A stretch of DNA of 64,000 nucleotides from Bradyrhizobium sp. 1(2017). Lineage in GTDB: Bacteria > Pseudomonadota > Alphaproteobacteria > Rhizobiales > Xanthobacteraceae. Shown here in pieces: positions 1-64,000 of this stretch. The DNA is taken from assembly GCF_011602485.2 (NCBI RefSeq), contig NZ_CP050022.2, forward strand, positions 868,001-932,000, written 5' to 3'. The number at the start of each line of letters is the position of its first letter. Position 1 is the stretch's first letter. The notes under the pieces were generated by a model. That model was not told the DNA's origin. It worked only from the letters and a program-made list of their open reading frames with translations, and did not search any database. A program made the position numbers and the translations under genes.

Positions 1-225
1 TTCGCCCCGGCAGGTTGCCTGCCCAGCGGAAGGGCTGACCAGGCCGGCGATGATCCGCAGCAGCGTGGATTTGCCCGACCCGGAGCGGCCGAGCAGGCCA
101 ACGATCTCGCCGGAGCGGATCGCGAGGTCGACCTTGTCGAGCACGAGGAGCTCCTCGCCCGAGCCCTTCGGAAACGACCGGCAGACACCGCGGATATCAA
201 TGAGCCGGGATGGTTGGTCGATCAT
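1..225 (-). CDS. ABC transporter ATP-binding protein, NitT/TauT type (partial)
   Basis: This is the N-terminal 75 residues of an ABC ATPase that runs off the left edge. It would energise import by the permease encoded just upstream. The Walker A motif GRSGSGKST is at residues 46-54, preceded by the usual first beta strands. The chosen ATG is preceded by a strong purine tract (AAAGGGGG), 12 bp after the permease stop. Walker B and the signature motif lie outside the window. The NitT/TauT (nitrate, sulfonate, bicarbonate) subclass is inferred from the partner permease. Confidence 0.9.
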   Translation of the reverse strand, partial: MIDQPSRLIDIRGVCRSFPKGSGEELLVLDKVDLAIRSGEIVGLLGRSGSGKSTLLRIIAGLVSPSAGQATCRGE

Positions 226-237
226 GCTCGCCCCCTT

Positions 238-1971
238 TTAGCCAAGCCGCAAGCGGCGTTCGCCGAAGGCGTAGAGCGGCCGCCATACCAAGCGATTGAA
301 CAACGTCACCAGAATGCACATCGTGGCGATTCCGAGAACGACGCGCGGGAAGTCGCCGGCCTCCGTCGCGCCGGCGATATAGGCGCCAAGCCCGGTGGCC
401 TTCAGATGCGTGTCACCCCAGCTCGCGACCTCTGCGACGATCGACGCATTCCAGGACCCCCCGGAAGCGGTGATCGCGCCCGTGACGTAATACGGGAAGA
501 TGCCGGGCAACATCACCTTGAACCACCATCGCCATCCGCCGAGATGGAAGCTGCTCGCGGCCTCGCGCAGGTCTGTCGGAAACGCGCTGGCACCAGCGAT
601 GACATTGAACAGGATGTACCATTGCGTGCCCAGGATCATCAGCGGACTGAGCCAGATGTCCGCGACGAGCTTGAAGTGCACGATGGCGACGACGAAGACG
701 GGAAAGGCGAGATTGGCGGGGAAAGCCGCGAGGAATTGCGCCAGCGGTTGAATCCGCTCGGCCAGCTTCGGCCGCAGTCCGATCCAGACGCCGACCGGCA
801 CCCAGATCAGCGTGGCGAGGGCGATCAGCACGACGACGCGGAGCAGCGTCACTAGGCCGTCGCCGACGACGGCCAGGACATCGGACAGGCCGAGACTTGC
901 CGAGAGATAGCGGTAGGTCAGCCAGGCGGCGTAGGCGGTACCGGCGATGATCAAGCCGATCCAGATCGCGTCGACGAGGCGCGACGGGCGGCCCTTGCTG
1001 CCTCTCGCGGGCAACAGCCGCGGCAGCGGCACCCTCAGGTTCGAGATCATGCGGCTCGTCGCCGCGAAGGGCCGGGTCAGAGCGCGCAGCGCCCGGGTCC
1101 GGCGGAACAGGTCCAGCATCCAGGACGCCGGCGCCTCGCCCGATGCGGTCTGCTCGAAACGGAATTTGTCCGCCCACGCGACGATCGGACGAAACAGCAA
1201 CTGGTCGTAGACGATGATGACGCAAAGCATCGTCAGGATCGCATAGAAGATTGCGGGCATATCCTGTTGCTGGATGGCCATGGCGACGTAAGAGCCGACA
1301 CCCGGCAGCGTCACGGTGGTGTTGCCGACGGTGATTGCTTCCGATGCCACCACGAAGAACCAGCCGCCCGACATCGATATCATCGCATTCCAGATCAGTC
1401 CGGGCATCGCGAAGGGAACGTCGAGCCGCCAGAACCGCTGCCATCCGGATAGATGAAAGCTCAGCGTGGCTTCCTCCAGATCCTTCGGCACGTTGCGGAT
1501 CGACTGATACATGCTGAACGTCATGTTCCAGGCCTGGCTGGTGAAGATCGCGAACACCGAAGCGAGCTCGGCGCCGAGAACCTGGCCCGGGAAGAGGTTC
1601 ATGAAGAAGACGATCGTGAAGGTGAGAAAGCCCAGGATTGGGACCGACTGCAGGATGTCCAGCAGCGGGACCATGACCATCTCGGCGCGCCGGCTCTTGG
1701 CGGCAATCGCGGCGTAGATGAAAGTGAAGACCGTAGAGCACACGATCGCAAGCAGCATGCGCAACGTGGTGCGCAATGCATAGAGCGGCAGGTTCGAAGG
1801 GTCGAGCGAGACCGGCATGCGTTCGAGCTCGGACAGCGACATCGCAGTCTGCTCGCCGCCATAGACGATCAGCACCATGGCTCCGATCACCAGGATCAGG
1901 ACCGCGGCATCCCAAACATTGGGGAGCAGCGTCCGGCCGATTGCGGCCGTGCGCATATGCATTGGCTTCAT
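238..1971 (-). CDS. ABC transporter permease, two fused BPD_transp_1 domains (NitT/TauT type)
   Basis: Inner-membrane subunit of a NitT/TauT-family importer, 577 residues. Two homologous permease halves are joined in one chain: residues about 70-270 and about 360-570. Each carries an EAA-like cytoplasmic loop (AMPGLIWNAMISMSGG and IFPYYVTGAITASGGS). Typical family members are about 260 residues and dimerise; here the dimer is covalent. The gene follows the porin by 15 bp, with a GAGG ribosome site, and precedes the ATPase, so the three look like one operon. No periplasmic binding protein is visible between them. The substrate cannot be read from sequence. Confidence 0.88.
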   Translation of the reverse strand: MKPMHMRTAAIGRTLLPNVWDAAVLILVIGAMVLIVYGGEQTAMSLSELERMPVSLDPSNLPLYALRTTLRMLLAIVCSTVFTFIYAAIAAKSRRAEMVMVPLLDILQSVPILGFLTFTIVFFMNLFPGQVLGAELASVFAIFTSQAWNMTFSMYQSIRNVPKDLEEATLSFHLSGWQRFWRLDVPFAMPGLIWNAMISMSGGWFFVVASEAITVGNTTVTLPGVGSYVAMAIQQQDMPAIFYAILTMLCVIIVYDQLLFRPIVAWADKFRFEQTASGEAPASWMLDLFRRTRALRALTRPFAATSRMISNLRVPLPRLLPARGSKGRPSRLVDAIWIGLIIAGTAYAAWLTYRYLSASLGLSDVLAVVGDGLVTLLRVVVLIALATLIWVPVGVWIGLRPKLAERIQPLAQFLAAFPANLAFPVFVVAIVHFKLVADIWLSPLMILGTQWYILFNVIAGASAFPTDLREAASSFHLGGWRWWFKVMLPGIFPYYVTGAITASGGSWNASIVAEVASWGDTHLKATGLGAYIAGATEAGDFPRVVLGIATMCILVTLFNRLVWRPLYAFGERRLRLG

Positions 1972-1986
1972 GCAGCCGACCTCGGG

Positions 1987-3999
1987 CTAGAACTCTGCGT
2001 GCAGGCGGCCGGAAAAGATCGAGACCGGTCCACGGTCGGCGTTATAGGCTGGGTTCGTGATCAATTGATAGTCGGCCGTGAGGGTGACACCTTTGATCAC
2101 CGAATAGGCGTAGTAGGCTTCGAGGATACGCTCGTTGTTGTAGTTGAGCCGCCCGTCGCCGATCAGGAGGCCGACACCGCCTGCGGCGAGGAAATCGCGA
2201 TGCGCGGCCGAGAGGCCGTTGATGGCGCCGCCGATGCCGACCGTGTCGTCCGGACGACCCCAGCGGCTGCCCTTGATCGACAGGCCGGCCGAAACGCTGC
2301 GGTCGATGTCGGTGAAGGACAGGATCTGGTTCTGGCCATCGTTCCAGCTCGCGCGGGCGAACAACCCGACATCGGTGACGATCTGCTGTTCGAGATTGAC
2401 GTAGAAGCCGTATTTGGACCGTTGGCGCTGGTTCGCGATCGTGATGTCATTGATGTCGAGCGCGGGGTTCGCGGCCGCCAGCGCCAGGACCTCGCGATAG
2501 TTCGCGGTATTGCCTTCGTTGGCGAAGACGCCGACGCGCAGCTTGCCGGGCTGCTCGAAGATCGAATGGCGCTCCTCGAACTCGACGACGGCACCGCCCG
2601 TCTTGTAGACCAGCGTATCGCTGTTGGGCGCATCGGGGACCTGGAACAGTCCGGCGCGCACCGCCCAATCCTTGCGGTTGAACTCGACGACCGCGCCGCG
2701 GGTGTAACCCGGAAGGTCCGCAGGGAAGTCGTATGCGGCCGAGGCCCACATCGCCCAGTTCATGAAGTCGGCGCGCGGGTCTTTTGCGTATGAGTTGCCG
2801 TCGAAGAAATCGCCGATCGCAAAACGGCCGACGATCACCGTGACACGGTCGATGTCGCGCTTGCCGGCGAGCTGGTTCGGAGCGTCGGGCACTTCCTCCT
2901 GCCCGCCGCCGAGGCCAAAAGTCTGCTTGAAGTAGTAGCGTTGCGCGCGGATCTTCGGGAACGGCGCGCCGGCCTTCTGCGCCTCGCCATTGGAGAAGCC
3001 GGCCAGCCCGAGCGTGCCGTTGAGGCCGAAGCCCTGGGCCAGTTCGGGATTGAAATAGAACTCGCCGCCGTCCCATAAACGTGCGCCGAAGAACGCAGTC
3101 GTGGTCCACGTTGCCTGAAACTGGCCGCTGCCGGGCAGGCTTAGCGGGCTTGCATAGGGCGAGTGGATCGGCCCGTAGCCTTGCGGCAGCACGGTCGTCT
3201 GCGCGTGGACGTTCCAGTCGCCGGACTCGGGCAGCTTGGTCTTGCCGCTGATGGGCGGCATCCACGGCGTATCGCCAAAGTTGTAGTTGAGGCCGAGCTT
3301 GAACAGGTGGACGCGCGGCTCGACATCCACATTGCCGAGGCCAAATCCACCGAGGTCGTAGGTTCGCCGCGACAGCGCGACATAATCGTACTCGGCCTTC
3401 GCGGTCCAATTCCCGCTGACGGCGAATTCCAGGCCAAGTCCCGCCGTCCACCCGGTCTGGTACTTTCCGACCGGAAACAGCTCGGAGACTCCGTCGGCAT
3501 CATTGACGTTGATATGCGTGTGGCCCCAGGCGAAACCGCCGGTGACGAAGGGCATGAAGCGGTCGAAGGCATAACCGATGCGGCCGCGCACGGTGCCGAC
3601 GTAATCGAGCGTGGTGTTGAAGGGCGTGGGTGACCGTTCATGCGCGACGATGTCGCGCGCGCCGGTGAACGTGGAGTCCGCTTCGATCCCGAGCACGACG
3701 CGGTTTGCGAGCTGATGATTATAGCCGAGCTGATAGCCGCCGCTGAATCCCGTGGCGCTGGGCGGCAGGATCACGCCTTGCAGCGGCAGCGAATTGGTGC
3801 CGGGGCCGAAGCCTGCATCGCCATAGCCGAAATGGCCGCCGACATAGAAGCCGGTCCAGTCGTAGACCGCCCTCAGGGCCGGCGCCTTCAGCGGCAGATC
3901 GGCCGCGCGGCCGGCCGCGGGAAGAGCCAGCACGCCCGTGGCAATCGCCGCGGCCGTTCGCAAGCACCGGTGTCTGTGACCTCTCAACGTCAAACGCAC
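1987..3999 (-). CDS. Outer-membrane protein: Omp25/31-like barrel fused to an OprB-like porin
   Basis: Predicted exported outer-membrane protein of 670 residues. A GTG start at 3999 gives a basic N-terminus and a signal peptide ending near GRAA, followed by DLPLKAP, typical of rhizobial Omp25/31 porins. Residues about 35-245 (beginning YDWTGFYVGGHFGYG, ending FKLGLNYNFG) look like a complete eight-stranded Omp25/31 barrel. Residues about 265-670 (from SGDWNVHAQTTV, ending at a terminal Phe) resemble the carbohydrate-selective OprB porin. The open frame extends upstream to 4341 but that part has no secretion signal. It heads the operon with the ABC permease and ATPase, suggesting an outer-membrane entry route for the same solute. 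Confidence 0.8.
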   Translation of the reverse strand: MRLTLRGHRHRCLRTAAAIATGVLALPAAGRAADLPLKAPALRAVYDWTGFYVGGHFGYGDAGFGPGTNSLPLQGVILPPSATGFSGGYQLGYNHQLANRVVLGIEADSTFTGARDIVAHERSPTPFNTTLDYVGTVRGRIGYAFDRFMPFVTGGFAWGHTHINVNDADGVSELFPVGKYQTGWTAGLGLEFAVSGNWTAKAEYDYVALSRRTYDLGGFGLGNVDVEPRVHLFKLGLNYNFGDTPWMPPISGKTKLPESGDWNVHAQTTVLPQGYGPIHSPYASPLSLPGSGQFQATWTTTAFFGARLWDGGEFYFNPELAQGFGLNGTLGLAGFSNGEAQKAGAPFPKIRAQRYYFKQTFGLGGGQEEVPDAPNQLAGKRDIDRVTVIVGRFAIGDFFDGNSYAKDPRADFMNWAMWASAAYDFPADLPGYTRGAVVEFNRKDWAVRAGLFQVPDAPNSDTLVYKTGGAVVEFEERHSIFEQPGKLRVGVFANEGNTANYREVLALAAANPALDINDITIANQRQRSKYGFYVNLEQQIVTDVGLFARASWNDGQNQILSFTDIDRSVSAGLSIKGSRWGRPDDTVGIGGAINGLSAAHRDFLAAGGVGLLIGDGRLNYNNERILEAYYAYSVIKGVTLTADYQLITNPAYNADRGPVSIFSGRLHAEF

Positions 4000-4154
4000 G
4001 CCCCCAACAATGCGAACGCATCCCACCGGCCGCAACCGGCATCCCTGCCGATTCGCGGCGGCCCTGTCATCAGGTCTTGGTTGGCCCGCGATCCGGCGAG
4101 ACGGTCCCGATCCAGCGCGATTTGGTCCCAAGCCCTTAAGGCTGCTACGAGAGT

Positions 4155-4175
4155 TATTGCGATTAATTCGCAATA
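4155..4175. promoter_or_regulatory. Palindrome with 8-bp arms, Fur-family-like operator candidate
   Basis: Perfect 8-bp arms TATTGCGA and TCGCAATA flank the 5-bp spacer TTAAT, an AT-rich island in GC-rich DNA, about 155 bp before the porin start. The layout resembles operators of Fur-family metalloregulators in proteobacteria. The regulator assignment is inference. Confidence 0.5.
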
Positions 4176-4258
4176 GCAACTGACGCGCTTTGCCTCCGAG
4201 GATCGTTCGCACCACTGTGTGACGGGACTGCAACAAACCTGCAGGCCCCCAAACGGAT

Positions 4259-4290
4259 GACCCCGCCCGGGGGGACAGCCGGGCGGGGTC
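4259..4290 (-). terminator. GC-rich hairpin terminator of the small exported protein gene
   Basis: Perfect 12-bp arms (GACCCCGCCCGG at 4259-4270 and its complement at 4279-4290) with an 8-nt loop lie about 80 bp after the stop at 4368. There is no long T-run, so efficiency is uncertain. Confidence 0.55.
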
Positions 4291-4367
4291 GGGGGCACGA
4301 CACGGGGTGGATGAGGCGCCCGTGTCGGACGCAGGATCCACGTGGAGATCGGCCTCAAGTACTCAAA

Positions 4368-4631
4368 TCAGTAGCAGGTACGAACGCGGCCGACATACTG
4401 GCCGAAGGCGTTGTACTGGGCGACCCAGCCGCAGCGGCGATAGCCGTGGTAATAGGGATCGTTGGTCGCGGCGATCGCGGAGCCGACGACAGCGGCGGTG
4501 GCGATGCCGGCGCCGACACCGTAGACCCAGCCGGGCGGCTTGGCTTCGGCCGAGGAGGTGGTGGACACGATGCTGCCGGTGATGGCGAGGGCAGCGAGAG
4601 CGACGGCGGCAATCTTGGTCTTGATCGACAT
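4368..4631 (-). CDS. Small exported glycine/alanine-rich protein, unknown function
   Basis: An 87-residue protein with a clear signal peptide (MSIKTKIAAVALAALAITGS up to about SSAEA) and a short mature part that starts KPPGWVYGVGAGIATAAVVG and ends in an aromatic, Cys-containing tail (YYHGYRRCGW, VRTCY). The start at 4631 is chosen because GGAG lies 7 bp upstream; an in-frame ATG 12 bp earlier lacks a good ribosome site. Small proteins of this type are common in rhizobial genomes; no specific function is known. A hairpin at 4259-4290 follows it. Confidence 0.75.
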   Translation of the reverse strand: MSIKTKIAAVALAALAITGSIVSTTSSAEAKPPGWVYGVGAGIATAAVVGSAIAATNDPYYHGYRRCGWVAQYNAFGQYVGRVRTCY

Positions 4632-4770
4632 GTGAAACTCCATCCGGGTTGAGGCGGTCCGTTGTGGCCCGCGTGCCCAATTGGACGGAGGCTCTTCGCG
4701 TCCGGTTCGAAAGCGCCAAATCCGCTCCCGGAAGGAAGAATTTTCCCGTGCAATTCCAGTGAGATATCGG

Positions 4771-5577
4771 CTAGCCGAGGGGGCCTTTGGCGAGCCTGTT
4801 CACGTCGAAGTTATCGACTTCGGCCAGCAGCTCGCAGAAGGCCTGCGCGCCCTGATCGATCAGCTGCGCGCCTTTCTCCGCCACGGCCAATGTCGCGTTG
4901 CCGACGGCACCGCTGGCGTTGAGATCCTGCGCCTGCCAGGCGAACGGCGCGGGCCGCTGCGTCGACAGCCAGCGATATTGCTGCTCCAGCGCGATGCTGC
5001 TCGCGGCAAAATCCGCGATCGCATCCTTGCGCACCTGGTCCGGATAGCGCGCTAGCATGATCGAGGTCTCGATCGCGCCGCCATGAATGCCGTGACGCAC
5101 CTCGTCGGCCGGGAACATTGCGTCGGCGCCCGACAGGCGCGACCACGACGTCGTCACCACGAACAGTTTTTGATAGGCGCGCAGATCCTGCGCCACCAGC
5201 ATCATGGCCGCGCTGTTGCCACCATGGCTGGTGATGATGACGAGCTTCTTGACGCCGTGCCGCGCGACGTCCTCGCCGATCGCCGTCCATTTCTCCAGCG
5301 CAACTCCAGTCGGCAGCGTCTGCGTGCCCGGATAGTCGATATGCTCGGTGGAAATCCCGACTTGTTCAACGGGCAGGAAACTCGCCGGAACACTCTCGGG
5401 CAGCAGCTCGCGAACGCGCGCCAGATAGGCCTCCGCGATCAGCACGTCGGTTGTCACGGGCAGATGCGGACCGTGCTGCTCGGTCGCCGCCAGCGGCAGC
5501 ACCGCGATCCAGCGCGATCGGTCCACGGAAGCGGAATCGCCCCAGCGGATGTCGGTCCAGTCGCGGGACGGCACCAT
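4771..5577 (-). CDS. Creatininase-family amidohydrolase
   Basis: A 268-residue member of the creatininase family, metal-dependent hydrolases of C-N bonds that include creatininase and FAPy-type deformylases. The metal site is visible: E33 and H35 in TEQHGPHLP, D44, the HGGN motif in ITSHGGNSAAM, and the later Glu in HGGAIETSIML. The start at 5577 puts the domain at the N-terminus and gives family length; the frame is open to 5673. It is transcribed divergently from the ABC operon at 5744, with 166 bp between them, suggesting an uptake-and-hydrolysis module. The true substrate is unknown. Confidence 0.82.
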   Translation of the reverse strand: MVPSRDWTDIRWGDSASVDRSRWIAVLPLAATEQHGPHLPVTTDVLIAEAYLARVRELLPESVPASFLPVEQVGISTEHIDYPGTQTLPTGVALEKWTAIGEDVARHGVKKLVIITSHGGNSAAMMLVAQDLRAYQKLFVVTTSWSRLSGADAMFPADEVRHGIHGGAIETSIMLARYPDQVRKDAIADFAASSIALEQQYRWLSTQRPAPFAWQAQDLNASGAVGNATLAVAEKGAQLIDQGAQAFCELLAEVDNFDVNRLAKGPLG

Positions 5578-5743
5578 TGAATTTTCTTTGGAGGTTTCTT
5601 TGCCCGAATTTGTCACGTAATTTGGGTCCTTGAGGGGATGCGGGCCTAGCCGGCTCGCGTCCCCGAATGTCATGCGGTTCTATCGCGTCGGACTGGCATG
5701 AGCCAGATGCGATTGAGCTGGAAGCGAGCGACGGAGTGCCATC

Positions 5744-6766
5744 ATGACCCCCTTTCATCTGCGGCGTGCGTTCATTGCGGGCCTGATGGCCGCTGCCGTC
5801 TCTCTTGCGCCGGCGCGGGCCGAGACGCTCGACAAGGTCACTTTCGGCACCAATTGGGTCGCCGAGGCCGAGCATGGCGGCTTCTTCCAGGCCGTCGCCG
5901 ACGGCACCTACAAGAAATACGGTCTCGACGTCAGCATCATCCCCGGCGGTCCCAACGAGAACAACCGGATGCTGCTGATCGCCGGCAAGATCGATTTCTT
6001 CATGGCCGCGAACACGCTGATGTCGTTCGATGCGGTCGCGAACAATGTGCCCGTCGTGACCATCGCCGCGATCTTCCAGAAGGATCCGCAGGTGATGCTG
6101 ACCCATCCCGACGCCAAGGTCGCCAAGATCGAGGATCTCAAGCCACTGACGCTGTTCGTCTCCAAGGAGGGCATGACCAGCTACTTCCAATGGCTGAAAT
6201 CCGAATACGGCTTCAGCGAGAAGAACGTCCGTCCCTATAATTTCAATCCGCAGCCCTTCATCGCCAACCCCAAGAGCGCCATGCAGGGCTACGTGACGTC
6301 AGAGCCTTTCGCGGTCGAGAAGGCGGCGGGATTCAAGCCCAACGTGCTGCTGCTCGCCGATTACGGCTTCAACACCTATTCGACGCTGATCGAGACCCGC
6401 CGCGACATCGTCGAGAAGAAGCCTGATCTCGTCCAGCGCTTCGTCGATGCCTCCATGATCGGCTGGTACAACTACATCTATCGCGACAATTCCGCTGGCA
6501 ACGCCATGATCAAGAAGCTCAACCCCGAGATGACCGACGATCTGCTCGCTTATTCCGTCGCCAAGATGAAGGAGCACGGCATCGTCGATTCCGGCGACAG
6601 CCTGAAGAACGGCATCGGCGCCATGAGCGACGAGCGCTACGCCTCATTCTTCAACAAGATGGTCAAGGCCGGCGTCGTGAAGGCCGATCTCGACTTCCGC
6701 AAATCCTATACGCTGCGCTTCGTCAACAAGGGCGTCGGCGTCGAGCTGCGCCCGAACAAGCCGTAA
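5744..6766 (+). CDS. ABC transporter substrate-binding protein, NMT1/THI5-like
   Basis: Periplasmic binding protein of 340 residues with a cleavable signal peptide (cleavage near PARAE, residue about 27). The mature start, VTFGTNWVAEAEHGGFFQAV followed by KKYGLDV, is typical of the NMT1/THI5-like family that binds pyrimidines, sulfonates and related small organics. It starts a run of five genes with 1-11 bp gaps or overlaps, with ATPase and permease next, so it defines the importer's specificity. A specific ligand cannot be assigned. Confidence 0.87.
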   Translation: MTPFHLRRAFIAGLMAAAVSLAPARAETLDKVTFGTNWVAEAEHGGFFQAVADGTYKKYGLDVSIIPGGPNENNRMLLIAGKIDFFMAANTLMSFDAVANNVPVVTIAAIFQKDPQVMLTHPDAKVAKIEDLKPLTLFVSKEGMTSYFQWLKSEYGFSEKNVRPYNFNPQPFIANPKSAMQGYVTSEPFAVEKAAGFKPNVLLLADYGFNTYSTLIETRRDIVEKKPDLVQRFVDASMIGWYNYIYRDNSAGNAMIKKLNPEMTDDLLAYSVAKMKEHGIVDSGDSLKNGIGAMSDERYASFFNKMVKAGVVKADLDFRKSYTLRFVNKGVGVELRPNKP

Positions 6767-6776
6767 CGCAGGGTCG

Positions 6777-7592
6777 ATGTCGTCGGTGAAAACCTCGTCC
6801 GCCGTCGAGTCCAGCCTGACGGCGCTCGCCGTCAGCCTGCGCGACGTGACGAAAGTGTATGACAACGGCGTCATGGCGCTCGGCCCGCTCGACCTCGCGG
6901 TGCGCAAGGGCGAATTCATCTCGCTGCTGGGCCCGTCCGGTTGCGGCAAGTCGACCGCGCTGCGGCTGATCGCGGGGCTCAGCACGCCTTCGTCCGGAAT
7001 CGTGCGGGTGGCGCGCCCCGAGGGTGTTCCGCAGCCGGGCCACGGCATCGGCTTCGTGTTCCAGGAGCCGACCCTGATGCCCTGGACCAGCGTGCGCGAG
7101 AACGTGCGGCTGCCGCTCAAGCTTGGCGGCGTCGCGAAAGTGGAAGGGCGCGCGCGTACCGATGAGGCGCTGGCCAGTGTCGGCCTTGCCGATTTCGCCG
7201 ACGCCTATCCGCGCGAGCTGTCCGGCGGCATGAAGATGCGGGTGTCGCTGGCCCGCGCGCTCGTCACCGATCCCGATATCCTGCTGATGGACGAGCCATT
7301 CGCGGCGCTCGACGAGATCACGCGCTTCCGCCTCAACAACGATCTGCTCGCGCTATGGCGCAGCCTTGGCAAGACCGTCATCTTCGTCACCCATTCGGTG
7401 TTCGAATCCGTCTATTTGTCGCAGCGCGTGGTGGTGATGACGGCGCGGCCCGGCCGCATCCAGGCCGACCTCCGCATCGAGACGGTCGAGCCGCGCGGAG
7501 AGGAGTTTCGCACCTCGGCCGCCTATTCCGATTATTGCCGAAGAGTGTCGGCCGCGCTGGCGCCGTCCTATTCGGGGCAGTCGACGCTATGA
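6777..7592 (+). CDS. ABC transporter ATP-binding protein, NitT/TauT type
   Basis: ATPase of 271 residues. Walker A is GPSGCGKST (residues about 52-60), the Q-loop is in FVFQEPTLMPW, the signature is LSGGMKMRVSLARAL, Walker B is ILLMDEPFAALD and the switch His is in FVTHSVFESVYL. The lower-affinity-looking LSGGM signature and the TLMPW motif are usual for SsuB/TauB-type ATPases. It is 10 bp after the binding protein and shares an ATGA overlap with the permease, so translation is probably coupled. Confidence 0.9.
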   Translation: MSSVKTSSAVESSLTALAVSLRDVTKVYDNGVMALGPLDLAVRKGEFISLLGPSGCGKSTALRLIAGLSTPSSGIVRVARPEGVPQPGHGIGFVFQEPTLMPWTSVRENVRLPLKLGGVAKVEGRARTDEALASVGLADFADAYPRELSGGMKMRVSLARALVTDPDILLMDEPFAALDEITRFRLNNDLLALWRSLGKTVIFVTHSVFESVYLSQRVVVMTARPGRIQADLRIETVEPRGEEFRTSAAYSDYCRRVSAALAPSYSGQSTL

Positions 7593-8407
7593 ACGCGCAA
7601 GCCGCCGTCCCCGCAAGACCGCAAGGCGCGCAACGTGCGATGCGCTTCGTGCTTCCCGTCATCGTGTTCGTGGCCGGCCTCCTGGCCTGGGAGCTGGTGG
7701 TCCGCATCAAGGACATCCCGCCTTACGTGCTGCCGGCGCCCTCCGTCATCTTTCTGACATTGATCAAGGACTGGGCGGTGCTGTCACAATCGCTGGCCAC
7801 CACGCTGTTGACCACACTGGAAGGTTTCGTTGCCGCCAGCATCGGCGGTGTTGCGCTGGCGCTCCTGTTCAACCAGTCGAAATGGGTGGAATATTCGCTG
7901 TTCCCCTATGCCGTCGTGCTCCAGGTGACGCCTGTGATCGCGATTGCACCGCTGCTGCTGATCTATCTGGAGCAGCAGACCGCGGTCGTCGCCTGCGCCT
8001 TCATCGTCGCCTTCTTCCCGGTGCTCTCCAACACCACGCTCGGGCTCAATTCGGTCGACCGCAACCTCGCCGGCCTGTTCCAGCTCTATGGCGCCTCGCC
8101 GCCGCAGACCCTGCGCTTCCTGAAGCTGCCCGCGGCGCTGCCCTACATCCTCGGGGGCCTGCGCATCGCCGGCGGCCTGTCGCTGATCGGCGCGGTCGTG
8201 GCCGAGATTGCGGCGGGAACGGCGGGCGCCGGCTCCGGGCTTGCCTATCGGATCGCCGAATCCGGCTACCGATTGAACATACCCCGCATGTTCGCGGCGC
8301 TGCTTTTGTTGTCGCTCGCCGGGATTGTCATCTATGGGGTGCTGGCGCTAGTTTCCCACCTCGTTTTACGGCGCTGGCATGAGAGCGCGCTTGGAAAGGA
8401 AAGCTGA
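7589..8407 (+). CDS. ABC transporter permease, NitT/TauT type
   Basis: Inner-membrane permease of 272 residues with about six transmembrane segments. The family opening is present (WELVVRIKDIPPYVLPAPS), as is the EAA loop near LYGASPPQTLRFLKLPAALP. The ATG at 7589 overlaps the ATPase stop (ATGA), which fixes the start although the frame is open further upstream. The stop TGA overlaps the next start by one base. Confidence 0.9.
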   Translation: MNAQAAVPARPQGAQRAMRFVLPVIVFVAGLLAWELVVRIKDIPPYVLPAPSVIFLTLIKDWAVLSQSLATTLLTTLEGFVAASIGGVALALLFNQSKWVEYSLFPYAVVLQVTPVIAIAPLLLIYLEQQTAVVACAFIVAFFPVLSNTTLGLNSVDRNLAGLFQLYGASPPQTLRFLKLPAALPYILGGLRIAGGLSLIGAVVAEIAAGTAGAGSGLAYRIAESGYRLNIPRMFAALLLLSLAGIVIYGVLALVSHLVLRRWHESALGKES

Positions 8408-9396
8408 TGTCTACCGGTTCGATTTCGTCCGAAAAGATCGATCTTCTGATTTATGGACCGGTCCGGCCGATCCTCGACAACGGGTTTTCCGATCATTTCG
8501 TCGTGCACAAGGCCGAGACGCGCGGTGACCTCGAGCGGCTGACGCCTGCGATCCGCGAGAAGATCCGCGGCGTCGCCGTGACCTATCACACCGTGCGCGC
8601 CGACAAGGAATCGCTGTCGCAGCTGCCCAAGCTGGAGATGGTGGCGAGCTTCGGCGTCGGCTACGATCACATCGACGCCAAATACGCGGCCGAGCACAAC
8701 GTCATCGTCACCAATACGCCCGACGTGCTGACCGAGGAAGTCGCCGACGTCGCCATGGGCCTGTTGATCTCGACCTTGCGCGAATTCATCAAGGCCGACC
8801 GTTACGTCCGCTCCGGGCTCTGGCAGACTCAGAACTACCCGCTCAGCGTCGGCTCGTTGCGCGACCGCAAGGTCGGCATCGTCGGCATGGGCCGGATCGG
8901 CCAGGCCATCGCGCGCCGGCTCGATGCCTCGCTGGTGCCGGTGGTCTATCACTCGCGCAATCCGTCCAAGGACGTCTCCTATAAGCATTATCCCGATCTG
9001 ATCGAGATGGCGAAAGCGGTGGACACGCTGATGGTGATCGTGCCCGGCGGCGCCACCACGAACAAGATGATCAATGCCGAGGTGCTCAAGGCGCTCGGCC
9101 CGCGCGGCGTGCTGATCAACGTCGCGCGCGGCTCGGTGGTGGACGAGCCGGCGCTGGTGCAGGCGCTCAAATCAGGCACCATCCTCGCCGCCGGCCTCGA
9201 CGTGTTCGCGGCCGAGCCGAACGTGCCCGACGAGCTCAAGACCATGCAGAACGTCGTGCTGCTGCCGCATATCGGCTCGGCCTCGGTGGTGACCCGCAAC
9301 GCGATGGACCAGCTCGTGGTCGACAATCTCAAGTCATGGTTTGCCGGCAAGGCGCCGCTGACGCCGGTTGCGGAAACACCGTTCAGGGGGCGCTGA
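8407..9396 (+). CDS. D-2-hydroxyacid dehydrogenase, NAD(P)-dependent
   Basis: A 329-residue cytoplasmic oxidoreductase of the D-isomer 2-hydroxyacid dehydrogenase family (glyoxylate/hydroxypyruvate reductase-like). The dinucleotide fold carries GMGRIGQAIARRL. The catalytic triad is visible: Arg in NVARGSVVDE, Glu in FAAEPNVPDE and His in LLPHIGSAS. Its start overlaps the permease stop (TGATG) and its stop overlaps the next start, so it is co-translated with an importer. It may reduce or oxidise a 2-oxo/2-hydroxy acid derived from the imported solute, which is inference. Confidence 0.88.
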   Translation: MSTGSISSEKIDLLIYGPVRPILDNGFSDHFVVHKAETRGDLERLTPAIREKIRGVAVTYHTVRADKESLSQLPKLEMVASFGVGYDHIDAKYAAEHNVIVTNTPDVLTEEVADVAMGLLISTLREFIKADRYVRSGLWQTQNYPLSVGSLRDRKVGIVGMGRIGQAIARRLDASLVPVVYHSRNPSKDVSYKHYPDLIEMAKAVDTLMVIVPGGATTNKMINAEVLKALGPRGVLINVARGSVVDEPALVQALKSGTILAAGLDVFAAEPNVPDELKTMQNVVLLPHIGSASVVTRNAMDQLVVDNLKSWFAGKAPLTPVAETPFRGR

Positions 9397-10088
9397 TGAG
9401 AGCTCTTCGGGGCGTTGCATTCGCTGTCGCGGCCTGCCTGGCCGCGATCGGCATCGCGCATGCGCAGGATGCGACGACCCTGAAGAAATCCATGCCCGGA
9501 CAGTGGGAGCTCTCGACCACCGAGCGCAGCAAGACCTGCGTCGTCACGCTCAAGGGCGACGCCGCAGGCCAGGGCTTCAAGCTGGAGCTCGAGCCCGCCT
9601 GCAAGACCGCGCTGCCCTTCACCAAGGACATCGTCGCCTGGAGCGTCAGGGGCCTCGACATCGTCCGCCTGCAGGATGCGACCGGTGAAGCCGTGATCGA
9701 CTTCACCGAGGTCGAGGCCGGCATCTTCGAGGGCCTGCGCCAGGGCGAGGGCGTCTACATCCTGCAGGATCTCGCCGCCGCCCGTTCGATGGCCAAGTCG
9801 ATGGACCAGATGATCGGCGATTGGTCGATGGTACGCGGCAATGGCCAGCCGGTGTGCGGGCTGACGCTGACCAACACCGAGGCGGGGCCCGACAATTTCC
9901 AGGTCTTCCTCAAGCCGAGATGCGACGCGTCGATCGCCCAGTTCAACCCGACGCAATGGCGGCTCGAGCGCGGCCAGATCATCCTGATGTCGAAATCAGG
10001 GGATGCTTGGCAGTTCGAGGCCGACGACAACGCGCAATGGCGGCGCGTCCCCGACACCGCCGATCCCTTGATCATGCTGCGCCAGTAG
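9396..10088 (+). CDS. Exported protein with two AprI/Inh-type protease inhibitor domains
   Basis: A 230-residue exported protein with signal peptide MRALRGVAFAVAACLAAIGIA (cleavage near AHAQ). Two copies of the Inh/Omp19 fold follow: residues about 32-115 (GQWELSTTERSKTCVV) and about 138-230 (GDWSMVRGNGQPVCGLTL). Each has the family's paired cysteines (TCVV with EPACK; VCGL with KPRCD). Family members inhibit serralysin-type metalloproteases or lysosomal proteases in the periplasm. The ATG overlaps the dehydrogenase stop (TGATG), an unexpected operon partner for a protease inhibitor. Confidence 0.75.
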   Translation: MRALRGVAFAVAACLAAIGIAHAQDATTLKKSMPGQWELSTTERSKTCVVTLKGDAAGQGFKLELEPACKTALPFTKDIVAWSVRGLDIVRLQDATGEAVIDFTEVEAGIFEGLRQGEGVYILQDLAAARSMAKSMDQMIGDWSMVRGNGQPVCGLTLTNTEAGPDNFQVFLKPRCDASIAQFNPTQWRLERGQIILMSKSGDAWQFEADDNAQWRRVPDTADPLIMLRQ

Positions 10089-10182
10089 GCGCCCACCGCC
10101 GCCGGTTGGCGGCAAGCGAATGTGGAACCTGCCGTCAGGGCACCCCGTTGACGAAAGAGGCGATTCCGTTGGGAGATCCGGC

Positions 10183-10557
10183 ATGGCGAAGCGTGTCCTC
10201 GCGATCGGCATCGAGCCCGGCCATGCGGATTATGGCGCATTCCCGCAGTTCACCCCCGAACATGTCCGCAGCTACATCGACGCCCAGCTCCTGCGCCTGC
10301 GCGGCCTCGGTTTCGAGGTCACGAGCTGCCTGATCGATCTCGATGCGACGGCCGAGCCCGCCGTCACGGCGGCGCTGCGCGACGAACGCTTCGACTGCAT
10401 CGTGATCGGCGCCGGCCTGCGCGAGCCGAAGGAGCGGCTGCTGCTGTTCGAGAAGGTGCTCAACCTCGTCCATCGCCTCGCGCCTGACGCCGCGATCAGC
10501 TTCAACACCACGCCGGCCGACACCGCCGAAGCGGTGCAGCGCTGGGTCGAGCCGTGA
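10183..10557 (+). CDS. Conserved hypothetical protein, Rossmann-like
   Basis: A 124-residue protein, not recognised with certainty. It opens with a hydrophobic strand (KRVLAIGIEPGHADYG), has an alternating strand-helix pattern (EVTSCLIDLD, FDCIVIGAGLREP) and no signal peptide. The ATG is preceded by GGGAGA. It lies 94 bp after the inhibitor gene on the same strand and may be the last member of that operon. Confidence 0.65.
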   Translation: MAKRVLAIGIEPGHADYGAFPQFTPEHVRSYIDAQLLRLRGLGFEVTSCLIDLDATAEPAVTAALRDERFDCIVIGAGLREPKERLLLFEKVLNLVHRLAPDAAISFNTTPADTAEAVQRWVEP

Positions 10558-10689
10558 GCTGACGGCGCTTGCCTGTCGAGATTGCAGGCCGCGGCCGGAT
10601 TCCCTGATTTCTCGGTTTCAGCCAGGTTTGAACTTTTCTTGCGTCCGGGTGACCAAGGCATAATGGTCAGACCGAATCGGGCTTTTGAT

Positions 10690-11394
10690 ATGAGAATCGT
10701 CGCCCTTGCCTTCGCCTGCTTTCTCGCCGTCGCGATGCCCGCCCATGCGGATGACACCCGCACCTTCAATGCGATGGTGGCGTTGGCCAATCGCGGAGAT
10801 GCCGAGGCGCAATATCATGTTGGCATGATGCACAATAACGGCATCGGCACATCGCAGGATCGCAGCGAGGCATTCGCGTGGTTTCAGAAATCGGCCGCGG
10901 CCAACGATCCGTTGGGAGCCTACAAGCTCGGCTGCTATTATGACGGGCAAGGCGCGGGCGTGGTCGCAATCGATGCGGATCAAGCGTTGAAATACAAGCT
11001 CGTTTCCGCCAAAGCAGGTTATGCGCGTGCCCAGCACGATGTCGCTCTCATGTATGACCGGCAAGGGAATTCAGAAGAAGCGCTGAAATGGTGGAAGATG
11101 GCAGGCGAGCAGGGGCTTCCTGCCGCCCTCTTCAGCCTGTCCCGTGCGTATTCCGCCGGAAAGGGAACGCCGAGGGATTTGTCCCTGTCGTATGCGTATT
11201 TCAAGCTCTCGAAAGTGGCGCCGGCCAAGAATGTCAACGAGATGGCCAGCATGTTGTCCAAGCCGGAACGCGAGAATGCGGAAAGGCTGGTCGCTGCGTG
11301 GAAGCCCCAACCGACCGCTCTGACGCTCAAGGCATTCGCCGGCATCACAGCCGCAGAAGACCACTTGAAAGCCGCCAAGACCCCGGTGTTCTGA
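10690..11394 (+). CDS. Exported Sel1-repeat (TPR-like) protein
   Basis: A 234-residue protein with a signal peptide (MRIVALAFACFLAVAMPAHA). It has four or five Sel1-type repeats of about 36 residues, recognisable as AEAQYHVGMMHNNG, PLGAYKLGCYYDG, ARAQHDVALMYDR and PAALFSLSRAYSAG. Sel1 repeats form helical solenoids that mediate protein-protein contacts. The frame is open further upstream but only this start gives a signal peptide directly at the N-terminus. Likely periplasmic; partner unknown. Confidence 0.78.
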   Translation: MRIVALAFACFLAVAMPAHADDTRTFNAMVALANRGDAEAQYHVGMMHNNGIGTSQDRSEAFAWFQKSAAANDPLGAYKLGCYYDGQGAGVVAIDADQALKYKLVSAKAGYARAQHDVALMYDRQGNSEEALKWWKMAGEQGLPAALFSLSRAYSAGKGTPRDLSLSYAYFKLSKVAPAKNVNEMASMLSKPERENAERLVAAWKPQPTALTLKAFAGITAAEDHLKAAKTPVF

Positions 11395-11426
11395 TTGGGC
11401 CTGAAGCTGACGCGAGCGGCCGCGCT

Positions 11427-12215
11427 CTAGCTCTTCGCCGCGGCTTCCGGCATGATCTGGAGCAGCGGCTCCGGCTGAATCGAGATCTGCCCGGCGAAGG
11501 GCCGGTCGTGCGCCGCGATCAGCAGGACGGAGGTGGCGACGCCGGTGGCGAACAGGCCCATCGCGATCGCCGATCCCAGCCGGTTGTCGCAATGAACGAG
11601 GCCGATCACCAGCAGTGCACAGGCCGCCTGGAGATACAGGCACCACCATTTGACAGGGTTCACTGCGGCGAGGCTGACGATGATCCGCTGCCGCCGCGCG
11701 TCCAGCGCTTGCTCCAGCGCGGCGATGAGCTCGCGCTGCACCGTCGCCGGACCCGCACCTTGAGGCGTCATCGCGACGACGAATTGCAGGGCTTCGGCAA
11801 GCGCAGGCGGCGTGGTCCTCAGGGACACCTCTCGATGCGCCATCATCGGCCATTCCACCTTGACGGCCTGCCCGACATAGTCGCGCACAAGGGCGCGCAG
11901 TTTTGTCTCTTGCTCAGGCGGCAGGCCGGCGGCCAGCAGCACGGCGCTCCGCAGTGAGCTGGCCTCGCGGCTTACCGCGCTACTGGCGCGATCGCTGTCG
12001 CCCCAGACCTGCGCTGCGGTGAAGGCGACGAACAGGCCGAAGATGATGCCGAGCACGGGCAGCATGCCCGGCGAGATCGCTTTGACCGATTTTGCGCGCT
12101 CCCCTGTCGCGACAAGCGCGATGCCTGCGAAGATCGCCGCGGCCAGAAGATAGGTGAATCCGAAGATCACCAGCGCCATCAAGGGTACCGGCAGATTGTG
12201 TAGCCAGTCGCTCAT
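11427..12215 (-). CDS. DUF4239-family (bestrophin-like) membrane protein
   Basis: A 262-residue inner-membrane protein. There are two N-terminal transmembrane segments (LMALVIFGFTYLLAAAIFAG and LGIIFGLFVAFTAAQ), a soluble helical middle containing SRAVSREASSLRSAV-like helices and GLPPEQETKLRALVRDYV, and two C-terminal segments near residues 185-235. This matches the DUF4239 pattern, sometimes called bestrophin-like. Function unknown. It is 27 bp downstream of radC on the same strand. Confidence 0.72.
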   Translation of the reverse strand: MSDWLHNLPVPLMALVIFGFTYLLAAAIFAGIALVATGERAKSVKAISPGMLPVLGIIFGLFVAFTAAQVWGDSDRASSAVSREASSLRSAVLLAAGLPPEQETKLRALVRDYVGQAVKVEWPMMAHREVSLRTTPPALAEALQFVVAMTPQGAGPATVQRELIAALEQALDARRQRIIVSLAAVNPVKWWCLYLQAACALLVIGLVHCDNRLGSAIAMGLFATGVATSVLLIAAHDRPFAGQISIQPEPLLQIMPEAAAKS

Positions 12216-12242
12216 CGTTTCCCTATCATCTGATTAGAGGCT

Positions 12243-12956
12243 CTAGATCAACCTCATCCCGCGCAGGCTGGCGTGGCCGCTCTTGCCGACGATGATGTGG
12301 TCGTGCACGGCAATGCCGAGCGGTTTTGCGATGTCGATGATCGCTTTCGTCATCTGGATATCGGCCTGCGAAGGCGAGGGATCGCCAGAGGGATGGTTGT
12401 GCACCAGGATCAGCGCGGTCGCCGACAGCTCCAGCGCACGCTTGATGACTTCACGTGGATAGACCGGGGTATGGTCGACCGTGCCGGTCTGCTGCACCTC
12501 GTCGGCGATGAGCTGGTTGCGCTTGTCGAGGAAGAGCAGGCGAAACTGCTCCTTGTCGGCGAAGGCCATGCTGGTGCGGCAATAGGCGATCACCTCGCTC
12601 CATGACGACAGCGCGTTGCGGCTGTTGACCTCGCCCTTGGCGACGCGGTGCGCCGCGGCGGCAATCAGCTTGAGCTGGTTGACCGCGGCCTCGCCGATGC
12701 CGTCGACCTCGCGCAGGCGCGCGACCGGCGCATGCACGACCTCGGCGAACGAGCCGAACGTCTTGATCAGCGTCTTCGCCAGCGGCTTGGTGTCGCGCCG
12801 CGGCAGCGCCGCAAATAGCGCCATCTCCAGCAGCTCGTAGTCGCTGAGCGCATCCGCACCCGCGCTGTAGAAGCGCTCGCGCAGCCGCTCGCGATGGCCG
12901 TGATAATGCGGCGCGTCCTCAGGCTTGCTCTTGTCGTGGTCTGGCTTGGCGGGCAT
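12243..12956 (-). CDS. radC: RadC/YeeS-family JAB domain protein
   Basis: A 237-residue RadC-family protein. Residues about 15-110 form the helix-hairpin-helix region ([37 protein letters not shown]). Residues about 115-237 are the JAB/MPN domain with an intact JAMM zinc motif, [14 protein letters not shown]. Despite the gene name, a direct DNA-repair role has not been upheld and the function of the family is unclear. It lies 90 bp downstream of map on the same strand. Confidence 0.9.
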
Positions 12957-13046
12957 CGGCCGCCAGCATTGCCGGGGAACCGTGTTTTTGCAACCGTCAA
13001 TTGCAGCGGCAAAATGGGGGCATGCCCGCCTCGGCCCGCGCGATGA

Positions 13047-13865
13047 TCACGCGATCGGCTTCTCGCCGTGCCGTTCCGACAGCGTGAAGATCTCGACGCC
13101 GGTCGCCGTGACGCCCACCGAGTGCTCGAACTGCGCCGACAGCGAGCGGTCGCGGGTCACCGCTGTCCAGCCGTCGGACAGGATCTTCACATGCGGCTTG
13201 CCGAGATTGATCATCGGCTCGATGGTGAAGAACATGCCGGGCTTGAGCTGCACGCCCTCGCCGGGGCGGCCGATATGGATGATGTTCGGCTCGTCGTGGA
13301 ACATGCGCCCGAGGCCGTGGCCGCAGAAATCGCGCACCACGCTCATGCCCTGCGGCTCGACGAAGCTCTGGATGGCGTGGCCGATGTCGCCGGTGGTGGC
13401 GCCGGGCTTCACGGCGGCGATGCCGCGCATCATCGCTTCATAGGTGACTTCGATCAGCCGCTCGGCCTTCCGCGCGATCGGGCCGACCGCATACATCCGG
13501 CTGGAATCGCCATACCAGCCGTCGACGATGAAGGTGACGTCGATGTTGACGATGTCGGCTTCCTTCAGCGGGCGGTCGCCGGGCATGCCGTGGCAGACCA
13601 CATGGTTGAGCGAGGTGCAGGTCGAGTAGCGATAGCCGCGATACATCAGCGTCGCCGGATAGGCGCCGTTGCTGAAGGCGAAGTCGCGGACGAATTCGTC
13701 GATGCGCGAGGTCGGCACGCCCGGCTCGACAAGGTCGGTGAGCTCGTCGAGGCACTTTGCCACCAGCGCGCCGGCCTTGCGCATGCCGGCGAAGGCGGCC
13801 GGTCCATGCAGCTTGATCTGTCCGGTCTTGCGCAGGGAGGTATCGGTGGCTTCGACGTAGCTCAT
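13047..13865 (-). CDS. map: Type I methionyl aminopeptidase
   Basis: A 272-residue enzyme that removes the initiator Met from nascent proteins. The five metal ligands of the pita-bread fold are present: two Asp in IDVTFIVDGWYGDSSRM, His in GHGLGRMFH, and Glu in FTIEPMI and QFEHSVGVT. Length is usual for type I enzymes with a short N-terminal extension. The gene precedes radC. Confidence 0.93.
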   Translation of the reverse strand: MSYVEATDTSLRKTGQIKLHGPAAFAGMRKAGALVAKCLDELTDLVEPGVPTSRIDEFVRDFAFSNGAYPATLMYRGYRYSTCTSLNHVVCHGMPGDRPLKEADIVNIDVTFIVDGWYGDSSRMYAVGPIARKAERLIEVTYEAMMRGIAAVKPGATTGDIGHAIQSFVEPQGMSVVRDFCGHGLGRMFHDEPNIIHIGRPGEGVQLKPGMFFTIEPMINLGKPHVKILSDGWTAVTRDRSLSAQFEHSVGVTATGVEIFTLSERHGEKPIA

Positions 13866-14013
13866 GCGGGAACTGTCTTCCGGGCTCGGTCTGATTTGCG
13901 ATGTCGGCGGAAAAGCTTGATTTCAGGCCCTAATTTAATGATTGCGGGCCTTCATGCAAGCCAAGCCTGCCCCCCAACCTGCCTCAGGCGTGCACCTTGC
14001 GCCCGAAAGCGGC

Positions 14014-15330
14014 CTAATTCGGGACTTCTACGGTGGTTTCCACCGGCAGGGCGCCGCCCCGGATCCGGATTTCGCGGACCGGGTAGGGAACCCGGATGCC
14101 CTCGCGCTTGAAGGCGTCCCACAGCGCCAGCATGACGTCGCTCTTGACGGTGTCCATGCCGTCGGGGTCGGCGAGCCAGAGGGTCAGCGAGAACTTCATG
14201 CCGGCCTCCGCAAACTCGGTCAAAATGCAGTTCGGCGGCTTGGCTTTCTGCGCGCGGGGATGGGCGGCGGCGGTCTCGGCGGCGAGCTTGCAAACCAGCT
14301 TCGGGTCGGCGTCGTAATTGGTGCCGAAGGCGATCTTCACCAGCGTGTTCTTGTCGGTATAGGTCCAGTTGACGACCTTCTGCGTCACCAGATCCTCGTT
14401 CGGCACCAGAAACTCGCGCCCGTCGCCGGCGGCGACGGAAATATAGCGCGTCTTCATCGCGCTGATGCGCCCGGTATTGTCGCCGATGGTGACGAGGTCG
14501 CCGGGCTTCACCGATTTGTCGGCGAGCAGGATGATGCCCGAGATGAAGTTGGCGACGATCTTCTGCAGGCCGATACCGATGCCGACGCCGACCGCGCCGG
14601 AGAACACCGCGAGCGCGGAGAGGTCGATCCCGACCGCGCCGAGCGCGATCACGATCGCCACAGCCAGCAGCCCGATGCGGATGATCTTCACCAGCAGCAC
14701 CTGCACCGACGGCGTCAGATCGGTGGTTGCATTGATCCGGCTCTCGGCGAAATTGCTCGCGATGTTGGTCAGCCAGAGCGCGATCAGCAGCAGCGCGCCG
14801 GCCTTGATCGCCAACAGCGGTGTCAGCCTGAGGCCGCCGAGCACGATGGCGAAGGAATCCAGCAACTCGACCGTCGTATCCAGCTGGCCGATGATGGAGA
14901 GCGCCGCGACGAACCAGGCCGTGATTGACACCAGCTTGACGATGAAGGCATTCCGCAGGACCGACGTCACCAGCCGGATCACGAGCCAGGCCAGCCCCAT
15001 CTTGGCGGCAACCATCAGGAGATAGCTGCGGCTCGGCCAGGTCGCATGATACATCACCACGCGCTCGATGATCACGAGCAGCGTGAACACCGCCGTCGAG
15101 GCGCTGGAGACCATCACCCGGGCGGAGTGCCGGAGCGGCAGCGGCCAGCGCATGGCGAGCGACGTCATGTCAACGCGGCTGCGAATCGCGACCTCGGCGG
15201 CATAGGCGATGCCGGCCGCAGCCAGGATGAGGCCAAATTGCAGGTAGAACCAGGGTGAGGAGACTTCCGCCCCGACGCTGCGTGCGGTGGTCTGCACGAA
15301 CTCCATGAAGTCCTTGAGGTCCATGTCCAT
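14014..15330 (-). CDS. MscS-family mechanosensitive ion channel
   Basis: A 438-residue inner-membrane protein. About six hydrophobic segments precede the pore helix region VGVGIGIGLQKIVANFISGI, which is the MscS TM3 equivalent, followed by the beta domain (KPGDLVTIGDNTGRISAMKTRY) and a C-terminal alpha/beta domain. It would open under membrane tension and release solutes during osmotic downshock. The ATG at 15330 is chosen because it starts the protein just before the first membrane segment; the frame is open upstream to 15726, which overlaps the divergent antiporter. Confidence 0.87.
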   Translation of the reverse strand: MDMDLKDFMEFVQTTARSVGAEVSSPWFYLQFGLILAAAGIAYAAEVAIRSRVDMTSLAMRWPLPLRHSARVMVSSASTAVFTLLVIIERVVMYHATWPSRSYLLMVAAKMGLAWLVIRLVTSVLRNAFIVKLVSITAWFVAALSIIGQLDTTVELLDSFAIVLGGLRLTPLLAIKAGALLLIALWLTNIASNFAESRINATTDLTPSVQVLLVKIIRIGLLAVAIVIALGAVGIDLSALAVFSGAVGVGIGIGLQKIVANFISGIILLADKSVKPGDLVTIGDNTGRISAMKTRYISVAAGDGREFLVPNEDLVTQKVVNWTYTDKNTLVKIAFGTNYDADPKLVCKLAAETAAAHPRAQKAKPPNCILTEFAEAGMKFSLTLWLADPDGMDTVKSDVMLALWDAFKREGIRVPYPVREIRIRGGALPVETTVEVPN

Positions 15331-15541
15331 CGGTCTCGTTGGGAAGCGGGCGGGAGCAATTGATTCGAGGGGGCCGCAGAATCCCACAAAGGGCGCGGCC
15401 GGGCCATCGATACACCGCGAAGTGAAGCGCGTTAAGGCCGCAAAATGCGGGCAGATTGCCGCGAGCGGGAGAAAATCGGTTGGCGCAGGAGAGTGCCGAC
15501 GATAAGGATGGATATTCCAGCGATTTGAACCCGGAAGGTGG

Positions 15542-17335
15542 ATGGCCTCCCTCGACTCCGTCAGTCTCGCCATATTGCTCGGCGCCGTCCTCGTCATGGC
15601 CGGCATCCTCTCCAGCCTGCTGGCGTTGCGCTTCGGCGCGCCGCTGCTGCTCGTCTTCCTTGCGATCGGCATGCTCGCGGGCGATTCCGGTCCCGGCCAG
15701 CTCCAATTCGATGACGTCCGCACCACCTATCTGGTCGGATCGGTCGCCCTCGCCCTGATCCTGTTCGACGGCGGCCTCAGGACGCGCTTTGCCAGCATCC
15801 GCACCGTGCTCGCGCCCTCCGTGGTGCTCGCGACGATCGGCGTGCTCCTGACCGCGCTGATCACGGCGCCGTTCGCGAAATATGCGCTGGACCTCAACTG
15901 GTCGGAATCCCTGCTGGTCGGCGCCGTGGTCGCCTCAACCGATGCCGCCGCCGTGTTCCTGCTGGTGCACACCCAGGGCCTGCGCCTGCGCCCACGCGTC
16001 GGTGCGACGCTGGAGGCGGAGTCCGGCACCAACGATCCCTTCGCGATCTTCCTCACCCTGATGCTGGTCGAATACATCTCGCTGGGATCAAGCTCGGCCA
16101 GCCATGTCGTGATGGAGTTCATCCAGGAGGCGGTGCTGGGCGCCGTCGTCGGCGTGATCGGCGGGCGTCTCGTCGTCATCGCGCTCAACCAAGTGGCGCT
16201 GCCGCAGGGCCTGCATGCGCCGTTCGTGACCACGGCTGCGCTGGTGATCTTCGGCGGCTCGCAGATCATGCACGCCTCCGGATTCCTCGCGGTCTATCTT
16301 GCCGGCATCATCATCGGCAACCGGCCGACGCGGGCGCATAATTCGGTGGTGGCCTTCCTGGACGCGGCGACCTGGCTGGCGCAGATCGTGATGTTCGTGC
16401 TGCTCGGCCTCCTGGTCTCGCCGACCCGGCTCGGCGCCAGCATTCTTCCGGCAGTCGCCGTCGCCTTCGTGCTGATGCTGGTCGCGCGGCCGCTCGCCGT
16501 GTTCCTGTGCCTGGCGCCGTTCCGCTTCAACTGGCGCGAAAAGGTGTTCATCGCCTGGACCGGCCTGCGCGGCGCGGTCGCGATCTTCCTGGCGTCGATC
16601 CCGATGCTGGTCGGCCTGTCCAAGGCCTATCTCTATTTCGACGTCGCCTTCGTCGTCGTCATCATCTCGCTGCTACTGCAGGGCTGGACGCTGGCGCCCG
16701 CCGCGCGCAAGCTGCACGTGGCGCTGCCACGGGCGGAGCGCGGCCCGCGCCGCGTCGAGCTCGACCTGCCCGGCCAGCTCGAGCAGCAGCTGGTCGGCTA
16801 TCCGGTGCGGCCGAAGAGCCTGTATTTTCGCCGCGGCCTGATCCCGTCCTGGTCCAAGCCGACGCTGGTGATCCGCAACGAGAACATCCTGACGCCGACG
16901 GAGGCCGATCCGATCGCGCCCGGCGATTACATCTACCTGCTGGCACCGCCGGAGAAGGCCGAGGCGCTCGACCGTTTCTTCGTCGACATGCAGCCGAGCT
17001 CGGCGCCGGATCCGCATCTGCTCGGCGACTTCATGGTCTCCGGCGAGCACACGCTCGCCGAGCTCGCCGAGATCTACGGCGTGAAGGTCGGCGAGGACGA
17101 CGGCAAGCTGACCATGGCCGATTATTTCGACGTCCATCTCGATCACGCGCCGAAGGAGGGCGCCGAGTTGCCGCTGGACCAGATCGTGCTGGTCGCACGC
17201 AGCATCTCCGGCGGCCGCGTCAACGTGGTCGGCCTGCGCCTGCCGGAAGAAGACGAAACGCCCGCGCCGCTGACCCGCACGCAGGCCTTGCGGCGCAAGC
17301 TCGCCGATGTGTGGGCGTCGGTGGCGGGGGTTTAG
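15542..17335 (+). CDS. K+/H+ antiporter of the CPA1 family, NhaP2/CvrA-like
   Basis: A 597-residue membrane antiporter. Residues about 1-390 carry 12 or more transmembrane segments with the family motif GAVVASTDAAAVFLL and the Asp-containing ESGTNDPFAIFLTLM. Residues about 400-480 resemble an RCK-C (TrkA-C) regulatory domain (LVIRNENILTPTEADPIAPGD) and the C-terminus a CorC/HlyC-type domain. This order is that of NhaP2/CvrA K+/H+ antiporters. The ATG follows GGAAGGTGG. The neighbouring MscS channel is divergent, so the pair may serve osmotic and ion balance. Confidence 0.85.
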   Translation: MASLDSVSLAILLGAVLVMAGILSSLLALRFGAPLLLVFLAIGMLAGDSGPGQLQFDDVRTTYLVGSVALALILFDGGLRTRFASIRTVLAPSVVLATIGVLLTALITAPFAKYALDLNWSESLLVGAVVASTDAAAVFLLVHTQGLRLRPRVGATLEAESGTNDPFAIFLTLMLVEYISLGSSSASHVVMEFIQEAVLGAVVGVIGGRLVVIALNQVALPQGLHAPFVTTAALVIFGGSQIMHASGFLAVYLAGIIIGNRPTRAHNSVVAFLDAATWLAQIVMFVLLGLLVSPTRLGASILPAVAVAFVLMLVARPLAVFLCLAPFRFNWREKVFIAWTGLRGAVAIFLASIPMLVGLSKAYLYFDVAFVVVIISLLLQGWTLAPAARKLHVALPRAERGPRRVELDLPGQLEQQLVGYPVRPKSLYFRRGLIPSWSKPTLVIRNENILTPTEADPIAPGDYIYLLAPPEKAEALDRFFVDMQPSSAPDPHLLGDFMVSGEHTLAELAEIYGVKVGEDDGKLTMADYFDVHLDHAPKEGAELPLDQIVLVARSISGGRVNVVGLRLPEEDETPAPLTRTQALRRKLADVWASVAGV

Positions 17336-17502
17336 GCGCTCCGTCATTCCGGGGCGTGCGCCCGGAACAATGGAAATGCGGAACCCGCCACCAAATCGCC
17401 GCAACCGCCGAAGATTTGCGCGGCTTCGTGACCGCTGCACCCGGAACGCTCCGCGACGCCGCTCGTTCTTCGCGTGACGATCAAACTGACAGGGAGCAGT
17501 CC

Positions 17503-17775
17503 ATGCGAAAATTCATGTTTCCGGCCATCGTCGCAATTGGCTTGGGAGTCAGCTTGGCGTCGGCGGCGCCGGCCATGGCCTACGACACCGGCGATCAGAT
17601 CTCGATGCAGGCCGCGCTCGATGTCGCAACCGACATCGGCGTCATGACGATTTCGCACACCGAGTTCGCCGGCGACGAATGGCAGATCGAAGGCCGCGAC
17701 CGCACCGGCCGCTGGATCGAGGTCGATGTCGACGCCCGAACCGGCGAGGTCCGCAATGTCGATCGCGGCTGGTAG
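17503..17775 (+). CDS. Small periplasmic PepSY-domain protein
   Basis: A 90-residue protein with a signal peptide (MRKFMFPAIVAIGLGVSLAS, cleavage near AMA). The mature part (ALDVATDIGVMTISHTEFAG, then WQIEGRDRTGRWIEVDVDARTGEV) is a single PepSY fold, a domain often linked to protease inhibition or envelope proteins. The ATG follows AGGGAG. The same strand carries the antiporter 168 bp upstream, but a separate promoter is likely. Confidence 0.8.
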   Translation: MRKFMFPAIVAIGLGVSLASAAPAMAYDTGDQISMQAALDVATDIGVMTISHTEFAGDEWQIEGRDRTGRWIEVDVDARTGEVRNVDRGW

Positions 17776-17793
17776 GCGCCATACACGCTCGCT

Positions 17794-17893
17794 GTCATTG
17801 CCCGCGAAAGCGGGCAATCCAGTATTCCATCGACGGTGCGTGGACACGGAAGCCGCGGCGCACTGGATGCCCCGGTCAAAGCCGGGGCATGAC
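17794..17893. repeat. Palindromic intergenic repeat (family G)
   Basis: An element of 100 bp bounded by GTCAT and ATGAC. The left end folds into a perfect 9-bp stem capped by GAAA (ATTGCCCGC and GCGGGCAAT); the right end has a second hairpin around CCCCGG and CCGGGG. It sits in the convergent gap before modC and may act as a bidirectional transcription stop. Confidence 0.65.
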
Positions 17894-17948
17894 CGCGGTG
17901 GTTGAAGCGGGGGCGACGCGAGTCTAACCAGCCTCCTCACTTCGTCCT

Positions 17949-18611
17949 TCACGTCAGGACCTTCACCCCGCCAAACGACGTCACCCGGCCCTGCTTCAGC
18001 ATCACGATCTGCGTCGCGAGCTGGCGCAGCTCGGCGACGTCGTGGCTGACATAGACCATCGGAACGTTGGCCTCGTCGCGCAGCCGGATCAGATAGGGCA
18101 GGATCTCGAGCTTGCGGCCCTCGTCGAGCGCGCCGAGCGGCTCGTCGAGCAGCAGGAGGCGCGGCCTCGACAGCAGCGCGCGGCCGAGCGCGACGCGCTG
18201 GCGTTCGCCGCCCGAGAGTTTTCCGGGTCGGCGATCCTGCAGGGCGCTGATGTCGAGCAGGTCGATGATGCGCTTGTGCTGGGCGTGATCCGGCGCAAGG
18301 CCATTCATCCGCCTGCCGTAATCCAGGTTCTGCGCGACGCTCAGATGCGGAAACAGCCGCGCATCCTGGAACACATAGCCGATGCGACGGCGCCAGGTCG
18401 GCACGTGGAGGCCGGCGGCCGTGTCGTCGACGGTCTCGCCGTCGATCACGATGGTGCCACGGTCGGGCCGCAACAGCCCTGCGATCATGTTGACCAACGA
18501 GCTCTTGCCGGCGCCCGAGGCGCCGAACAGGCCGATGACGCGGCCCTCGCTGCTGAAGGACGCGGAGAGCGAAAATTCGCCGAGCTTCTTTTCGACATCG
18601 ACGCGCAGCAT
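17949..18611 (-). CDS. modC: Molybdate ABC transporter ATP-binding protein, short form
   Basis: A 220-residue ATPase for molybdate import. Walker A is GASGAGKSS, the Q-loop is YVFQDARLFPHLSV, the signature is LSGGERQRVALGRAL, Walker B is LLLLDEPLGALD and the switch His is in YVSHDVAEL. Standard ModC is about 350 residues and ends in a molybdate-binding TOBE domain; this protein stops right after the ATPase fold, so the feedback domain is missing. It is the third gene of modABC, 2 bp after modB. Confidence 0.88.
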   Translation of the reverse strand: MLRVDVEKKLGEFSLSASFSSEGRVIGLFGASGAGKSSLVNMIAGLLRPDRGTIVIDGETVDDTAAGLHVPTWRRRIGYVFQDARLFPHLSVAQNLDYGRRMNGLAPDHAQHKRIIDLLDISALQDRRPGKLSGGERQRVALGRALLSRPRLLLLDEPLGALDEGRKLEILPYLIRLRDEANVPMVYVSHDVAELRQLATQIVMLKQGRVTSFGGVKVLT

Positions 18612-18613
18612 GG

Positions 18614-19309
18614 TCAATTCCCGTGCAGCCGCGCGGTGGCACGGCGGGCGAACCATTCTGCCGCGATCAGCGCGCCGATCGCGAGTACGACCGAGACGAT
18701 GACGAGCCGCCCGGCGGCGGCATCGCCATCGGGCGTCTGGATCAGCGAATAGATCGCGGACGAGATCGTCTGGGTCTCGCCGGGGATGTTGGAGACGAAG
18801 GTGATGGTGGCGCCGAACTCGCCGATTGCCTTGGCAAAGCCGAGCACCATGCCGGCGAGCACGCCGGGCAGCGCCAGCGGCAGCGTCACCGTGAAGAACA
18901 CTTTCCATGGCGCCGCGCCGAGCGTCTCGGCGGCCTGCTCGAGCCGACGGTCGATCGCCTCGATCGACAGCCGCATCGGGCGGACGAGAAGCGGAAACGC
19001 CATCACGCCGCAGGCGAGCGCAGCTCCGGTCCAGCGGAACGAGAAGACGATGCCGAGATAGTCGGCGAGAAATCCGCCGACGAGGCCTTTTCGGCCGAAG
19101 GTCAGAAGCAGCAGATAGCCGGTGACGACAGGTGGCAACACCAGCGGCAGATGCACCACGGCGTCGAGAAACGACTTGCCCCAGAAATCACGCCGCGCGA
19201 GCAGCCAGGCCAGCGCAATGCCGAACGGCGTCGCCACCAGCGTTGCGATGACGGCGACCCTGAGCGAGAGCAGGATCGCCGTCCATTCGGCGGGAGAGAT
19301 GTCGAGCAT
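18614..19309 (-). CDS. modB: Molybdate ABC transporter permease
   Basis: A 231-residue inner-membrane permease with about five transmembrane segments. ModB features are visible: LPLVLPPVVTGYLLLLTFG, and the EAA loop LEQAAETLGAAPWKVFFTVTLPLALPG followed by GFAKAIGEFGATITF. The ATG at 19309 is preferred over a TTG one codon earlier. It is 13 bp downstream of modA and 2 bp upstream of modC. Confidence 0.92.
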   Translation of the reverse strand: MLDISPAEWTAILLSLRVAVIATLVATPFGIALAWLLARRDFWGKSFLDAVVHLPLVLPPVVTGYLLLLTFGRKGLVGGFLADYLGIVFSFRWTGAALACGVMAFPLLVRPMRLSIEAIDRRLEQAAETLGAAPWKVFFTVTLPLALPGVLAGMVLGFAKAIGEFGATITFVSNIPGETQTISSAIYSLIQTPDGDAAAGRLVIVSVVLAIGALIAAEWFARRATARLHGN

Positions 19310-19322
19310 CAAGCGACGAGGG

Positions 19323-20108
19323 TCAGGTGCTGGGGCTCACCAGGAATTTGAAGCCGTACTTTTCAAGAATGGTCTTGGCGGCCGTCGAGCGCAGGAAGGC
19401 GAGATAGTCGCTGGTCTCGGCCTTCGCGGTGGTGGTCGCGGCGACCGGATAGATGATCGCGGGATGCGAATCCGCGGGGAAGGTGCCGACGACCTTGACG
19501 CCCGGTTCGACCTTGGCGTCGGTCGCATAGACGATGCCGAGCGCGGCCTCGCCGCGGGCGACCAGCGTCAGCGCCGCGCGCACGCTCTCGGCCATGGCGA
19601 ATTTCGGCTCGGCCGCCTGCCACGCGCCCAGCTTTTCCAGCGCGGCCTTCGCATACTTGCCGACCGGCACCGCCTTGACGTCCCCGGTCGCGACCCTGCC
19701 GTTGCCGGCGAGCTTGGCGAGGTCGAAGCCTTGCGCGATGCTGACGTTGTCGATCTTGGAATCCTTCGGCGCGATCAGCACGATGCTGTTGCCGAGCAGG
19801 TTGACCCTGGAAGGCTCGTTGATGGTCTTCTTGGAAACCGCGTAGTCCATCCAGTCGGTGTCGGCGGAGACGAACACGTCGGCGGGCGCGCCTTGCTCGA
19901 TCTGCTTGGCCAGGGCCGAGCTCGCGGCGTAGCTCGCGGTGATCTTGACGCCGGTCTTGGCGGTGTAGGCGGCGTCGACCTCGTCGAGCGCGTTCTTCAT
20001 CGAGGCGGCGGCGAACACGGTGATGGTTTTGTCTTGCGCGCTGGCAGGCGAGAGGCTCGCCCCGGCGAGGATGACGAAGGCGGTGAAAAGTCCGGCAATA
20101 CGAATCAT
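19323..20108 (-). CDS. modA: Molybdate ABC transporter substrate-binding protein
   Basis: A 261-residue periplasmic binding protein with a signal peptide (cleavage near SPASAQ, residue about 24). The oxyanion-binding family start is clear: ITVFAAASMKNALDEV, SYAASSALAKQIEQGAPADVFVSADTDWMD, and a later EAALGIVYATDAK. It is the first gene of modABC. No modE regulator gene is present in the window and no clear ModE operator was recognised upstream. Confidence 0.93.
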   Translation of the reverse strand: MIRIAGLFTAFVILAGASLSPASAQDKTITVFAAASMKNALDEVDAAYTAKTGVKITASYAASSALAKQIEQGAPADVFVSADTDWMDYAVSKKTINEPSRVNLLGNSIVLIAPKDSKIDNVSIAQGFDLAKLAGNGRVATGDVKAVPVGKYAKAALEKLGAWQAAEPKFAMAESVRAALTLVARGEAALGIVYATDAKVEPGVKVVGTFPADSHPAIIYPVAATTTAKAETSDYLAFLRSTAAKTILEKYGFKFLVSPST

Positions 20109-20291
20109 GGATGCGCTCCGTGCGAAATCGCGCGCGCAGGCGGCACGCGCAAGTCTGGCGTAGGGTCAAGTCAGGTCGCGACGGGCGGAAGCGCTGTTCC
20201 ACGTGGCCTTGCGACGGCTTACGGCCGGCACGGCTATCGCAGCTGCGAAGATAGCAGGCTGGAGCCTCAGGTCAAAGGCGACCGTTTGGCC

Positions 20292-20795
20292 CTATTCGGC
20301 CAGCAGGATCGCAATCGAGAGCGAATTTTCCTTGGCACCGCTGACCTGGACCACGACGGGCTGTCCCGACAGCTCGTATTTGATGGTCTTGCGGATGCCG
20401 TCGCAGTCGGTCGCGCCGCTGAAGGCCACGGGTTTCAGGAAATGCCCGTCCTGCACCACGTCGACCCAGGCCCCTGCGGACAGGCTGATCGTGTAAAGCC
20501 CGGCCTTCGGCGCCTTGATGCTGGTGAAGCCGGCGAAGGTGCCATCCTTGGGCGCCCGCTCCGGCGGCGCCGGCAGCCTGGCTTCACCCGGGACGACCAG
20601 CCCCAGCGTGATGGCGGATGACGGTAGCGCCGTCTGTTCGCTTCCCGATGCGAGCTTGGCGCGCTCCGGCGCGGTGAGCGCGGCGCGCTCGCGCTCGATC
20701 GGCCATTTGAACTTGTCGCAGCCTGAAGGCTCCTCGGCGGCCAGAGCGGAGGTCGCACCGAGCGAGAGTGCAGTGAGAATGGCGAGAATGCGCAT
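20292..20795 (-). CDS. Exported hypothetical protein
   Basis: A 167-residue protein with a signal peptide (MRILAILTALSLGATSALAA). The mature part has a single early Cys (PSGCDKFKWPIERERAAL) and one late (GATDCDGIRKTIKYELSG), a central beta-rich stretch (AGLYTISLSAGAWVDVVQDG) and resembles a beta-sandwich. Homologues are common in Bradyrhizobium-type genomes as far as I recall, but I know no function. The start at 20795 places the signal at the N-terminus; in-frame ATGs lie upstream. It is 183 bp upstream of modA on the same strand. Confidence 0.68.
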   Translation of the reverse strand: MRILAILTALSLGATSALAAEEPSGCDKFKWPIERERAALTAPERAKLASGSEQTALPSSAITLGLVVPGEARLPAPPERAPKDGTFAGFTSIKAPKAGLYTISLSAGAWVDVVQDGHFLKPVAFSGATDCDGIRKTIKYELSGQPVVVQVSGAKENSLSIAILLAE

Positions 20796-21113
20796 GTCGA
20801 ATCTCATCGTTGGCCACGCGAACGGCGCGAGGCTTGCGGTCAGGCTCGTTGAAGACAAGGGATGCACATCCCGGAATGCCGCGGGCTTACGGCACGGCGG
20901 CAGATGGATATTAGCGCAGTCGCGTGGTGCGAACCAACCACCTAGTTGTCATCCCGGGGCGCGCGCAGCGCGAGCCCGGGATCCATAGCCACGGGGAGGA
21001 ATTTGGCGAAGATTCGGAGTTACCACTTCGCCTACCAACCACTCCCTGTGGTTATGGGTCCCGGGCTCGCTTCGCGCCCCGGGACGACAGCGGTGGGAGA
21101 GGCGCCACGCACG
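20796..21113. other. Intergenic region dominated by a palindromic element
   Basis: 318 bp between two minus-strand genes. The element at 20948-21088 fills almost half; the rest presumably carries the promoter of the gene ending at 20292. No coding sequence was recognised. Confidence 0.6.
20948..21088. repeat. Hairpin-tipped inverted-repeat element, family R, copy 1
   Basis: A 141-bp element. Both ends, read inward, are versions of one tip: GTCRTCCCGGG, a hairpin, then CCCGGGAYCCATARCCAC. Between the tips lies a core that starts GGGAGGAATTTGGCGAAGAT and is shared with the copies near 49.7, 58.2 and 61.5 kb. The tip hairpin here is longer than in the other copies (CCCGGGGCG with CGAGCCCGGG). 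Confidence 0.75.
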
Positions 21114-22058
21114 CTACGGCTTCGCGTCCACGGCATGCAGCACGGCCTTGCAGGCCGCAGGCATCTGCGCCAGCGTCATCGGCGGCTTTGGTTTCGGCGG
21201 CTCCGGCGGCGGCTTCGGGTGCAGCACGGCGTCCGAGAACCAATAGGCGAGATCGGACGGCTTGCAGCCTTCGTCCTCGGATTGCGACGGCTGGCCTTCG
21301 CATTCCCCGGCGCCCGCCGGGCAATGCATGCGGATGTGGAAGTGATAGTCGTGGCCCCACCAGGGGCGGATCTTCGAGAGCCAGGCGCGATCGCCCTTGG
21401 CCTCGCGGCACAGCGCCTTCTTGATCGCGGCATTGACGAAGATGCGCTGCACCGCCGGCTCCCGCGCCGCGTCGCGCAGCACCAGCACATGGCCCGGCGT
21501 GAACACTTTCGGATCGACGTCGAGCCGGTCCGGGCGCACCATCATCACCGCCGACATCTCCTCGCGCTCGTCGCGCGAGAGCCGGCGGTCCGGCATCGGC
21601 GTCAGCCAGATGTCGGCATCGAGACCGATCTGATGACTGGCATGGCCCGACAGAGCCGGTCCGCCGCGCGGCTGCGCGATGTCGCCGACCAGGATGCCGG
21701 GCCAGCCGGCGTCCTTGTGTACCTTGGCCGCGAGCCGCTTGATCAGCGCGATCATGTCGGGATGGCCGTAGTTGCGATTGCGCGACAGCCGCATCACCTG
21801 CCAATTGTCGCCGTTCACCGGCATCTGCGCGGCGCCGCCGATGCAGCCCTTGCTGTAGGAGCCGACGACATGCGCCGGCCCTTTCGACGGCAGCAGCTTT
21901 CGCGCGAAAAGCTCCTTGGCGCCGAGGCTGGGATCGTTGGGATTGGCGAGCGGCGGCAGCGGCTTCGGCGTCACGCTGCCCTTGTCCTGGGCCAGCGCGG
22001 CGCCGGCGGCCAGGAGTGTCACGAAAAGCAGGAGAGGGGCGAGGCGGCAGGGACACAT
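21114..22058 (-). CDS. mepA: Penicillin-insensitive murein endopeptidase
   Basis: A 314-residue periplasmic peptidoglycan hydrolase that cuts D-Ala-meso-DAP cross-links. A signal peptide ends near ALAQ (residue about 24). LAS-type zinc motifs are present: H-x6-D in SGHASHQIGLDAD and H-x-H in DYHFHIRM. GSYSKGCIGGAAQMPVNGD is a usual MepA block. The C-terminus has a proline-rich stretch (HPKPPPEPPKPKPPM). Confidence 0.92.
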   Translation of the reverse strand: MCPCRLAPLLLFVTLLAAGAALAQDKGSVTPKPLPPLANPNDPSLGAKELFARKLLPSKGPAHVVGSYSKGCIGGAAQMPVNGDNWQVMRLSRNRNYGHPDMIALIKRLAAKVHKDAGWPGILVGDIAQPRGGPALSGHASHQIGLDADIWLTPMPDRRLSRDEREEMSAVMMVRPDRLDVDPKVFTPGHVLVLRDAAREPAVQRIFVNAAIKKALCREAKGDRAWLSKIRPWWGHDYHFHIRMHCPAGAGECEGQPSQSEDEGCKPSDLAYWFSDAVLHPKPPPEPPKPKPPMTLAQMPAACKAVLHAVDAKP

Positions 22059-22458
22059 GCTGATTCGTTATAACCCAACACCGCGTCAGGGTTAAGAATG
22101 AGGCTGCCATGACGGCCCCGGGCTTTTGCTCATTCCCAAAGTCGTGCGCGGCGGCCATCGTTTAACGGCGCGATAACCCTGTTCCGGATTGGCTAAAATT
22201 CGTGCGTTGAGGCAGGGGCAACCGCGGGCGACATGCCATCGCGCGCGATGCGCGGAAATGATTCAGTCGCGCGCGCAATTTTGCGGCAGATCGCTCGCTG
22301 ATTGTGGCGCTGGCTCAGTTCGGCGGCGCTTGCCGCCCCCGCCGCGCCTCGCAAACGGGCAGCAAGTGGCCACCTCGCACGGGTCGCGACCGGACAAGAT
22401 TACTTTTCTTTCAGACACTTGCTCCAATGCTTGCGGCCACTGGACGCGACTGGGACGA
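22059..22458. other. Divergent intergenic region between mepA and the GGDEF-EAL gene
   Basis: About 400 bp if the GTG at 22459 is the true start of the next gene. The reading frame of that gene is open back to an ATG at 22189, but the translated stretch (many Arg, Cys and His) looks non-coding. No repeat or clear operator was recognised. Confidence 0.45.
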
Positions 22459-24660
22459 GTGAATTTGAGTTTGGGGTCTCGAAAGACAGGACAGCGAAAC
22501 CGCAACCTGCTTGCCCGACAGCCGCGCAAGCCGCGCTTTGCGCGCGCGCCTCATCCGCCCATCGCGCGCGATGAACTTTCGCGCAGCCGCGCCGAGGCGG
22601 AAGCCGCGATTGCCGAAGCGCGCAAATCCCATGAGCGGCTGCGCCAGGCCATCGACATCCTGCCGCAGGGCATCGTGTTTCTCGATGCCGACGGCCGCTA
22701 CGTGCTCTGGAACAAGAAATACGCCGAGATTTACAGCAAGACCGCCGACCTGTTCGAGCAGGGCGCACGCCTCGAGGACACGCTGCGCATCGGCGTCGCC
22801 CGCGGCGATTATCCCGAAGCGATCGGCCACGAGGACGAATGGATCGCCGAACGGCTGCAAAAGCTCTATCGGCCCGGTGCCCGCCACGAGCAGAAGCTGG
22901 CCGACGGCCGCGTCATCCTGATCGACGAGCGGCTCACCGACGACGGCGGCGTCGTCGGCCTGCGCGTCGACATCACCGAGCTCAAGCAGCGCGAGGCCTC
23001 GTTCCGGCTGCTGTTCGACGGCAATCCGGTGCCCATGATCGTCTGCGCGCTGGACGACGAGCGCATCCTCGGCGTCAACGATGCCGCAATTGCGCATTAC
23101 GGCTATGGCCGAGCCGAGTTCGAGAAGCTGAAGATCCGCTCCCTGCAGGCCTTCGACAGCGAGCCGCCCTGGACCGCCGATCCCACCGGCGAGGAGCAGG
23201 CCGGGCGCACCTGGAAGCACGTCAAGGCCGACGGCGCGCTGATCGACCTTGCGATCTATTCGCGCGAACTGACCTATGCCGAACGGCCCGCGGTGCTGCT
23301 CGCGCTGATGGACATCACCGAGCGCAAGCGCGCCGAGGCGCGGCTTGCCTTCATGGCCCAGCATGACGCCCTGACCGGCCTGCCGAACCGTACTCTGCTG
23401 CGCCAGCAGATGGACGAGATGCTGCTGCATACGCGGCGCAGCACCGACAAGGTCGCGCTGCTGATCCTCGGGCTCGACAGCTTCAAGTCGGTCAACGACA
23501 CGCTGGGACACGCGGTCGGCGACAAGCTGCTGCGCGGCGTCGCCAAGCGGCTGCGCTCGACCTTGCGCGAGGAAGACGCGCTGGCGCGGCTCAATTCCGA
23601 CGAGTTCGCGGTTCTGCAGAGCGGCCTGACGCGTCCCGAGGACGCGGTGATGCTGGCCAAGCGGCTGCTCGAGGCCATCGCAGATCCCTATCTGCTCGAC
23701 GGCCATTCCGTGGTGATCGGCGCCTCGATCGGCATCGCCATGGCGCCGGGCGACGGCGATGAGTCCGAAAAACTGCTCAAGGGCGCCGACATGGCGCTGT
23801 CGCGCGCCAAGCTGGACGCGCGCGGCAGCTTCGCCTTCTTCGAGGCCGCGCTGGATGCGAAAGCGCAGAGCCGCCGCAAGATCGAGGTCGAGCTGCGCGA
23901 CGCCATCCAGAACGACGTGTTGCGCCCCTACTACCAGCCGCTGATCGACCTCCAGAGCGGCCGGATCACCGGCTTCGAGGCGCTGGTGCGCTGGCCGCAT
24001 GTCGAGCGCGGCATGGTCTCGCCGGCCGAGTTCATTCCTGTGGCCGAGGACACGGGCCTCATCAACCCGCTCGGCGGCTTGATGCTGCGCCGGGCGTGCC
24101 AGGATGCCGCGACCTGGCCGGACGACGTCCGCGTCGCCGTCAACCTCTCGCCGCTCCAGTTCCGCAGCGGCAATCTGCTCTCGATGGTGACGGACGCACT
24201 GAGACATTCCGGTCTGCCGCCGCGCCGGCTCGAGCTCGAGATCACCGAGACGCTGCTGCTCGAGAAGAGCGCCCAGGTGCTGGCGACGCTGCATGCGCTG
24301 CGCGCGCTCGGCGTGCGCATCTCGATGGACGATTTCGGCACCGGCTATTCCAGCCTCAGCTATTTGCGCAGCTTTCCCTTCGACAAGATCAAGATCGACC
24401 AGTCCTTCGTGCGCGATCTCGGCGCCAACCGCGAGGCCCAGGCGATCATCCGCTCCATCGTCAGCCTCGGCAAAGGCTTAGGCGTCACCATCACCGCCGA
24501 AGGCGTCGAGACCGAAGCCGAGCTCAGCTGCCTGCGCGCCGAAGGCTGCGACGAGGGCCAGGGCTTCCTGTTCAGCAAGGCCCGGCCGAATGCGGAGATC
24601 GTCAGTCTCCTCGCTGCGCAGCGCGGCATCGACGGCGAGGACGCGGCACTGGTGGCGTGA
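22459..24660 (+). CDS. PAS-PAS-GGDEF-EAL protein, probable c-di-GMP phosphodiesterase
   Basis: About 733 residues from the GTG at 22459; the start is uncertain because an ATG at 22189 is also in frame. There is no signal peptide. Two PAS domains (about 45-160 and 175-290) are followed by a GGDEF domain (about 300-460) and an EAL domain (about 470-720). The GGDEF motif reads NSDEF (residues 379-383), so cyclase activity is probably lost. The EAL domain looks active: E507 in FEALVRW, DDFGTGYSS, KIDQSFV and EGVETEAE. Predicted role: lowering c-di-GMP in response to a PAS-sensed signal. Confidence 0.85.
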   Translation: MNLSLGSRKTGQRNRNLLARQPRKPRFARAPHPPIARDELSRSRAEAEAAIAEARKSHERLRQAIDILPQGIVFLDADGRYVLWNKKYAEIYSKTADLFEQGARLEDTLRIGVARGDYPEAIGHEDEWIAERLQKLYRPGARHEQKLADGRVILIDERLTDDGGVVGLRVDITELKQREASFRLLFDGNPVPMIVCALDDERILGVNDAAIAHYGYGRAEFEKLKIRSLQAFDSEPPWTADPTGEEQAGRTWKHVKADGALIDLAIYSRELTYAERPAVLLALMDITERKRAEARLAFMAQHDALTGLPNRTLLRQQMDEMLLHTRRSTDKVALLILGLDSFKSVNDTLGHAVGDKLLRGVAKRLRSTLREEDALARLNSDEFAVLQSGLTRPEDAVMLAKRLLEAIADPYLLDGHSVVIGASIGIAMAPGDGDESEKLLKGADMALSRAKLDARGSFAFFEAALDAKAQSRRKIEVELRDAIQNDVLRPYYQPLIDLQSGRITGFEALVRWPHVERGMVSPAEFIPVAEDTGLINPLGGLMLRRACQDAATWPDDVRVAVNLSPLQFRSGNLLSMVTDALRHSGLPPRRLELEITETLLLEKSAQVLATLHALRALGVRISMDDFGTGYSSLSYLRSFPFDKIKIDQSFVRDLGANREAQAIIRSIVSLGKGLGVTITAEGVETEAELSCLRAEGCDEGQGFLFSKARPNAEIVSLLAAQRGIDGEDAALVA

Positions 24661-24735
24661 CCGCCGCGTTCGTTCAGCGCCGTCTCCTCGCTCGCCATGA
24701 ATTCCTGCTGTAAGGGACGCACCGCTCTCTCGGTT

Positions 24736-24853
24736 GACCTCTCCCGCTTGCGGGAGAGGTCGCGCCGGAGGCGCGGGTGAGGGCTCTCTCCTCTTGGGGG
24801 TTCTCGGTTGTAGAGACATCCTCTCCCCAACCCTCCCCGCAAGCGGGGGAGGG
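24736..24853. repeat. Two-hairpin intergenic repeat (family H)
   Basis: A perfect 11-bp stem with a CTTG loop at 24736-24761 (GACCTCTCCCG and complement) and a second hairpin at 24831-24853 (CCCTCCCCGC, loop AAG). It lies in the convergent gap between the GGDEF-EAL gene and the flavoprotein gene, where it could stop transcription from both sides. Confidence 0.65.
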
Positions 24854-24881
24854 AGCGCACCGTCATTGCGGATGTCGTTCA

Positions 24882-26033
24882 TCAGCTCTCCGCCAGAATC
24901 GCCTTCCCCACGTCCTCATAATGCGTGTCGCGCGCCTGGATCTGCTGCGCGATGGCATGCATGTCGCGAAACCGCCGCTCGAACGGATGGCTGCGGAACA
25001 CCGCGGTCGCGCCGGCCATGTGATAGGCGGCGTCGACCACCTTCGCCGATTGATGGATGGTCCAGGTGGCCGCCAGGCGAACCGCGCCGCGATGCGCCGC
25101 GCTGAATTCGCCGGTGATGGAGAGATCGCCCCACATCGCATGCGCGGTTGCATAGAGATAGGCGCGCGCGGCGCGAAGGTCACCCTCGGTGCGGCCGATC
25201 AGCCCCTGGACCGCCCCGTTGTCACGCATCGCGCTGGCGGCGAGCGACTGGTGCTTTTCACGCGCCAGGGCGATGGCGGCATCTAGCGTGGCGCGGGCGA
25301 CGCCGAGCGAGACCGCGGCAAAGCCGAGGCTGAAGGTCGAGCCGGTGCCGATCCTGTAGAGCGGCCCGGTTTCGCGCAGCGCCGACGGCACGTCGCGAAA
25401 TGCCGTGAAGCGCTCGGGGACGAAGAGATCGTACACCTCGTACGAATCCGTGCCGGTGCCGGCGAGCCCGATCGCCTGCCAGACGTCGTGCAACGTTGCG
25501 CTCGCGACCGGAAACAGGATGGTACGCAGCTCCGGCGATCTGTCGGCATTCTTCCGCGGCGTGCCGTTTCCATCGACGATACGCACATGCGCGCCCAGCC
25601 AGCTCGCCTGCCGCGAGCCTGAGGCAAAATCCCAGCGCGCCGTGACGCGATAGCCGCCCTCCACGGCGCGCGCCTCATGCGCAACCGCGCCCCAGGCAAG
25701 AATGCCGGGCGGCGTGTTGAAGATCTCCTGCGCGGTATCGTGGTCGAGCGACGCCGCGATCATCGCACAGACGCTGCACTGGCCGAGGCACCAGGCGGTG
25801 GAGGCATCCGCCTTCGCGATCTCCTCCAGCATCTGCATGAAGACTTCAATGGGGGCTTCGGCGCCGCCGAGGCTCTGCGGGAGGAGGGCGCGATAGAGCC
25901 CATTCCTGATCAGCGCATCGACGACAGCAGGCGTCAGCCGCCGCGTCCGCTCAATCTCGTCCGCTTCGCCCGCGATCAGCGGCGCGATCGCCCGGGCCAG
26001 TTCGACCAGACCAACCTTGGGAGTTGCGTTCAT
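24882..26033 (-). CDS. Acyl-CoA dehydrogenase-fold flavoprotein (HpaH/DszC-like monooxygenase)
   Basis: A 383-residue enzyme with the acyl-CoA dehydrogenase fold: a helical N-terminus (IAPLIAGEADEIERTRRLTP), a central beta domain (ILAWGAVAHEARAVEGGYRV, then WDFASGSRQASW) and a C-terminal helical bundle ending YEDVGKAILAES. The FASGSRQASW segment and the absence of a clear catalytic Glu fit the oxygenase branch (HpaH/DszC-like two-component flavin monooxygenases) rather than true dehydrogenases. GAGGA lies upstream of the ATG at 26033; an in-frame ATG at 26051 is possible. No reductase partner is adjacent, so the substrate is unknown. Confidence 0.8.
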   Translation of the reverse strand: MNATPKVGLVELARAIAPLIAGEADEIERTRRLTPAVVDALIRNGLYRALLPQSLGGAEAPIEVFMQMLEEIAKADASTAWCLGQCSVCAMIAASLDHDTAQEIFNTPPGILAWGAVAHEARAVEGGYRVTARWDFASGSRQASWLGAHVRIVDGNGTPRKNADRSPELRTILFPVASATLHDVWQAIGLAGTGTDSYEVYDLFVPERFTAFRDVPSALRETGPLYRIGTGSTFSLGFAAVSLGVARATLDAAIALAREKHQSLAASAMRDNGAVQGLIGRTEGDLRAARAYLYATAHAMWGDLSITGEFSAAHRGAVRLAATWTIHQSAKVVDAAYHMAGATAVFRSHPFERRFRDMHAIAQQIQARDTHYEDVGKAILAES

Positions 26034-26157
26034 GCGCGCGTCCTCGCCCATTCTGCCGTGAGCGGTTAAGAAGCGTGATGGTCGTCTATATGGCCGGGAA
26101 GATCAAGCGCACGCCACTCGGCCCGCCGACCTCAATCCAAATCTCGCAATCTCGGTA

Positions 26158-26631
26158 CTAAGGCGCGGACCGGCCTGGTTCATCGAACACTCGCTCCATG
26201 ATGATCGTGCGTTCGTCACCGTGATAGCTGTCGCGCACGGCGTTGAAACCGAGTCGCGCGTAGAAGGCTTCGGCGGTGACCGAAGAAGGAACGGTCAGCG
26301 CGGGAAAGCTTCGCCCGCGCGCCGTGCGCTCGATCTCGGCCATCAGCAGTTTGCCGATGCCCCGGGCCTGAACATCGGGAGCTACGAACACCGTACGGAC
26401 CACGCTTCCGTCGAGGCTTGCCGTTCCAACGACGCGGCTGCCCATGGTGGCGACGAAAACGGTGCGTTTCCCGATCAGCTCCCGCACGGCGTCCGGACTG
26501 AAGCTGCGTTCGACCCGTTCGATGATCTCGTCCGTATAGTCTTTCGCGTTCGTCTCGCGCAGTGCACGCAAAATGACCGCACTTATTTCGTCGGCGTCAT
26601 TCTCAAGCGCGGATCGGATCGTGTAATCCAT
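26158..26631 (-). CDS. GNAT-family N-acetyltransferase
   Basis: A 157-residue GNAT. Motif A is visible as VRTVFVAPDVQARGIGKLLMAEIE (acetyl-CoA pyrophosphate loop QARGIGK), followed by the motif B strand and AEAFYARLGFNAV. The ATG at 26631 is chosen because the fold begins there (YTIRSALENDADEISAVI). The acceptor substrate is unknown. It is a single gene between the flavoprotein gene and the GH17-like gene. Confidence 0.83.
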   Translation of the reverse strand: MDYTIRSALENDADEISAVILRALRETNAKDYTDEIIERVERSFSPDAVRELIGKRTVFVATMGSRVVGTASLDGSVVRTVFVAPDVQARGIGKLLMAEIERTARGRSFPALTVPSSVTAEAFYARLGFNAVRDSYHGDERTIIMERVFDEPGRSAP

Positions 26632-26818
26632 GGTCGTTCCACTCGCTTGGAGCCGCGTAGTCCAACGCAGTGGACAGTAGCAGGGCACGTTCGGCGAGAT
26701 CAAATCCAGAAGGCTCGATCATCTGCGGTCCCTCGCTCATTCTGTCGTGAGCAGTGAGAGACGCGATGGTGGTCTATCCCCCGATCGAGAGCAACACGAA
26801 ATGCCGCTCGGCGCAGTC

Positions 26819-28414
26819 TCAGACCCGCACACGCCACAATGTGAACGCGAGCAGGAGATAGGCGGCACAGGTCCACAGCGATTGCCAGTTGGCTGGGCCT
26901 TCGTTGATTGCCACGTAAACGGCGGCCATGGAGAAAACACCGGCAAATATCGATTCCGCCAGCGGGTGGATGGTCTTGCCGGTGGGATTGAGCAGCGCCG
27001 TTGCTGCAAAGGGAACGGCCGCCATGGTGAGGGGCGCAAAAGGAAAATCGATGAATCGCGGATCGAACACGAGGCCGATCGCGGTCGCCGTGCCGATCAC
27101 GACGATTGCGATCCAGACCAGCCCGTGCACGGTCGTCAGCGGAGAGTCTGTCCGGTAGCCCTCAGGCCCCAGCAATTCCAGGAAACCGGGCGAGGGACGC
27201 CCCGACATCAGGGCGATCGCGCCGAACACCGGCGAAGCCGTTGCCGCCGCCAGGAGTGAGCCCCACAACAGCCAAAGGCCCACGCCGTAACTTTCCTCGA
27301 CCAGCCTTTGGGCCGTCACGCCAAGCAGGAGCCCGGCCGTGGTTGCGGATAGTCCGACGGCCAGCCACGCGGCCAGTCCGGCAGCGTCGGGCCTGCGCCG
27401 CCAGGTGAGCCACGCCGCGCCGAACACCAGCATTGCCAGCGCCAGCCCGCAGCCCATCTGCAATCTCCACCACGGGAAATTGCTGATCGGGATGCCGGCC
27501 GGATATTTCAGGGTGCGCTGAACCGAGTCGAACAGGCCCCAGGATCCACCGACGGTGCCCTCGATTTCACGCTTCCACGATTCATCATAGGCTTCGAACA
27601 CATTGACGCGAAATTGCTCGCGCCGTGCAAGGTCGAGGATCTCCGAGACAACCCGGGCCTGGTTGACGTGGGACGGAAGCGCCGCCTCGCGCATCCGCCC
27701 CGCGCTGGGCCAGCCGATCTCCCCGATCAGGATTTCCTTGCCCGGGAAGGCCGCCGCCACCCGGCGGCGAATCTCGCCGACGTGGGCGGCGGCAAGCTCC
27801 GCGCGGACCGGCTCGTTCTCCCAGTAGGGCAGGATGTGGATCGTGACGAAATCGACGGCGTCACGAAGTTCGCTGTTGCTCAGCCAGAACTCCCAGACAT
27901 CGGCATAGGTGACCGGAACAGAGGTCTGTGACTTGACCGCGCGAAGCGTGGCGATGAGGTCTGTGACCGTGATGTCCTTCCGCAGCAGGGTCTCGTTGCC
28001 GACCACGAGCGCGATGATGGTGTTTGGATATTCCCGGGCGAGGCGGATCGCGGTCGCTATCTGCAGCCGGTTCTTCGCCTGGTCCTTGTCGAGAAAGATA
28101 CCCTGGATGACCTTCAGCCCCGCCTCGGCCGCAAGGCCGGGGATCTGGTCGAGGCCGAGATCGGTGGCATAGGTCCGGATGCAATCGGACACTTTCGCGA
28201 GCTGCGCGAGGTCTTCCGCGATCTGTTCTCGCGTCACCTGCGTCGTCGACAACAGCGACGTCTGATGGCTGCGGAACGGGGCGTACGAAATGCATTGCAG
28301 CTTGTCGTTGGGATCGATCGGCGCGCGCACCAGATGGACAGGCGTGCCCAGCCAGATCCATACCGAGGCGATGACGCTCAGGGATATCAGGAGAAGCACA
28401 AGCGGCGTGCGCAT
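26819..28414 (-). CDS. Membrane protein with a GH17-like beta-1,3-glucanase/glucanosyltransferase domain
   Basis: About 531 residues. One N-terminal transmembrane anchor (residues about 4-23) is followed by a GH17-type TIM barrel (about 45-315) beginning CISYAPF. The acid/base Glu is in ALVVGNETLL and the nucleophile Glu in IGEIGWPSAGR. About eight transmembrane segments make up the C-terminus (about 325-531). Such architecture fits processing or transglycosylation of beta-1,3-glucan at the membrane; Bradyrhizobium makes cyclic beta-1,3/1,6-glucans, so a link is plausible. The frame extends to 28501 and the exact start is uncertain. Confidence 0.75.
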   Translation of the reverse strand: MRTPLVLLLISLSVIASVWIWLGTPVHLVRAPIDPNDKLQCISYAPFRSHQTSLLSTTQVTREQIAEDLAQLAKVSDCIRTYATDLGLDQIPGLAAEAGLKVIQGIFLDKDQAKNRLQIATAIRLAREYPNTIIALVVGNETLLRKDITVTDLIATLRAVKSQTSVPVTYADVWEFWLSNSELRDAVDFVTIHILPYWENEPVRAELAAAHVGEIRRRVAAAFPGKEILIGEIGWPSAGRMREAALPSHVNQARVVSEILDLARREQFRVNVFEAYDESWKREIEGTVGGSWGLFDSVQRTLKYPAGIPISNFPWWRLQMGCGLALAMLVFGAAWLTWRRRPDAAGLAAWLAVGLSATTAGLLLGVTAQRLVEESYGVGLWLLWGSLLAAATASPVFGAIALMSGRPSPGFLELLGPEGYRTDSPLTTVHGLVWIAIVVIGTATAIGLVFDPRFIDFPFAPLTMAAVPFAATALLNPTGKTIHPLAESIFAGVFSMAAVYVAINEGPANWQSLWTCAAYLLLAFTLWRVRV

Positions 28415-28799
28415 TGGGACTTGCCTGGTCCCGGGTTGCATCGCCGGCCCGGACGGATTGACGGCCCCTCTTGTCTGCCCACCATGCATTATTCCGGTCA
28501 CTTTCCGCTTGCTGCAATCGGACGCAGGCGTTGCCCAGACGTCAACGCCTGCCGGCCATGTGCCGGCGATTTGATGACGAGCAGGACAACAAGCTAAGGC
28601 ATGTTCCGGAGAAGCGCGAAGCGGTCTTCCGAAAAGATCGTGCGAAATCGAAAACCAGGAACGCGATGTTGCCTCGATTTCATCGCGCTTTGGAAAGATC
28701 CATCGGTCGCACCCCGGGGCGATCCCAACACCGATTTCGTCGCGACGATTGGGGCTTTGCCTCGTATTGCGATCCGCTGCGATGGTCCGGCTTGCCCCG
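28415..28799. other. Intergenic region holding a REP-like palindrome
   Basis: 385 bp between two minus-strand genes, if the GH17-like gene starts at 28414. A REP-like imperfect palindrome lies at 28599-28643. No coding sequence was recognised. Confidence 0.5.
28599..28643. repeat. REP-like imperfect palindrome
   Basis: Arms GCATGTTCCGGA and TTCCGAAAAGATCGTGC pair imperfectly around GAAGCGCGAAGCGGTC. The sequence resembles, from memory, a dispersed repeat seen between genes in many Rhizobiales. Only one copy is in this window. Confidence 0.5.
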
Positions 28800-30020
28800 T
28801 CACGCGGCGGCGCGGCCGAGATCGAGCGTTTGCCGGCGCCTCGTCGGAAAACTCAGCGCCACCGCGACCGCCGCAAGACCGATCGCGAAGGAGCCGGCGT
28901 GCAGCCATGTGTAGCGCTGGAAATTGTCGAACACGAGCCCGCCGGCCCAGGGCCCGAGCGCCATGCCGAGGCTGGCGAAGGCCGACACCGCGCCGAACAC
29001 GGTGCCCATGATGCGCGCGCCGAAGAATTCGCGGACCAGCACCGCGTAGAGCGGCATCACCCCGCCATAGGCGAGGCCGAACACCGCCGAGAGCGCGTAG
29101 AATTCGCCGAGCTGCGCCACCGCGAGATAGGTCGCGATGCACATCGCCTGCACGAGGAGCCCGCCGACCAGCACCGGCTTTGCACTGAACCGATCGGCCA
29201 GCGCGCCCAACAGCAGGCGGCCGCCGAGGCCGGAGATGCCGGCGACGCTGTAGACCGTCACCGCGGTGAGCGGGGCGATGCCGCAGACCATCGCATAGGA
29301 CACCATGTGGAAGATCGGGCCGGAATGCGCGGCGCAGCAGGCGAAGTGGGCCGCGGCGAGCGCGATGAATTGCGGTGTGCGCAGCGCCTGCGCCGCGGTC
29401 AGCTCGACCTCCGGCGCGGCGTCCGCAGTCGCAGAGCCGGAAGCTTGCGGCGCCGGACGCACCAGGAAGCAGGCGGGGATCAGCAGCGCCCAGGCGGCGA
29501 TGCCGATCACCAGCATCGCGGTGCGCCAGTCATAGGCCGTGATCAGCCAGCTCGCGGTCGGCGCGATCGTCACCGGCGAGACGCCCATGCCGGCGGAGAC
29601 CAGCGCCACCGCAAGGCTGCGGTTCTTCTCGATCCACGCGCTCGCGAGCGCCATCATCGGCGCATAGAAGCTGCCGGCGGCAACGCCGATCAGCACACCG
29701 AAGCAAAGCTGGAACTGCCACAAGGTTGCCGCCTGGCTCGCGGTGACGAGACCAAGCCCCAGCAGCACGCTTCCCGAGAGCACCACGATGCGGGTGCCGA
29801 ACCGGTCCGACAGCGCGCCCCAGAGAAACGCGGCCACGCCCATGCAGAGGAAGTCCAGCGTCGCCGCCGCAGACACGCCGGCGCGCGACCAGCCCATCGC
29901 GTCCGAGATCGGCTGCAGGAACACCGCCAGCGACAGCATCGTGCCGAACCCGACACAGGTCATCAGCGCACCCGCGGCGACAACGACCCAGCCATAATCG
30001 AAGCGTGACGGCTTGCTCAT
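28800..30020 (-). CDS. Major facilitator superfamily transporter
   Basis: A 406-residue inner-membrane carrier with about 12 transmembrane helices. The loop 2-3 MFS motif is visible as GALSDRFGTRIVVLSG, and the related loop 8-9 motif as GALADRFSAKPVLVGG. The overall pattern (VVVAAGALMTCVGFGTMLSLAVFLQP at the N-terminus, split here as start VVVAAGAL) resembles OFA-type carboxylate carriers, but no substrate can be assigned. No enzyme gene is co-transcribed. Confidence 0.87.
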   Translation of the reverse strand: MSKPSRFDYGWVVVAAGALMTCVGFGTMLSLAVFLQPISDAMGWSRAGVSAAATLDFLCMGVAAFLWGALSDRFGTRIVVLSGSVLLGLGLVTASQAATLWQFQLCFGVLIGVAAGSFYAPMMALASAWIEKNRSLAVALVSAGMGVSPVTIAPTASWLITAYDWRTAMLVIGIAAWALLIPACFLVRPAPQASGSATADAAPEVELTAAQALRTPQFIALAAAHFACCAAHSGPIFHMVSYAMVCGIAPLTAVTVYSVAGISGLGGRLLLGALADRFSAKPVLVGGLLVQAMCIATYLAVAQLGEFYALSAVFGLAYGGVMPLYAVLVREFFGARIMGTVFGAVSAFASLGMALGPWAGGLVFDNFQRYTWLHAGSFAIGLAAVAVALSFPTRRRQTLDLGRAAA

Positions 30021-30125
30021 GCGTTTCCTCGCGCTTTTGGTTTTGTTGGTGATGCGCGTTGCGGATGGTGGCCTATCTGCCGGGAGAGGGCAAGGCTGGG
30101 TGATACACGCGTAGGATCCTGCGGG

Positions 30126-31094
30126 CTATTCAATCACTTCGTCGGCGCGGGCGACGACGGTTGCAGGCAAATCGAGACCCAGGGCCTTGGCGATGCGGAG
30201 ATTGATCCTGAGGTCGAACTTGGTCGGTCGTTCGAAAGGCAGGTCGCCTGGCTTTGCGCCCCGCAGAACGCGATCCACCTGTGCAATCAAGCGCCGCGCT
30301 GCGTCTGCAAAGTCGGGGCCAAATGACATCAAGGCGCCATTGGCGACCCAGTCTGGTGAAGCAAAGATCGCAGGTTTCTTGCTCAGATTCACCAGCCTGA
30401 CGACTTCGGCCGCGTGGGCGCTGAGCACGACGTCCGGAACGAAAACAAGTCCGTCAAATCGGGCGAGCTTGTCCGGGCTCATGATCTCGCCGATATTGGC
30501 GGGATCATCGATGTTGATTGCTTCAACCTCGAAGCCGAGCTTGCGGCCGCTCTCCAGCACAGGCGTGAGACTCTGCGCACCGCTCGTCACCTTTGTCGTG
30601 ACAGTCCCGAGGCGGGCGGCCTGGGGCAGGATCTCCCGCATGAGCTCGACCCGCTTCACGGTGGTCTCTTCCGAAAAAACCGCGATGCCGGTCACGTTGC
30701 GGCCGGGACGGGCGAGGCTGTCGGCCAGTCCGGACGCGACCGGGTCAACGGCAGCAAGGGTCACGATCGGAATTGTTCGCGTTGCCTTGTAGGCCGCGAG
30801 AGCGGCAGGTGTGCTGATTGCGATGATCACGTCCACCCGGCCATCCCGGACGATCTCCTGCGCGAGTGCTGGCAGCGCGTCCGCATCTCCCGCCGCGTGA
30901 CGAAACTCGAGTCTTATCCGCCCTTCGACGTAACCAAGCTCGGCAAGCAGCCTTCTGGTTGCAGCGATCTGAGTGGGAATTTCGACGGGTCCCAGGTGGA
31001 CGACGCGCGGTGTTGCGGGGGACGGCTGGGCGCGTGCGATGAATGGCCAGCCGATTGCTCCGGTTACCAGCCCGATGAATGCGCGCCGTCTCAT
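30126..31094 (-). CDS. ABC transporter substrate-binding protein, TrpX/ABC_sub_bind family
   Basis: A 322-residue exported binding protein with an arginine-rich, possibly Tat-type signal (MRRRAFIGLVTGAIGWPFIA). Family blocks are present: RRLLAELGYVEGRIRLEFRHA, IAISTPAALAAYKATRTIPIV, and SLARPGRNVTGI. GAGG lies 7 bp before the ATG at 31094. No permease or ATPase gene is adjacent; orphan binding proteins of this type are common in Bradyrhizobium. Ligand unknown. Confidence 0.83.
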   Translation of the reverse strand: MRRRAFIGLVTGAIGWPFIARAQPSPATPRVVHLGPVEIPTQIAATRRLLAELGYVEGRIRLEFRHAAGDADALPALAQEIVRDGRVDVIIAISTPAALAAYKATRTIPIVTLAAVDPVASGLADSLARPGRNVTGIAVFSEETTVKRVELMREILPQAARLGTVTTKVTSGAQSLTPVLESGRKLGFEVEAINIDDPANIGEIMSPDKLARFDGLVFVPDVVLSAHAAEVVRLVNLSKKPAIFASPDWVANGALMSFGPDFADAARRLIAQVDRVLRGAKPGDLPFERPTKFDLRINLRIAKALGLDLPATVVARADEVIE

Positions 31095-31313
31095 CTGACC
31101 TCGCTCGAAACTGCCGTGCGATGGCCGGATCATAGCACGTTTCAAATGCTCGCGAGCCAAAATGGTCGCACGCAACGATCGCGGGCCAGACACGGAGCAA
31201 GTCATGCGGATCGCGCGTTGGGATCAGAGATCGGCAGTAGGCACTCGGTCGGCAGCTCGCAGGATGCCGGCGTCGCTTCACCGCGACTTGCTAGGGGAGA
31301 TGCCTGATGGGGC

Positions 31314-32429
31314 TTAGGACGTGCCTTGTGCCGCAGTTTCGTTGCCGCCGCCGCGTTCCCCTACCATTTGCCCCGTCCACCCGTAAGCCGAGATCAGGCC
31401 GATGTAAGCCTGGAAATCCGCGCCGGTCATATTCAGGGTGCGGCTGCACTGTTGGAGGGCTTCTTCATGTTGATGGAGATGCAAATGTGCGACGCAGAGA
31501 AGCCGTGCTGTGATGGTATCCCGCAAGACGGCCAGATTCGCGAGGTTGCCGTCGAACCGATCCGACCATATGTCGCGGGCGGTCTGGAGGTCGGTGAGAG
31601 ATACGTTGATCCGCACCCGGTCTCCGTCGCGTCTCACTGCACCCCGCACGGCCCAGCGGATGCGGAGATCCGTCCCGAGCTGCTGCAAATCGATCGTCTT
31701 CTTGTAGGTCAAGGCGGTGTCGCGTCCAACAACGAGCGTTGTGGGCGTTCGCGCGAGATCGGTCGTCAAATCTGTCGAGATCGAATCGGCAAAGGCGTCC
31801 TGCGCTGGATCGTCGTTGAGGCTGGCGAAGGGCAACACGACGAGAGAGAGACGAGGCGCGATCTCGGGCCTGACCGCCTGATGTCCTTGGATATTTTGAG
31901 CTTCCCGTTTTGCGTCGGTACGGACCATCTTCCAGACATTCCAGTATCCGACAAGGCCGCCGGCAATTGCGCCGATGGCGGCGACCGACGCCAGCACGCT
32001 GCCGACGAGCGTCAAACGGCCTCTGATGTCCTCCAGCCGGCCGGCGGATCGCCGTTCGTCAACAGCGATTGCAGAGGCAACTGGGACCGTAACCGCTGCC
32101 GCCGTTTCTGGTCCCCGATCCTCATCGTGCAAAGCGCCCACGAAACGAAAGCCCTTTCGTGGAAATGTCTTGATGAGACGTTGTTGCTGACCGGAATCAC
32201 CGATCGCGCGTCGGACGGCGTTCAGCCGGGTGGTCAGCGCCGCATCGGATACGATCCGGCCATTCCAAATCGCGTTGACGAGATCGTCCTTGCTGACGAC
32301 GCGCTCCCTGCTGCGGATCAAATATTCGAGCAGATCCAGAACTTGGGGTGCAGTGGGCACGACATCCGGGCCGCGCCGCAACTCGCGCCGCTCGGTGTCC
32401 AACGCACAGTCCTCGAAGAAATAGCGCAT
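31314..32429 (-). CDS. CadC-like winged-helix regulator with a TolB-like domain, internally shortened
   Basis: A 371-residue protein. Residues about 1-100 form an OmpR/CadC winged helix (VSKDDLVNAIWNGRIVSDAAL, then LIKTFPRKGFRFVG). One transmembrane segment lies near 130-160, then a TolB N-like domain (LSLVVLPFASLNDDPAQDAF, VRGAVRRDGDRVRIN, IWSDRFDG). Relatives continue with several TPRs. Here the text jumps from RDTITARLLCV directly to one late TPR-like fragment (AHLHLHQHEEALQQCSRTLN), so the middle seems deleted. It may still bind DNA. A dead paralogue lies upstream. Confidence 0.7.
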   Translation of the reverse strand: MRYFFEDCALDTERRELRRGPDVVPTAPQVLDLLEYLIRSRERVVSKDDLVNAIWNGRIVSDAALTTRLNAVRRAIGDSGQQQRLIKTFPRKGFRFVGALHDEDRGPETAAAVTVPVASAIAVDERRSAGRLEDIRGRLTLVGSVLASVAAIGAIAGGLVGYWNVWKMVRTDAKREAQNIQGHQAVRPEIAPRLSLVVLPFASLNDDPAQDAFADSISTDLTTDLARTPTTLVVGRDTALTYKKTIDLQQLGTDLRIRWAVRGAVRRDGDRVRINVSLTDLQTARDIWSDRFDGNLANLAVLRDTITARLLCVAHLHLHQHEEALQQCSRTLNMTGADFQAYIGLISAYGWTGQMVGERGGGNETAAQGTS

Positions 32430-32509
32430 GGCACCATTCCCCACGCCTGCCCTCTATCCTCCGAGGGCGCGGGACCAGTTACCCCGTGGACGATAAACCT
32501 TCGGTAGCA

Positions 32510-32523
32510 AAAATGTAAGCCGC
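32510..32523. promoter_or_regulatory. Conserved 14-bp box upstream of the winged-helix regulator, copy 1
   Basis: The 14 bases AAAATGTAAGCCGC lie 81 bp upstream of the regulator start at 32429. The identical box is at 33003-33016, 83 bp upstream of the start of the dead paralogue at 32920, so both position and sequence are kept. Confidence 0.5.
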
Positions 32524-32567
32524 GAATATTAGTCCACCCGGTCAGGGGGTGGCAGCGCCGCACCTGT

Positions 32568-32920
32568 TCAGAAGGCCCGCTTCGCAGAGACCCTTCCGAA
32601 CTTCCCGAACTGCTCCGACGAAACGGAAGCCCTTGAACGGAAGCCCTTGCGCGGGATCGTCTTGATCAGGCGCTGCGCTTCCCCGCAATCTCCGACTGCC
32701 GTGCGAACGCCGTTCATGCGGGTCGTAAGCGCGGCATCCGATACGATGCGCCCCTTCCAGATGGCGTTCATGAGGTCGTCCTTACTGACGACACGCTCCC
32801 TGTTGCTGATCAAATAGCCGAGAATGTCGAAGACCTGCGGCGCAACGGAAACAGCATCAGCCCGCGATGCAACTCGCGCCGATCCGTGTCGAGCACGTAA
32901 TCATCGAAGAGATAGCGCAA
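32568..32920 (-). pseudogene. Remnant of a second CadC-like winged-helix regulator
   Basis: The three-frame translation matches the N-terminal winged helix of the gene at 31314-32429: LRYLFDDYVLDTDRRELHRG, then in another frame APQVFDILGYLISNRERVVS, then LMNAIWKGRIVSDAAL. The start codon is TTG where the live copy has ATG. A one-base loss near 32860 shifts the frame. A 14-bp tandem duplication (32622-32635 and 32636-32649) shifts it again inside the PRKGFRF motif. All later domains are absent. Confidence 0.8.
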
Positions 32921-33002
32921 ATTGCCGCACTCCTGTACCAACGCTCCCTCGAATGAAGCCGTCTCTGCACCTGCCGGGCCGTAAAGTAAGGCGCCGGTCA
33001 GG

Positions 33003-33016
33003 AAAATGTAAGCCGC
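33003..33016. promoter_or_regulatory. Conserved 14-bp box upstream of the regulator remnant, copy 2
   Basis: Identical to 32510-32523 and at nearly the same distance from the start codon of its downstream gene. It also lies 83 bp before the divergent DUF1127-fusion gene at 33099, so it could serve either direction. Confidence 0.5.
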
Positions 33017-33098
33017 ACGTCAAGCGTGCCCGGCGAAGTCCTGACATCCTGCCATCGCTGAAGGTATCGCCAAGGGATATCGACAAGGGATATCGCCG

Positions 33099-34019
33099 AT
33101 GAGCACCATCCACGGCGTTGCGCCGGCGCGACGGACTGCCACACCCGCGCAGCGAGCTACCGGTCTTTTCCTGTGGGTCTGGAGTGCATGGCAGAAGCGC
33201 CGCAGTCGGCGGAGAGCCCAAGCCGCTCTCTCTGCCCTCAGCGATCGGGAGCTGATGGATCTCGGCACGACGCGTGCCGAGATTGACTACATTGCCTTGC
33301 AGCAAGGCAGTGCAAGGCCCCATCGTTCGACACGCGGGCACGTCGGCAATGCGCTTGCGATCTTGTTGCTCGTCAACTCTCTTGGCTTGATTTCCGCGGA
33401 TCGCGCCAATGCTCAATGCACTGGCAAAGATGTCCTGCGGAGGCATCTGGCAGTCAAGCCAGTTCCACCGGCCGCCGGATCGGCGATACCAGTGGGCCAC
33501 GCCGCAGAAGTTTCAGTGTGGAAGACGATCCAACTCGGCACGTTCAAGGATACTTTCGCGCTTGGCAACGCGATGAGTGCAATGGGGTGCGGCGTCGGAA
33601 ACGCCGCCGCTGAAATACTGGCTCGACCGGCCTTTACCTTGAGTCCCAAGAGGGCGGAGCTTGAGCTTGTCGCTTTGTCGGTCGCCGAGCTCGGCCTTCA
33701 AGGCGCGACAGCGTCGTTGCGGGAAATCTATGCGCGTGCACAAGAGCTCGGCTTTGCTCTCGCGCCCCCCGAAACCGCGCCCCAGCTGAGACTTCAGTAT
33801 TTGGACCAGCCCATCGGTGAGTTTCTTATCATCGCGATGCAACCTGTCCGGACGTGGTCGGGGGAATCCGTCGTCCTGACGGTGGCCAATGGCGGTGCAG
33901 GCCTCGTCCTGATCGGCCAGGACGGCCGTGAGGATACGCAGATATCTGCGATATCTCGCTTCGTGTTCGTGCGACCCGATACATCCATAGCTCCAGAGGC
34001 CGCAGCGATGCTCAGGTAG
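33099..34019 (+). CDS. DUF1127-domain fusion protein with a transmembrane segment and unknown C-terminal domain
   Basis: A 306-residue protein. Residues about 28-70 look like a DUF1127 (YjiS-like) module: WQKRRSRRRAQAALSALSDR followed by ELMDLGTTRAEIDYIAL. DUF1127 proteins are normally free-standing and about 50-90 residues. Here a membrane segment follows (about 82-103, HVGNALAILLLVNSLGLISA, then NAQCTG like a signal cleavage site) and a 200-residue C-terminal domain rich in hydrophobic helices, which I do not recognise. AAGGGA lies 8 bp upstream of the ATG, in a locally duplicated sequence. Confidence 0.7.
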   Translation: MSTIHGVAPARRTATPAQRATGLFLWVWSAWQKRRSRRRAQAALSALSDRELMDLGTTRAEIDYIALQQGSARPHRSTRGHVGNALAILLLVNSLGLISADRANAQCTGKDVLRRHLAVKPVPPAAGSAIPVGHAAEVSVWKTIQLGTFKDTFALGNAMSAMGCGVGNAAAEILARPAFTLSPKRAELELVALSVAELGLQGATASLREIYARAQELGFALAPPETAPQLRLQYLDQPIGEFLIIAMQPVRTWSGESVVLTVANGGAGLVLIGQDGREDTQISAISRFVFVRPDTSIAPEAAAMLR

Positions 34020-34063
34020 CATGCTGCGATCTCATGGTCTGGGCTCGGTCAGGGAGACAGGTG

Positions 34064-35044
34064 ATGATCACACGTCGCGACCTAATGATCGCGTCGGCGG
34101 CCTGTGGGGCGATTTCCGCCTCGTGCCGCGTGTCGCGCGCGCTGGCAAAGCCACTTTCAAAAACCGTGCACATACTGACGGGCTTCACGCCGGGATTCCA
34201 GGACGCCTTGGCGCGGCTCGTGGCCGGGCAGATGAGCAGCTATGCGGAAACCATCGTGGTCGAGAGCCGGCCGGGCGCAGGCGGTCGCATCGCGGTGGAG
34301 GCGGCGAAGAGTGCCGACGCCGACGGCTCGGCTATGCTGTTCGCGCCGCTCGGCTTCATGATGTTCTTTCCGCACGTCTACAAGACGCTGAGATACCAGC
34401 CGCGCGATTTCACGCCGGTGTCGACCGTCGCCTCGACCCCGACATTGCTGACGGTCGGTCCGATGGTGCCGGCCGAAATCAAGACGCTGGCGGATTTTGT
34501 GGCCTGGTGTCGCGCCAATCCGAAGCTCGCGACCTTTGGCACGCCGGGTGCAGGCACCACGCTGCATTTTCTCGGGACGATGCTGGGTCGCGGCGCGGGC
34601 TTCGATTTTCTTCACGTGCCCTATCAAGGCGGCGGCGCTATTCAGGATCTGGCCAAGGGCGTGATTGCGGCGGCTGTCATGCCGATCGGCAGCTCGCTCG
34701 GACTTGTCCAATCTGGAGATCTTCGCGCACTGGCGACCACCGGGCCGCGTCGCTGCCCGTTCGTTCCGGCGGTGCCGACGGTGCGGGAAGCCGGATATCC
34801 GTCGCTCGAGGACCTCACATGGTTTGCGTTCTTCGTTCCGGCGAGGACGCCGACGCAGATCGTCGAGAAGCTCAATGCCGCGATCCAGGCGGCCTTGCGG
34901 ACCGACGAGGTCAGGGCCGGCATGGCAAAGCTGGCCGTCGAGCCCGACGTGATCGCCATGGAAGACTTCGCCCGGCTGATCGCATCCGAATCCGACCGGT
35001 GGAAGACGATTGTGCAGGCAACCGGGTTCGTCCCGACCGATTGA
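34064..35044 (+). CDS. Bug-family tripartite tricarboxylate transporter receptor-like protein
   Basis: A 326-residue exported solute receptor of the Bug family. A twin-Arg-like signal (ITRRDLMIASAACGAISASC) is followed by the family block VHILTGFTPGFQDALARLVA, then VVESRPGAGGRIAVEA and GTPGAGTTLHFLGTMLGRGAG. GGGAGA lies 6 bp upstream of the ATG. No TctA/TctB genes are adjacent, so it is an orphan receptor, usual for this family. Ligand unknown (family: dicarboxylates and aromatic acids). Confidence 0.85.
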   Translation: MITRRDLMIASAACGAISASCRVSRALAKPLSKTVHILTGFTPGFQDALARLVAGQMSSYAETIVVESRPGAGGRIAVEAAKSADADGSAMLFAPLGFMMFFPHVYKTLRYQPRDFTPVSTVASTPTLLTVGPMVPAEIKTLADFVAWCRANPKLATFGTPGAGTTLHFLGTMLGRGAGFDFLHVPYQGGGAIQDLAKGVIAAAVMPIGSSLGLVQSGDLRALATTGPRRCPFVPAVPTVREAGYPSLEDLTWFAFFVPARTPTQIVEKLNAAIQAALRTDEVRAGMAKLAVEPDVIAMEDFARLIASESDRWKTIVQATGFVPTD

Positions 35045-35069
35045 GCGCGGCATTGACAGGAGGCAACAC

Positions 35070-36086
35070 ATGAACCAGCCAGCATCCGTGCATGATCTCG
35101 TGCAGTCGCATCGCATCACCGCGGTGATCTATACGGCGGCGAAGCTCAATCTCGCCGAAGCCCTCCGCGATGAGGCGAAGTCGGTGGCCGAACTCGCCCG
35201 GCTCGTGTCCGCCGACGAAAATGCGTTGCGCAGGCTGCTCGTCGGCCTGACGACGATTGGCCTGTGCAGGCAGGCAGACCGGGACCGGTTTGCCATGACC
35301 GATCTCGGCCGGCAGCTCGACGAGACCGCCGAGCCCTCTTTCAAGGACTGGGTTCTCTTTGAGGCCGAGATACTCGCGCAATCCTGGAACGGACTGGTCG
35401 AGTCCGTTCGCTCGGGCAAGACCGCGGGCGAGTTGCGCGGCGGTGGCGACGATCGCTATGCCGCGATGAGCAATCAGCCGGAATTCATCCGCCGGTTCAA
35501 TGCCGCGATGGTCAGCCTCACGCGGAGCATCGTTCCAAAGATCGTCGTGGCCCACGACCTCGCCACGGCGCGCGTTGTCATGGATCTCGGCGGCGGCACC
35601 GGCGAATTGATCGGTAGCGTGGTCAAGCACAATCCGCATCTTCAGGGCATCGCCTTCGACCTCGCGCGCTGCGAGGCAGGAGCGCATGCGCATTTCGATC
35701 GGCTTGGCATCGCAGACCGCTGTCGGTTCGTCGCCGGCAGCTTCTTCGAGAAGGTCCCGAGCGGCGCCGACACGATCCTGATGAAAAGCATCCTGCACAA
35801 TTGGAAAGACGATCGTTGCGAGGTCATTCTGCGTAACTGCCGGGACGCGCTGCCGGCCAGCGGAACGTTAATCGTGATCGAGCGGATCATGCCGGAGCTT
35901 GCGACCACCGGGACCCAGGACCGCTCCTGCGTTATGAGCGACCTCAATATGCTGACGGGGCCGGGCGGCCGCGAGCGGACGGAAGCCGAGTATCGCAGAC
36001 TTGGCGTCCTGGCCGGCTTCGCCTTCGTCGGGACCAGCGGTATCGGCTCGTTCAGCCTGGTCGAATTCCGAAAGGTTGGACATTGA
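35070..36086 (+). CDS. SAM-dependent O-methyltransferase, hydroxyindole/caffeate-type fold
   Basis: A 338-residue methyltransferase. The N-terminal winged helix (residues about 10-90, VIYTAAKLNLAEALRDEAKS, LRRLLVGLTTIGLC) mediates dimerisation and the C-terminal Rossmann domain begins at VVMDLGGGTGELIGSV. A catalytic-type His appears in ILHNWKDDRCEVILRNC. This order is that of small-molecule O-methyltransferases. A perfect AGGAGG lies 8 bp before the ATG at 35070, and the gene follows the Bug receptor by 25 bp, so the two may be co-transcribed. Substrate unknown. Confidence 0.85.
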   Translation: MNQPASVHDLVQSHRITAVIYTAAKLNLAEALRDEAKSVAELARLVSADENALRRLLVGLTTIGLCRQADRDRFAMTDLGRQLDETAEPSFKDWVLFEAEILAQSWNGLVESVRSGKTAGELRGGGDDRYAAMSNQPEFIRRFNAAMVSLTRSIVPKIVVAHDLATARVVMDLGGGTGELIGSVVKHNPHLQGIAFDLARCEAGAHAHFDRLGIADRCRFVAGSFFEKVPSGADTILMKSILHNWKDDRCEVILRNCRDALPASGTLIVIERIMPELATTGTQDRSCVMSDLNMLTGPGGRERTEAEYRRLGVLAGFAFVGTSGIGSFSLVEFRKVGH

Positions 36087-36143
36087 CTGCCGGGCGGCGG
36101 TCCTTGCGCCTGCCGGTCACGTCAGCTGCAAGGATGCCATCCT

Positions 36144-36250
36144 GCCAGTGTTTTGCCCGACGTGTCAAGTCTAATTCGGAAAAACAAAAAACATAATGCC
36201 GGCAAGGCTCTGGCTACTGTGCATGGGGTTGTTTTCGCACTTTTTGTTCT
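36144..36250. repeat. Candidate dispersed intergenic repeat, single copy here
   Basis: An AT-richer stretch beginning GCCAGTGTTTTGCCCGACG and ending near GCATGGGGTTGTTTTCGC. From memory this resembles a repeat found between Bradyrhizobium genes. It lies in the convergent gap between the methyltransferase and lepA. Within this window there is no second copy, so the call rests on recollection. Confidence 0.35.
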
Positions 36251-36281
36251 AGGCGCGGCTCGCGAGGCCGGCGACGTTGCC

Positions 36282-38093
36282 TCAGCTGTCCACCTTCAGC
36301 GCGGCGATGAAGGCCTCCTGCGGGATGTCGACCTTGCCGAACTGCCGCATCTTCTTCTTGCCTTCCTTCTGCTTCTCCAGAAGCTTTCGCTTACGCGTGA
36401 TGTCGCCGCCGTAGCACTTTGCGGTGACGTCCTTGCGCAGCGCGCGCACCGTTTCGCGGGCGATCACCTTGCCGCCGATCGCCGCCTGGATCGGGATCTG
36501 GAACATGTGCGGCGGGATCAGCTCTTTCATCTTCTCGACCATGGCGCGGCCGCGCCCTTCCGCGCGGGTGCGATGGACCAGCATCGAAAGCGCATCGACC
36601 GGCTCGGCATTGACCAGGATCTGCATCTTGACGAGGTCGGCCGCCTTGTAGTCGGTGAGGTGATAGTCGAACGAGGCGTAGCCCTTGGAGACCGACTTCA
36701 GGCGGTCGTAGAAGTCGAACACCACCTCGTTGAGTGGCAGATCGTATTTCACCATCGCGCGGGAGCCGACGTAGGTGAGCTCCTTCTGCGAGCCGCGGCG
36801 GTCCTGGCATAGTTTCAGAACGCTGCCGAGATATTCGTCCGGCGTGAGGATCGTCGCCTCGATCCAGGGCTCGTCGATCTCGGCGATCTTGACCACGTCG
36901 GGCATGTCGACGGGATTGTGGATCTCGAGCTCGGTGCCGTCGGTGAGCTTCATCTTGTAGATGACGCTCGGCGCGGTCGCGATCAGGTTCAGATCGAACT
37001 CGCGCGACAGCCGCTCCTGGATGATCTCGAGGTGAAGCAGGCCGAGGAAGCCGCAGCGGAAGCCGAAGCCGAGCGCGGCGGAGGTTTCCATCTCGAAGGA
37101 GAAGCTGGCGTCGTTCAGCCGCAGCTTGCCCATCGCGGCGCGCAGCGTCTCGAAATCGTCGGCATCGACCGGAAACAGGCCGCAGAACACCACGGGGATC
37201 GCCGGCTTGAAGCCCGGCAGCATGTCGGCGACCGGCTTCCTGTCGTCGGTGATGGTGTCGCCGACGCGGGTGTCGGCGACTTCCTTGATCGCGGCGGTGA
37301 TGAAGCCGATCTCGCCGGGGCCGAGCTCGTCGACCTGCTGCATCTTCGGCGTGAAGAAGCCGACGCGCTCGACGTCATAGGCCGCGCCCGTGCCCATCAT
37401 GCGCACGCGGCTGCCCTTCTTCATGACGCCGTCGACGACGCGAATGAGGACGACGACGCCGAGATAGACGTCGTACCAGCTGTCGACCAGCAACGCTTTC
37501 AGCGTCGCCTCGCGATCGCCCTTCGGCGGCGGCAGGCGGGTGACGATGGCTTCCAGCACGTCGGGCACGCCAAGGCCGGTCTTGGCCGAGATCATCACGG
37601 CGTCCGAGGCGTCGATGCCGATGACGTCCTCGATCTGCTGTTTGATCTTCTCGGGCTCGGCCGCGGGAAGGTCGACCTTGTTCAGGACCGGGACGATCTC
37701 GTGATTGTTGTCGAGCGCCTGATAGACGTTGGCGAGCGTCTGCGCTTCCACGCCCTGGCTGGCGTCGACCACCAGCAGGGAACCTTCGCACGCCGCCAGC
37801 GACCGCGAGACCTCGTAGGCGAAGTCGACGTGGCCGGGCGTGTCCATCAGGTTGAAGATGTAGTCCTTGCCGTCCTTGGCGCGGTACGAAAGACGCACCG
37901 TCTGCGCCTTGATGGTGATGCCGCGCTCGCGCTCGATGTCCATGGAATCGAGCACCTGCTCCTTGCCCGCCATCTCGCGGTCGGAGAGGCCGCCGGTCAT
38001 CTGGATCAGGCGGTCGGCCAGCGTCGATTTGCCATGGTCGATATGGGCGACGATGGAGAAATTGCGGATGTTGGAAATGGGCACGGTCGTCAT
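36282..38093 (-). CDS. lepA: Elongation factor 4 (back-translocase)
   Basis: A 603-residue translational GTPase. G1 is [10 protein letters not shown]2 lies in [13 protein letters not shown]3 is DTPGHVDF and G4 is [12 protein letters not shown]-4 hallmarks are the lack of EF-G domain IV and a C-terminal domain ending [20 protein letters not shown], followed by [15 protein letters not shown]. The ATG at 38093 gives family length; the frame is open 13 codons further. It acts on ribosomes in the cytoplasm or membrane pool under stress. Confidence 0.96.
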
Positions 38094-38206
38094 GGGCGCG
38101 GGATACCACTCACATCCCCGTGCGGCAACCATATTGCTGTATTTTCAGGGTCTTTGTTCACGCCAAGCTGATTCCACGGCGGGCCAAAACGCGCTAGGCA
38201 ACGGCC

Positions 38207-39832
38207 ATGTCGACGACTTCGATCCCCTCTGCCAGAACGCGCGCGAAGACCCGCCTGAGCTATGACCGCTTCCGGGCCTGGCTGGTCGCCTGCGCGACCC
38301 GCCCCGAGGCGGGATTGTGGCTGGTGATCCAGTTCGCCATCCTGCACGCGGTGCTCTGGACCTTCATCCTGATCAATCTGAAGGCGGCGCAGGACGTTCA
38401 CATGGACGTCGCAGAAGCCTATGGCTGGGGCCAGAAATTCCTGTGGGGCTACGGCAAGCACCCGCCGTTGTCGGGCTGGGTTGCCGGGCTCTGGTTCAAG
38501 CTGTTCCCGGCGGCGGACTGGGCGACCTATGCGCTCGCGATGACGACGGTGGGCGCCGGCATGGTGATTTGCTGGCTGGTTGCCTTGCGCGTGGTGGACG
38601 CGCGGCGTGCCTTCCTGGTCGTGGTGATGATCGCGCTCTACCCGATCTTCAATTTCAAGGGGTTCAAGTACAATCCGGATCTGCTCCAGCTCGTCACCCT
38701 GCCGCTGCTGGTGCTCGCTTATCTCAACGCGTTCGCCAAGCGGAGCTGGCAATCCGGCGTCCTGCTTGGCCTCGCCGGCGCGCTGGCGCTGATGACCAAA
38801 TATTGGGTGCTGACCATGATCGGCGCCATCGGCCTTGCCGCGCTGATCCATCCCGAGCGGCTGCGTTTCCTGTCCTCGCCGGCGCCATGGGTCGCGATCG
38901 CGACGATGATGGCGGCGATGGTCCCGCACATCGTCTGGCTGGCGGATGCGCATTTCGTGCCGCTGACCTATGCCGGCGACACCTACAGCCTGCAGGACGC
39001 GCGCCTGATGCACCAGCTCGTCGCCGGCTATGTCCTGCACAATGCCGCGCTGCTGGCATTGCCGGTGGCGCTCGCCGCGCTCGCTATGGCGCTGGTGCCG
39101 CCATGGGGCGCGCTGCTGCTGCGCGCGCCGCTGCGCATCGTCACGCGGGCCTGGGCGCGCGGGCCCAACCCGGGCGTCAATTTTTCGCAGGCGCTCAATG
39201 TCTGGATCATCCAGATCATCGTTGCGTTCGGCCCACCGCTCGGCGCACTGGTTTTCAGCGTCTACATGAAGACCGATTGGGGCATCTCGCTGTTCTTCCT
39301 GGTGCCCCTGGCGCTGGTCGCAATCCCCGCCTTGCGGGTCCAGGGCGCCGTGCTGTTCAACATCGCCATGATCTGGCTCGTGATCAGCGCGGCGACGCTC
39401 GCCGCAGCGCCCTGGATCGCCGCGCGCGAGATGGCGGCCAATACCGGCAACACCGCGACCTATGGCGGGCGCTCGGAGCTGGCGCGCGAGCTGACGCAGG
39501 CCTGGCACGCGCGCTTTGCCTCGCGCTGGGCGGTCGTTGCCGGCACGATGGAATCGATCCAGCCGATGGTGTTCTACAGCCCGGATCATCCCGCCGCGTT
39601 CATGCCGCTCGAGCCCTGGAATTCCGGGCTGACCTCCCTCGAGGACGCCAAGGCACACGGCTTCATCGGCGTGTTCGATCCGACCGACGGCCGCCTGCCC
39701 GCCTTCGAGAAATGGGTGTCGGAGATCGCGCCGAATGCCGAGCGCATCGTGATGACCACGCGCCGCTTCACCCACGGCAAAGCCGGTCCGGCGATGACCT
39801 GGAACATCTACATCGCACCGCCGGCGAAATAG
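38207..39832 (+). CDS. GT39/ArnT-like membrane glycosyltransferase
   Basis: A 541-residue membrane protein with about ten transmembrane helices. The family hallmark region follows the first helix: DVAEAYGWGQKFLWGYGKHP then PLSGWVAGLWFKLFP, with an acidic residue in the first periplasmic loop as in GT39/ArnT-type enzymes that use polyprenyl-phosphate sugars. A soluble C-terminal part of about 130 residues includes MESIQPMVFYSPDHPAAF. It is divergent from lepA and convergent with ptsH. The acceptor (lipid A, glycan or protein) is unknown. Confidence 0.8.
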   Translation: MSTTSIPSARTRAKTRLSYDRFRAWLVACATRPEAGLWLVIQFAILHAVLWTFILINLKAAQDVHMDVAEAYGWGQKFLWGYGKHPPLSGWVAGLWFKLFPAADWATYALAMTTVGAGMVICWLVALRVVDARRAFLVVVMIALYPIFNFKGFKYNPDLLQLVTLPLLVLAYLNAFAKRSWQSGVLLGLAGALALMTKYWVLTMIGAIGLAALIHPERLRFLSSPAPWVAIATMMAAMVPHIVWLADAHFVPLTYAGDTYSLQDARLMHQLVAGYVLHNAALLALPVALAALAMALVPPWGALLLRAPLRIVTRAWARGPNPGVNFSQALNVWIIQIIVAFGPPLGALVFSVYMKTDWGISLFFLVPLALVAIPALRVQGAVLFNIAMIWLVISAATLAAAPWIAAREMAANTGNTATYGGRSELARELTQAWHARFASRWAVVAGTMESIQPMVFYSPDHPAAFMPLEPWNSGLTSLEDAKAHGFIGVFDPTDGRLPAFEKWVSEIAPNAERIVMTTRRFTHGKAGPAMTWNIYIAPPAK

Positions 39833-39840
39833 CCGAGCTG

Positions 39841-39937
39841 CCGTAGGGTGGGCAAAGCGCAGCGTGCCCACCACGTCAATTGTGATTGTCGAAAGAGAGT
39901 GTGGGCACGGCGCGTCGCGCCTTTGGCTACCCTACGG
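39841..39937. repeat. Inverted-repeat intergenic element (family J)
   Basis: A 97-bp element between convergent genes. Left arm CCGTAGGGTGGGCAAAGCGC at 39841 is mirrored by the right arm ending GGCTACCCTACGG at 39937. Inner parts GTGCCCACCAC and GTGGGCAC also pair. It could act as a bidirectional terminator. Confidence 0.65.
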
Positions 39938-39952
39938 CGCCGAGCGTGTGGC

Positions 39953-40270
39953 TCAGACCCCTTCCTCGTTGAACTTGCTTTCAACGAGTTCGGTGATCGC
40001 CGCGAGCGCCGCTTCGGCTTCCTCGCCGGTCGCGGCCACCGTGATCGTCGTGCCGGGACCGGCAGCGAGCATCATCAGGCCCATGATCGAAGTGCCGCCG
40101 ACGGTCTCGCCGCCGCGCGTCACCCACACCTGCGCGTTGAAGCGCTCGACCGCCTGGACGAATTTCGCCGAGGCGCGGGCGTGCAGGCCGCGCTTGTTGA
40201 TGATCAGAAGCTCCTTGGATATCGCGCCCGCGGGCACGCCAGTCCCCGCTTGTGGCGCGTCGCCGCTCAT
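39953..40270 (-). CDS. ptsH: Phosphocarrier protein HPr
   Basis: A 105-residue HPr. The phosphorylated His is H30 in NKRGLHARASAKF, and a regulatory Ser equivalent is S61 in GTSIMGLMMLAA. An extra 15-residue N-terminal tail precedes the fold. The ATG overlaps the EIIA stop (ATGA). With EIIA and HprK it forms the regulatory PTS of alphaproteobacteria, which lacks sugar permeases and instead links phosphoryl flux to the ChvG-ChvI system and metabolism. Confidence 0.93.
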   Translation of the reverse strand: MSGDAPQAGTGVPAGAISKELLIINKRGLHARASAKFVQAVERFNAQVWVTRGGETVGGTSIMGLMMLAAGPGTTITVAATGEEAEAALAAITELVESKFNEEGV

Positions 40271-40668
40271 TTGCCGGCGAGCACGCGGCTGGCGATGGTG
40301 ACGTATTTGCGGCCGGCTTCCTGCGCCATCGCGATCGCGTCGGGCAGCGGGCGCTCCTCGCGCACCTTCGCGAGCTTCACGAGCATGGGCAGGTTGATGC
40401 CCGCGAGCACTTCGACCTTGGGCCGGCTCATGCAGGATATTGCGAGGTTCGACGGCGTGCCGCCGAACATGTCGGTGAGGATCGCAACGCCGTCGCCGGA
40501 ATCGACGCGGTTAACCGCCTCGATGATGTCGCTTCGGCAGAGATCGGAATCATCCTCGGCGCCGATCGTGATCGCTTCGATTTGCTTTTGTGGGCCCATG
40601 ACATGCTCAAGCGCTGCCTTGAATTCGTCGGCAAGGCGCCCGTGGGTCACAAGTACTAGACCAATCAT
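40267..40668 (-). CDS. PTS EIIA component, mannose type (regulatory)
   Basis: A 133-residue EIIA-Man-fold protein. Active His is H9 in VLVTHGRLADEF; the family block VAILTDMFGGTPSNLAISC is complete. GAGGAG lies 8 bp before the ATG at 40668; the frame is open to 40725. It overlaps ptsH by 4 bp. No EIIB or EIIC is nearby, so it is regulatory rather than a transport component. 208 bp separate it from hprK, enough for its own promoter. Confidence 0.9.
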   Translation of the reverse strand: MIGLVLVTHGRLADEFKAALEHVMGPQKQIEAITIGAEDDSDLCRSDIIEAVNRVDSGDGVAILTDMFGGTPSNLAISCMSRPKVEVLAGINLPMLVKLAKVREERPLPDAIAMAQEAGRKYVTIASRVLAGK

Positions 40669-40876
40669 CGGAAAACTCCTCGCGGGCGCTTTTGGTGCAC
40701 CGCACGAACGCGCCACTTTGACCATCCAGCGCCCCCGCGCAAGGGGGGATGTTGCGTATCTCCCTGAATCTAGACGGATGGATAAGGGGAGCTGCGCCGG
40801 TCTATTCGGTCGCGATAGTGGGGTTCATATGGTTACCATTTCCCTTCAAACAATCGCCTGAGGGCTTAGCAGAAGG

Positions 40877-41371
40877 TTAACTCTTGGTAGTGGTCAAGGC
40901 CGCGACAACCAGCGGGAGGGGCGAATAGCCGCGGCTGATCGGAATTCGCGGTAATTCGACACCTAAAATGCTTGTTTTTAGGGCTTCGGTCGGCGGCAGC
41001 CGTTCCGCGTCCGTTGCGTCCAGATCGACCACGAGGCCTACGGTCGCATGCTCCACGAAGTCGCAGCGTCGGATTCCCAAGCCCCGGATCTCGATCAGGC
41101 CAGCCAGGCGAGGGGCGGGCCGCACCTCAATTTCATTGCCGACTGTCGCCAGATGGACACGGTCATCGCCGACCAGAACGGCTCTTTCGACCACGCCTGA
41201 TCGCCCCGCCATGATCAAATCGAAGGCAAGGCGCGACTTGCCCGAGCCCGAGGGTCCGCGGATCAGCACGGCTGACGTCCCGATCTTGACGGCGGAGGCG
41301 TGCACGCTTGGGCCGCCTTCGTTCGAGCTGCCTTCATTCAAGCTGGCTTCATCCAAGCGGCCTTCGCTCAT
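40877..41371 (-). CDS. hprK: HPr kinase/phosphorylase, short alphaproteobacterial form
   Basis: A 164-residue protein containing only the catalytic domain of HprK, as usual in alphaproteobacteria. The P-loop is GPSGSGKS at residues 39-46 and the HprK signature lies near LIEIRGLGIRR. It would phosphorylate HPr on Ser61 and reverse this. The first 20 residues (LDEASLNEGSSNEGG) come from imperfect 15-bp repeats and differ from the conserved fold. The start overlaps the chvG stop by 4 bp (ATGA), so translation is coupled to the sensor kinase. Confidence 0.9.
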   Translation of the reverse strand: MSEGRLDEASLNEGSSNEGGPSVHASAVKIGTSAVLIRGPSGSGKSRLAFDLIMAGRSGVVERAVLVGDDRVHLATVGNEIEVRPAPRLAGLIEIRGLGIRRCDFVEHATVGLVVDLDATDAERLPPTEALKTSILGVELPRIPISRGYSPLPLVVAALTTTKS

Positions 41372-43164
41372 AGCGCCGGCAGTCTCACCACGAAGCGTGC
41401 GCCCGCGACCGTCGGCACGCCCTCGTCGTCCGGCGGGCCTGCGCGGTTCTCGGCCCAGATGCGTCCGCCATGGGCGTCGACGATCTGCTTGGAGATCGAA
41501 AGACCAAGGCCGGAGTTCTGGCCAAAGCCCTGATGCGGACGGTCGGTGTAGAAGCGCTCGAAGATGCGCTCCAGCGCGTCGTCGCGGATGCCGGGACCGT
41601 CGTCGTCGACCACGATCTCGATCTCGCCGCGCACGCGGCGGCAGACGAGGCGCACCTTGCTGCCACGCTCCGAGAACGATTGCGCGTTGGAGAGCAGGTT
41701 TGAGACGACCTGTCCGAGCCGTGAATCGTGGCCGGTCACGGCGAAATTGTCGGACGGGCTGCGGCCCTCGAAGCGGGTCTCGACCGCGACGTCGTGGCCG
41801 AGCTTGGTCTCGTTGGCGACAGACGCCAGCGTCGTCAGCAGACGGCGCAGGTCGACCGGAAGCGCATCCTGGCGCTGCAGCTCGGCATCGAGGCGGCTGG
41901 CGTCCGAGATGTCGGAGATGAGACGGTCGAGCCGCTTGACGTCGTGCTCGATCACCTCGAGCAGGCGCGCGCGGCTGGTCTCGTTGCGCGCCAGCGGCAG
42001 CGTCTCGACCGCCGAGCGCAGCGAGGTCAGCGGATTCTTCAGCTCATGGGCGACGTCGGCGGCGAACATCTCGATCGCCTCGATGCGGCTGTAGAGTGCG
42101 CTGGTCATGTCGCGCAGTGCACCCGAGAGATGGCCGATCTCGTCGCGCCGGCGGGTGAAATCAGGGATCTCGATGCGGGCCTTGATGCGGCGGCGGACGC
42201 GTTCGGCGCTGTCGGCGAGCCGGCGCACGGGACCTGCGATCGTGCTCGCAAGCAGCAGCGACAGCATGATCATGACCGCGGCCGCAACGCCGCCGACCTT
42301 CAGGATGGCGAGACGCTCGGCGGTGACCATCTGGTCGATGTCGTCGCCTTGTGTCGACAACATCAAGGCGCCGTGGATGGCGCGTGAGCGCAGCACGGGG
42401 ACCGCGACCGAGACGATCACCTCGCCGCGCGAATTGACCCGCACCATCGAGCGCTTCTGGCCCTGCAGCGCGTCGCCCACCTCCGCATAGCCATTGCCGT
42501 TCTCGGGGCCGAGCTCGCGGTAGAGCGGCAGGTCGCCGCGGTTCAGCCAGGTGCGCACCGCGACCATGCCGCGCTCGACGATGCCGGGCTTCTCGGCCGG
42601 CGGCGGCAAATTGTAGCGCAGCACGTTCTCGAGGTTACGGCTGTCGACCAGCAGGCTGCCGTTCGGATCGTAGATTCGGGCGCGCGTCTTGGTCGGCGAG
42701 ATCAGCGTGCGCAGCACCGGCGCCACGCGTTCCGGATTGATCGGGAAATCCAGCGGCGAATATTCGTCTGAGCCGCCATAGGTTTCGCCCGGCTTGAGGT
42801 CGAGCAGGCGGTCGGGGTCGATGGTGATCGCGTTGGTCTGCACGGTCGCAGACGCTGCGATCGCGCCGGCGATGATCTCGGCCTGCACCAGAAGGCTCTG
42901 CGCGCGCGCGTCGATCAGGCCGGCGCGGAATTGCGACAGGTAGAGGATGCTGGCGACCAGCGCGACGAGGCCGGCGAGGTTGAGCGAGACGATGCGGCGG
43001 GTCAGGCTCGAGAAGGACAGCGCGAAGAAGAACTGCCCGGCGCGCTTCAGCCAGTTCAGCGGCCGGAAGCCCTGCGGCTTGTCTTCGGCAATGTGCTCCT
43101 GAACGCCGTCGGATGCGACATCCCCGGCGCTCTGGTTGTGGTCAGGCTGCGTTCGGTCAAGCAA
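41368..43164 (-). CDS. chvG: Sensor histidine kinase ChvG/ExoS
   Basis: A 598-residue membrane kinase. Cytoplasmic N-terminus, a transmembrane segment at about 62-82, a periplasmic sensor domain (about 85-275), a second segment and HAMP (about 280-350), the H-box with H373 in FAADVAHELKNPLTS, and the ATPase domain with N-box NLLSNAQSFSERG, G1 VDDDGPGIRDD and G2 GLGLSISKQI. The start is a TTG; no better one was found. Partner of ChvI 116 bp upstream; in rhizobia and Agrobacterium the pair responds to acid and host entry and controls exopolysaccharide and envelope genes. Confidence 0.95.
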   Translation of the reverse strand: MLDRTQPDHNQSAGDVASDGVQEHIAEDKPQGFRPLNWLKRAGQFFFALSFSSLTRRIVSLNLAGLVALVASILYLSQFRAGLIDARAQSLLVQAEIIAGAIAASATVQTNAITIDPDRLLDLKPGETYGGSDEYSPLDFPINPERVAPVLRTLISPTKTRARIYDPNGSLLVDSRNLENVLRYNLPPPAEKPGIVERGMVAVRTWLNRGDLPLYRELGPENGNGYAEVGDALQGQKRSMVRVNSRGEVIVSVAVPVLRSRAIHGALMLSTQGDDIDQMVTAERLAILKVGGVAAAVMIMLSLLLASTIAGPVRRLADSAERVRRRIKARIEIPDFTRRRDEIGHLSGALRDMTSALYSRIEAIEMFAADVAHELKNPLTSLRSAVETLPLARNETSRARLLEVIEHDVKRLDRLISDISDASRLDAELQRQDALPVDLRRLLTTLASVANETKLGHDVAVETRFEGRSPSDNFAVTGHDSRLGQVVSNLLSNAQSFSERGSKVRLVCRRVRGEIEIVVDDDGPGIRDDALERIFERFYTDRPHQGFGQNSGLGLSISKQIVDAHGGRIWAENRAGPPDDEGVPTVAGARFVVRLPAL

Positions 43165-43280
43165 TGCTTACGCCCGCGTTAGGACGGCTCGTTGAGAAGG
43201 TCCCCGCATCCTAGAGGGATCCCGGTCCCGAGGAAATCAGAACCGGTGATGCTCTCGTCTTTCGTGAAGCTGTGTGAGCC

Positions 43281-43982
43281 TCAGGCTTCCTTGAAACGGT
43301 AGCCGACGCCGTAGAGCGTCTCGATCATCTCGAACTCGTTGTCGACCACCTTGAACTTCTTGCGCAGCCGCTTGATGTGGCTGTCGATGGTGCGGTCGTC
43401 AACATAGACCTGATCGTCGTAGGCGGCGTCCATCAGCGCATTGCGGCTCTTCACCACGCCGGGCCGGGTCGCGAGCGCCTGCAGGATCAGGAATTCGGTG
43501 ACGGTCAGCGTCACGGGCTCATTCTTCCAGGTGCAGGTATGCCGTTCCGGATCCATGCGCAAAAGGCCGCGGTCGAGCGCCTTGGCATCGTTCTCCTTCG
43601 GCGCGACGGTCGGGTCCTTCGGCGCGGAGCGGCGCAGCACCGCCTTGACGCGCTCGACCAGAAGGCGCTGCGAGAACGGTTTACGGATGAAGTCGTCGGC
43701 GCCCATCTTGAGGCCGAACAGTTCGTCGATCTCTTCGTCCTTGGAGGTCAGGAAGATCACCGGCAGGTCGGATTTCTGCCTGAGACGGCGCAGCGTCTCC
43801 ATGCCGTCCATGCGCGGCATCTTGATGTCGAGGATGGCGAGATCGGGTTGGGTGGTGCGGAAGCCGTCCAGCGCGGAGGCGCCGTCGGTGTAAGTCATGA
43901 TGCGGTAGCCTTCGGCTTCCAGCGCGATCGAGACGGATGTGAGAATGTTGCGGTCGTCGTCGACCAAAGCGATTGTGGGCAT
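43281..43982 (-). CDS. chvI: Response regulator ChvI
   Basis: A 233-residue OmpR-type regulator. The receiver domain has the acidic pocket DDD at 8-10, phospho-acceptor D52 in [13 protein letters not shown] and the conserved Lys in FIRKPFSQR. The C-terminal winged helix (about 140-230) ends in the usual GVGYRFKEA. The ATG at 43982 begins the fold exactly; the open frame runs to 44150. Together with chvG, hprK, EIIA and ptsH it forms the conserved alphaproteobacterial signalling locus. Confidence 0.95.
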
Positions 43983-44222
43983 GAGCCTCTGCTTTCTGCT
44001 TTCCGTTTGGGTCGTGGCTTGAAACGGCGAGCAATTCAGTGATGCGCCGCATACATGGGTGCCGAACTGGCTTTCAAACTTGGTTACCGAGCAATGCAAG
44101 CTGGGCTGAAGTGTGACCAAGTTCCACGAAACACGGCAGATTCGCCGCATCTCGACCCATAACCTGGCCCCCGTTTACCCGAAAAAAGGCCCCCCTTGCA
44201 ACCACCTGACCCGAGAAAGCCG

Positions 44223-44972
44223 ATGCAACCGACCACCGATTTCGACCCCGGAACACTCGCCAAATCGCTGCTGCGACGGTCGCGGCAGGGGGCCCTGGCC
44301 ACCCTGATGGCCGGCAGCGGCGATCCCTATTGTTCCCTGGTCAATCTGGCGAGCCATCCCGACGGCTCGCCGATCCTGCTGATCTCGCGCCTTGCCGTGC
44401 ACACCAGGAACATCCTGGCGGACAGCCGGGTCTCCCTGATGCTGGACGAGCGCGCCGCCGGCGACCCCTTGGAAGGCGCCCGGATCATGCTGTCCGGCCG
44501 GGCGGAGCAGGCCGACGCCGACAAGGACCTGCTCCGGCGGCGGTATCTCAATGCCCATCCCTCCGCAGAAGACTTTGTTTCGTTTAAGGATTTCGCCTTC
44601 TTCCGGATCCGGCCCACCGGGACCCATCTGGTTGCGGGTTTCGGCCGGATCGTCGATCTCAAGCCCGAGCAGTTTCTCACGGACCTCGCCGGGGCCGAGG
44701 ACCTGCTGGCGGCGGAAGAGGGCGCCGTGGCGCACATGAATGCCGACCATCGCGACGCCATGAACCTCTATGCGACGCAGCTCCTTGGCGCAGCCGCGGG
44801 CGATTGGCGCTGCACCGGCTGCGATCCGGAAGGCCTCGACATGCAGCTGGATCAGTCCGCGCTGCGGCTGGACTTTCCGGAGCGGGTGATGGACGGCACC
44901 TCACTGCGCAAGATGCTGGTCCGGTTCGCTGGTGAGGCGCGCAAGAAGATGGACCAGGGCGCAACACTTTGA
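44223..44972 (+). CDS. HugZ-family/pyridoxamine-phosphate-oxidase-fold protein
   Basis: A 249-residue protein. Residues about 15-150 show the split-barrel FMN-binding fold (RRSRQGALATLMAGSGDPYC, PILLISRLAVHTRNILADSR). Residues about 165-245 are a DUF2470 domain (VAHMNADHRDAMNLYA). This order is that of the HugZ group, some of whose members degrade haem; others are flavoproteins of unknown role, so haem use is not certain here. GAGAAA lies before the ATG. It is divergent from chvI. Confidence 0.82.
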   Translation: MQPTTDFDPGTLAKSLLRRSRQGALATLMAGSGDPYCSLVNLASHPDGSPILLISRLAVHTRNILADSRVSLMLDERAAGDPLEGARIMLSGRAEQADADKDLLRRRYLNAHPSAEDFVSFKDFAFFRIRPTGTHLVAGFGRIVDLKPEQFLTDLAGAEDLLAAEEGAVAHMNADHRDAMNLYATQLLGAAAGDWRCTGCDPEGLDMQLDQSALRLDFPERVMDGTSLRKMLVRFAGEARKKMDQGATL

Positions 44973-45036
44973 ACGCCGCCGCCCATCGCTGCGACCCAAG
45001 ATCGTAATCGGTCTGGCGGCGGCAGCGAGAGTGTTC

Positions 45037-47634
45037 ATGGCAAGATGGAATCGGCTGGCGCTGGTCGCAGGTCTCGCGCTCGCGGCGAGCACATTCCTGC
45101 CCGCGGCCGCTCTCGCCCAGAACGGCAATCTTGCGGCGCAGAGCGCCAGGATCAACGAGCTCAGCAAAGCCGGCAAATATTCGGAAGCCCTGCCGCTCGC
45201 ACAGGCGATGGTTGCAAGCCTCGAGAAGAGCGATAATGGCCGCGATCTCGCCGGTGCGCTCAACAATCTCGGTCAGATCCATGCCGGCCAGGGCCGCGAC
45301 GATCTGGCCGAGCCGCTCTACAAGCGCGCGATCGCATTGCTGGAAAAGTCGCTGGGCCTCGACACGCCCCTGGTGGCGGCCGAGCTGACAAATCTCGCGG
45401 CGCTGTATCAGCGGCAGGGCCGCTTCGCCGAGGCCGAGCCGCTGTTCAGGCGCGCGCTTGCGGTTCGTGAAAAGAGCCTGTCGCGTGAGCATCCGGACGT
45501 CGGCCAGGCCCTCAACAATCTGGCCACGCTCTACGTCAAGCAGGAGCACTTTGCCGAGGCCGAGCCGCTGTTCCGGCGGGCGCTCGCGATCTATCAGAAG
45601 GCCGCCGGGCCCGAACATCCCGCGGTCGCGACCGTGCTGAACAACATCGGTCAGGTCGATCGCGACCTCAAGCGCGACGCCGATGCCGAGGCGCCGATCA
45701 AGCGCTCGCTCGCGATCCGCGAGAAGGTGTTGGGGCCGGAGCATCCCGACGTCGCCCGCTCGCTGAACAATCTTGCCGGTCTCTATCAGCACCAGCAGCG
45801 CTATGCCGAGGCCGAGCCGCTGTATCGCCGCGCGCTGGCGATCCGCGAGCGCGCATTCGGACCCGATCACCCCGACGTCGCGATCTCGACCAGCAATTTC
45901 GCCTCCTTCCTCCAGGTGTCGGGGCGGACGGCCGAGGCCTTGCCGCTCGCGGACAGGACGCTCGCCAACAATCGTGCGCAGTTGCGCGTGGTGCTGCCGA
46001 TCCTGTTTTCCGCGCGACAGCAGCATCTCCTGGCGGACGACAAGGCGCTGGACGAGGCGCTGGCGGCGATCCAGCGCGGCACGCAATCCTCCGCCGCCTC
46101 CGCCGTGAACAAGCTCGCGGTGCGGCTGGCCGCCGGCAGCGACCGGCTTGCCGAGCTCGTGCGCAAGGATCAGGATCTCGCCGCCGAGTCCGAAGCGCTC
46201 GACAAGGCGATCATTGCTGCGGTCTCGAAACCATCTGCCCAGCGCGACGCGAACGCTGAGCAGCGCAGCCGCGCGCGGATCGCGGGAATCGCGAACCAGC
46301 GCAGCGGATTGCAGAAGACCCTCGCCGTCGAATTTCCCGACTATGCCTCGCTCTCCAACCCACTGCCGCTGGCGGTCAAGGACATTCAGGCCTTGTTGTC
46401 GGCCGACGAGGCGATGGTGGTCTATTCCGTCGTCGACAAGCAGAGTTACGTCATCGCGATCACGCGCGAGGGCGTCGACTGGAGGGAGATCCCGCTCGGC
46501 GCGGATGCGGTGACGCAGAAGGTCACTTCCTTCCGCAAGGGGCTCGATGTCGGCAAGGCGCGCGATGCGTCCGGCAAAGCCGGATTGTTCGACCTCGGGC
46601 TCGCCAACGACCTCTATGTCGCGCTGCTCGGCCCGGTCGAGGCGCTGACGAAGGACAAGCGCAATTTGCTGGTGGTGCCGTCGGCGGCGCTGACCGCATT
46701 GCCGTTTCATCTGCTGGTCACAGAGAAGCCGCAGGCTGCGATCCCCGACAAGCTCGAAGGCTATCGCAGCGCCGCCTGGCTGTTGCGGCGTCAGGCCGTG
46801 TCGGTGTTGCCGTCGGTGATCAGCCTGAAATCGCTGCGCGCCTTCGCGCGGAGGGATCACAGCGTCAAGCCGATGACGGGTTTCGGCGATCCCGTGTTCA
46901 ACCCGGCGCTGGAAGGGCCGGCCGAGCGTCGTGCTGCGAACGGCAAGGTCGCGGCGCGCAGCATCGCCACCGCCGCCTACACCGATTTCTGGCGCGGCGC
47001 CGGCGTCGATCGCGCCCGGCTGGCGCAGGCGCTGCCGCAGTTGCCGGATACTGCGGACGAGCTGAACGCGGTGGCGAGGGATGTCGGCGCCGCCGAGGCC
47101 GACATCCATCTCGGCCGCGATGCCAGTGAAACGACGCTCAAGCGTGCAGCGCTTGCTCAATACGGCATCATCTACTTTGCCACGCACGGCCTCGTCGCCG
47201 GCGACATCAAGGGACTGGGCGAACCTTCGCTTGCGCTCTCCATTCCCGATCAGCCATCGGACCTCGACGACGGCCTTCTCACCGCGAGCGAAGTCGCCCA
47301 GCTCAAGCTCAATGCGGATTGGGTGGTGCTGTCGGCCTGCAACACCATCGCGGGCGACAAGCCCGGCGCTGAGGCCCTGTCGGGCCTGGCGCGCTCGTTC
47401 TTCTATGCCGGCGCCCGCGCGCTCCTGGTCTCGCACTGGGCGGTGGATTCGGAAGCGGCCACGCGCCTGACCACGACGACGTTCGAGCTGCTCAAGAACC
47501 AACCGAAGATCGGTCGCGCCGAAGCCTTGCGCCGCGCGATGCTGACTTATCTCGACGACGCCTCGTCACCGCGCAATGCATATCCCGCGATGTGGGCGCC
47601 GTTCGCGCTTATCGGCGAAGGTGAGGTAAGATAA
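45037..47634 (+). CDS. Exported TPR-CHAT protein (caspase-like fold)
   Basis: An 865-residue protein with a signal peptide (MARWNRLALVAGLALAAS, cleavage near ALAQ). At least five kinesin-light-chain-type TPRs of 42 residues follow (about 45-320), each with AEAEPLFRRALAIREK-like text and PEHPDVA linkers. A linker leads to a C-terminal CHAT domain (about 580-865). Its catalytic dyad is present: H717 in YFATHG and C768 in LSACNT. CHAT proteins are caspase-like peptidases. Export would place it in the periplasm or outside. The target is unknown. It lies between the HugZ-like gene and pckA. Confidence 0.85.
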   Translation: MARWNRLALVAGLALAASTFLPAAALAQNGNLAAQSARINELSKAGKYSEALPLAQAMVASLEKSDNGRDLAGALNNLGQIHAGQGRDDLAEPLYKRAIALLEKSLGLDTPLVAAELTNLAALYQRQGRFAEAEPLFRRALAVREKSLSREHPDVGQALNNLATLYVKQEHFAEAEPLFRRALAIYQKAAGPEHPAVATVLNNIGQVDRDLKRDADAEAPIKRSLAIREKVLGPEHPDVARSLNNLAGLYQHQQRYAEAEPLYRRALAIRERAFGPDHPDVAISTSNFASFLQVSGRTAEALPLADRTLANNRAQLRVVLPILFSARQQHLLADDKALDEALAAIQRGTQSSAASAVNKLAVRLAAGSDRLAELVRKDQDLAAESEALDKAIIAAVSKPSAQRDANAEQRSRARIAGIANQRSGLQKTLAVEFPDYASLSNPLPLAVKDIQALLSADEAMVVYSVVDKQSYVIAITREGVDWREIPLGADAVTQKVTSFRKGLDVGKARDASGKAGLFDLGLANDLYVALLGPVEALTKDKRNLLVVPSAALTALPFHLLVTEKPQAAIPDKLEGYRSAAWLLRRQAVSVLPSVISLKSLRAFARRDHSVKPMTGFGDPVFNPALEGPAERRAANGKVAARSIATAAYTDFWRGAGVDRARLAQALPQLPDTADELNAVARDVGAAEADIHLGRDASETTLKRAALAQYGIIYFATHGLVAGDIKGLGEPSLALSIPDQPSDLDDGLLTASEVAQLKLNADWVVLSACNTIAGDKPGAEALSGLARSFFYAGARALLVSHWAVDSEAATRLTTTTFELLKNQPKIGRAEALRRAMLTYLDDASSPRNAYPAMWAPFALIGEGEVR

Positions 47635-47921
47635 GAAGCGCGTCCGGCATTGTGCGTCGCAATAACCGGGAGTAACGCTCAAACATGCATTTGGTTGCGC
47701 GATCATTCGTGCTTTTTCGATGTGGCCGCTCAGGGCTGACATGCGCGACGTTTGGCGCGGTCTTTGAATAAACCAAATCCTACGGGATCAGCTTGGCAAC
47801 GCCAGCGTTCATCAGTATTAGGTCGTTCCAGCTGAGGCCGGAACGGCGCATTAATCACGGTGACCGCGACGGCGCCAAACTTGATCGCGCTGAGTGTCGC
47901 GGGTTCTAGGAGGATTTTTTC

Positions 47922-49538
47922 GTGCAAGAGACGGGCGTGCGCAACGGTGCCTTCGGCGCCGACAAATTTGGCTTAAAGAAGCTCAAGCAGGTTCACTGGA
48001 ACCTCGGTGCGCCGCAACTCTATCAATACTCGCTCTCGTCGGGTGAGGCGGTGCTGTCCGCCGACGGCGCACTCTGCGCCGACACCGGCGAGTTCACCGG
48101 CCGCAGCCCGAAGGACAAGTTCACGGTGCGTGACGCCACCACCGACACGAAGATGTGGTGGGCCGGCAACCAATCGATCACCGCGGAGCAGTTCGAGACG
48201 CTCTACCAGGATTTCCTCAAGCACGCCGAAGGCAAGCGCCTGTTCGCGCAGGACCTCTATGGCGGCGCCGATCCGGCCTACCGGATCAAGACGCGCGTCT
48301 TCACCGAGCTCGCCTGGCATTCGCTGTTCATCCGCACGCTTCTGATCCGCCCCGAGGCGATCGAGCTGTCGACGTTCGTGCCGGAGCTCACCATCATCGA
48401 CATGCCGAGCTTCCGTGCCGATCCCAAACGTCATGGCTGCCGTTCGGAGAACGTCGTCGCAATCGACTTCGCCCGCAAGATCGTCCTGATCGGCGGGTCT
48501 TATTATGCCGGCGAGATGAAGAAGTCGGTCTTCACCACGCTGAACTACTATCTGCCCGAGCGCGGCGTGATGCCGATGCACTGCTCGGCCAATGTCGGCG
48601 CCAAGGGCGACGCCGCGATCTTCTTCGGCCTGTCGGGCACCGGCAAGACCACGCTGTCGGCCGATCCGAACCGCACGCTGATCGGTGACGACGAGCACGG
48701 CTGGGGCCCGAACGGCATCTTCAATTTCGAAGGCGGCTGCTATGCCAAGTGCATCAAGCTGTCCAAGGAAGCCGAGCCCGAGATCTTTGCTGCATCCACG
48801 CGCTTCGGCGCCGTGCTCGAGAACTGCGTGCTCGACGAGGACACCCGCGTGGTGGACTTTGACGATGGTTCCAAGACCGAGAACACGCGCTCGGCCTATC
48901 CGCTCGACTTCATCCCGAACGCCTCGCCCACCGGCCGCGCGCCGCAACCGAAGAACGTGGTGATGCTCGCCGCCGACGCCTTCGGCGTGCTGCCCCCGAT
49001 CGCAAAGCTCTCGCCGGCGCAGGCGATGTATCACTTCCTCTCGGGCTACACCGCCAAGGTCGCGGGCACCGAGCGCGGTCTCGGCAACGAGCCGCAGCCG
49101 GAATTCTCGACGTGCTTCGGCTCGCCCTTTCTGCCGCTCGATCCATCCGTCTACGGCAACATGCTGCGCGACCTCATTGCCCAGCACAATGTCGACTGCT
49201 GGCTGGTCAACACCGGCTGGACCGGCGGCAAGTATGGTGTCGGCTCGCGCATGCCGATCAAGGTGACGCGCGCGCTGCTCACCGCCGCGCTCGACGGCTC
49301 GCTTCGCAACGTCGAATTCCGCACCGACAAATATTTCGGCTTCGCGGTCCCGACCGCGCTGCCGGGTGTGCCGGCTGAGATCCTCAACCCGGTCAACACC
49401 TGGAAGGATAAGGACGAGTTCGACAAGACCGCCCGTGCGCTGGTCGGCATGTTCCAGAAGAACTTTGCCAAGTTCGAAGCCCAGGTCGACGCTGAAGTGC
49501 GCGCGGCTGCACCGGACGTGAAGCTGGCGGCGGAGTGA
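47922..49538 (+). CDS. pckA: Phosphoenolpyruvate carboxykinase (ATP)
   Basis: A 538-residue cytoplasmic enzyme converting oxaloacetate and ATP to PEP, the entry to gluconeogenesis from dicarboxylates. The P-loop GLSGTGKTT is at residues 236-244, followed by [20 protein letters not shown], which includes kinase motif 2. A GTG start is supported by TAGGAGG at 47907-47913. A strong terminator follows at 49558-49590. In rhizobia pckA usually sits directly next to chvI; here two genes intervene. Confidence 0.97.
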
Positions 49539-49557
49539 GCTTCTTCGCTTGAAATGC

Positions 49558-49590
49558 AAAAGGGCGGCCGCGAGGCCGCCCTTTTTGTTT
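49558..49590 (+). terminator. Rho-independent terminator of pckA
   Basis: A perfect stem (AAAAGGGCGGCC with GGCCGCCCTTTT) and tetraloop GCGA is followed by TGTTT, 20 bp after the pckA stop codon. This is the clearest intrinsic terminator in the window. Confidence 0.93.
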
Positions 49591-49620
49591 GTAGCCGTGA
49601 GCGCGAACCACACACTCAGT

Positions 49621-49758
49621 GTCGTCCCGGCGCAGGCCGGGACCCATACCGCGTGATCTATCGAGGGAATGCTGTGCGGGTACCGGCGAAGAAGAATAAC
49701 GACGAGTCTTCGCCAAACTTCTCCCGTGGTTATGGGTTCCGGCCTTCGCCGGCACGAC
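49621..49758. repeat. Hairpin-tipped inverted-repeat element, family R, copy 2
   Basis: A 138-bp element with tips beginning GTCGTCCCGGC at 49621 and ending GCCGGCACGAC at 49758. Its core is inverted relative to copies 1 and 4: the complement reads GGGAGAAGTTTGGCGAAGAC. Its left end (ACCCATACCGCGTGATCTAT) matches the right end of the copy at 61460-61595. It lies between the pckA terminator and the thioesterase gene. Confidence 0.75.
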
Positions 49759-49772
49759 ATTGGGGTGGGGCC

Positions 49773-50588
49773 TTAGGCCTTGAAATAGGCGATCTGGGTC
49801 GTCGTCGCGAGCAGCCGTCCGTTCGGGGACCAGAGCTCGCCGTTCTGGTCGGCGTAGCTCCTGTGCATGATCTTCGAGTCCGCCGTCGCGAGCACGCGCG
49901 TGATGTCTTCAGTCGCGAGCTCTTCGCTGCCGGTGTGGAAATAGGTCGTCAGCGACACCGTGCCGAACGGCACCAGCTCGCGCCGCGCGTGGAAGATGCG
50001 GCCGAAGAAGGCGTCCGACATCGACATCAGCGACAGCATGTCGAGCTTGCGCGGCGTGCGGTCGCTGATCCAGATTTTTGAATAGGTGCTGGCAAGCTCG
50101 GCCTGCGGCGGGCCGATCCGCATCTCGCCCTCGATGAAGCGGAATTCGTACTGGTTGGCCCACGACGCCGAGATCTTCGGGAACGGCAGCGTCTCTTCGA
50201 ACGGCTTGGCGTCCGGGCACTGCGCCACCCTGTGCTCCCAGGACGGCCGGCGCTCGGCGAACACGGCGGTGGCGAGCGTCGCGACCTCGCCCCCGCCCTG
50301 GCTGAGCTCGACGCTCCAATGCTGGCTGGAGCGGTTGGCCTTCACCAGCCGCACGTCGAGATCGAACGGACCCTTGGCGATCGGCGCGCAGTAATTGACG
50401 GTGAGCGCGAGCGGATCGCCGGCGCGTTCCGGATGGTCGATCAGCGCGCGCAAAATGGTCGCCGCTGTGGCGCCGCCGAACGGGCCGACAAAGGCCCAGT
50501 AATCGTCGCTGGTGTGCCCCTGCCAGCTGGAGTCGCCCGCGGTGATGCGGGTGGCGTCGTCGAACGGGTGCGGGAGCTTGGCGTGCAT
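49773..50588 (-). CDS. Acyl-CoA thioesterase-like double-hotdog protein
   Basis: A 271-residue protein resembling TesB-type thioesterases. The N-terminal hotdog (WAFVGPFGGATAATILRALI) is followed by LALTVNYCAPIAKGPFDLDV, and the C-terminal hotdog by FGTVSLTTYFHTGSEEL, then IMHRSYADQNGELWSPNGRL. The ATG at 50588 follows GAGGA; the frame upstream is derived from the palindromic repeat at 50610-50689. Predicted to hydrolyse acyl-CoA; chain-length preference unknown. Confidence 0.82.
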   Translation of the reverse strand: MHAKLPHPFDDATRITAGDSSWQGHTSDDYWAFVGPFGGATAATILRALIDHPERAGDPLALTVNYCAPIAKGPFDLDVRLVKANRSSQHWSVELSQGGGEVATLATAVFAERRPSWEHRVAQCPDAKPFEETLPFPKISASWANQYEFRFIEGEMRIGPPQAELASTYSKIWISDRTPRKLDMLSLMSMSDAFFGRIFHARRELVPFGTVSLTTYFHTGSEELATEDITRVLATADSKIMHRSYADQNGELWSPNGRLLATTTQIAYFKA

Positions 50589-50609
50589 TGTTGGTCCTCG
50601 ATGGCCCGC

Positions 50610-50689
50610 CGTCATTGCGAGCGCAGCGAAGCAGTCCAGACTGTCTCCGCGGAAAGAACCTGGATTGCTTCGCTGCGTTCGCAATGACG
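50610..50689. repeat. Palindromic intergenic repeat (family F)
   Basis: An 80-bp inverted repeat with 29-bp arms at 50610-50638 and 50661-50689, each of the type CGTCATTGCGAGCGCAGCGA and complement, with few mismatches and a 22-bp loop. It lies 22 bp upstream of the thioesterase start, within the gap to glgP. Confidence 0.75.
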
Positions 50690-50811
50690 ACGTTCGGCGT
50701 TACAGCGTCCGTCTCACTAACGCCGCTGTGGGAATGATGACAATCATATCATCATCCGTTGCGCCTGATGCAATAACCTCGCAGGTAACGCCGATTTCAC
50801 GTCGCGGAAAA

Positions 50812-53337
50812 TCAGCCCGCGGCGTCGCGCAGGTTCGGCAGCAGCGGCGTGGTCGGATTGACCGGCACGTTCCAGATTTCCTCGGCATATTCGCGGATGG
50901 TGCGATCCGAGGAGAACCACGCCATACGCGCGACGTTGAGGATGGAGGCGCGCGTCCAGGCCGGCGAGACCAGCCAGCGCGCGTCGACCGCACGCTGGGC
51001 CTCGTAATAGGAGTCGAAATCGGCGCTAACCATGTAATGGTCGAGATGGCGCAGCGCGTGCGCGATGGATTCGAAGCGGCCGGGATCGCCGGGCGAGAAT
51101 TCGCCGGTCCCGATCGCATTGATGGCGCGCTGGAGCTTCGGCGAATTCCGGATGATGTCGGAGGCATCCAGCCCCTGCTTGCGACGGATCATCACGTCGC
51201 CGGCCTCCAGGCCGAAGATCGCGATGTTCTCCGCGCCGACATGGTCGCGTATCTCGATATTGGCGCCGTCGAGCGTGCCGATGGTGATGGCGCCGTTCAG
51301 CGCCAGCTTCATGTTGCCCGTGCCGGAAGCTTCCATGCCGGCGGTGGAGATCTGCTCGGAGAGGTCGGCCGCGGGGATGATCACTTCGGCGAGGCTGACA
51401 TTGTAGTCGGGAAGGAAGGCGACCTTCAGTTTGCCGCCGATCGCGGGATCGTTGTTGACGACCTCGGCCACATCGTTGATCAGCTTGATGATCAGCTTGG
51501 CGTATTTGTAGCTCGCCGCGGCCTTGCCGGCGAAGATCTTCACCCGCGGCACCCAATTGCCGTTGGGATCGTCCTTGATCGCCTGGTACAGCGCGACGGT
51601 CTCGATGACGTTGAGGAGCTGGCGCTTGTATTCGTGGATGCGCTTGATCTGCACGTCGAACAGCGCGCCGGGATCGACCTTGATGCCGAGCCGCTCGCCG
51701 ATCAGCCGCGCCAGCGCCGCCTTGTTGGCGTGCTTGACGGCCCGGAATTTCTTCTGAAATTCGGCGTCGCTGGCACGGGCCTCGATCAGGCTGAGCTGGG
51801 TCGGATCGTCGAGTACGGCCTCGCCGCAGGTCTCGCGTAACAGGTCGGTCAGCTTCGGGTTCGCCAGCATCAGCCAGCGGCGGAAGGTGATGCCGTTGGT
51901 CTTGTTGGTGATTCGGCCGGGATAGAGATGGTTGAGATCGTGGAACACGGTCTCGCGCATGAGGTCGGAGTGCATCGCCGAGACGCCGTTGATGCGGTGC
52001 GAGCCGACGAAGGCGAGCTGCCCCATGCGCACGCGGCGGCCGCTCTTCTCGTCGATCAGCGAGACCGAGGCACGGAAGTCGATGTCGCCGGGGCAGCGCG
52101 CCTCAGCGAGCGCCAGATGCTGCACGTTGATGCGGTAGATGATCTCCAGATGCCGCGGCAACAGCCGCTCGAACAGCTCGACCGGCCAGGTCTCGAGCGC
52201 CTCGGGCAGCAGCGTGTGGTTGGTGTAGGAGAGCGTGGCGACCGTGATCTTCCAGGCCTCGTCCCAGCGGAAATTGTGGAGGTCGACGAGGATCCGCATC
52301 AACTCGGTGACGGCGAGGCTCGGATGGGTGTCGTTGAGCTGCACCGCGACCTTGCTGGCGAGGCTGCGCAGCTGGCCGTCCGAGCCGAGGTGGCGCTTCA
52401 CCAGATCCTGGAGCGAGGCCGAGACGAAGAAATATTCCTGGCGCAGCCGCAGCTCGCGGCCCGCCGGGCTTTCGTCGTTCGGATAGAGGAATTTGCAGAT
52501 CGCCTCCGCGCGCGACTGTTCGGCGCTGGCGCTGACATAATCGCCCCTGTTGAAGGCATCGAGCTTCAGCGGATCGGGCGAGCGCGCCGACCACAGGCGG
52601 AGCGCGTTGACGTGCTGGCCGCGCCAGCCGACGATCGGCGTGTCGTAGGCGATCGCCTGCACGGTCTCGCCGGGATGCCAGATCGCGCGGTCGCGGCCCT
52701 TGTCGTCGACATGCTCGACGCTGCCGCCGAAATTGATGTCGTAGATCACCTCGGGCCGCTGCAATTCCCAGGGGTTGCCGAAGCTCAGCCATTCGTCCGG
52801 ATATTCCTGCTGCCAGCCCTGATTGATGATCTGGCGGAACAGGCCGTAATCGTAGCGGATGCCGTAGCCGATCGCGGGGATCGACAGCGTCGCCATGCTC
52901 TCCATGAAGCAGGCGGCGAGGCGGCCGAGGCCGCCATTGCCGAGCGCCGCGTCCGGCTCGCATTTGCGCAGCTCGGGCAGCGAGACGCCGAGATCGCCGA
53001 GCGCGACCTCGAAGATCTTGAGCAGGCCCATGTTGTTGAGCGCGTCGGTGAAGAGGCGGCCGATCAGGAATTCGAGCGAAAGATAATAGACGCGCTTGCG
53101 CCCTGCGTCGTAACTGTGCTTCTCGGCCGTGAGCCAGCGGTGCACGATGCGGTCGCGCAGCGCCAGCGCCGCGGCCTGGTACCAGTCGTGCTTGGTTGCC
53201 ATGCCCGCGTCCTTGCCGATGGCAAGGCGCAGCTTCGCCAGGATCGCGCCCTTGATCTCAGCCAGCGCGAGCTCGTCGACGGGCTGGCCGGGGGCGGGAA
53301 AATTTGGCTGGAACGATTGATCTTGCAAGGCCTTCAC
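50812..53337 (-). CDS. glgP: Glycogen/alpha-glucan phosphorylase
   Basis: An 841-residue enzyme that releases glucose 1-phosphate from alpha-1,4-glucans. The pyridoxal-phosphate Lys is K677 in EASGTGNMKLALNGAITIG. Other family blocks are LGNGGLGRLAACFMES and GYGIRYDYGLFRQ near residues 120-160 and VIPAADLSEQISTAG. Its GTG start is poorly spaced from AGGA, so the exact N-terminus is uncertain. No other glycogen genes are adjacent. Confidence 0.95.
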   Translation of the reverse strand: MKALQDQSFQPNFPAPGQPVDELALAEIKGAILAKLRLAIGKDAGMATKHDWYQAAALALRDRIVHRWLTAEKHSYDAGRKRVYYLSLEFLIGRLFTDALNNMGLLKIFEVALGDLGVSLPELRKCEPDAALGNGGLGRLAACFMESMATLSIPAIGYGIRYDYGLFRQIINQGWQQEYPDEWLSFGNPWELQRPEVIYDINFGGSVEHVDDKGRDRAIWHPGETVQAIAYDTPIVGWRGQHVNALRLWSARSPDPLKLDAFNRGDYVSASAEQSRAEAICKFLYPNDESPAGRELRLRQEYFFVSASLQDLVKRHLGSDGQLRSLASKVAVQLNDTHPSLAVTELMRILVDLHNFRWDEAWKITVATLSYTNHTLLPEALETWPVELFERLLPRHLEIIYRINVQHLALAEARCPGDIDFRASVSLIDEKSGRRVRMGQLAFVGSHRINGVSAMHSDLMRETVFHDLNHLYPGRITNKTNGITFRRWLMLANPKLTDLLRETCGEAVLDDPTQLSLIEARASDAEFQKKFRAVKHANKAALARLIGERLGIKVDPGALFDVQIKRIHEYKRQLLNVIETVALYQAIKDDPNGNWVPRVKIFAGKAAASYKYAKLIIKLINDVAEVVNNDPAIGGKLKVAFLPDYNVSLAEVIIPAADLSEQISTAGMEASGTGNMKLALNGAITIGTLDGANIEIRDHVGAENIAIFGLEAGDVMIRRKQGLDASDIIRNSPKLQRAINAIGTGEFSPGDPGRFESIAHALRHLDHYMVSADFDSYYEAQRAVDARWLVSPAWTRASILNVARMAWFSSDRTIREYAEEIWNVPVNPTTPLLPNLRDAAG

Positions 53338-53532
53338 TTCCTGGTCGACTGAACACTGAACCCTACGCGTCTTGCTCCTGCACCGGAACCGTCACAGGCG
53401 CGGCCGTGCACTGCGCTGGCGTAAATTTATGCAAGGACCGGGCCGGTTTGGGAACCCGGGCGAGCACGGAGAAACGTGGATTTGCTGCTAGAATGGGGGC
53501 CAATTCAGCCATCACTGTGGAGGAGACCTCTG

Positions 53533-53766
53533 ATGAGGCTGCTGATCGAAATGGCCGCCGCGACCTTTCTCATCGTCTGCATCTCCGCCTCCAGCGCGGC
53601 GCTTGCCGCAGGCAAGACCGGCCGCAGCGCCGACGGCCTCAGCTGCGGCTTCACTGTTCCGCAGAATGCATCCCCCGCAGCCCGCTGCGCCGCCATCAAG
53701 CGTCAATGCGCCGGCAAGTTTTATGCGAGCGCGTGCGGGGACAAGCTGATGTCGGCGGCGAGGTGA
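53533..53766 (+). CDS. Small exported cysteine-containing protein
   Basis: A 77-residue protein with a signal peptide (MRLLIEMAAATFLIVCISAS, cleavage near ALAAG). The 40-residue mature part contains four cysteines (SCGF, RCAA, QCAG, ACGD) that could form two disulfides. GGAGGAGA lies upstream of the ATG. No family was recognised. Confidence 0.68.
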   Translation: MRLLIEMAAATFLIVCISASSAALAAGKTGRSADGLSCGFTVPQNASPAARCAAIKRQCAGKFYASACGDKLMSAAR

Positions 53767-53820
53767 GGGGGGTGATGCTATGAAATTCGGGGATGCGTTG
53801 CGGCATGCTCTCACCACATC

Positions 53821-53855
53821 GTCGTCCTGGCGAAAGCCAGGACCCATTACCCCGG
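53821..53855. repeat. Left inverted arm of the GIY-YIG unit
   Basis: 35 bp starting GTCGTCCTGGCGAAAGCCAG. The hairpin is CCTGGC-GAAA-GCCAGG. It encodes the last residues and the TAA of the nuclease gene on the minus strand. Confidence 0.85.
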
Positions 53856-54158
53856 CTGTCGGATGAGGCCCGATCGGTCGTTCCAGTCAGGATTTTCCTG
53901 CTCGATCAGCTTGATCTTCCAGTCGCGCTTCCAGAACTTCAGTTGCTTCTCGCGTGCAATGGCTTCTTGCGGTGTCGCAAAGGCTTCGACGTGAACGAGG
54001 CGAAAGATCTTGTATCGGTGGACGAACTTGGACCCGCGACCTGAACGGTGCAATTCAAGTCGTGCGCGGACGTCGTTAGTGACGCCAATATAGATCGCGC
54101 CGTGATGGCGGATCGCGAGGATGTAGACGTAGTATGTGGCTGCGCTCGTGTGGCTCAA
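53847..54158 (-). CDS. GIY-YIG nuclease-domain protein
   Basis: A 103-residue protein made almost entirely of a GIY-YIG (URI-type) domain: YYVYILAIRHHGAIYIGVTN, the Arg and His of RARLELHRSG, and the Glu of EAIAREKQLKFWKRDWK. Small proteins of this kind are probable nucleases, though few have been tested. No ATG precedes the domain closely; TTG at 54158 is proposed, while the frame is open to 54305 through repeat-derived sequence. The stop TAA is inside the left inverted repeat. Bacterial relatives are numerous in Bradyrhizobium-type genomes. Confidence 0.72.
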   Translation of the reverse strand: MSHTSAATYYVYILAIRHHGAIYIGVTNDVRARLELHRSGRGSKFVHRYKIFRLVHVEAFATPQEAIAREKQLKFWKRDWKIKLIEQENPDWNDRSGLIRQPG

Positions 54159-54177
54159 GCCCGCAAAGCAACGCTGA

Positions 54178-54212
54178 CCGGGGTAATGGGTCCTGGCCTT
54201 CGCCAGGACGAC
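54178..54212. repeat. Right inverted arm of the GIY-YIG unit
   Basis: 35 bp, the reverse complement of 53821-53855 with one mismatch located in the hairpin loop. It lies 20 bp before the proposed TTG start of the nuclease gene. Confidence 0.85.
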
Positions 54213-54340
54213 GCTCTCAACAACCAGCCCTACAGCATCAGAACAAATTAAGAACACTTTAGCAAGTCTTTGATATATCATTGTGATTCGGCACTGCGCC
54301 GACACAACATCTAGCGCCCGTCAGACTTTGCGAGGACTAC

Positions 54341-54772
54341 ATGTCCACCATTGCGTTCGATCAGTTTGCCCTCACCCGGATCGCCGATTTCGCGCGGTCG
54401 CTGTCACGGCTGCATCGGGCGGCGCGGCGGCAGCGGATCGACGACGACCAGTTCGACCGCGAGTTCAACGCGGTCTGCCAGTCGATCTGGGGCTACACCA
54501 TCGACGACATCAGCGACGAGCTGTTCTCGATTGCCGACCATCTGTTCCTCGACACGCTGGACGAAGCGCATGCGCGCATCTTCGCGGCCGAGCAGGGCTA
54601 TGACCTCGTTGACGAGACGGGCATGCTGACGGACTGGTGGGGCTTCTGCTGGATGATCCTGGCCGAGAAGCGCGGCCTGTTGACGCCGGACAACCGCGCC
54701 GCGGCGCGCGCGGCGATCGAGGAGAAATACCTGGCGGCGCCGAACGTGATCGGGGTGATCATCGGGCGGTGA
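54341..54772 (+). CDS. Hypothetical helical protein
   Basis: A 143-residue soluble protein, not recognised. It is rich in charged helices (RIADFARSLSRLHRAARRQR, DEAHARIFAAEQGYDLVDET) and has a tryptophan-rich patch (LTDWWGFCWMILAEKRG). No signal peptide. GAGGAC lies upstream of the ATG. Codon use fits the neighbours, so it is probably real. A palindromic repeat follows its stop within 6 bp. Confidence 0.65.
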   Translation: MSTIAFDQFALTRIADFARSLSRLHRAARRQRIDDDQFDREFNAVCQSIWGYTIDDISDELFSIADHLFLDTLDEAHARIFAAEQGYDLVDETGMLTDWWGFCWMILAEKRGLLTPDNRAAARAAIEEKYLAAPNVIGVIIGR

Positions 54773-54777
54773 GTTTT

Positions 54778-54893
54778 CGTGCCCCGAACAAAGCGCAGCG
54801 CGCCAAGCGATGCGCTGCAGAGCCGGGGCCCAGAAAGGCTGGGTCCCGGCTCTGCGTCGCGTTACTTCGTGCCGCGCCGCGTCCGGGACACGA
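54778..54893. repeat. Inverted-repeat intergenic element, family I, copy 1
   Basis: A 116-bp element starting CGTGCCCCGAACAAAGCGCA and ending GTCCGGGACACGA. An inner hairpin pairs GAGCCGGGGCCCA with TGGGTCCCGGCTC. The same structure occurs at 57280-57417. It lies between convergent genes. Confidence 0.75.
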
Positions 54894-54900
54894 AACTGAG

Positions 54901-55695
54901 CTAATCCAGTCCCGCGCGCTTGGCCGGCTTTTGTGTCTTCGGCACCGCCACGTCAGGCAGCGGCTCGCGCACGATCTCGGCCGCGGGCGGGGCATCCGCG
55001 GAGACCGTCTCGGCGCGCACCGGGGCCACCTTCATCTCGCCGAGCCGGGCCCGGACCTGCGCGGTGAGCCCGGGATAGGAAGCGACCGGGGTGAAGTCCG
55101 CAGCCTGGTCGTTGCCGACGCGGATGCCGGTATAGGCCACGAGGCCGTCGGAGGTGGCGATCACGTCGCCGGCCTTCAGCGAGGAATCCAGCGCCAGATC
55201 GACCGGGGCGAGGCCGACGGGGTCGCGGCCGTTGCAGGTGCAGTCCGCGCGCAGCGCTTTGCGATAGGCGAACGCGTTCTCGCTGTCGGCGTAGCGTTCC
55301 CCGGTCTGCGACGCGGCGCCTTCGATCGAGGAGCCGAAATAGACCTTCGTCGCGGTGGCAGGACAGAACGCCTGACACATCTGCGCCGGCGAGACGAGCC
55401 CGCGCATCAGCGGAAAATATTTCCCGTCGCAGCTGCGCACGCAGAAGGCCGGGCCGGAGCCGCCGGCCGCCGCCGAACGGCTCGGCGGCACATACTGCTG
55501 CTGGCCGGTGACGGGATCGACGTAGGAGTTCTGTTGCGGCACCTCGCGCTGGGGGCGCTGTTGCTGCAGCCCGCCGAAGAGGAAGTCGAACAGGCCTTCA
55601 GCCGAAACCGGGGCCGGCGCCGCAAGCAGCGGAGCTGCAAGGGTGGCGGCCACAAGTATCGCGCGACGCCGCGCATGGGACGAGATGGTACGCAA
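54901..55695 (-). CDS. DUF2865 exported protein
   Basis: A 264-residue protein with a signal peptide (SHARRRAILVAATLAAPLLA, cleavage near VSA). A Gln/Pro-rich stretch (GLQQQRPQREVPQQNSYV) leads into the DUF2865 domain (about 80-160): FCVRSCDGKYFPL, MCQAFCPATATKVYFGSSIE and ADCTCNGRD, with six conserved cysteines. The C-terminus is low complexity (Pro, Ala, Glu). It occurs widely in Bradyrhizobium relatives; function unknown. Confidence 0.82.
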   Translation of the reverse strand: MRTISSHARRRAILVAATLAAPLLAAPAPVSAEGLFDFLFGGLQQQRPQREVPQQNSYVDPVTGQQQYVPPSRSAAAGGSGPAFCVRSCDGKYFPLMRGLVSPAQMCQAFCPATATKVYFGSSIEGAASQTGERYADSENAFAYRKALRADCTCNGRDPVGLAPVDLALDSSLKAGDVIATSDGLVAYTGIRVGNDQAADFTPVASYPGLTAQVRARLGEMKVAPVRAETVSADAPPAAEIVREPLPDVAVPKTQKPAKRAGLD

Positions 55696-55900
55696 TGCTC
55701 ACTCCACCCGACGCTACTGAACCGGCTGGAACCGCCCGGGTCGCAGCACATGGTTCACCATAAAGTGGGATGGTAAATGAGCCGTTGAGCGGAGGCGGTT
55801 TCAAGTCGAGGCCGTGACCTCTTTAAGGCCGGGCACAGCTTTCGACGGATGGTTGCTTCCGGGCTACACAAGGGCAAGACGGCGGAGAAGTTTTGCCACC

Positions 55901-56464
55901 TCAGGCCTTCAAGAACTCCGACGCCTTGTACAGCGAGCGGAACGGCAGGCCGGCCGCACCGAATGTATCGGTGGCGCCTTCCTCGCGGTCGACCATGGTC
56001 AGCACCAGCACCACTTCGGCCCCGGTCTCGCGCACGGATTCCACCGCCTTCATCGCCGAGCCGCCGGTGGTGGTGACGTCCTCGACGATCACGACGCGCT
56101 TGCCCGCCAGCGTCTCGCCCTTGGGCAGGCCCTCGATCGCGAGCTTGGCGCCGTGCTCCTTCGGCTTCTTGCGGACGAAGAAGGCCGCGATCGGATGACC
56201 CTTGATCCAGGAGATCTGCGCCAGCGCGCCGGCCAGCGGCACCGCGCCCATCTCGAGCCCGCCGATGAAATCGAGCTGGTCGTCCTTCAGCGCCTCGTAG
56301 GTGAGCTCGGCGAGCAGGGTCGCGCCCTCGGGGTCGAGCATGGTCGGCTTGAGGTTGAAGTAGAAATCGCTCTTGCGGCCGGACGCGAGCGTCACCTCGC
56401 CGCGGCCGAAGGAGCGCCGGCGGATGATTTCGAACAGGCGGGCGCGGGAGGCTGATTTCGACAC
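55901..56464 (-). CDS. pyrE: Orotate phosphoribosyltransferase
   Basis: A 187-residue enzyme of pyrimidine biosynthesis, joining orotate and PRPP to OMP. The PRPP motif is [20 protein letters not shown], and the substrate side includes [15 protein letters not shown]. The GTG at 56464 is preferred: GAGGGA lies 5 bp upstream and the length matches alphaproteobacterial PyrE, whereas the open frame to 56683 would overlap the GST gene. Confidence 0.94.
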
Positions 56465-56639
56465 GGCGGTCCCTCGAACAGCGTTTTTGGAGGAGGCGGA
56501 ATTTATCCGCGACGGGCGCGACATTCCAGAGGGGGCGTCTCCCGTCAACAGGGATCGGCCATCCCGGTCCGCCGGTTGTGGGGGTGCAACTTTCTGGAGT
56601 AGGTGAAGGCCGAACCTGTCAGGGGGAAGGAAACAAGGC

Positions 56640-57266
56640 ATGACCATCGAACTGCACACTTGGAACACGCCGAACGGCCGCAAGATCTCGGTCGCGCTGG
56701 AGGAGATGGGGCTGCCCTACAAGGTGATCCCGGTGAACATCTCCAAGGGCGAGCAGATGGCCCCGGCCTTCCTCAAGCTCTCCCCCAACAACAAGATCCC
56801 CGCGATCGTCGACCCCGAAGGTCCCGACGGCAAGCCGGTCGGCATCTTCGAATCCGGCGCGATCCTGCTCTATCTCGGCGAAAAGACCGGCAAATTCCTG
56901 CCGAAATCGCTGTCCGGACGGGTCCCCGTCTACGAATGGCTGATGTGGCAGATGGGGGGCTTCGGCCCGATGCCGGGTCAGGTGCACCATTTCATCGCCC
57001 TCGAGAACGAGCAGGACCGCGCCTACGGCCTGAAGCGCTACATGGCCGAGACGCGCCGGCTCTATGGCGTGCTCGACCGCCGGCTCGAGGGCCGCGACTT
57101 CGTCGCCGGCGAGCTCTCGGTTGCCGATTTCGCGATCCTCGGCTGGGCCTGGCGTCACCCCCGCCACAAGGTGGACCTCGCCGACTTCCCCAACGTCAAG
57201 CGCTGGTACGACGCCCTGATGGCGCGGCCGGCGGTGAAGCGCGGCATGGAGGCGAAGCTGGATTAG
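56640..57266 (+). CDS. Glutathione S-transferase family protein
   Basis: A 208-residue GST. The N-terminal thioredoxin fold includes [18 protein letters not shown] and the glutathione cis-Pro and Glu-Ser motif ([24 protein letters not shown]). The C-terminal helical domain has the usual [15 protein letters not shown]. The TWNTPNG start, in which Asn replaces the catalytic Ser, is typical of YfcG/YghU-like (Nu class) enzymes with disulfide reductase activity. Divergent from pyrE. Confidence 0.88.
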
Positions 57267-57279
57267 CCTCCCAGCGCCT

Positions 57280-57417
57280 CGTGCCCCGGACGCAGCGCAA
57301 CGCGCAAGCGGTGCGCTGCAGAGCCGGGGCCCATGCCTCTGCGATTTTCATTCTTAGCCTCCTGGGTCCCGGCTCTGCGCAGCAGCGCAAGAGCGCTGCA
57401 GCGCGTCCGGGACACGA
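57280..57417. repeat. Inverted-repeat intergenic element, family I, copy 2
   Basis: A 138-bp element with the same ends (CGTGCCCCGGACGCAGCGCA, GTCCGGGACACGA) and inner hairpin (GAGCCGGGGCCCA, TGGGTCCCGGCTC) as 54778-54893, but a longer loop. It lies between convergent genes. Confidence 0.75.
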
Positions 57418-57436
57418 GCGCGGCTTGCGACGTTGG

Positions 57437-58072
57437 CTACACCTTCTTCGCTTCCACCGCCATTCGCACCGCGAGGCCGGCCAGCACCGTGCCCATCAGC
57501 CAGCGCTGCACCAGCATCCAACTCGGCCGGCTCCCCAGGAACAGTGCGATCGATCCGGCTGCGAGCGCGATCATCGCATTGACGCTGACGCTGATCGCGA
57601 TCTGGATCGCCCCGAGCACCACCGACTGCGTCAGCACGCTGCCGGCGGCGGGATCGATGAATTGCGGCAGCAGCGCCAGATACAGCATCGCGATCTTTGG
57701 GTTGAGCAGGTTGGTGACGAAGCCCATCGCGAACAATTTGCGCGGGCTGTCGACCGCGAGTTGCTTCACCTGGAACGGCGAGCGCCCGCCCGGCTTCACG
57801 GCCTGCCAGGCAAGCCAGAGCAGATAACCGGCCCCGGCAAAGCGCAGCGCGTCATAGGCAAAGGGAATGGCGAGCAGCAGCGCCGTGATGCCGAACGCCG
57901 CGCACAGCATGTAGAACACGAAGCCGAGCGCCACGCCGCCGAGCGAGACAATGCCCGCCGCCGGCCCCTGCGTGATCGAGCGCGAGATCAGGTAGATCAT
58001 GTTCGGCCCCGGCGTGAGCACCAAACCGAGAGAAACGAGGGCGAAGCCGAGCAGGGCGGGCGTGTGGGGCAT
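57437..58072 (-). CDS. LysE/RhtB-family amino acid exporter
   Basis: A 211-residue inner-membrane exporter with about six transmembrane helices. The family signature is LVSLGLVLTPGPNMIYLISR at the N-terminus; NLLNPKIAMLYLALLPQFI is the conserved central block. Members export amino acids or homoserine lactones. Substrate unknown; no LysG-type regulator is adjacent. Confidence 0.9.
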   Translation of the reverse strand: MPHTPALLGFALVSLGLVLTPGPNMIYLISRSITQGPAAGIVSLGGVALGFVFYMLCAAFGITALLLAIPFAYDALRFAGAGYLLWLAWQAVKPGGRSPFQVKQLAVDSPRKLFAMGFVTNLLNPKIAMLYLALLPQFIDPAAGSVLTQSVVLGAIQIAISVSVNAMIALAAGSIALFLGSRPSWMLVQRWLMGTVLAGLAVRMAVEAKKV

Positions 58073-58163
58073 GGGTGAACCGGTGCGGGATATGACACGA
58101 TTCTAATATGCGGCGCGCTGCGGGGCCATCGCGCAATTGCTCGGAGGACAATTGAGCTTCAGT

Positions 58164-58284
58164 GTCGTCCCGGCGAAGGCCGGGACCCATAACCACGAAA
58201 TCGAGTTTGGAGAAGACTGCCAACTACGGTCTTGTGCCAAAACTTCTTCCTGGGGTTATGGGTCCCGGCCTTCGCCGGGACGAC
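58164..58284. repeat. Hairpin-tipped inverted-repeat element, family R, copy 3
   Basis: A 121-bp element. Both tips are CCCGGC-GAAG-GCCGGG hairpins (the right one in complement) next to GACCCATAACC. The core includes GAGTTTGGAGAAGACTGCCA, shared with the other copies. It lies just downstream of polA and upstream of the LysE gene. Confidence 0.78.
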
Positions 58285-58302
58285 GCCGTGTGTGTGTAGC
58301 GT

Positions 58303-61300
58303 TCAGTGCGCCTCGTCCCAATTGTTGGCCGCGCGTGCGTCGACATGCAGCGGCACTGACAGCAGCACGGCCGGGAACGGTGCGTCCTGCATCACGCGTT
58401 GCACGACGGGCAGCGTTGCCTCGACCTCGGCGTCCGGCACCTCGAAGATCAGTTCGTCGTGCACCTGCAGCAGCATCTGCGCCGACAGCTTCTTCTCGGC
58501 GAGTGCGTCCTCCACGCGCGTCATGGCGCGGCGGATGATGTCGGCGGCGGTGCCCTGAAGGCGGGCGTTGATCGCGGCGCGCTCGTTGAAGGCGCGCACC
58601 GAGGCGTTGGAGGCCTTGATGTCGGGATAGTGGCATTTGCGGCCGAACAGCGTGGTGACGTAGCCGTAGCTGCGGCAGAAGTCGCGCGTCTCGTCCATAT
58701 AGGCGCGGATACCGGGGAAGCGCTCGAAATATTTCTTGATGTAGGCCGAGGCCTCCTCGCGCGCGATGCCGAGCTGGTTGGCGAGACCGAACGCGGAGAT
58801 GCCGTAGATGATGCCGAAATTGATCGCCTTGGCACGGCGGCGGATCTCGCTCGGCATGCCCTTGATCGGCACGCCGAACATTTCCGACGCCGTCATGGCG
58901 TGAATGTCGAGCCCGTCGCGGAACGCCTGCTTCAGCACGGGGATGTCGGCGATCTCGGCGAGCAGCCGCAGCTCGATCTGCGAATAGTCGGCGGAGACCA
59001 GCTTGTGCCCTGGTGTCGCGATGAAGGCGCGGCGGATCTTGCGGCCGTCCTCGGTGCGCACCGGAATGTTCTGCAAGTTCGGCTCGTTCGACGACAGCCG
59101 GCCCGTGGTGGTTGCGGCCAGCGCATAGGTGGTGTGGACGCGATGGGTCTGCGGATTGACGTAGGTCGGCAGCGCGTCGGTATAGGTCGATTTGAGTTTC
59201 GAGACCTGGCGCCACTCCAAAATCTTCTTCGGGAAGTCGTGGCCCTGCTCGGCGAGCTCGTCGAGCACCTGGGCGGTGGTCGACCATGCGCCGGTCTTCG
59301 TCTTGGTGCCTCCGGGCAGTCCCATCTTGCCGAACAGGATGTCGCCGATCTGCTTGGGGCTGCCGACATTGACGGGCTCGCCGGCAATCTGCTGGATCTC
59401 GGCCTCGACGCGCGCCGCGGTCTGGGCGAAGTCACCCGACAGGCGCGACAGCACCTGGCGGTCGATCGAGATGCCGCGCCGCTCCATGCGGGCGAGCACC
59501 GACACCAGCGGCCGCTCCAGGCTCTCGTAAACCGTCGCCATGTGCTCGGCGACGAGGCGCGGCTTCAGCACGCGCCAGACGCGCAGGGCGATGTCGACGC
59601 CCTCGGCCGACAGCGGCGCGGCCTTGTCGACCGGCACCTGGTCGAAGGTGATCTTGCCCTTGCCGCTGCCGAGCAGCTCGCTCTCCTTCAGCATGGCATG
59701 GCCGAACCAGCGCTCGGATAGCGATTCCAGCGCATGCGAGCCGCGGCCGGCATCGAGCACGTAGGAGATCAGGAGAGCATCGTCGATGTTGCGCAAGGTG
59801 ATGCCATGCTGCGCCAGCATCACGGCGGTGAACTTGACGTCGAAGCCGATCTTGAGGATGCCGGATGATTCCAGCACCGGCCGCAGGGCCTCGATCGCAT
59901 CGGCATGCCTGACCTGACCGGGCGCGAGCCCTGCATCGAACAGGCCGCCGTCGCCGCCGGATTGCTTGTGCGCCAGTGGCACGTAACAGGCCTCGTTCGG
60001 CGCCAGAGCCAAGGCAATGCCGCAGAGGTCGGCCTGCATCGGATCGATCGAGCTTCCGCGCAGCTCGATCGCGACGTGGCCTGCATCGTGGATGCGCGCG
60101 ATGAAGGCGTCGAGCTCCTCGAGCGTCTTGATCGCCTGGTATTTGCCGCGGTCGACCGGAAGCTTGCGCAAGGCGTCCTCGCGCGCGGCCGCGAGCGAGA
60201 CCGGCGCGCCTTTCGGGCTCGCGGACTTGTCTTCCTTGCTGGCCGATGTGTTGGGCTGGCTCGGCCGGGCCGGCACCGGCGTGCCGTCGCCCGGCGTGGG
60301 CACGACGTCCGAGGGCGGCAGCGGCGAGAACACGCTGGCGCCGCTGGCATAGCCCGGGTCGGCATCGACATTGGCGGGATCGATTTGCGAATAGTCGGCG
60401 ACGCGTCGCGTCAGCGTCGTGAACTCCATCGCCTTCAGGAAGGCGACCAGCTTGCGCGCGTCGGGCTCGTGCACCGCGAGGTCGTCGAGCGGCACCTCGA
60501 GCTCCACCTTGTCGTCGAGCAGCACGAGCTGCCGCGAGATGCGGGCCTTCTCCGCGTTCTCGAGCAGCGCCTCGCGACGCTTGGGCTGCTTGATCTCGCC
60601 GGCGCGGAACAGCAACTGGTCGAGGTCGCCATATTCGGTGATCAGCTGCGCGGCGGTCTTGATGCCGATGCCGGGCACGCCGGGCACGTTGTCGGTGGAA
60701 TCGCCGGCCAAGGCTTGCACCTCGACCACCTTCTCCGGCGGCACGCCGAACTTCTCGATCACCTCGGGGATGCCGATGCGGCGGTCCTTCATCGTGTCGT
60801 ACATGGTGACGCAGTCGGTGACGAGCTGCATCAGGTCTTTGTCGGAGGACACGATGGTCGCGCTGGCGCCGCGCTCGCAGGCCTGCCGCACATAGGTTGC
60901 GATGAGATCGTCGGCCTCGAATCCGACTTGTTCCAGGCAAGGCAGGTCGAAGGCGCGCACGGCCTCGCGGATCAGGGCGAATTGCGGGATGAGGTCATCG
61001 GGCGCCGGCGGCCGGTGCGCCTTGTAATCGGGATAGATCTTGTTGCGGAAGGTGATCTCCGACTTGTCGAAGATGATGGCGAGATGCGTGGGCCGATTGT
61101 CCTCGGGCATGTCGCGCAAGAGCTTCCACAGCATGTTGCAGAAGCCGAGCACGGCATTGACCTGCAGGCCGTCGGATTTGCGGTTCAGCGGCGGCAGCGC
61201 GTGATAGGCGCGGAAGATGTAGCCGGAACCGTCGACCAGGAAGATGTGGTCGCCCTTGCCGACCGCCTTCGCCGCGACCGGTTTGGCAGCAGCTGTCGCA

Positions 61301-61383
61301 GCAGCGGGCTTGGTGTTCGCCGCCTTGGGCGCGGCAGCCTTGGTGTCAGCTTTGGCGGAGGTCTTCGGGGAGGTTTTGGGCAT
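58303..61383 (-). CDS. polA: DNA polymerase I, proofreading site degenerate
   Basis: A 1026-residue replication and repair polymerase. An Ala/Lys-rich tail of about 45 residues precedes the 5' nuclease domain (about 46-330, FLVDGSGYIFRAYHALPP; EADDLIATYVRQA). The middle domain has the 3'-5' exonuclease fold but with E440, R442, T519 and G595 at the four metal-ligand positions, so proofreading is probably lost. The polymerase domain is intact: motif A SADYSQIELRLLAEI, motif B RRRAKAINFGIIYG, motif C QVHDELIFEV. The ATG at 61383 begins the protein; the open frame runs to 61458. Confidence 0.96.
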   Translation of the reverse strand: MPKTSPKTSAKADTKAAAPKAANTKPAAATAAAKPVAAKAVGKGDHIFLVDGSGYIFRAYHALPPLNRKSDGLQVNAVLGFCNMLWKLLRDMPEDNRPTHLAIIFDKSEITFRNKIYPDYKAHRPPAPDDLIPQFALIREAVRAFDLPCLEQVGFEADDLIATYVRQACERGASATIVSSDKDLMQLVTDCVTMYDTMKDRRIGIPEVIEKFGVPPEKVVEVQALAGDSTDNVPGVPGIGIKTAAQLITEYGDLDQLLFRAGEIKQPKRREALLENAEKARISRQLVLLDDKVELEVPLDDLAVHEPDARKLVAFLKAMEFTTLTRRVADYSQIDPANVDADPGYASGASVFSPLPPSDVVPTPGDGTPVPARPSQPNTSASKEDKSASPKGAPVSLAAAREDALRKLPVDRGKYQAIKTLEELDAFIARIHDAGHVAIELRGSSIDPMQADLCGIALALAPNEACYVPLAHKQSGGDGGLFDAGLAPGQVRHADAIEALRPVLESSGILKIGFDVKFTAVMLAQHGITLRNIDDALLISYVLDAGRGSHALESLSERWFGHAMLKESELLGSGKGKITFDQVPVDKAAPLSAEGVDIALRVWRVLKPRLVAEHMATVYESLERPLVSVLARMERRGISIDRQVLSRLSGDFAQTAARVEAEIQQIAGEPVNVGSPKQIGDILFGKMGLPGGTKTKTGAWSTTAQVLDELAEQGHDFPKKILEWRQVSKLKSTYTDALPTYVNPQTHRVHTTYALAATTTGRLSSNEPNLQNIPVRTEDGRKIRRAFIATPGHKLVSADYSQIELRLLAEIADIPVLKQAFRDGLDIHAMTASEMFGVPIKGMPSEIRRRAKAINFGIIYGISAFGLANQLGIAREEASAYIKKYFERFPGIRAYMDETRDFCRSYGYVTTLFGRKCHYPDIKASNASVRAFNERAAINARLQGTAADIIRRAMTRVEDALAEKKLSAQMLLQVHDELIFEVPDAEVEATLPVVQRVMQDAPFPAVLLSVPLHVDARAANNWDEAH

Positions 61384-61459
61384 GGCCGCAATGTATGAAT
61401 TTTTGCGGGCTTTGACAGCCTTAGAAGAGGGATTTTTGGGCGGATTCCCACACCTCATC

Positions 61460-61595
61460 GTCGTCCCGGCGAACGCCGGGAGCCATAACCACAGGGAGGA
61501 GTTTGGCGAGGTTTGGCAGCTAAGAAGCCGTGGTACGACGACCGCAATCTATCGATTGATCACGCGGTATGGGTCCCGGCGTTCGCCGGGACGAC
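61460..61595. repeat. Hairpin-tipped inverted-repeat element, family R, copy 4
   Basis: A 136-bp element with CCCGGC-GAAC-GCCGGG tips at both ends and a core beginning GGGAGGAGTTTGGCGAGGTT. Its right end is the complement of the left end of copy 2. It lies between polA and the acyltransferase gene. Confidence 0.78.
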
Positions 61596-61598
61596 GAC

Positions 61599-62663
61599 TC
61601 ATTCCGCCGCCTGCAACACGGCTCCCGTCCTCTTCGGTGCGATCCAGAACGCATCGGGCCGCTCGAACAGGAAACGCGCATTGAGGCGCAGCGCTACCTG
61701 CCAGATCGCCAGCGCGCCGAGCACGCCGGCGATGGTGACGAGCAGCGACACCGTGCCGATGTCGGCAATGACGCCCGTGCGCAGCAGCAGCGTCCGCGTT
61801 GCCGCCATCGGCAGGAAGAAGGCGAGATAGATCACGATCGAATGCTCGCCGCAGAAGCGGAGGACATTCAGCCATCGTGCGCGCGCGAGCAGCGTGCCCG
61901 TCGTGATGATGGCGCATGCGCCGGCGAAGCCGAGCACGAGCGAGACGATTCCCCATTCGCTGGCGCCCCACGCGACGAGGCCGGCATTCACCAGCGCCCA
62001 TGTGGCGAGCGCGGCAAGCGCGAGCGCCGGATGGCTGCGCGCGCGATCCGACAGCGCGAACACATAGGGCGCGAACAGATAGCCCGAATAGAAATAGACG
62101 AAGCGCGAGCAGAACTCATCGATGACGGTCCAGCCGGTCGTGATGCGCGCTGTCTCCAGCGCGGCGGCGACGAGCCAGATTGCGAGCGGCGGGACTTTGC
62201 GTGTCAGTTTTGTGACGACGAAGAAGATCGGCAGCAGATAGATGAACCACAGCGTGCCGAACGGCTCGATGAAGGATTCCAGATACAGGAGGCCCACGTG
62301 ATGCCAGCCCGTCTCCGCCGCAAAGGCCGGCGCCTTGAAGCCGAATTGGATTGTCACCCAGACGACATAAAAATAGGCGAAATGCACAACCTTACGGTCG
62401 AGATAGATTCGCCAGTCCCGATCGATCACCAGTGACAGGAACAATCCCGAGATCAGGAAGAAATCCGGCATCCGGAACGGCTTTGCGAAGGCCACGGCGA
62501 CATGCATGAAACCGGTCTGCCCGGCGGCGAGCTCGACCCCCAGCACCGAATGCATCATCACGACCATGACGATGCAGATGCCCTTGGCGTAGTCGACCCA
62601 GTCGATACGCGCGGCAGCTTGGGCCTTGAGCCCGCCGTCGGCGATTGTGCCCGATCGTGCCAT
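61599..62663 (-). CDS. Acyltransferase 3-family membrane protein
   Basis: A 354-residue membrane protein with about ten transmembrane helices. The family start is RIDWVDYAKGICIVMVVMMH, and FRMPDFFLISGLFLSL is the conserved second block (including the Arg of FRMP). Such enzymes O-acylate exported glycans or lipids at the membrane. The adjacent, divergent UDP-glucose dehydrogenase gene suggests a surface polysaccharide context, which is inference. Confidence 0.85.
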   Translation of the reverse strand: MARSGTIADGGLKAQAAARIDWVDYAKGICIVMVVMMHSVLGVELAAGQTGFMHVAVAFAKPFRMPDFFLISGLFLSLVIDRDWRIYLDRKVVHFAYFYVVWVTIQFGFKAPAFAAETGWHHVGLLYLESFIEPFGTLWFIYLLPIFFVVTKLTRKVPPLAIWLVAAALETARITTGWTVIDEFCSRFVYFYSGYLFAPYVFALSDRARSHPALALAALATWALVNAGLVAWGASEWGIVSLVLGFAGACAIITTGTLLARARWLNVLRFCGEHSIVIYLAFFLPMAATRTLLLRTGVIADIGTVSLLVTIAGVLGALAIWQVALRLNARFLFERPDAFWIAPKRTGAVLQAAE

Positions 62664-62856
62664 GGTGTCCCTTTTCGAGGCGCCTTCCGCCCGTCCCTGT
62701 GTGGCTGTGGGGCAGTTTGGAGCCCAGTGGTTTCTGACTTCTTTACCGGTTCAAATCGCGGGCCGGTTTTTGCATGCGGACTGTTCCACGGCCGCGGGAA
62801 AGTGCTAAACCGCCCAAAATTGGGCTTTCGTTAACCAAGCTGGAACAGGACTTTCC

Positions 62857-64000
62857 ATGCGCATTGCGATGATCGGAACGGGCTATGTGGGACTGGTGTC
62901 CGGGGCCTGCTTTGCGGATTTCGGTCACGACGTCATCTGCGTCGACAAGGACGAGAAGAAGATCGCGGCGCTCCATCGCGGCGAGATCCCGATCTACGAG
63001 CCGGGGCTCGATGACCTTGTCGCGACCAACGTCAAGGCCAAGCGGCTCGACTTCACCACCGATCTGTCCAAGCCGGTTGCGGATGCCGACGCCGTCTTCA
63101 TCGCCGTCGGAACGCCCTCGCGCCGCGGCGATGGCCACGCCGATTTGTCCTACGTCTACGCCGCCGCGCGCGAGATCGCGCAGTCGCTCACCGGCTTCAC
63201 CGTCGTGGTGACGAAATCGACCGTGCCGGTCGGCACCGGTGACGAGGTCGAGCGCATCATTCGCGAAGCCAATCCCAAGGCCGACGTCGTCGTGGCCTCC
63301 AATCCCGAATTCCTGCGCGAGGGCGCCGCGATCCGCGACTTCAAATTTCCCGACCGCGTGGTGGTCGGCCTCTCCGACGAGCGCGGCCGCAAGGTGATGG
63401 GTGACATCTACCGCCCGCTGTCGCTGAACCAGGCGCCGCTGATGTTCACCGCACGCCGCACCGCCGAGATGATCAAATACGCAGCCAACGCGTTTCTGGC
63501 GACCAAGATCACCTTCATCAACGAGATCGCCGATCTCTCCGAGAAGGTCGGCGCCAACGTTCAGGAGGTCGCGCGCGGCATTGGCCTCGACAACCGCATC
63601 GGCACCAAGTTCCTGCATGCCGGTCCCGGTTTCGGCGGCTCGTGCTTTCCCAAGGACACCAAGGCGCTGATCAAGATCGCTCAGGATTATGACGTCTCCT
63701 TGCGCATCGTCGAATCCGTGCTGGCGGTCAACGAGAACCGCAAGCGCGCGATGGCGCGCAAGGTGAGCCAGGCGCTCGGCGGCTCGCTGCGCGGCAAGAC
63801 CATCGCGGTGCTCGGCCTCACCTTCAAGCCCGACACCGATGACATGCGCGACGCGCCGTCGATCCCGCTGGTCACAGGCCTGATCGACATGGGGGCAACC
63901 GTGAGGGCCTTCGATCCCGTCGGCATGGAGCAGGCGAAAAGCGAGCTGCCCAGCATCACCTATTGCGAGGACGCCTATTCCTGCGCGCAAGGCGCCGATG
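62857..64000 (+). CDS. UDP-glucose 6-dehydrogenase (partial)
   Basis: The first 381 residues of a UDP-glucose/GDP-mannose dehydrogenase, running off the right edge. The NAD fold starts RIAMIGTGYVGLVSGACFAD; NPEFLREGAAIRDF and the catalytic Cys in GPGFGGSCFPKD are present, followed by VLGLTFKPDTDDMRD of the UDP-binding domain. It makes UDP-glucuronate for surface polysaccharides. AGGA lies 6 bp upstream of the ATG, and a 14-bp inverted repeat (GCCCAA-AA-TTGGGC) at 62812-62825 lies in the leader. Confidence 0.94.
   Translation, partial: MRIAMIGTGYVGLVSGACFADFGHDVICVDKDEKKIAALHRGEIPIYEPGLDDLVATNVKAKRLDFTTDLSKPVADADAVFIAVGTPSRRGDGHADLSYVYAAAREIAQSLTGFTVVVTKSTVPVGTGDEVERIIREANPKADVVVASNPEFLREGAAIRDFKFPDRVVVGLSDERGRKVMGDIYRPLSLNQAPLMFTARRTAEMIKYAANAFLATKITFINEIADLSEKVGANVQEVARGIGLDNRIGTKFLHAGPGFGGSCFPKDTKALIKIAQDYDVSLRIVESVLAVNENRKRAMARKVSQALGGSLRGKTIAVLGLTFKPDTDDMRDAPSIPLVTGLIDMGATVRAFDPVGMEQAKSELPSITYCEDAYSCAQGAD

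What the first reader, a model, noticed from the sequence alone, without database searches (positions are those of the whole stretch)
53821..54212. GIY-YIG nuclease gene packaged between inverted hairpin repeats: candidate autonomous mobile unit
A 103-residue GIY-YIG gene is framed by 35-bp inverted arms (34/35 identical) that contain its stop codon, so gene and repeat are one unit. The tips (CCTGGC-GAAR-GCCAGG) are a variant, with paired stem changes, of the tips of four non-coding elements in this window. Flanking near-repeats GCTCTCACCAC and GCTCTCAACAAC may be a target duplication. This suggests a nuclease-based element with non-coding satellites, comparable in logic to RAYT/REP systems but with a different enzyme. 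What is seen: arms, hairpins, gene. The mobility is inference.
Basis: partly seen in the sequence, partly recalled or inferred. Interest (0 to 1): 0.78.

Follow-up and report, generated by a model that had tools for sequence, protein, structure and literature searches.

The report
Nuclease gene framed by REP hairpins
A tiny DNA-cutting enzyme gene sits between two copies of a short hairpin repeat that is scattered through the genome, and the same pairing recurs in many groups of bacteria, so this enzyme family is the likely missing partner of a repeat class that was said to have none.

Summary
A GIY-YIG gene (53847-54158, minus) lies between 36-bp inverted arms (97%), with its stop codon in one arm. 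Each arm is a CGTC-tagged REP hairpin, a class reported in 2013 to "apparently lack a dedicated transposase" (PMC3733652).

The pairing is general. In a sample drawn without regard to repeats, strict CGTC/TGTC hairpins lie within 300 bp of 44 of 89 family genes; 16 of 86 are framed by outward pairs, against 0 of 180 neighbouring open frames. Pooled with two further sets: 62 of 185 against 0 of 225. Gene and repeats co-occur across 144 genomes (28 of 46 against 8 of 98, p = 4e-11). Loop class follows the protein tree (6 changes, 18.3 shuffled). A second GIY-YIG subfamily has another palindrome and no CGTC hairpins in 40 loci.

Relatives show sites with the unit, with hairpin dimers only, with an internally deleted gene, and with neither; some keep arm remnants, pointing to loss. 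No target duplication was found.

Best reading: a nuclease/hairpin pair analogous to RAYT/REP. Recalled, unread here: a 2025 report of Ssn, GIY-YIG single-strand nucleases of Neisseria. Movement is inferred.

The parts
53820..53855 (+). left arm: CGTC tag + 8-bp stem GTCCTGGC, loop GAAA, then CCATTACCCCGG; contains the gene's stop codon
53847..54158 (-). GIY-YIG nuclease gene, 103 aa from a TTG start (the start codon of the orthologues is not conserved here)
54178..54213 (-). right arm: CGTC tag + stem GTCCTGGC, loop GAAG, inverted; tag outward
58163..58285 (.). non-coding dimer of the same hairpin class (stem GTCCCGGC), tags outward, 123 bp
49620..49760 (+). non-coding hairpin (stem GTCCCGGC, loop GCAG) with a degenerate partner; right end approximate
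61440..61596 (-). non-coding hairpin (stem GTCCCGGC, loop GAAC) with a second tip; low end approximate
20950..21089 (-). non-coding element with a longer hairpin tip (GTCCCGGG...); low end approximate
17793..17818 (+). hairpin of a related class, TGTC ATTGCCCGC-GAAA-GCGGGCAAT CCA

Best explanation
The unit is a dimer of CGTC-tagged REP hairpins, tags outward, whose spacer is the gene of a small GIY-YIG nuclease that recognises this hairpin class. SHOWN: gene family and hairpin class are associated specifically and across phyla; left and right stems match within a locus; hairpin class follows protein phylogeny; one and the same site can be without the unit, carry hairpins only, or carry hairpins plus gene. 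INFERRED: the enzyme binds the hairpin in single-stranded DNA (lagging strand, or cruciform) and cuts at or near the tag; hairpins and hairpin dimers are multiplied and kept by this cutting and its repair, as proposed for RAYT/REP; the gene rides within a dimer, stays at low copy, and can be lost by recombination between its hairpins, leaving a non-coding dimer behind.
For: Own genome: 3 of 5 small GIY-YIG genes have strict outward CGTC/TGTC hairpins on both sides, each with its own stem; a fourth (L002) has longer outward hairpins that the strict rule misses; the fifth, of another subfamily, has no such hairpin. Alphaproteobacterial sample (144 genomes; 89 family loci): 92 hairpins within 300 bp against 38 in 451 kb of flank; any hairpin at 44 of 89; gene-matched control 43 of 86 with a hairpin and 16 of 86 framed, against 6 and 0 of 180 neighbouring open frames of 120 aa or more; 81 hairpins in 31.7 kb of adjacent intergenic DNA against 7 in 49.4 kb. 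Pooled with the phylum and named sets: 128 and 62 of 185 against 7 and 0 of 225. Phylum sample 19 of 27. Sets found with alignment A5, whose rows were partly chosen from hairpin-bearing loci, so their rates are not neutral: 72 of 80 named loci, 22 of 28 loci from the order of G507. Double dissociation: family A has CGTC near 66 of 120 and CCTGAG..CGAAGG near 0 of 120; subfamily B has 0 of 20 and 11 of 20, and 0 and 11 on 20 further B loci. Co-occurrence: 28 of 46 gene-bearing against 8 of 98 gene-less genomes have 2 or more hairpins of two patterns, Fisher 4e-11 (other cut-offs 1, 3, 5, 10: p from 1e-8 to 8e-5); reversed patterns 0. Loop class on the protein tree: 6 changes against 18.3, 0 of 500 shuffles. 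Left/right stems agree within 1 mismatch in 52 of 66 loci, shuffled mean 18.7, maximum 26. Same-site states.
Against: Movement and cutting were not observed. No target duplication. About half of the family loci in the neutral sample have no strict hairpin nearby (45 of 89). 16 of 46 gene-bearing genomes have no hit of the two strict patterns, and 8 of 98 gene-less genomes have two or more; the co-occurrence is weak among small genomes (p = 0.08). Arm remnants at some sites without the unit point to loss. The window copy's start codon is not conserved, so it may be decaying. Two of 80 named family-A loci also have the other palindrome nearby.
Confidence: 0.68

Rival explanations
1. The nuclease is a site-specific single-strand nuclease (Ssn-like, recalled) that uses the hairpins as genomic targets to tune uptake or recombination of DNA; the hairpins are spread by something else and the gene is not mobile.
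For: Specific pairing and clade-specific hairpins. A Neisseria-like genome (3583 copies of the uptake word) has a degraded family member with two matches to the recalled dRS3 consensus on one side. Arm remnants at sites without the unit fit loss without movement. A recalled 2025 paper on Ssn in Neisseria points this way; it was not found in the library.
Against: It does not by itself explain why the gene is so often framed by its own hairpins or why hairpin dimers stand alone at the same site.
Confidence: 0.35
2. The gene is a passenger cassette: it enters and leaves existing hairpin dimers by homologous recombination between hairpins, and the hairpins act mainly as recombination handles.
For: At the L001 site and at dnaN-recF the same position carries a dimer with or without the gene.
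Against: Hairpin class follows enzyme clade, gene and hairpins co-occur across genomes, and the reciprocal exclusion with subfamily B would be unexplained.
Confidence: 0.15
3. Autonomous DNA transposon with terminal inverted repeats and non-coding MITEs.
For: Inverted ends, an internally deleted derivative in G145 (L191), sites without the unit.
Against: No target duplication; no near-identical gene copies in the genome; arm remnants at several sites without the unit; ends are hairpins tagged like REPs; GIY-YIG is not a known transposase fold (recalled).
Confidence: 0.08
4. Chance or insertion bias: hairpins gather in intergenic DNA next to any small dispensable gene.
For: REPs lie mostly between genes (PMC3733652 abstract).
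Against: In the neutral sample the density in adjacent intergenic DNA is 81 per 31.7 kb against 7 per 49.4 kb at neighbouring open frames, and 0 of 180 of those are framed; 40 subfamily-B genes of similar size in the same class have no CGTC hairpin nearby.
Confidence: 0.02

Closest known systems
REP/REPIN with RAYT (TnpA_REP), GTAG-tagged (passages of PMC3733652; details partly recalled)
   Same: Tagged hairpins, dimers, enzyme gene framed by its own hairpins, enzyme at low copy and hairpins at high copy
   Different: Enzyme is GIY-YIG (PF01541), not an HUH tyrosine transposase; tag is CGTC/TGTC, tail CCA
CGTC-tagged REPs (Di Nocera 2013, PMC3733652; outline with abstract, sections 6 and 11 and found passages read)
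   Same: Same tag, 8-9 bp stem, 4-5 nt loop, CCA tail, dimers; Bradyrhizobium listed
   Different: In the parts read, no dedicated enzyme was found and tyrosine and other transposases were looked at; here a GIY-YIG gene is the partner
Ssn, site-specific single-strand GIY-YIG nucleases and the NTS repeats of Neisseria (recalled, Nat Commun 2025; not held, not read)
   Same: Small GIY-YIG enzyme and a repeat present in hundreds of copies; a degraded relative in a Neisseria-like genome has dRS3-type repeats beside it
GIY-YIG homing endonucleases (I-TevI type, recalled)
   Same: Catalytic domain
   Different: About 93-103 aa with the GIY-YIG domain alone, many different sites, hairpins at both ends
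UPF0213 proteins of solved structure (1zg2, 1ywl)
   Same: Nearest solved sequences, 5e-10 and 1e-5 over the GIY-YIG domain
   Different: Match ends at residue 77-81; the family's C-terminal NP.W.DL part is not covered

Membership tests
CGTC-tagged REP | CGTC or TGTC tag, 8-9 bp stem, 4-5 nt loop, CCA tail | tested here: met
   definition read
CGTC-tagged REP | many copies, often as dimers | tested here: met
   54 and 122 copies by two patterns; six dimers of 121-132 bp printed
RAYT (TnpA_REP) | HUH Y1 tyrosine transposase domain | tested here: not met
   only PF01541 for the window protein
RAYT (TnpA_REP) | GTAG tag on framing hairpins | tested here: not met
   tag is CGTC
Ssn nucleases (recalled) | GIY-YIG enzyme paired with a genomic repeat | tested here: met
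Ssn nucleases (recalled) | sequence-specific cutting of single-stranded DNA | not testable with these tools
   needs purified enzyme
Ssn nucleases (recalled) | close sequence relation to the Neisseria enzyme | tested here: inconclusive
   one Neisseria-like genome has a degraded match, 84 bits; the reference protein was not available
Insertion sequence / MITE | target-site duplication | tested here: not met
   5 of 66, shuffled mean 1.7, maximum 6
Insertion sequence / MITE | sites never occupied by the element in relatives | tested here: inconclusive
   sites without the unit exist, but some keep arm remnants
GIY-YIG homing endonuclease | extra DNA-binding domain | tested here: not met
   98 aa given to Pfam, GIY-YIG domain only
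GIY-YIG homing endonuclease | host group I intron | not tested
   Rfam was not searched

The most novel reading that the evidence does not exclude
GIY-YIG nucleases are a second, phylum-spanning class of hairpin-propagating enzymes beside the RAYTs: at least two subfamilies, each tied to its own palindrome (CGTC-REP; CCTGAG..CGAAGG), multiply and keep these repeats by cutting single-stranded hairpins, which supplies the enzyme that CGTC REPs were said to lack.
Probability: 0.43. Interest if true: 0.9.

Novelty: new variant of a known kind. Interest (0 to 1): 0.75.

Why it matters
CGTC REPs occur in all orders of alphaproteobacteria and include the dRS3 repeats of Neisseria; in 2013 they were left without an enzyme. 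A specific, testable partner turns that open question into a biochemical one. The double dissociation with a second GIY-YIG subfamily suggests a wider rule: each kind of small GIY-YIG nuclease has its own hairpin.

Tried and rejected
Target duplication: rejected. Classic transposon: disfavoured. Simple intergenic bias: disfavoured by the gene-matched controls. The first control set (other GIY-YIG genes) proved not to be neutral: 7 of 21 had inverted arms of 14 bp or more, which led to the second palindrome. L005 was left out of the table, so its flanks were not tested for that palindrome. The tree used 106 rows, after leaving out rows with stops, under 78 aa or identical; 51 had no label; the label is the parity of the hairpin's span, a stand-in for 4-nt against 5-nt loops. 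At the L001 site 4 of 29 fetched loci could not be placed (L274, L278, L281, L283). Rfam, PHROGs and PADLOC were not used. Confidence was lowered slightly (0.70 to 0.68; novel case 0.45 to 0.43) after a recount found the arm remnants and the choice of rows in A5.

Literature, all in this library: GIY-YIG with 'repetitive extragenic palindromic' 0 papers; six mixed terms, 57 papers, 20 listed, which gave PMC3733652; with dRS3 0; with REPIN 5 and with RAYT 10, none whose listed title or start of abstract concerned such repeats; Ssn not found. Of 6 papers on CGTC/GTAG REPs, PMC12306157 and PMC6006769 were searched for terms and cite the 2013 paper only in their reference lists; PMC5896051, PMC8266576 and PMC4524435 were seen as listings only. 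Strings of the second palindrome matched 28 papers, and none of the 15 listed has a title about repeats. Absence from print is claimed only for these searches.

Full report
OBSERVATION. The window (own genome G000, 7.86 Mb, window = 868001-932000) holds a GIY-YIG gene at 53847-54158 (minus) between arms 53820-53855 and 54178-54213, 36 nt, 97% complementary. The stop codon lies in the left arm. The 103-aa reading starts at a TTG; the start of the orthologues printed is not conserved here. The positions shared with its three closer paralogues include the GIY-YIG motif residues (which residues are catalytic is recalled).

WHAT THE ARMS ARE. Each arm starts with CGTC, then an 8-bp stem, a 4-nt loop, the stem again and CC. 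This is the CGTC-1 REP outline of Di Nocera et al. 2013 (PMC3733652; [quoted passage not shown] The other elements of the window are mostly the same class with a paired stem change. The genome holds 54 matches to one pattern and 122 to another; six tag-outward dimers of 121-132 bp with related interiors were printed.

OWN GENOME. PF01541 gives 6 matches, one of them in a 688-aa frame that I take for UvrC (recalled). Of the 5 small ones, 3 have strict outward hairpins on both sides, each with a different stem (L001, L003, L004 = the window); L002 has longer outward hairpins that the strict rule misses; L005 belongs to another subfamily and has no CGTC hairpin.

GENERALITY. A search of 144 alphaproteobacterial genomes with the four own proteins gave full-length family members and, well separated in score, other GIY-YIG genes. 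All 89 family loci were examined (29 tool loci, 58 fetched, 2 broken copies). 17 had outward hairpins on both sides and 15 on one; 92 hairpins lay within 300 bp against 38 in 451 kb of flank; 21 other GIY-YIG loci had none near (20 of the others listed were fetched, plus L005). Any hairpin: 44 of 89. The fairest control compares the gene with other open frames of 120 aa or more in the same loci (predicted by script, not annotated): 43 of 86 with a hairpin against 6 of 180, p = 3e-19; 16 of 86 framed outward against 0 of 180. Pooled with two later sets it is 128 and 62 of 185 against 7 and 0 of 225. A phylum sample of 397 genomes gave 19 of the 27 new top loci, 11 framed. The order of G507 gave 22 of 28 top loci, 10 framed. 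The last two used alignment A5, whose rows I had partly picked from hairpin-bearing loci, so their rates are not neutral; sets may also overlap in organisms. A test without any tag rule agrees: inverted arms of 14 bp or more flank 31 of 89 and 18 of 27 family genes against 0 of 225 shifted positions.

SPECIFICITY. The same test showed arms at 7 of 21 'control' GIY-YIG genes. Many carry a different palindrome, CCTGAG..CGAAGG. Counted directly: family A (n = 120) has CGTC near 66 and the other palindrome near 0; subfamily B (n = 20, L005 left out) has 0 and 11. On 20 further B loci, from 38 matches listed, the result was again 0 and 11, with no such palindrome in 37 kb of flank. Two of the 80 named A loci do have a B palindrome nearby. 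Within family A, loop class needs 6 changes on the protein tree against 18.3 when shuffled, 0 of 500 as low (few columns, 57 of 103 inner branches open). Left and right stems agree within one mismatch in 52 of 66 framed loci, shuffled mean 18.7.

CO-OCCURRENCE. In the 144 genomes, 28 of 46 with the gene and 8 of 98 without have two or more strict hairpins (Fisher 4e-11, the strongest of five cut-offs tried; the others give 1e-8 to 8e-5); reversed patterns gave none. Exceptions: 16 gene-bearing genomes without a pattern hit; G066, G078, G079 and G089 with 11-34 hairpins and no gene found; G027 with 6 hairpins and only a broken remnant.

SAME-SITE STATES. Window site, 117 genomes searched: 15 loci inspected, 8 with the unit, 4 with only 43-80 bp between the flanks, 3 with other DNA of about 290 bp. 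dnaN-recF site of the L003 copy: 15 inspected with the unit (own copy included) and 1 with 1672 bp not read (L176); of 13 chosen because the alignment was broken there, 7 have a hairpin dimer or its remnant without the gene, one (G145, L191) keeps both hairpins with most of the gene deleted, 5 have other content. L001 site: 17 others with the unit (L257-L273), L277 and L279 with the gene in altered surroundings, 6 with a dimer only (L275, L276, L280, L282, L284, L285), 4 not placed; of 8 further sites fetched because the flanks lay close, 5 are short and without hairpins (L286, L287, L289, L290, L295; 44-80 bp), 3 keep a hairpin or part of one. Against a pure insertion story, four sites without the unit keep 11-16 bases of an arm (L183, L189, L193, L296). 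The states show gain and/or loss and do not give direction.

MECHANISM. Shown: specific, clade-matched pairing of gene and hairpin, and presence or absence of the unit. Inferred: cutting of the hairpin at the tag as single strand, and spread of the hairpins by it. The parallel with RAYT/REP is one of logic, not descent: the enzyme has no HUH domain and the tag differs. No target duplication was seen, and the paralogues are only 41-63% identical to the window copy, so the gene is not a freely multiplying transposon.

RELATION TO KNOWN WORK. From memory, a 2025 paper describes Ssn, GIY-YIG nucleases cutting single-stranded DNA at repeats called NTS in Neisseria. It is not in the library and I did not read it. 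A Neisseria-like genome (3583 copies of the uptake word) has a degraded family member; on one side lie two matches to the recalled dRS3 consensus, on the other a degenerate pair seen by eye, while the strict CGTC rule finds none there. dRS3 is CGTC-1. So this family and Ssn are probably one kind, and I call it a new variant of a known kind, not categorically new.

Noticed in passing
L097-L116, L383-L407 (other genomes): A second small GIY-YIG subfamily (GWSRAKKEAL type) is flanked by palindromes CCTGAG..CGAAGG in 11 of 20 and 11 of 20 loci, and by CGTC hairpins in none of these 40.
   Followed up: partly
L003:1456-1821 (own genome, dnaN-recF): A family member with CTTGA-loop hairpins sits between genes I take for dnaN and recF; the same gap in relatives carries the unit, a hairpin dimer alone, or other DNA.
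   Followed up: yes
L002:1350-1850: A fourth family member is flanked by much longer outward hairpins (TCCCGG...CCGGGACCCA) that the strict rule misses; a longer-stem class may exist.
   Followed up: no
G136:C1 about 199916-201026 and 284836-287316: Hairpins repeat in one orientation at steps of 409 bp and of about 325-435 bp, like a tandem array, in a gene-bearing genome.
   Followed up: no
L436 (G1002, Neisseria-like), about 2540-2896: Degraded family member with dRS3-type repeats beside it, between genes I take by eye for purK and trpE.
   Followed up: partly
G066, G078, G079, G089: Genomes with 11-34 CGTC hairpins but no family gene found: orphan repeats or an enzyme too diverged to see.
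   Followed up: no
L183, L189, L193, L296: Sites without the unit that keep 11-16 bases of one arm, as if the unit had been lost there.
   Followed up: partly
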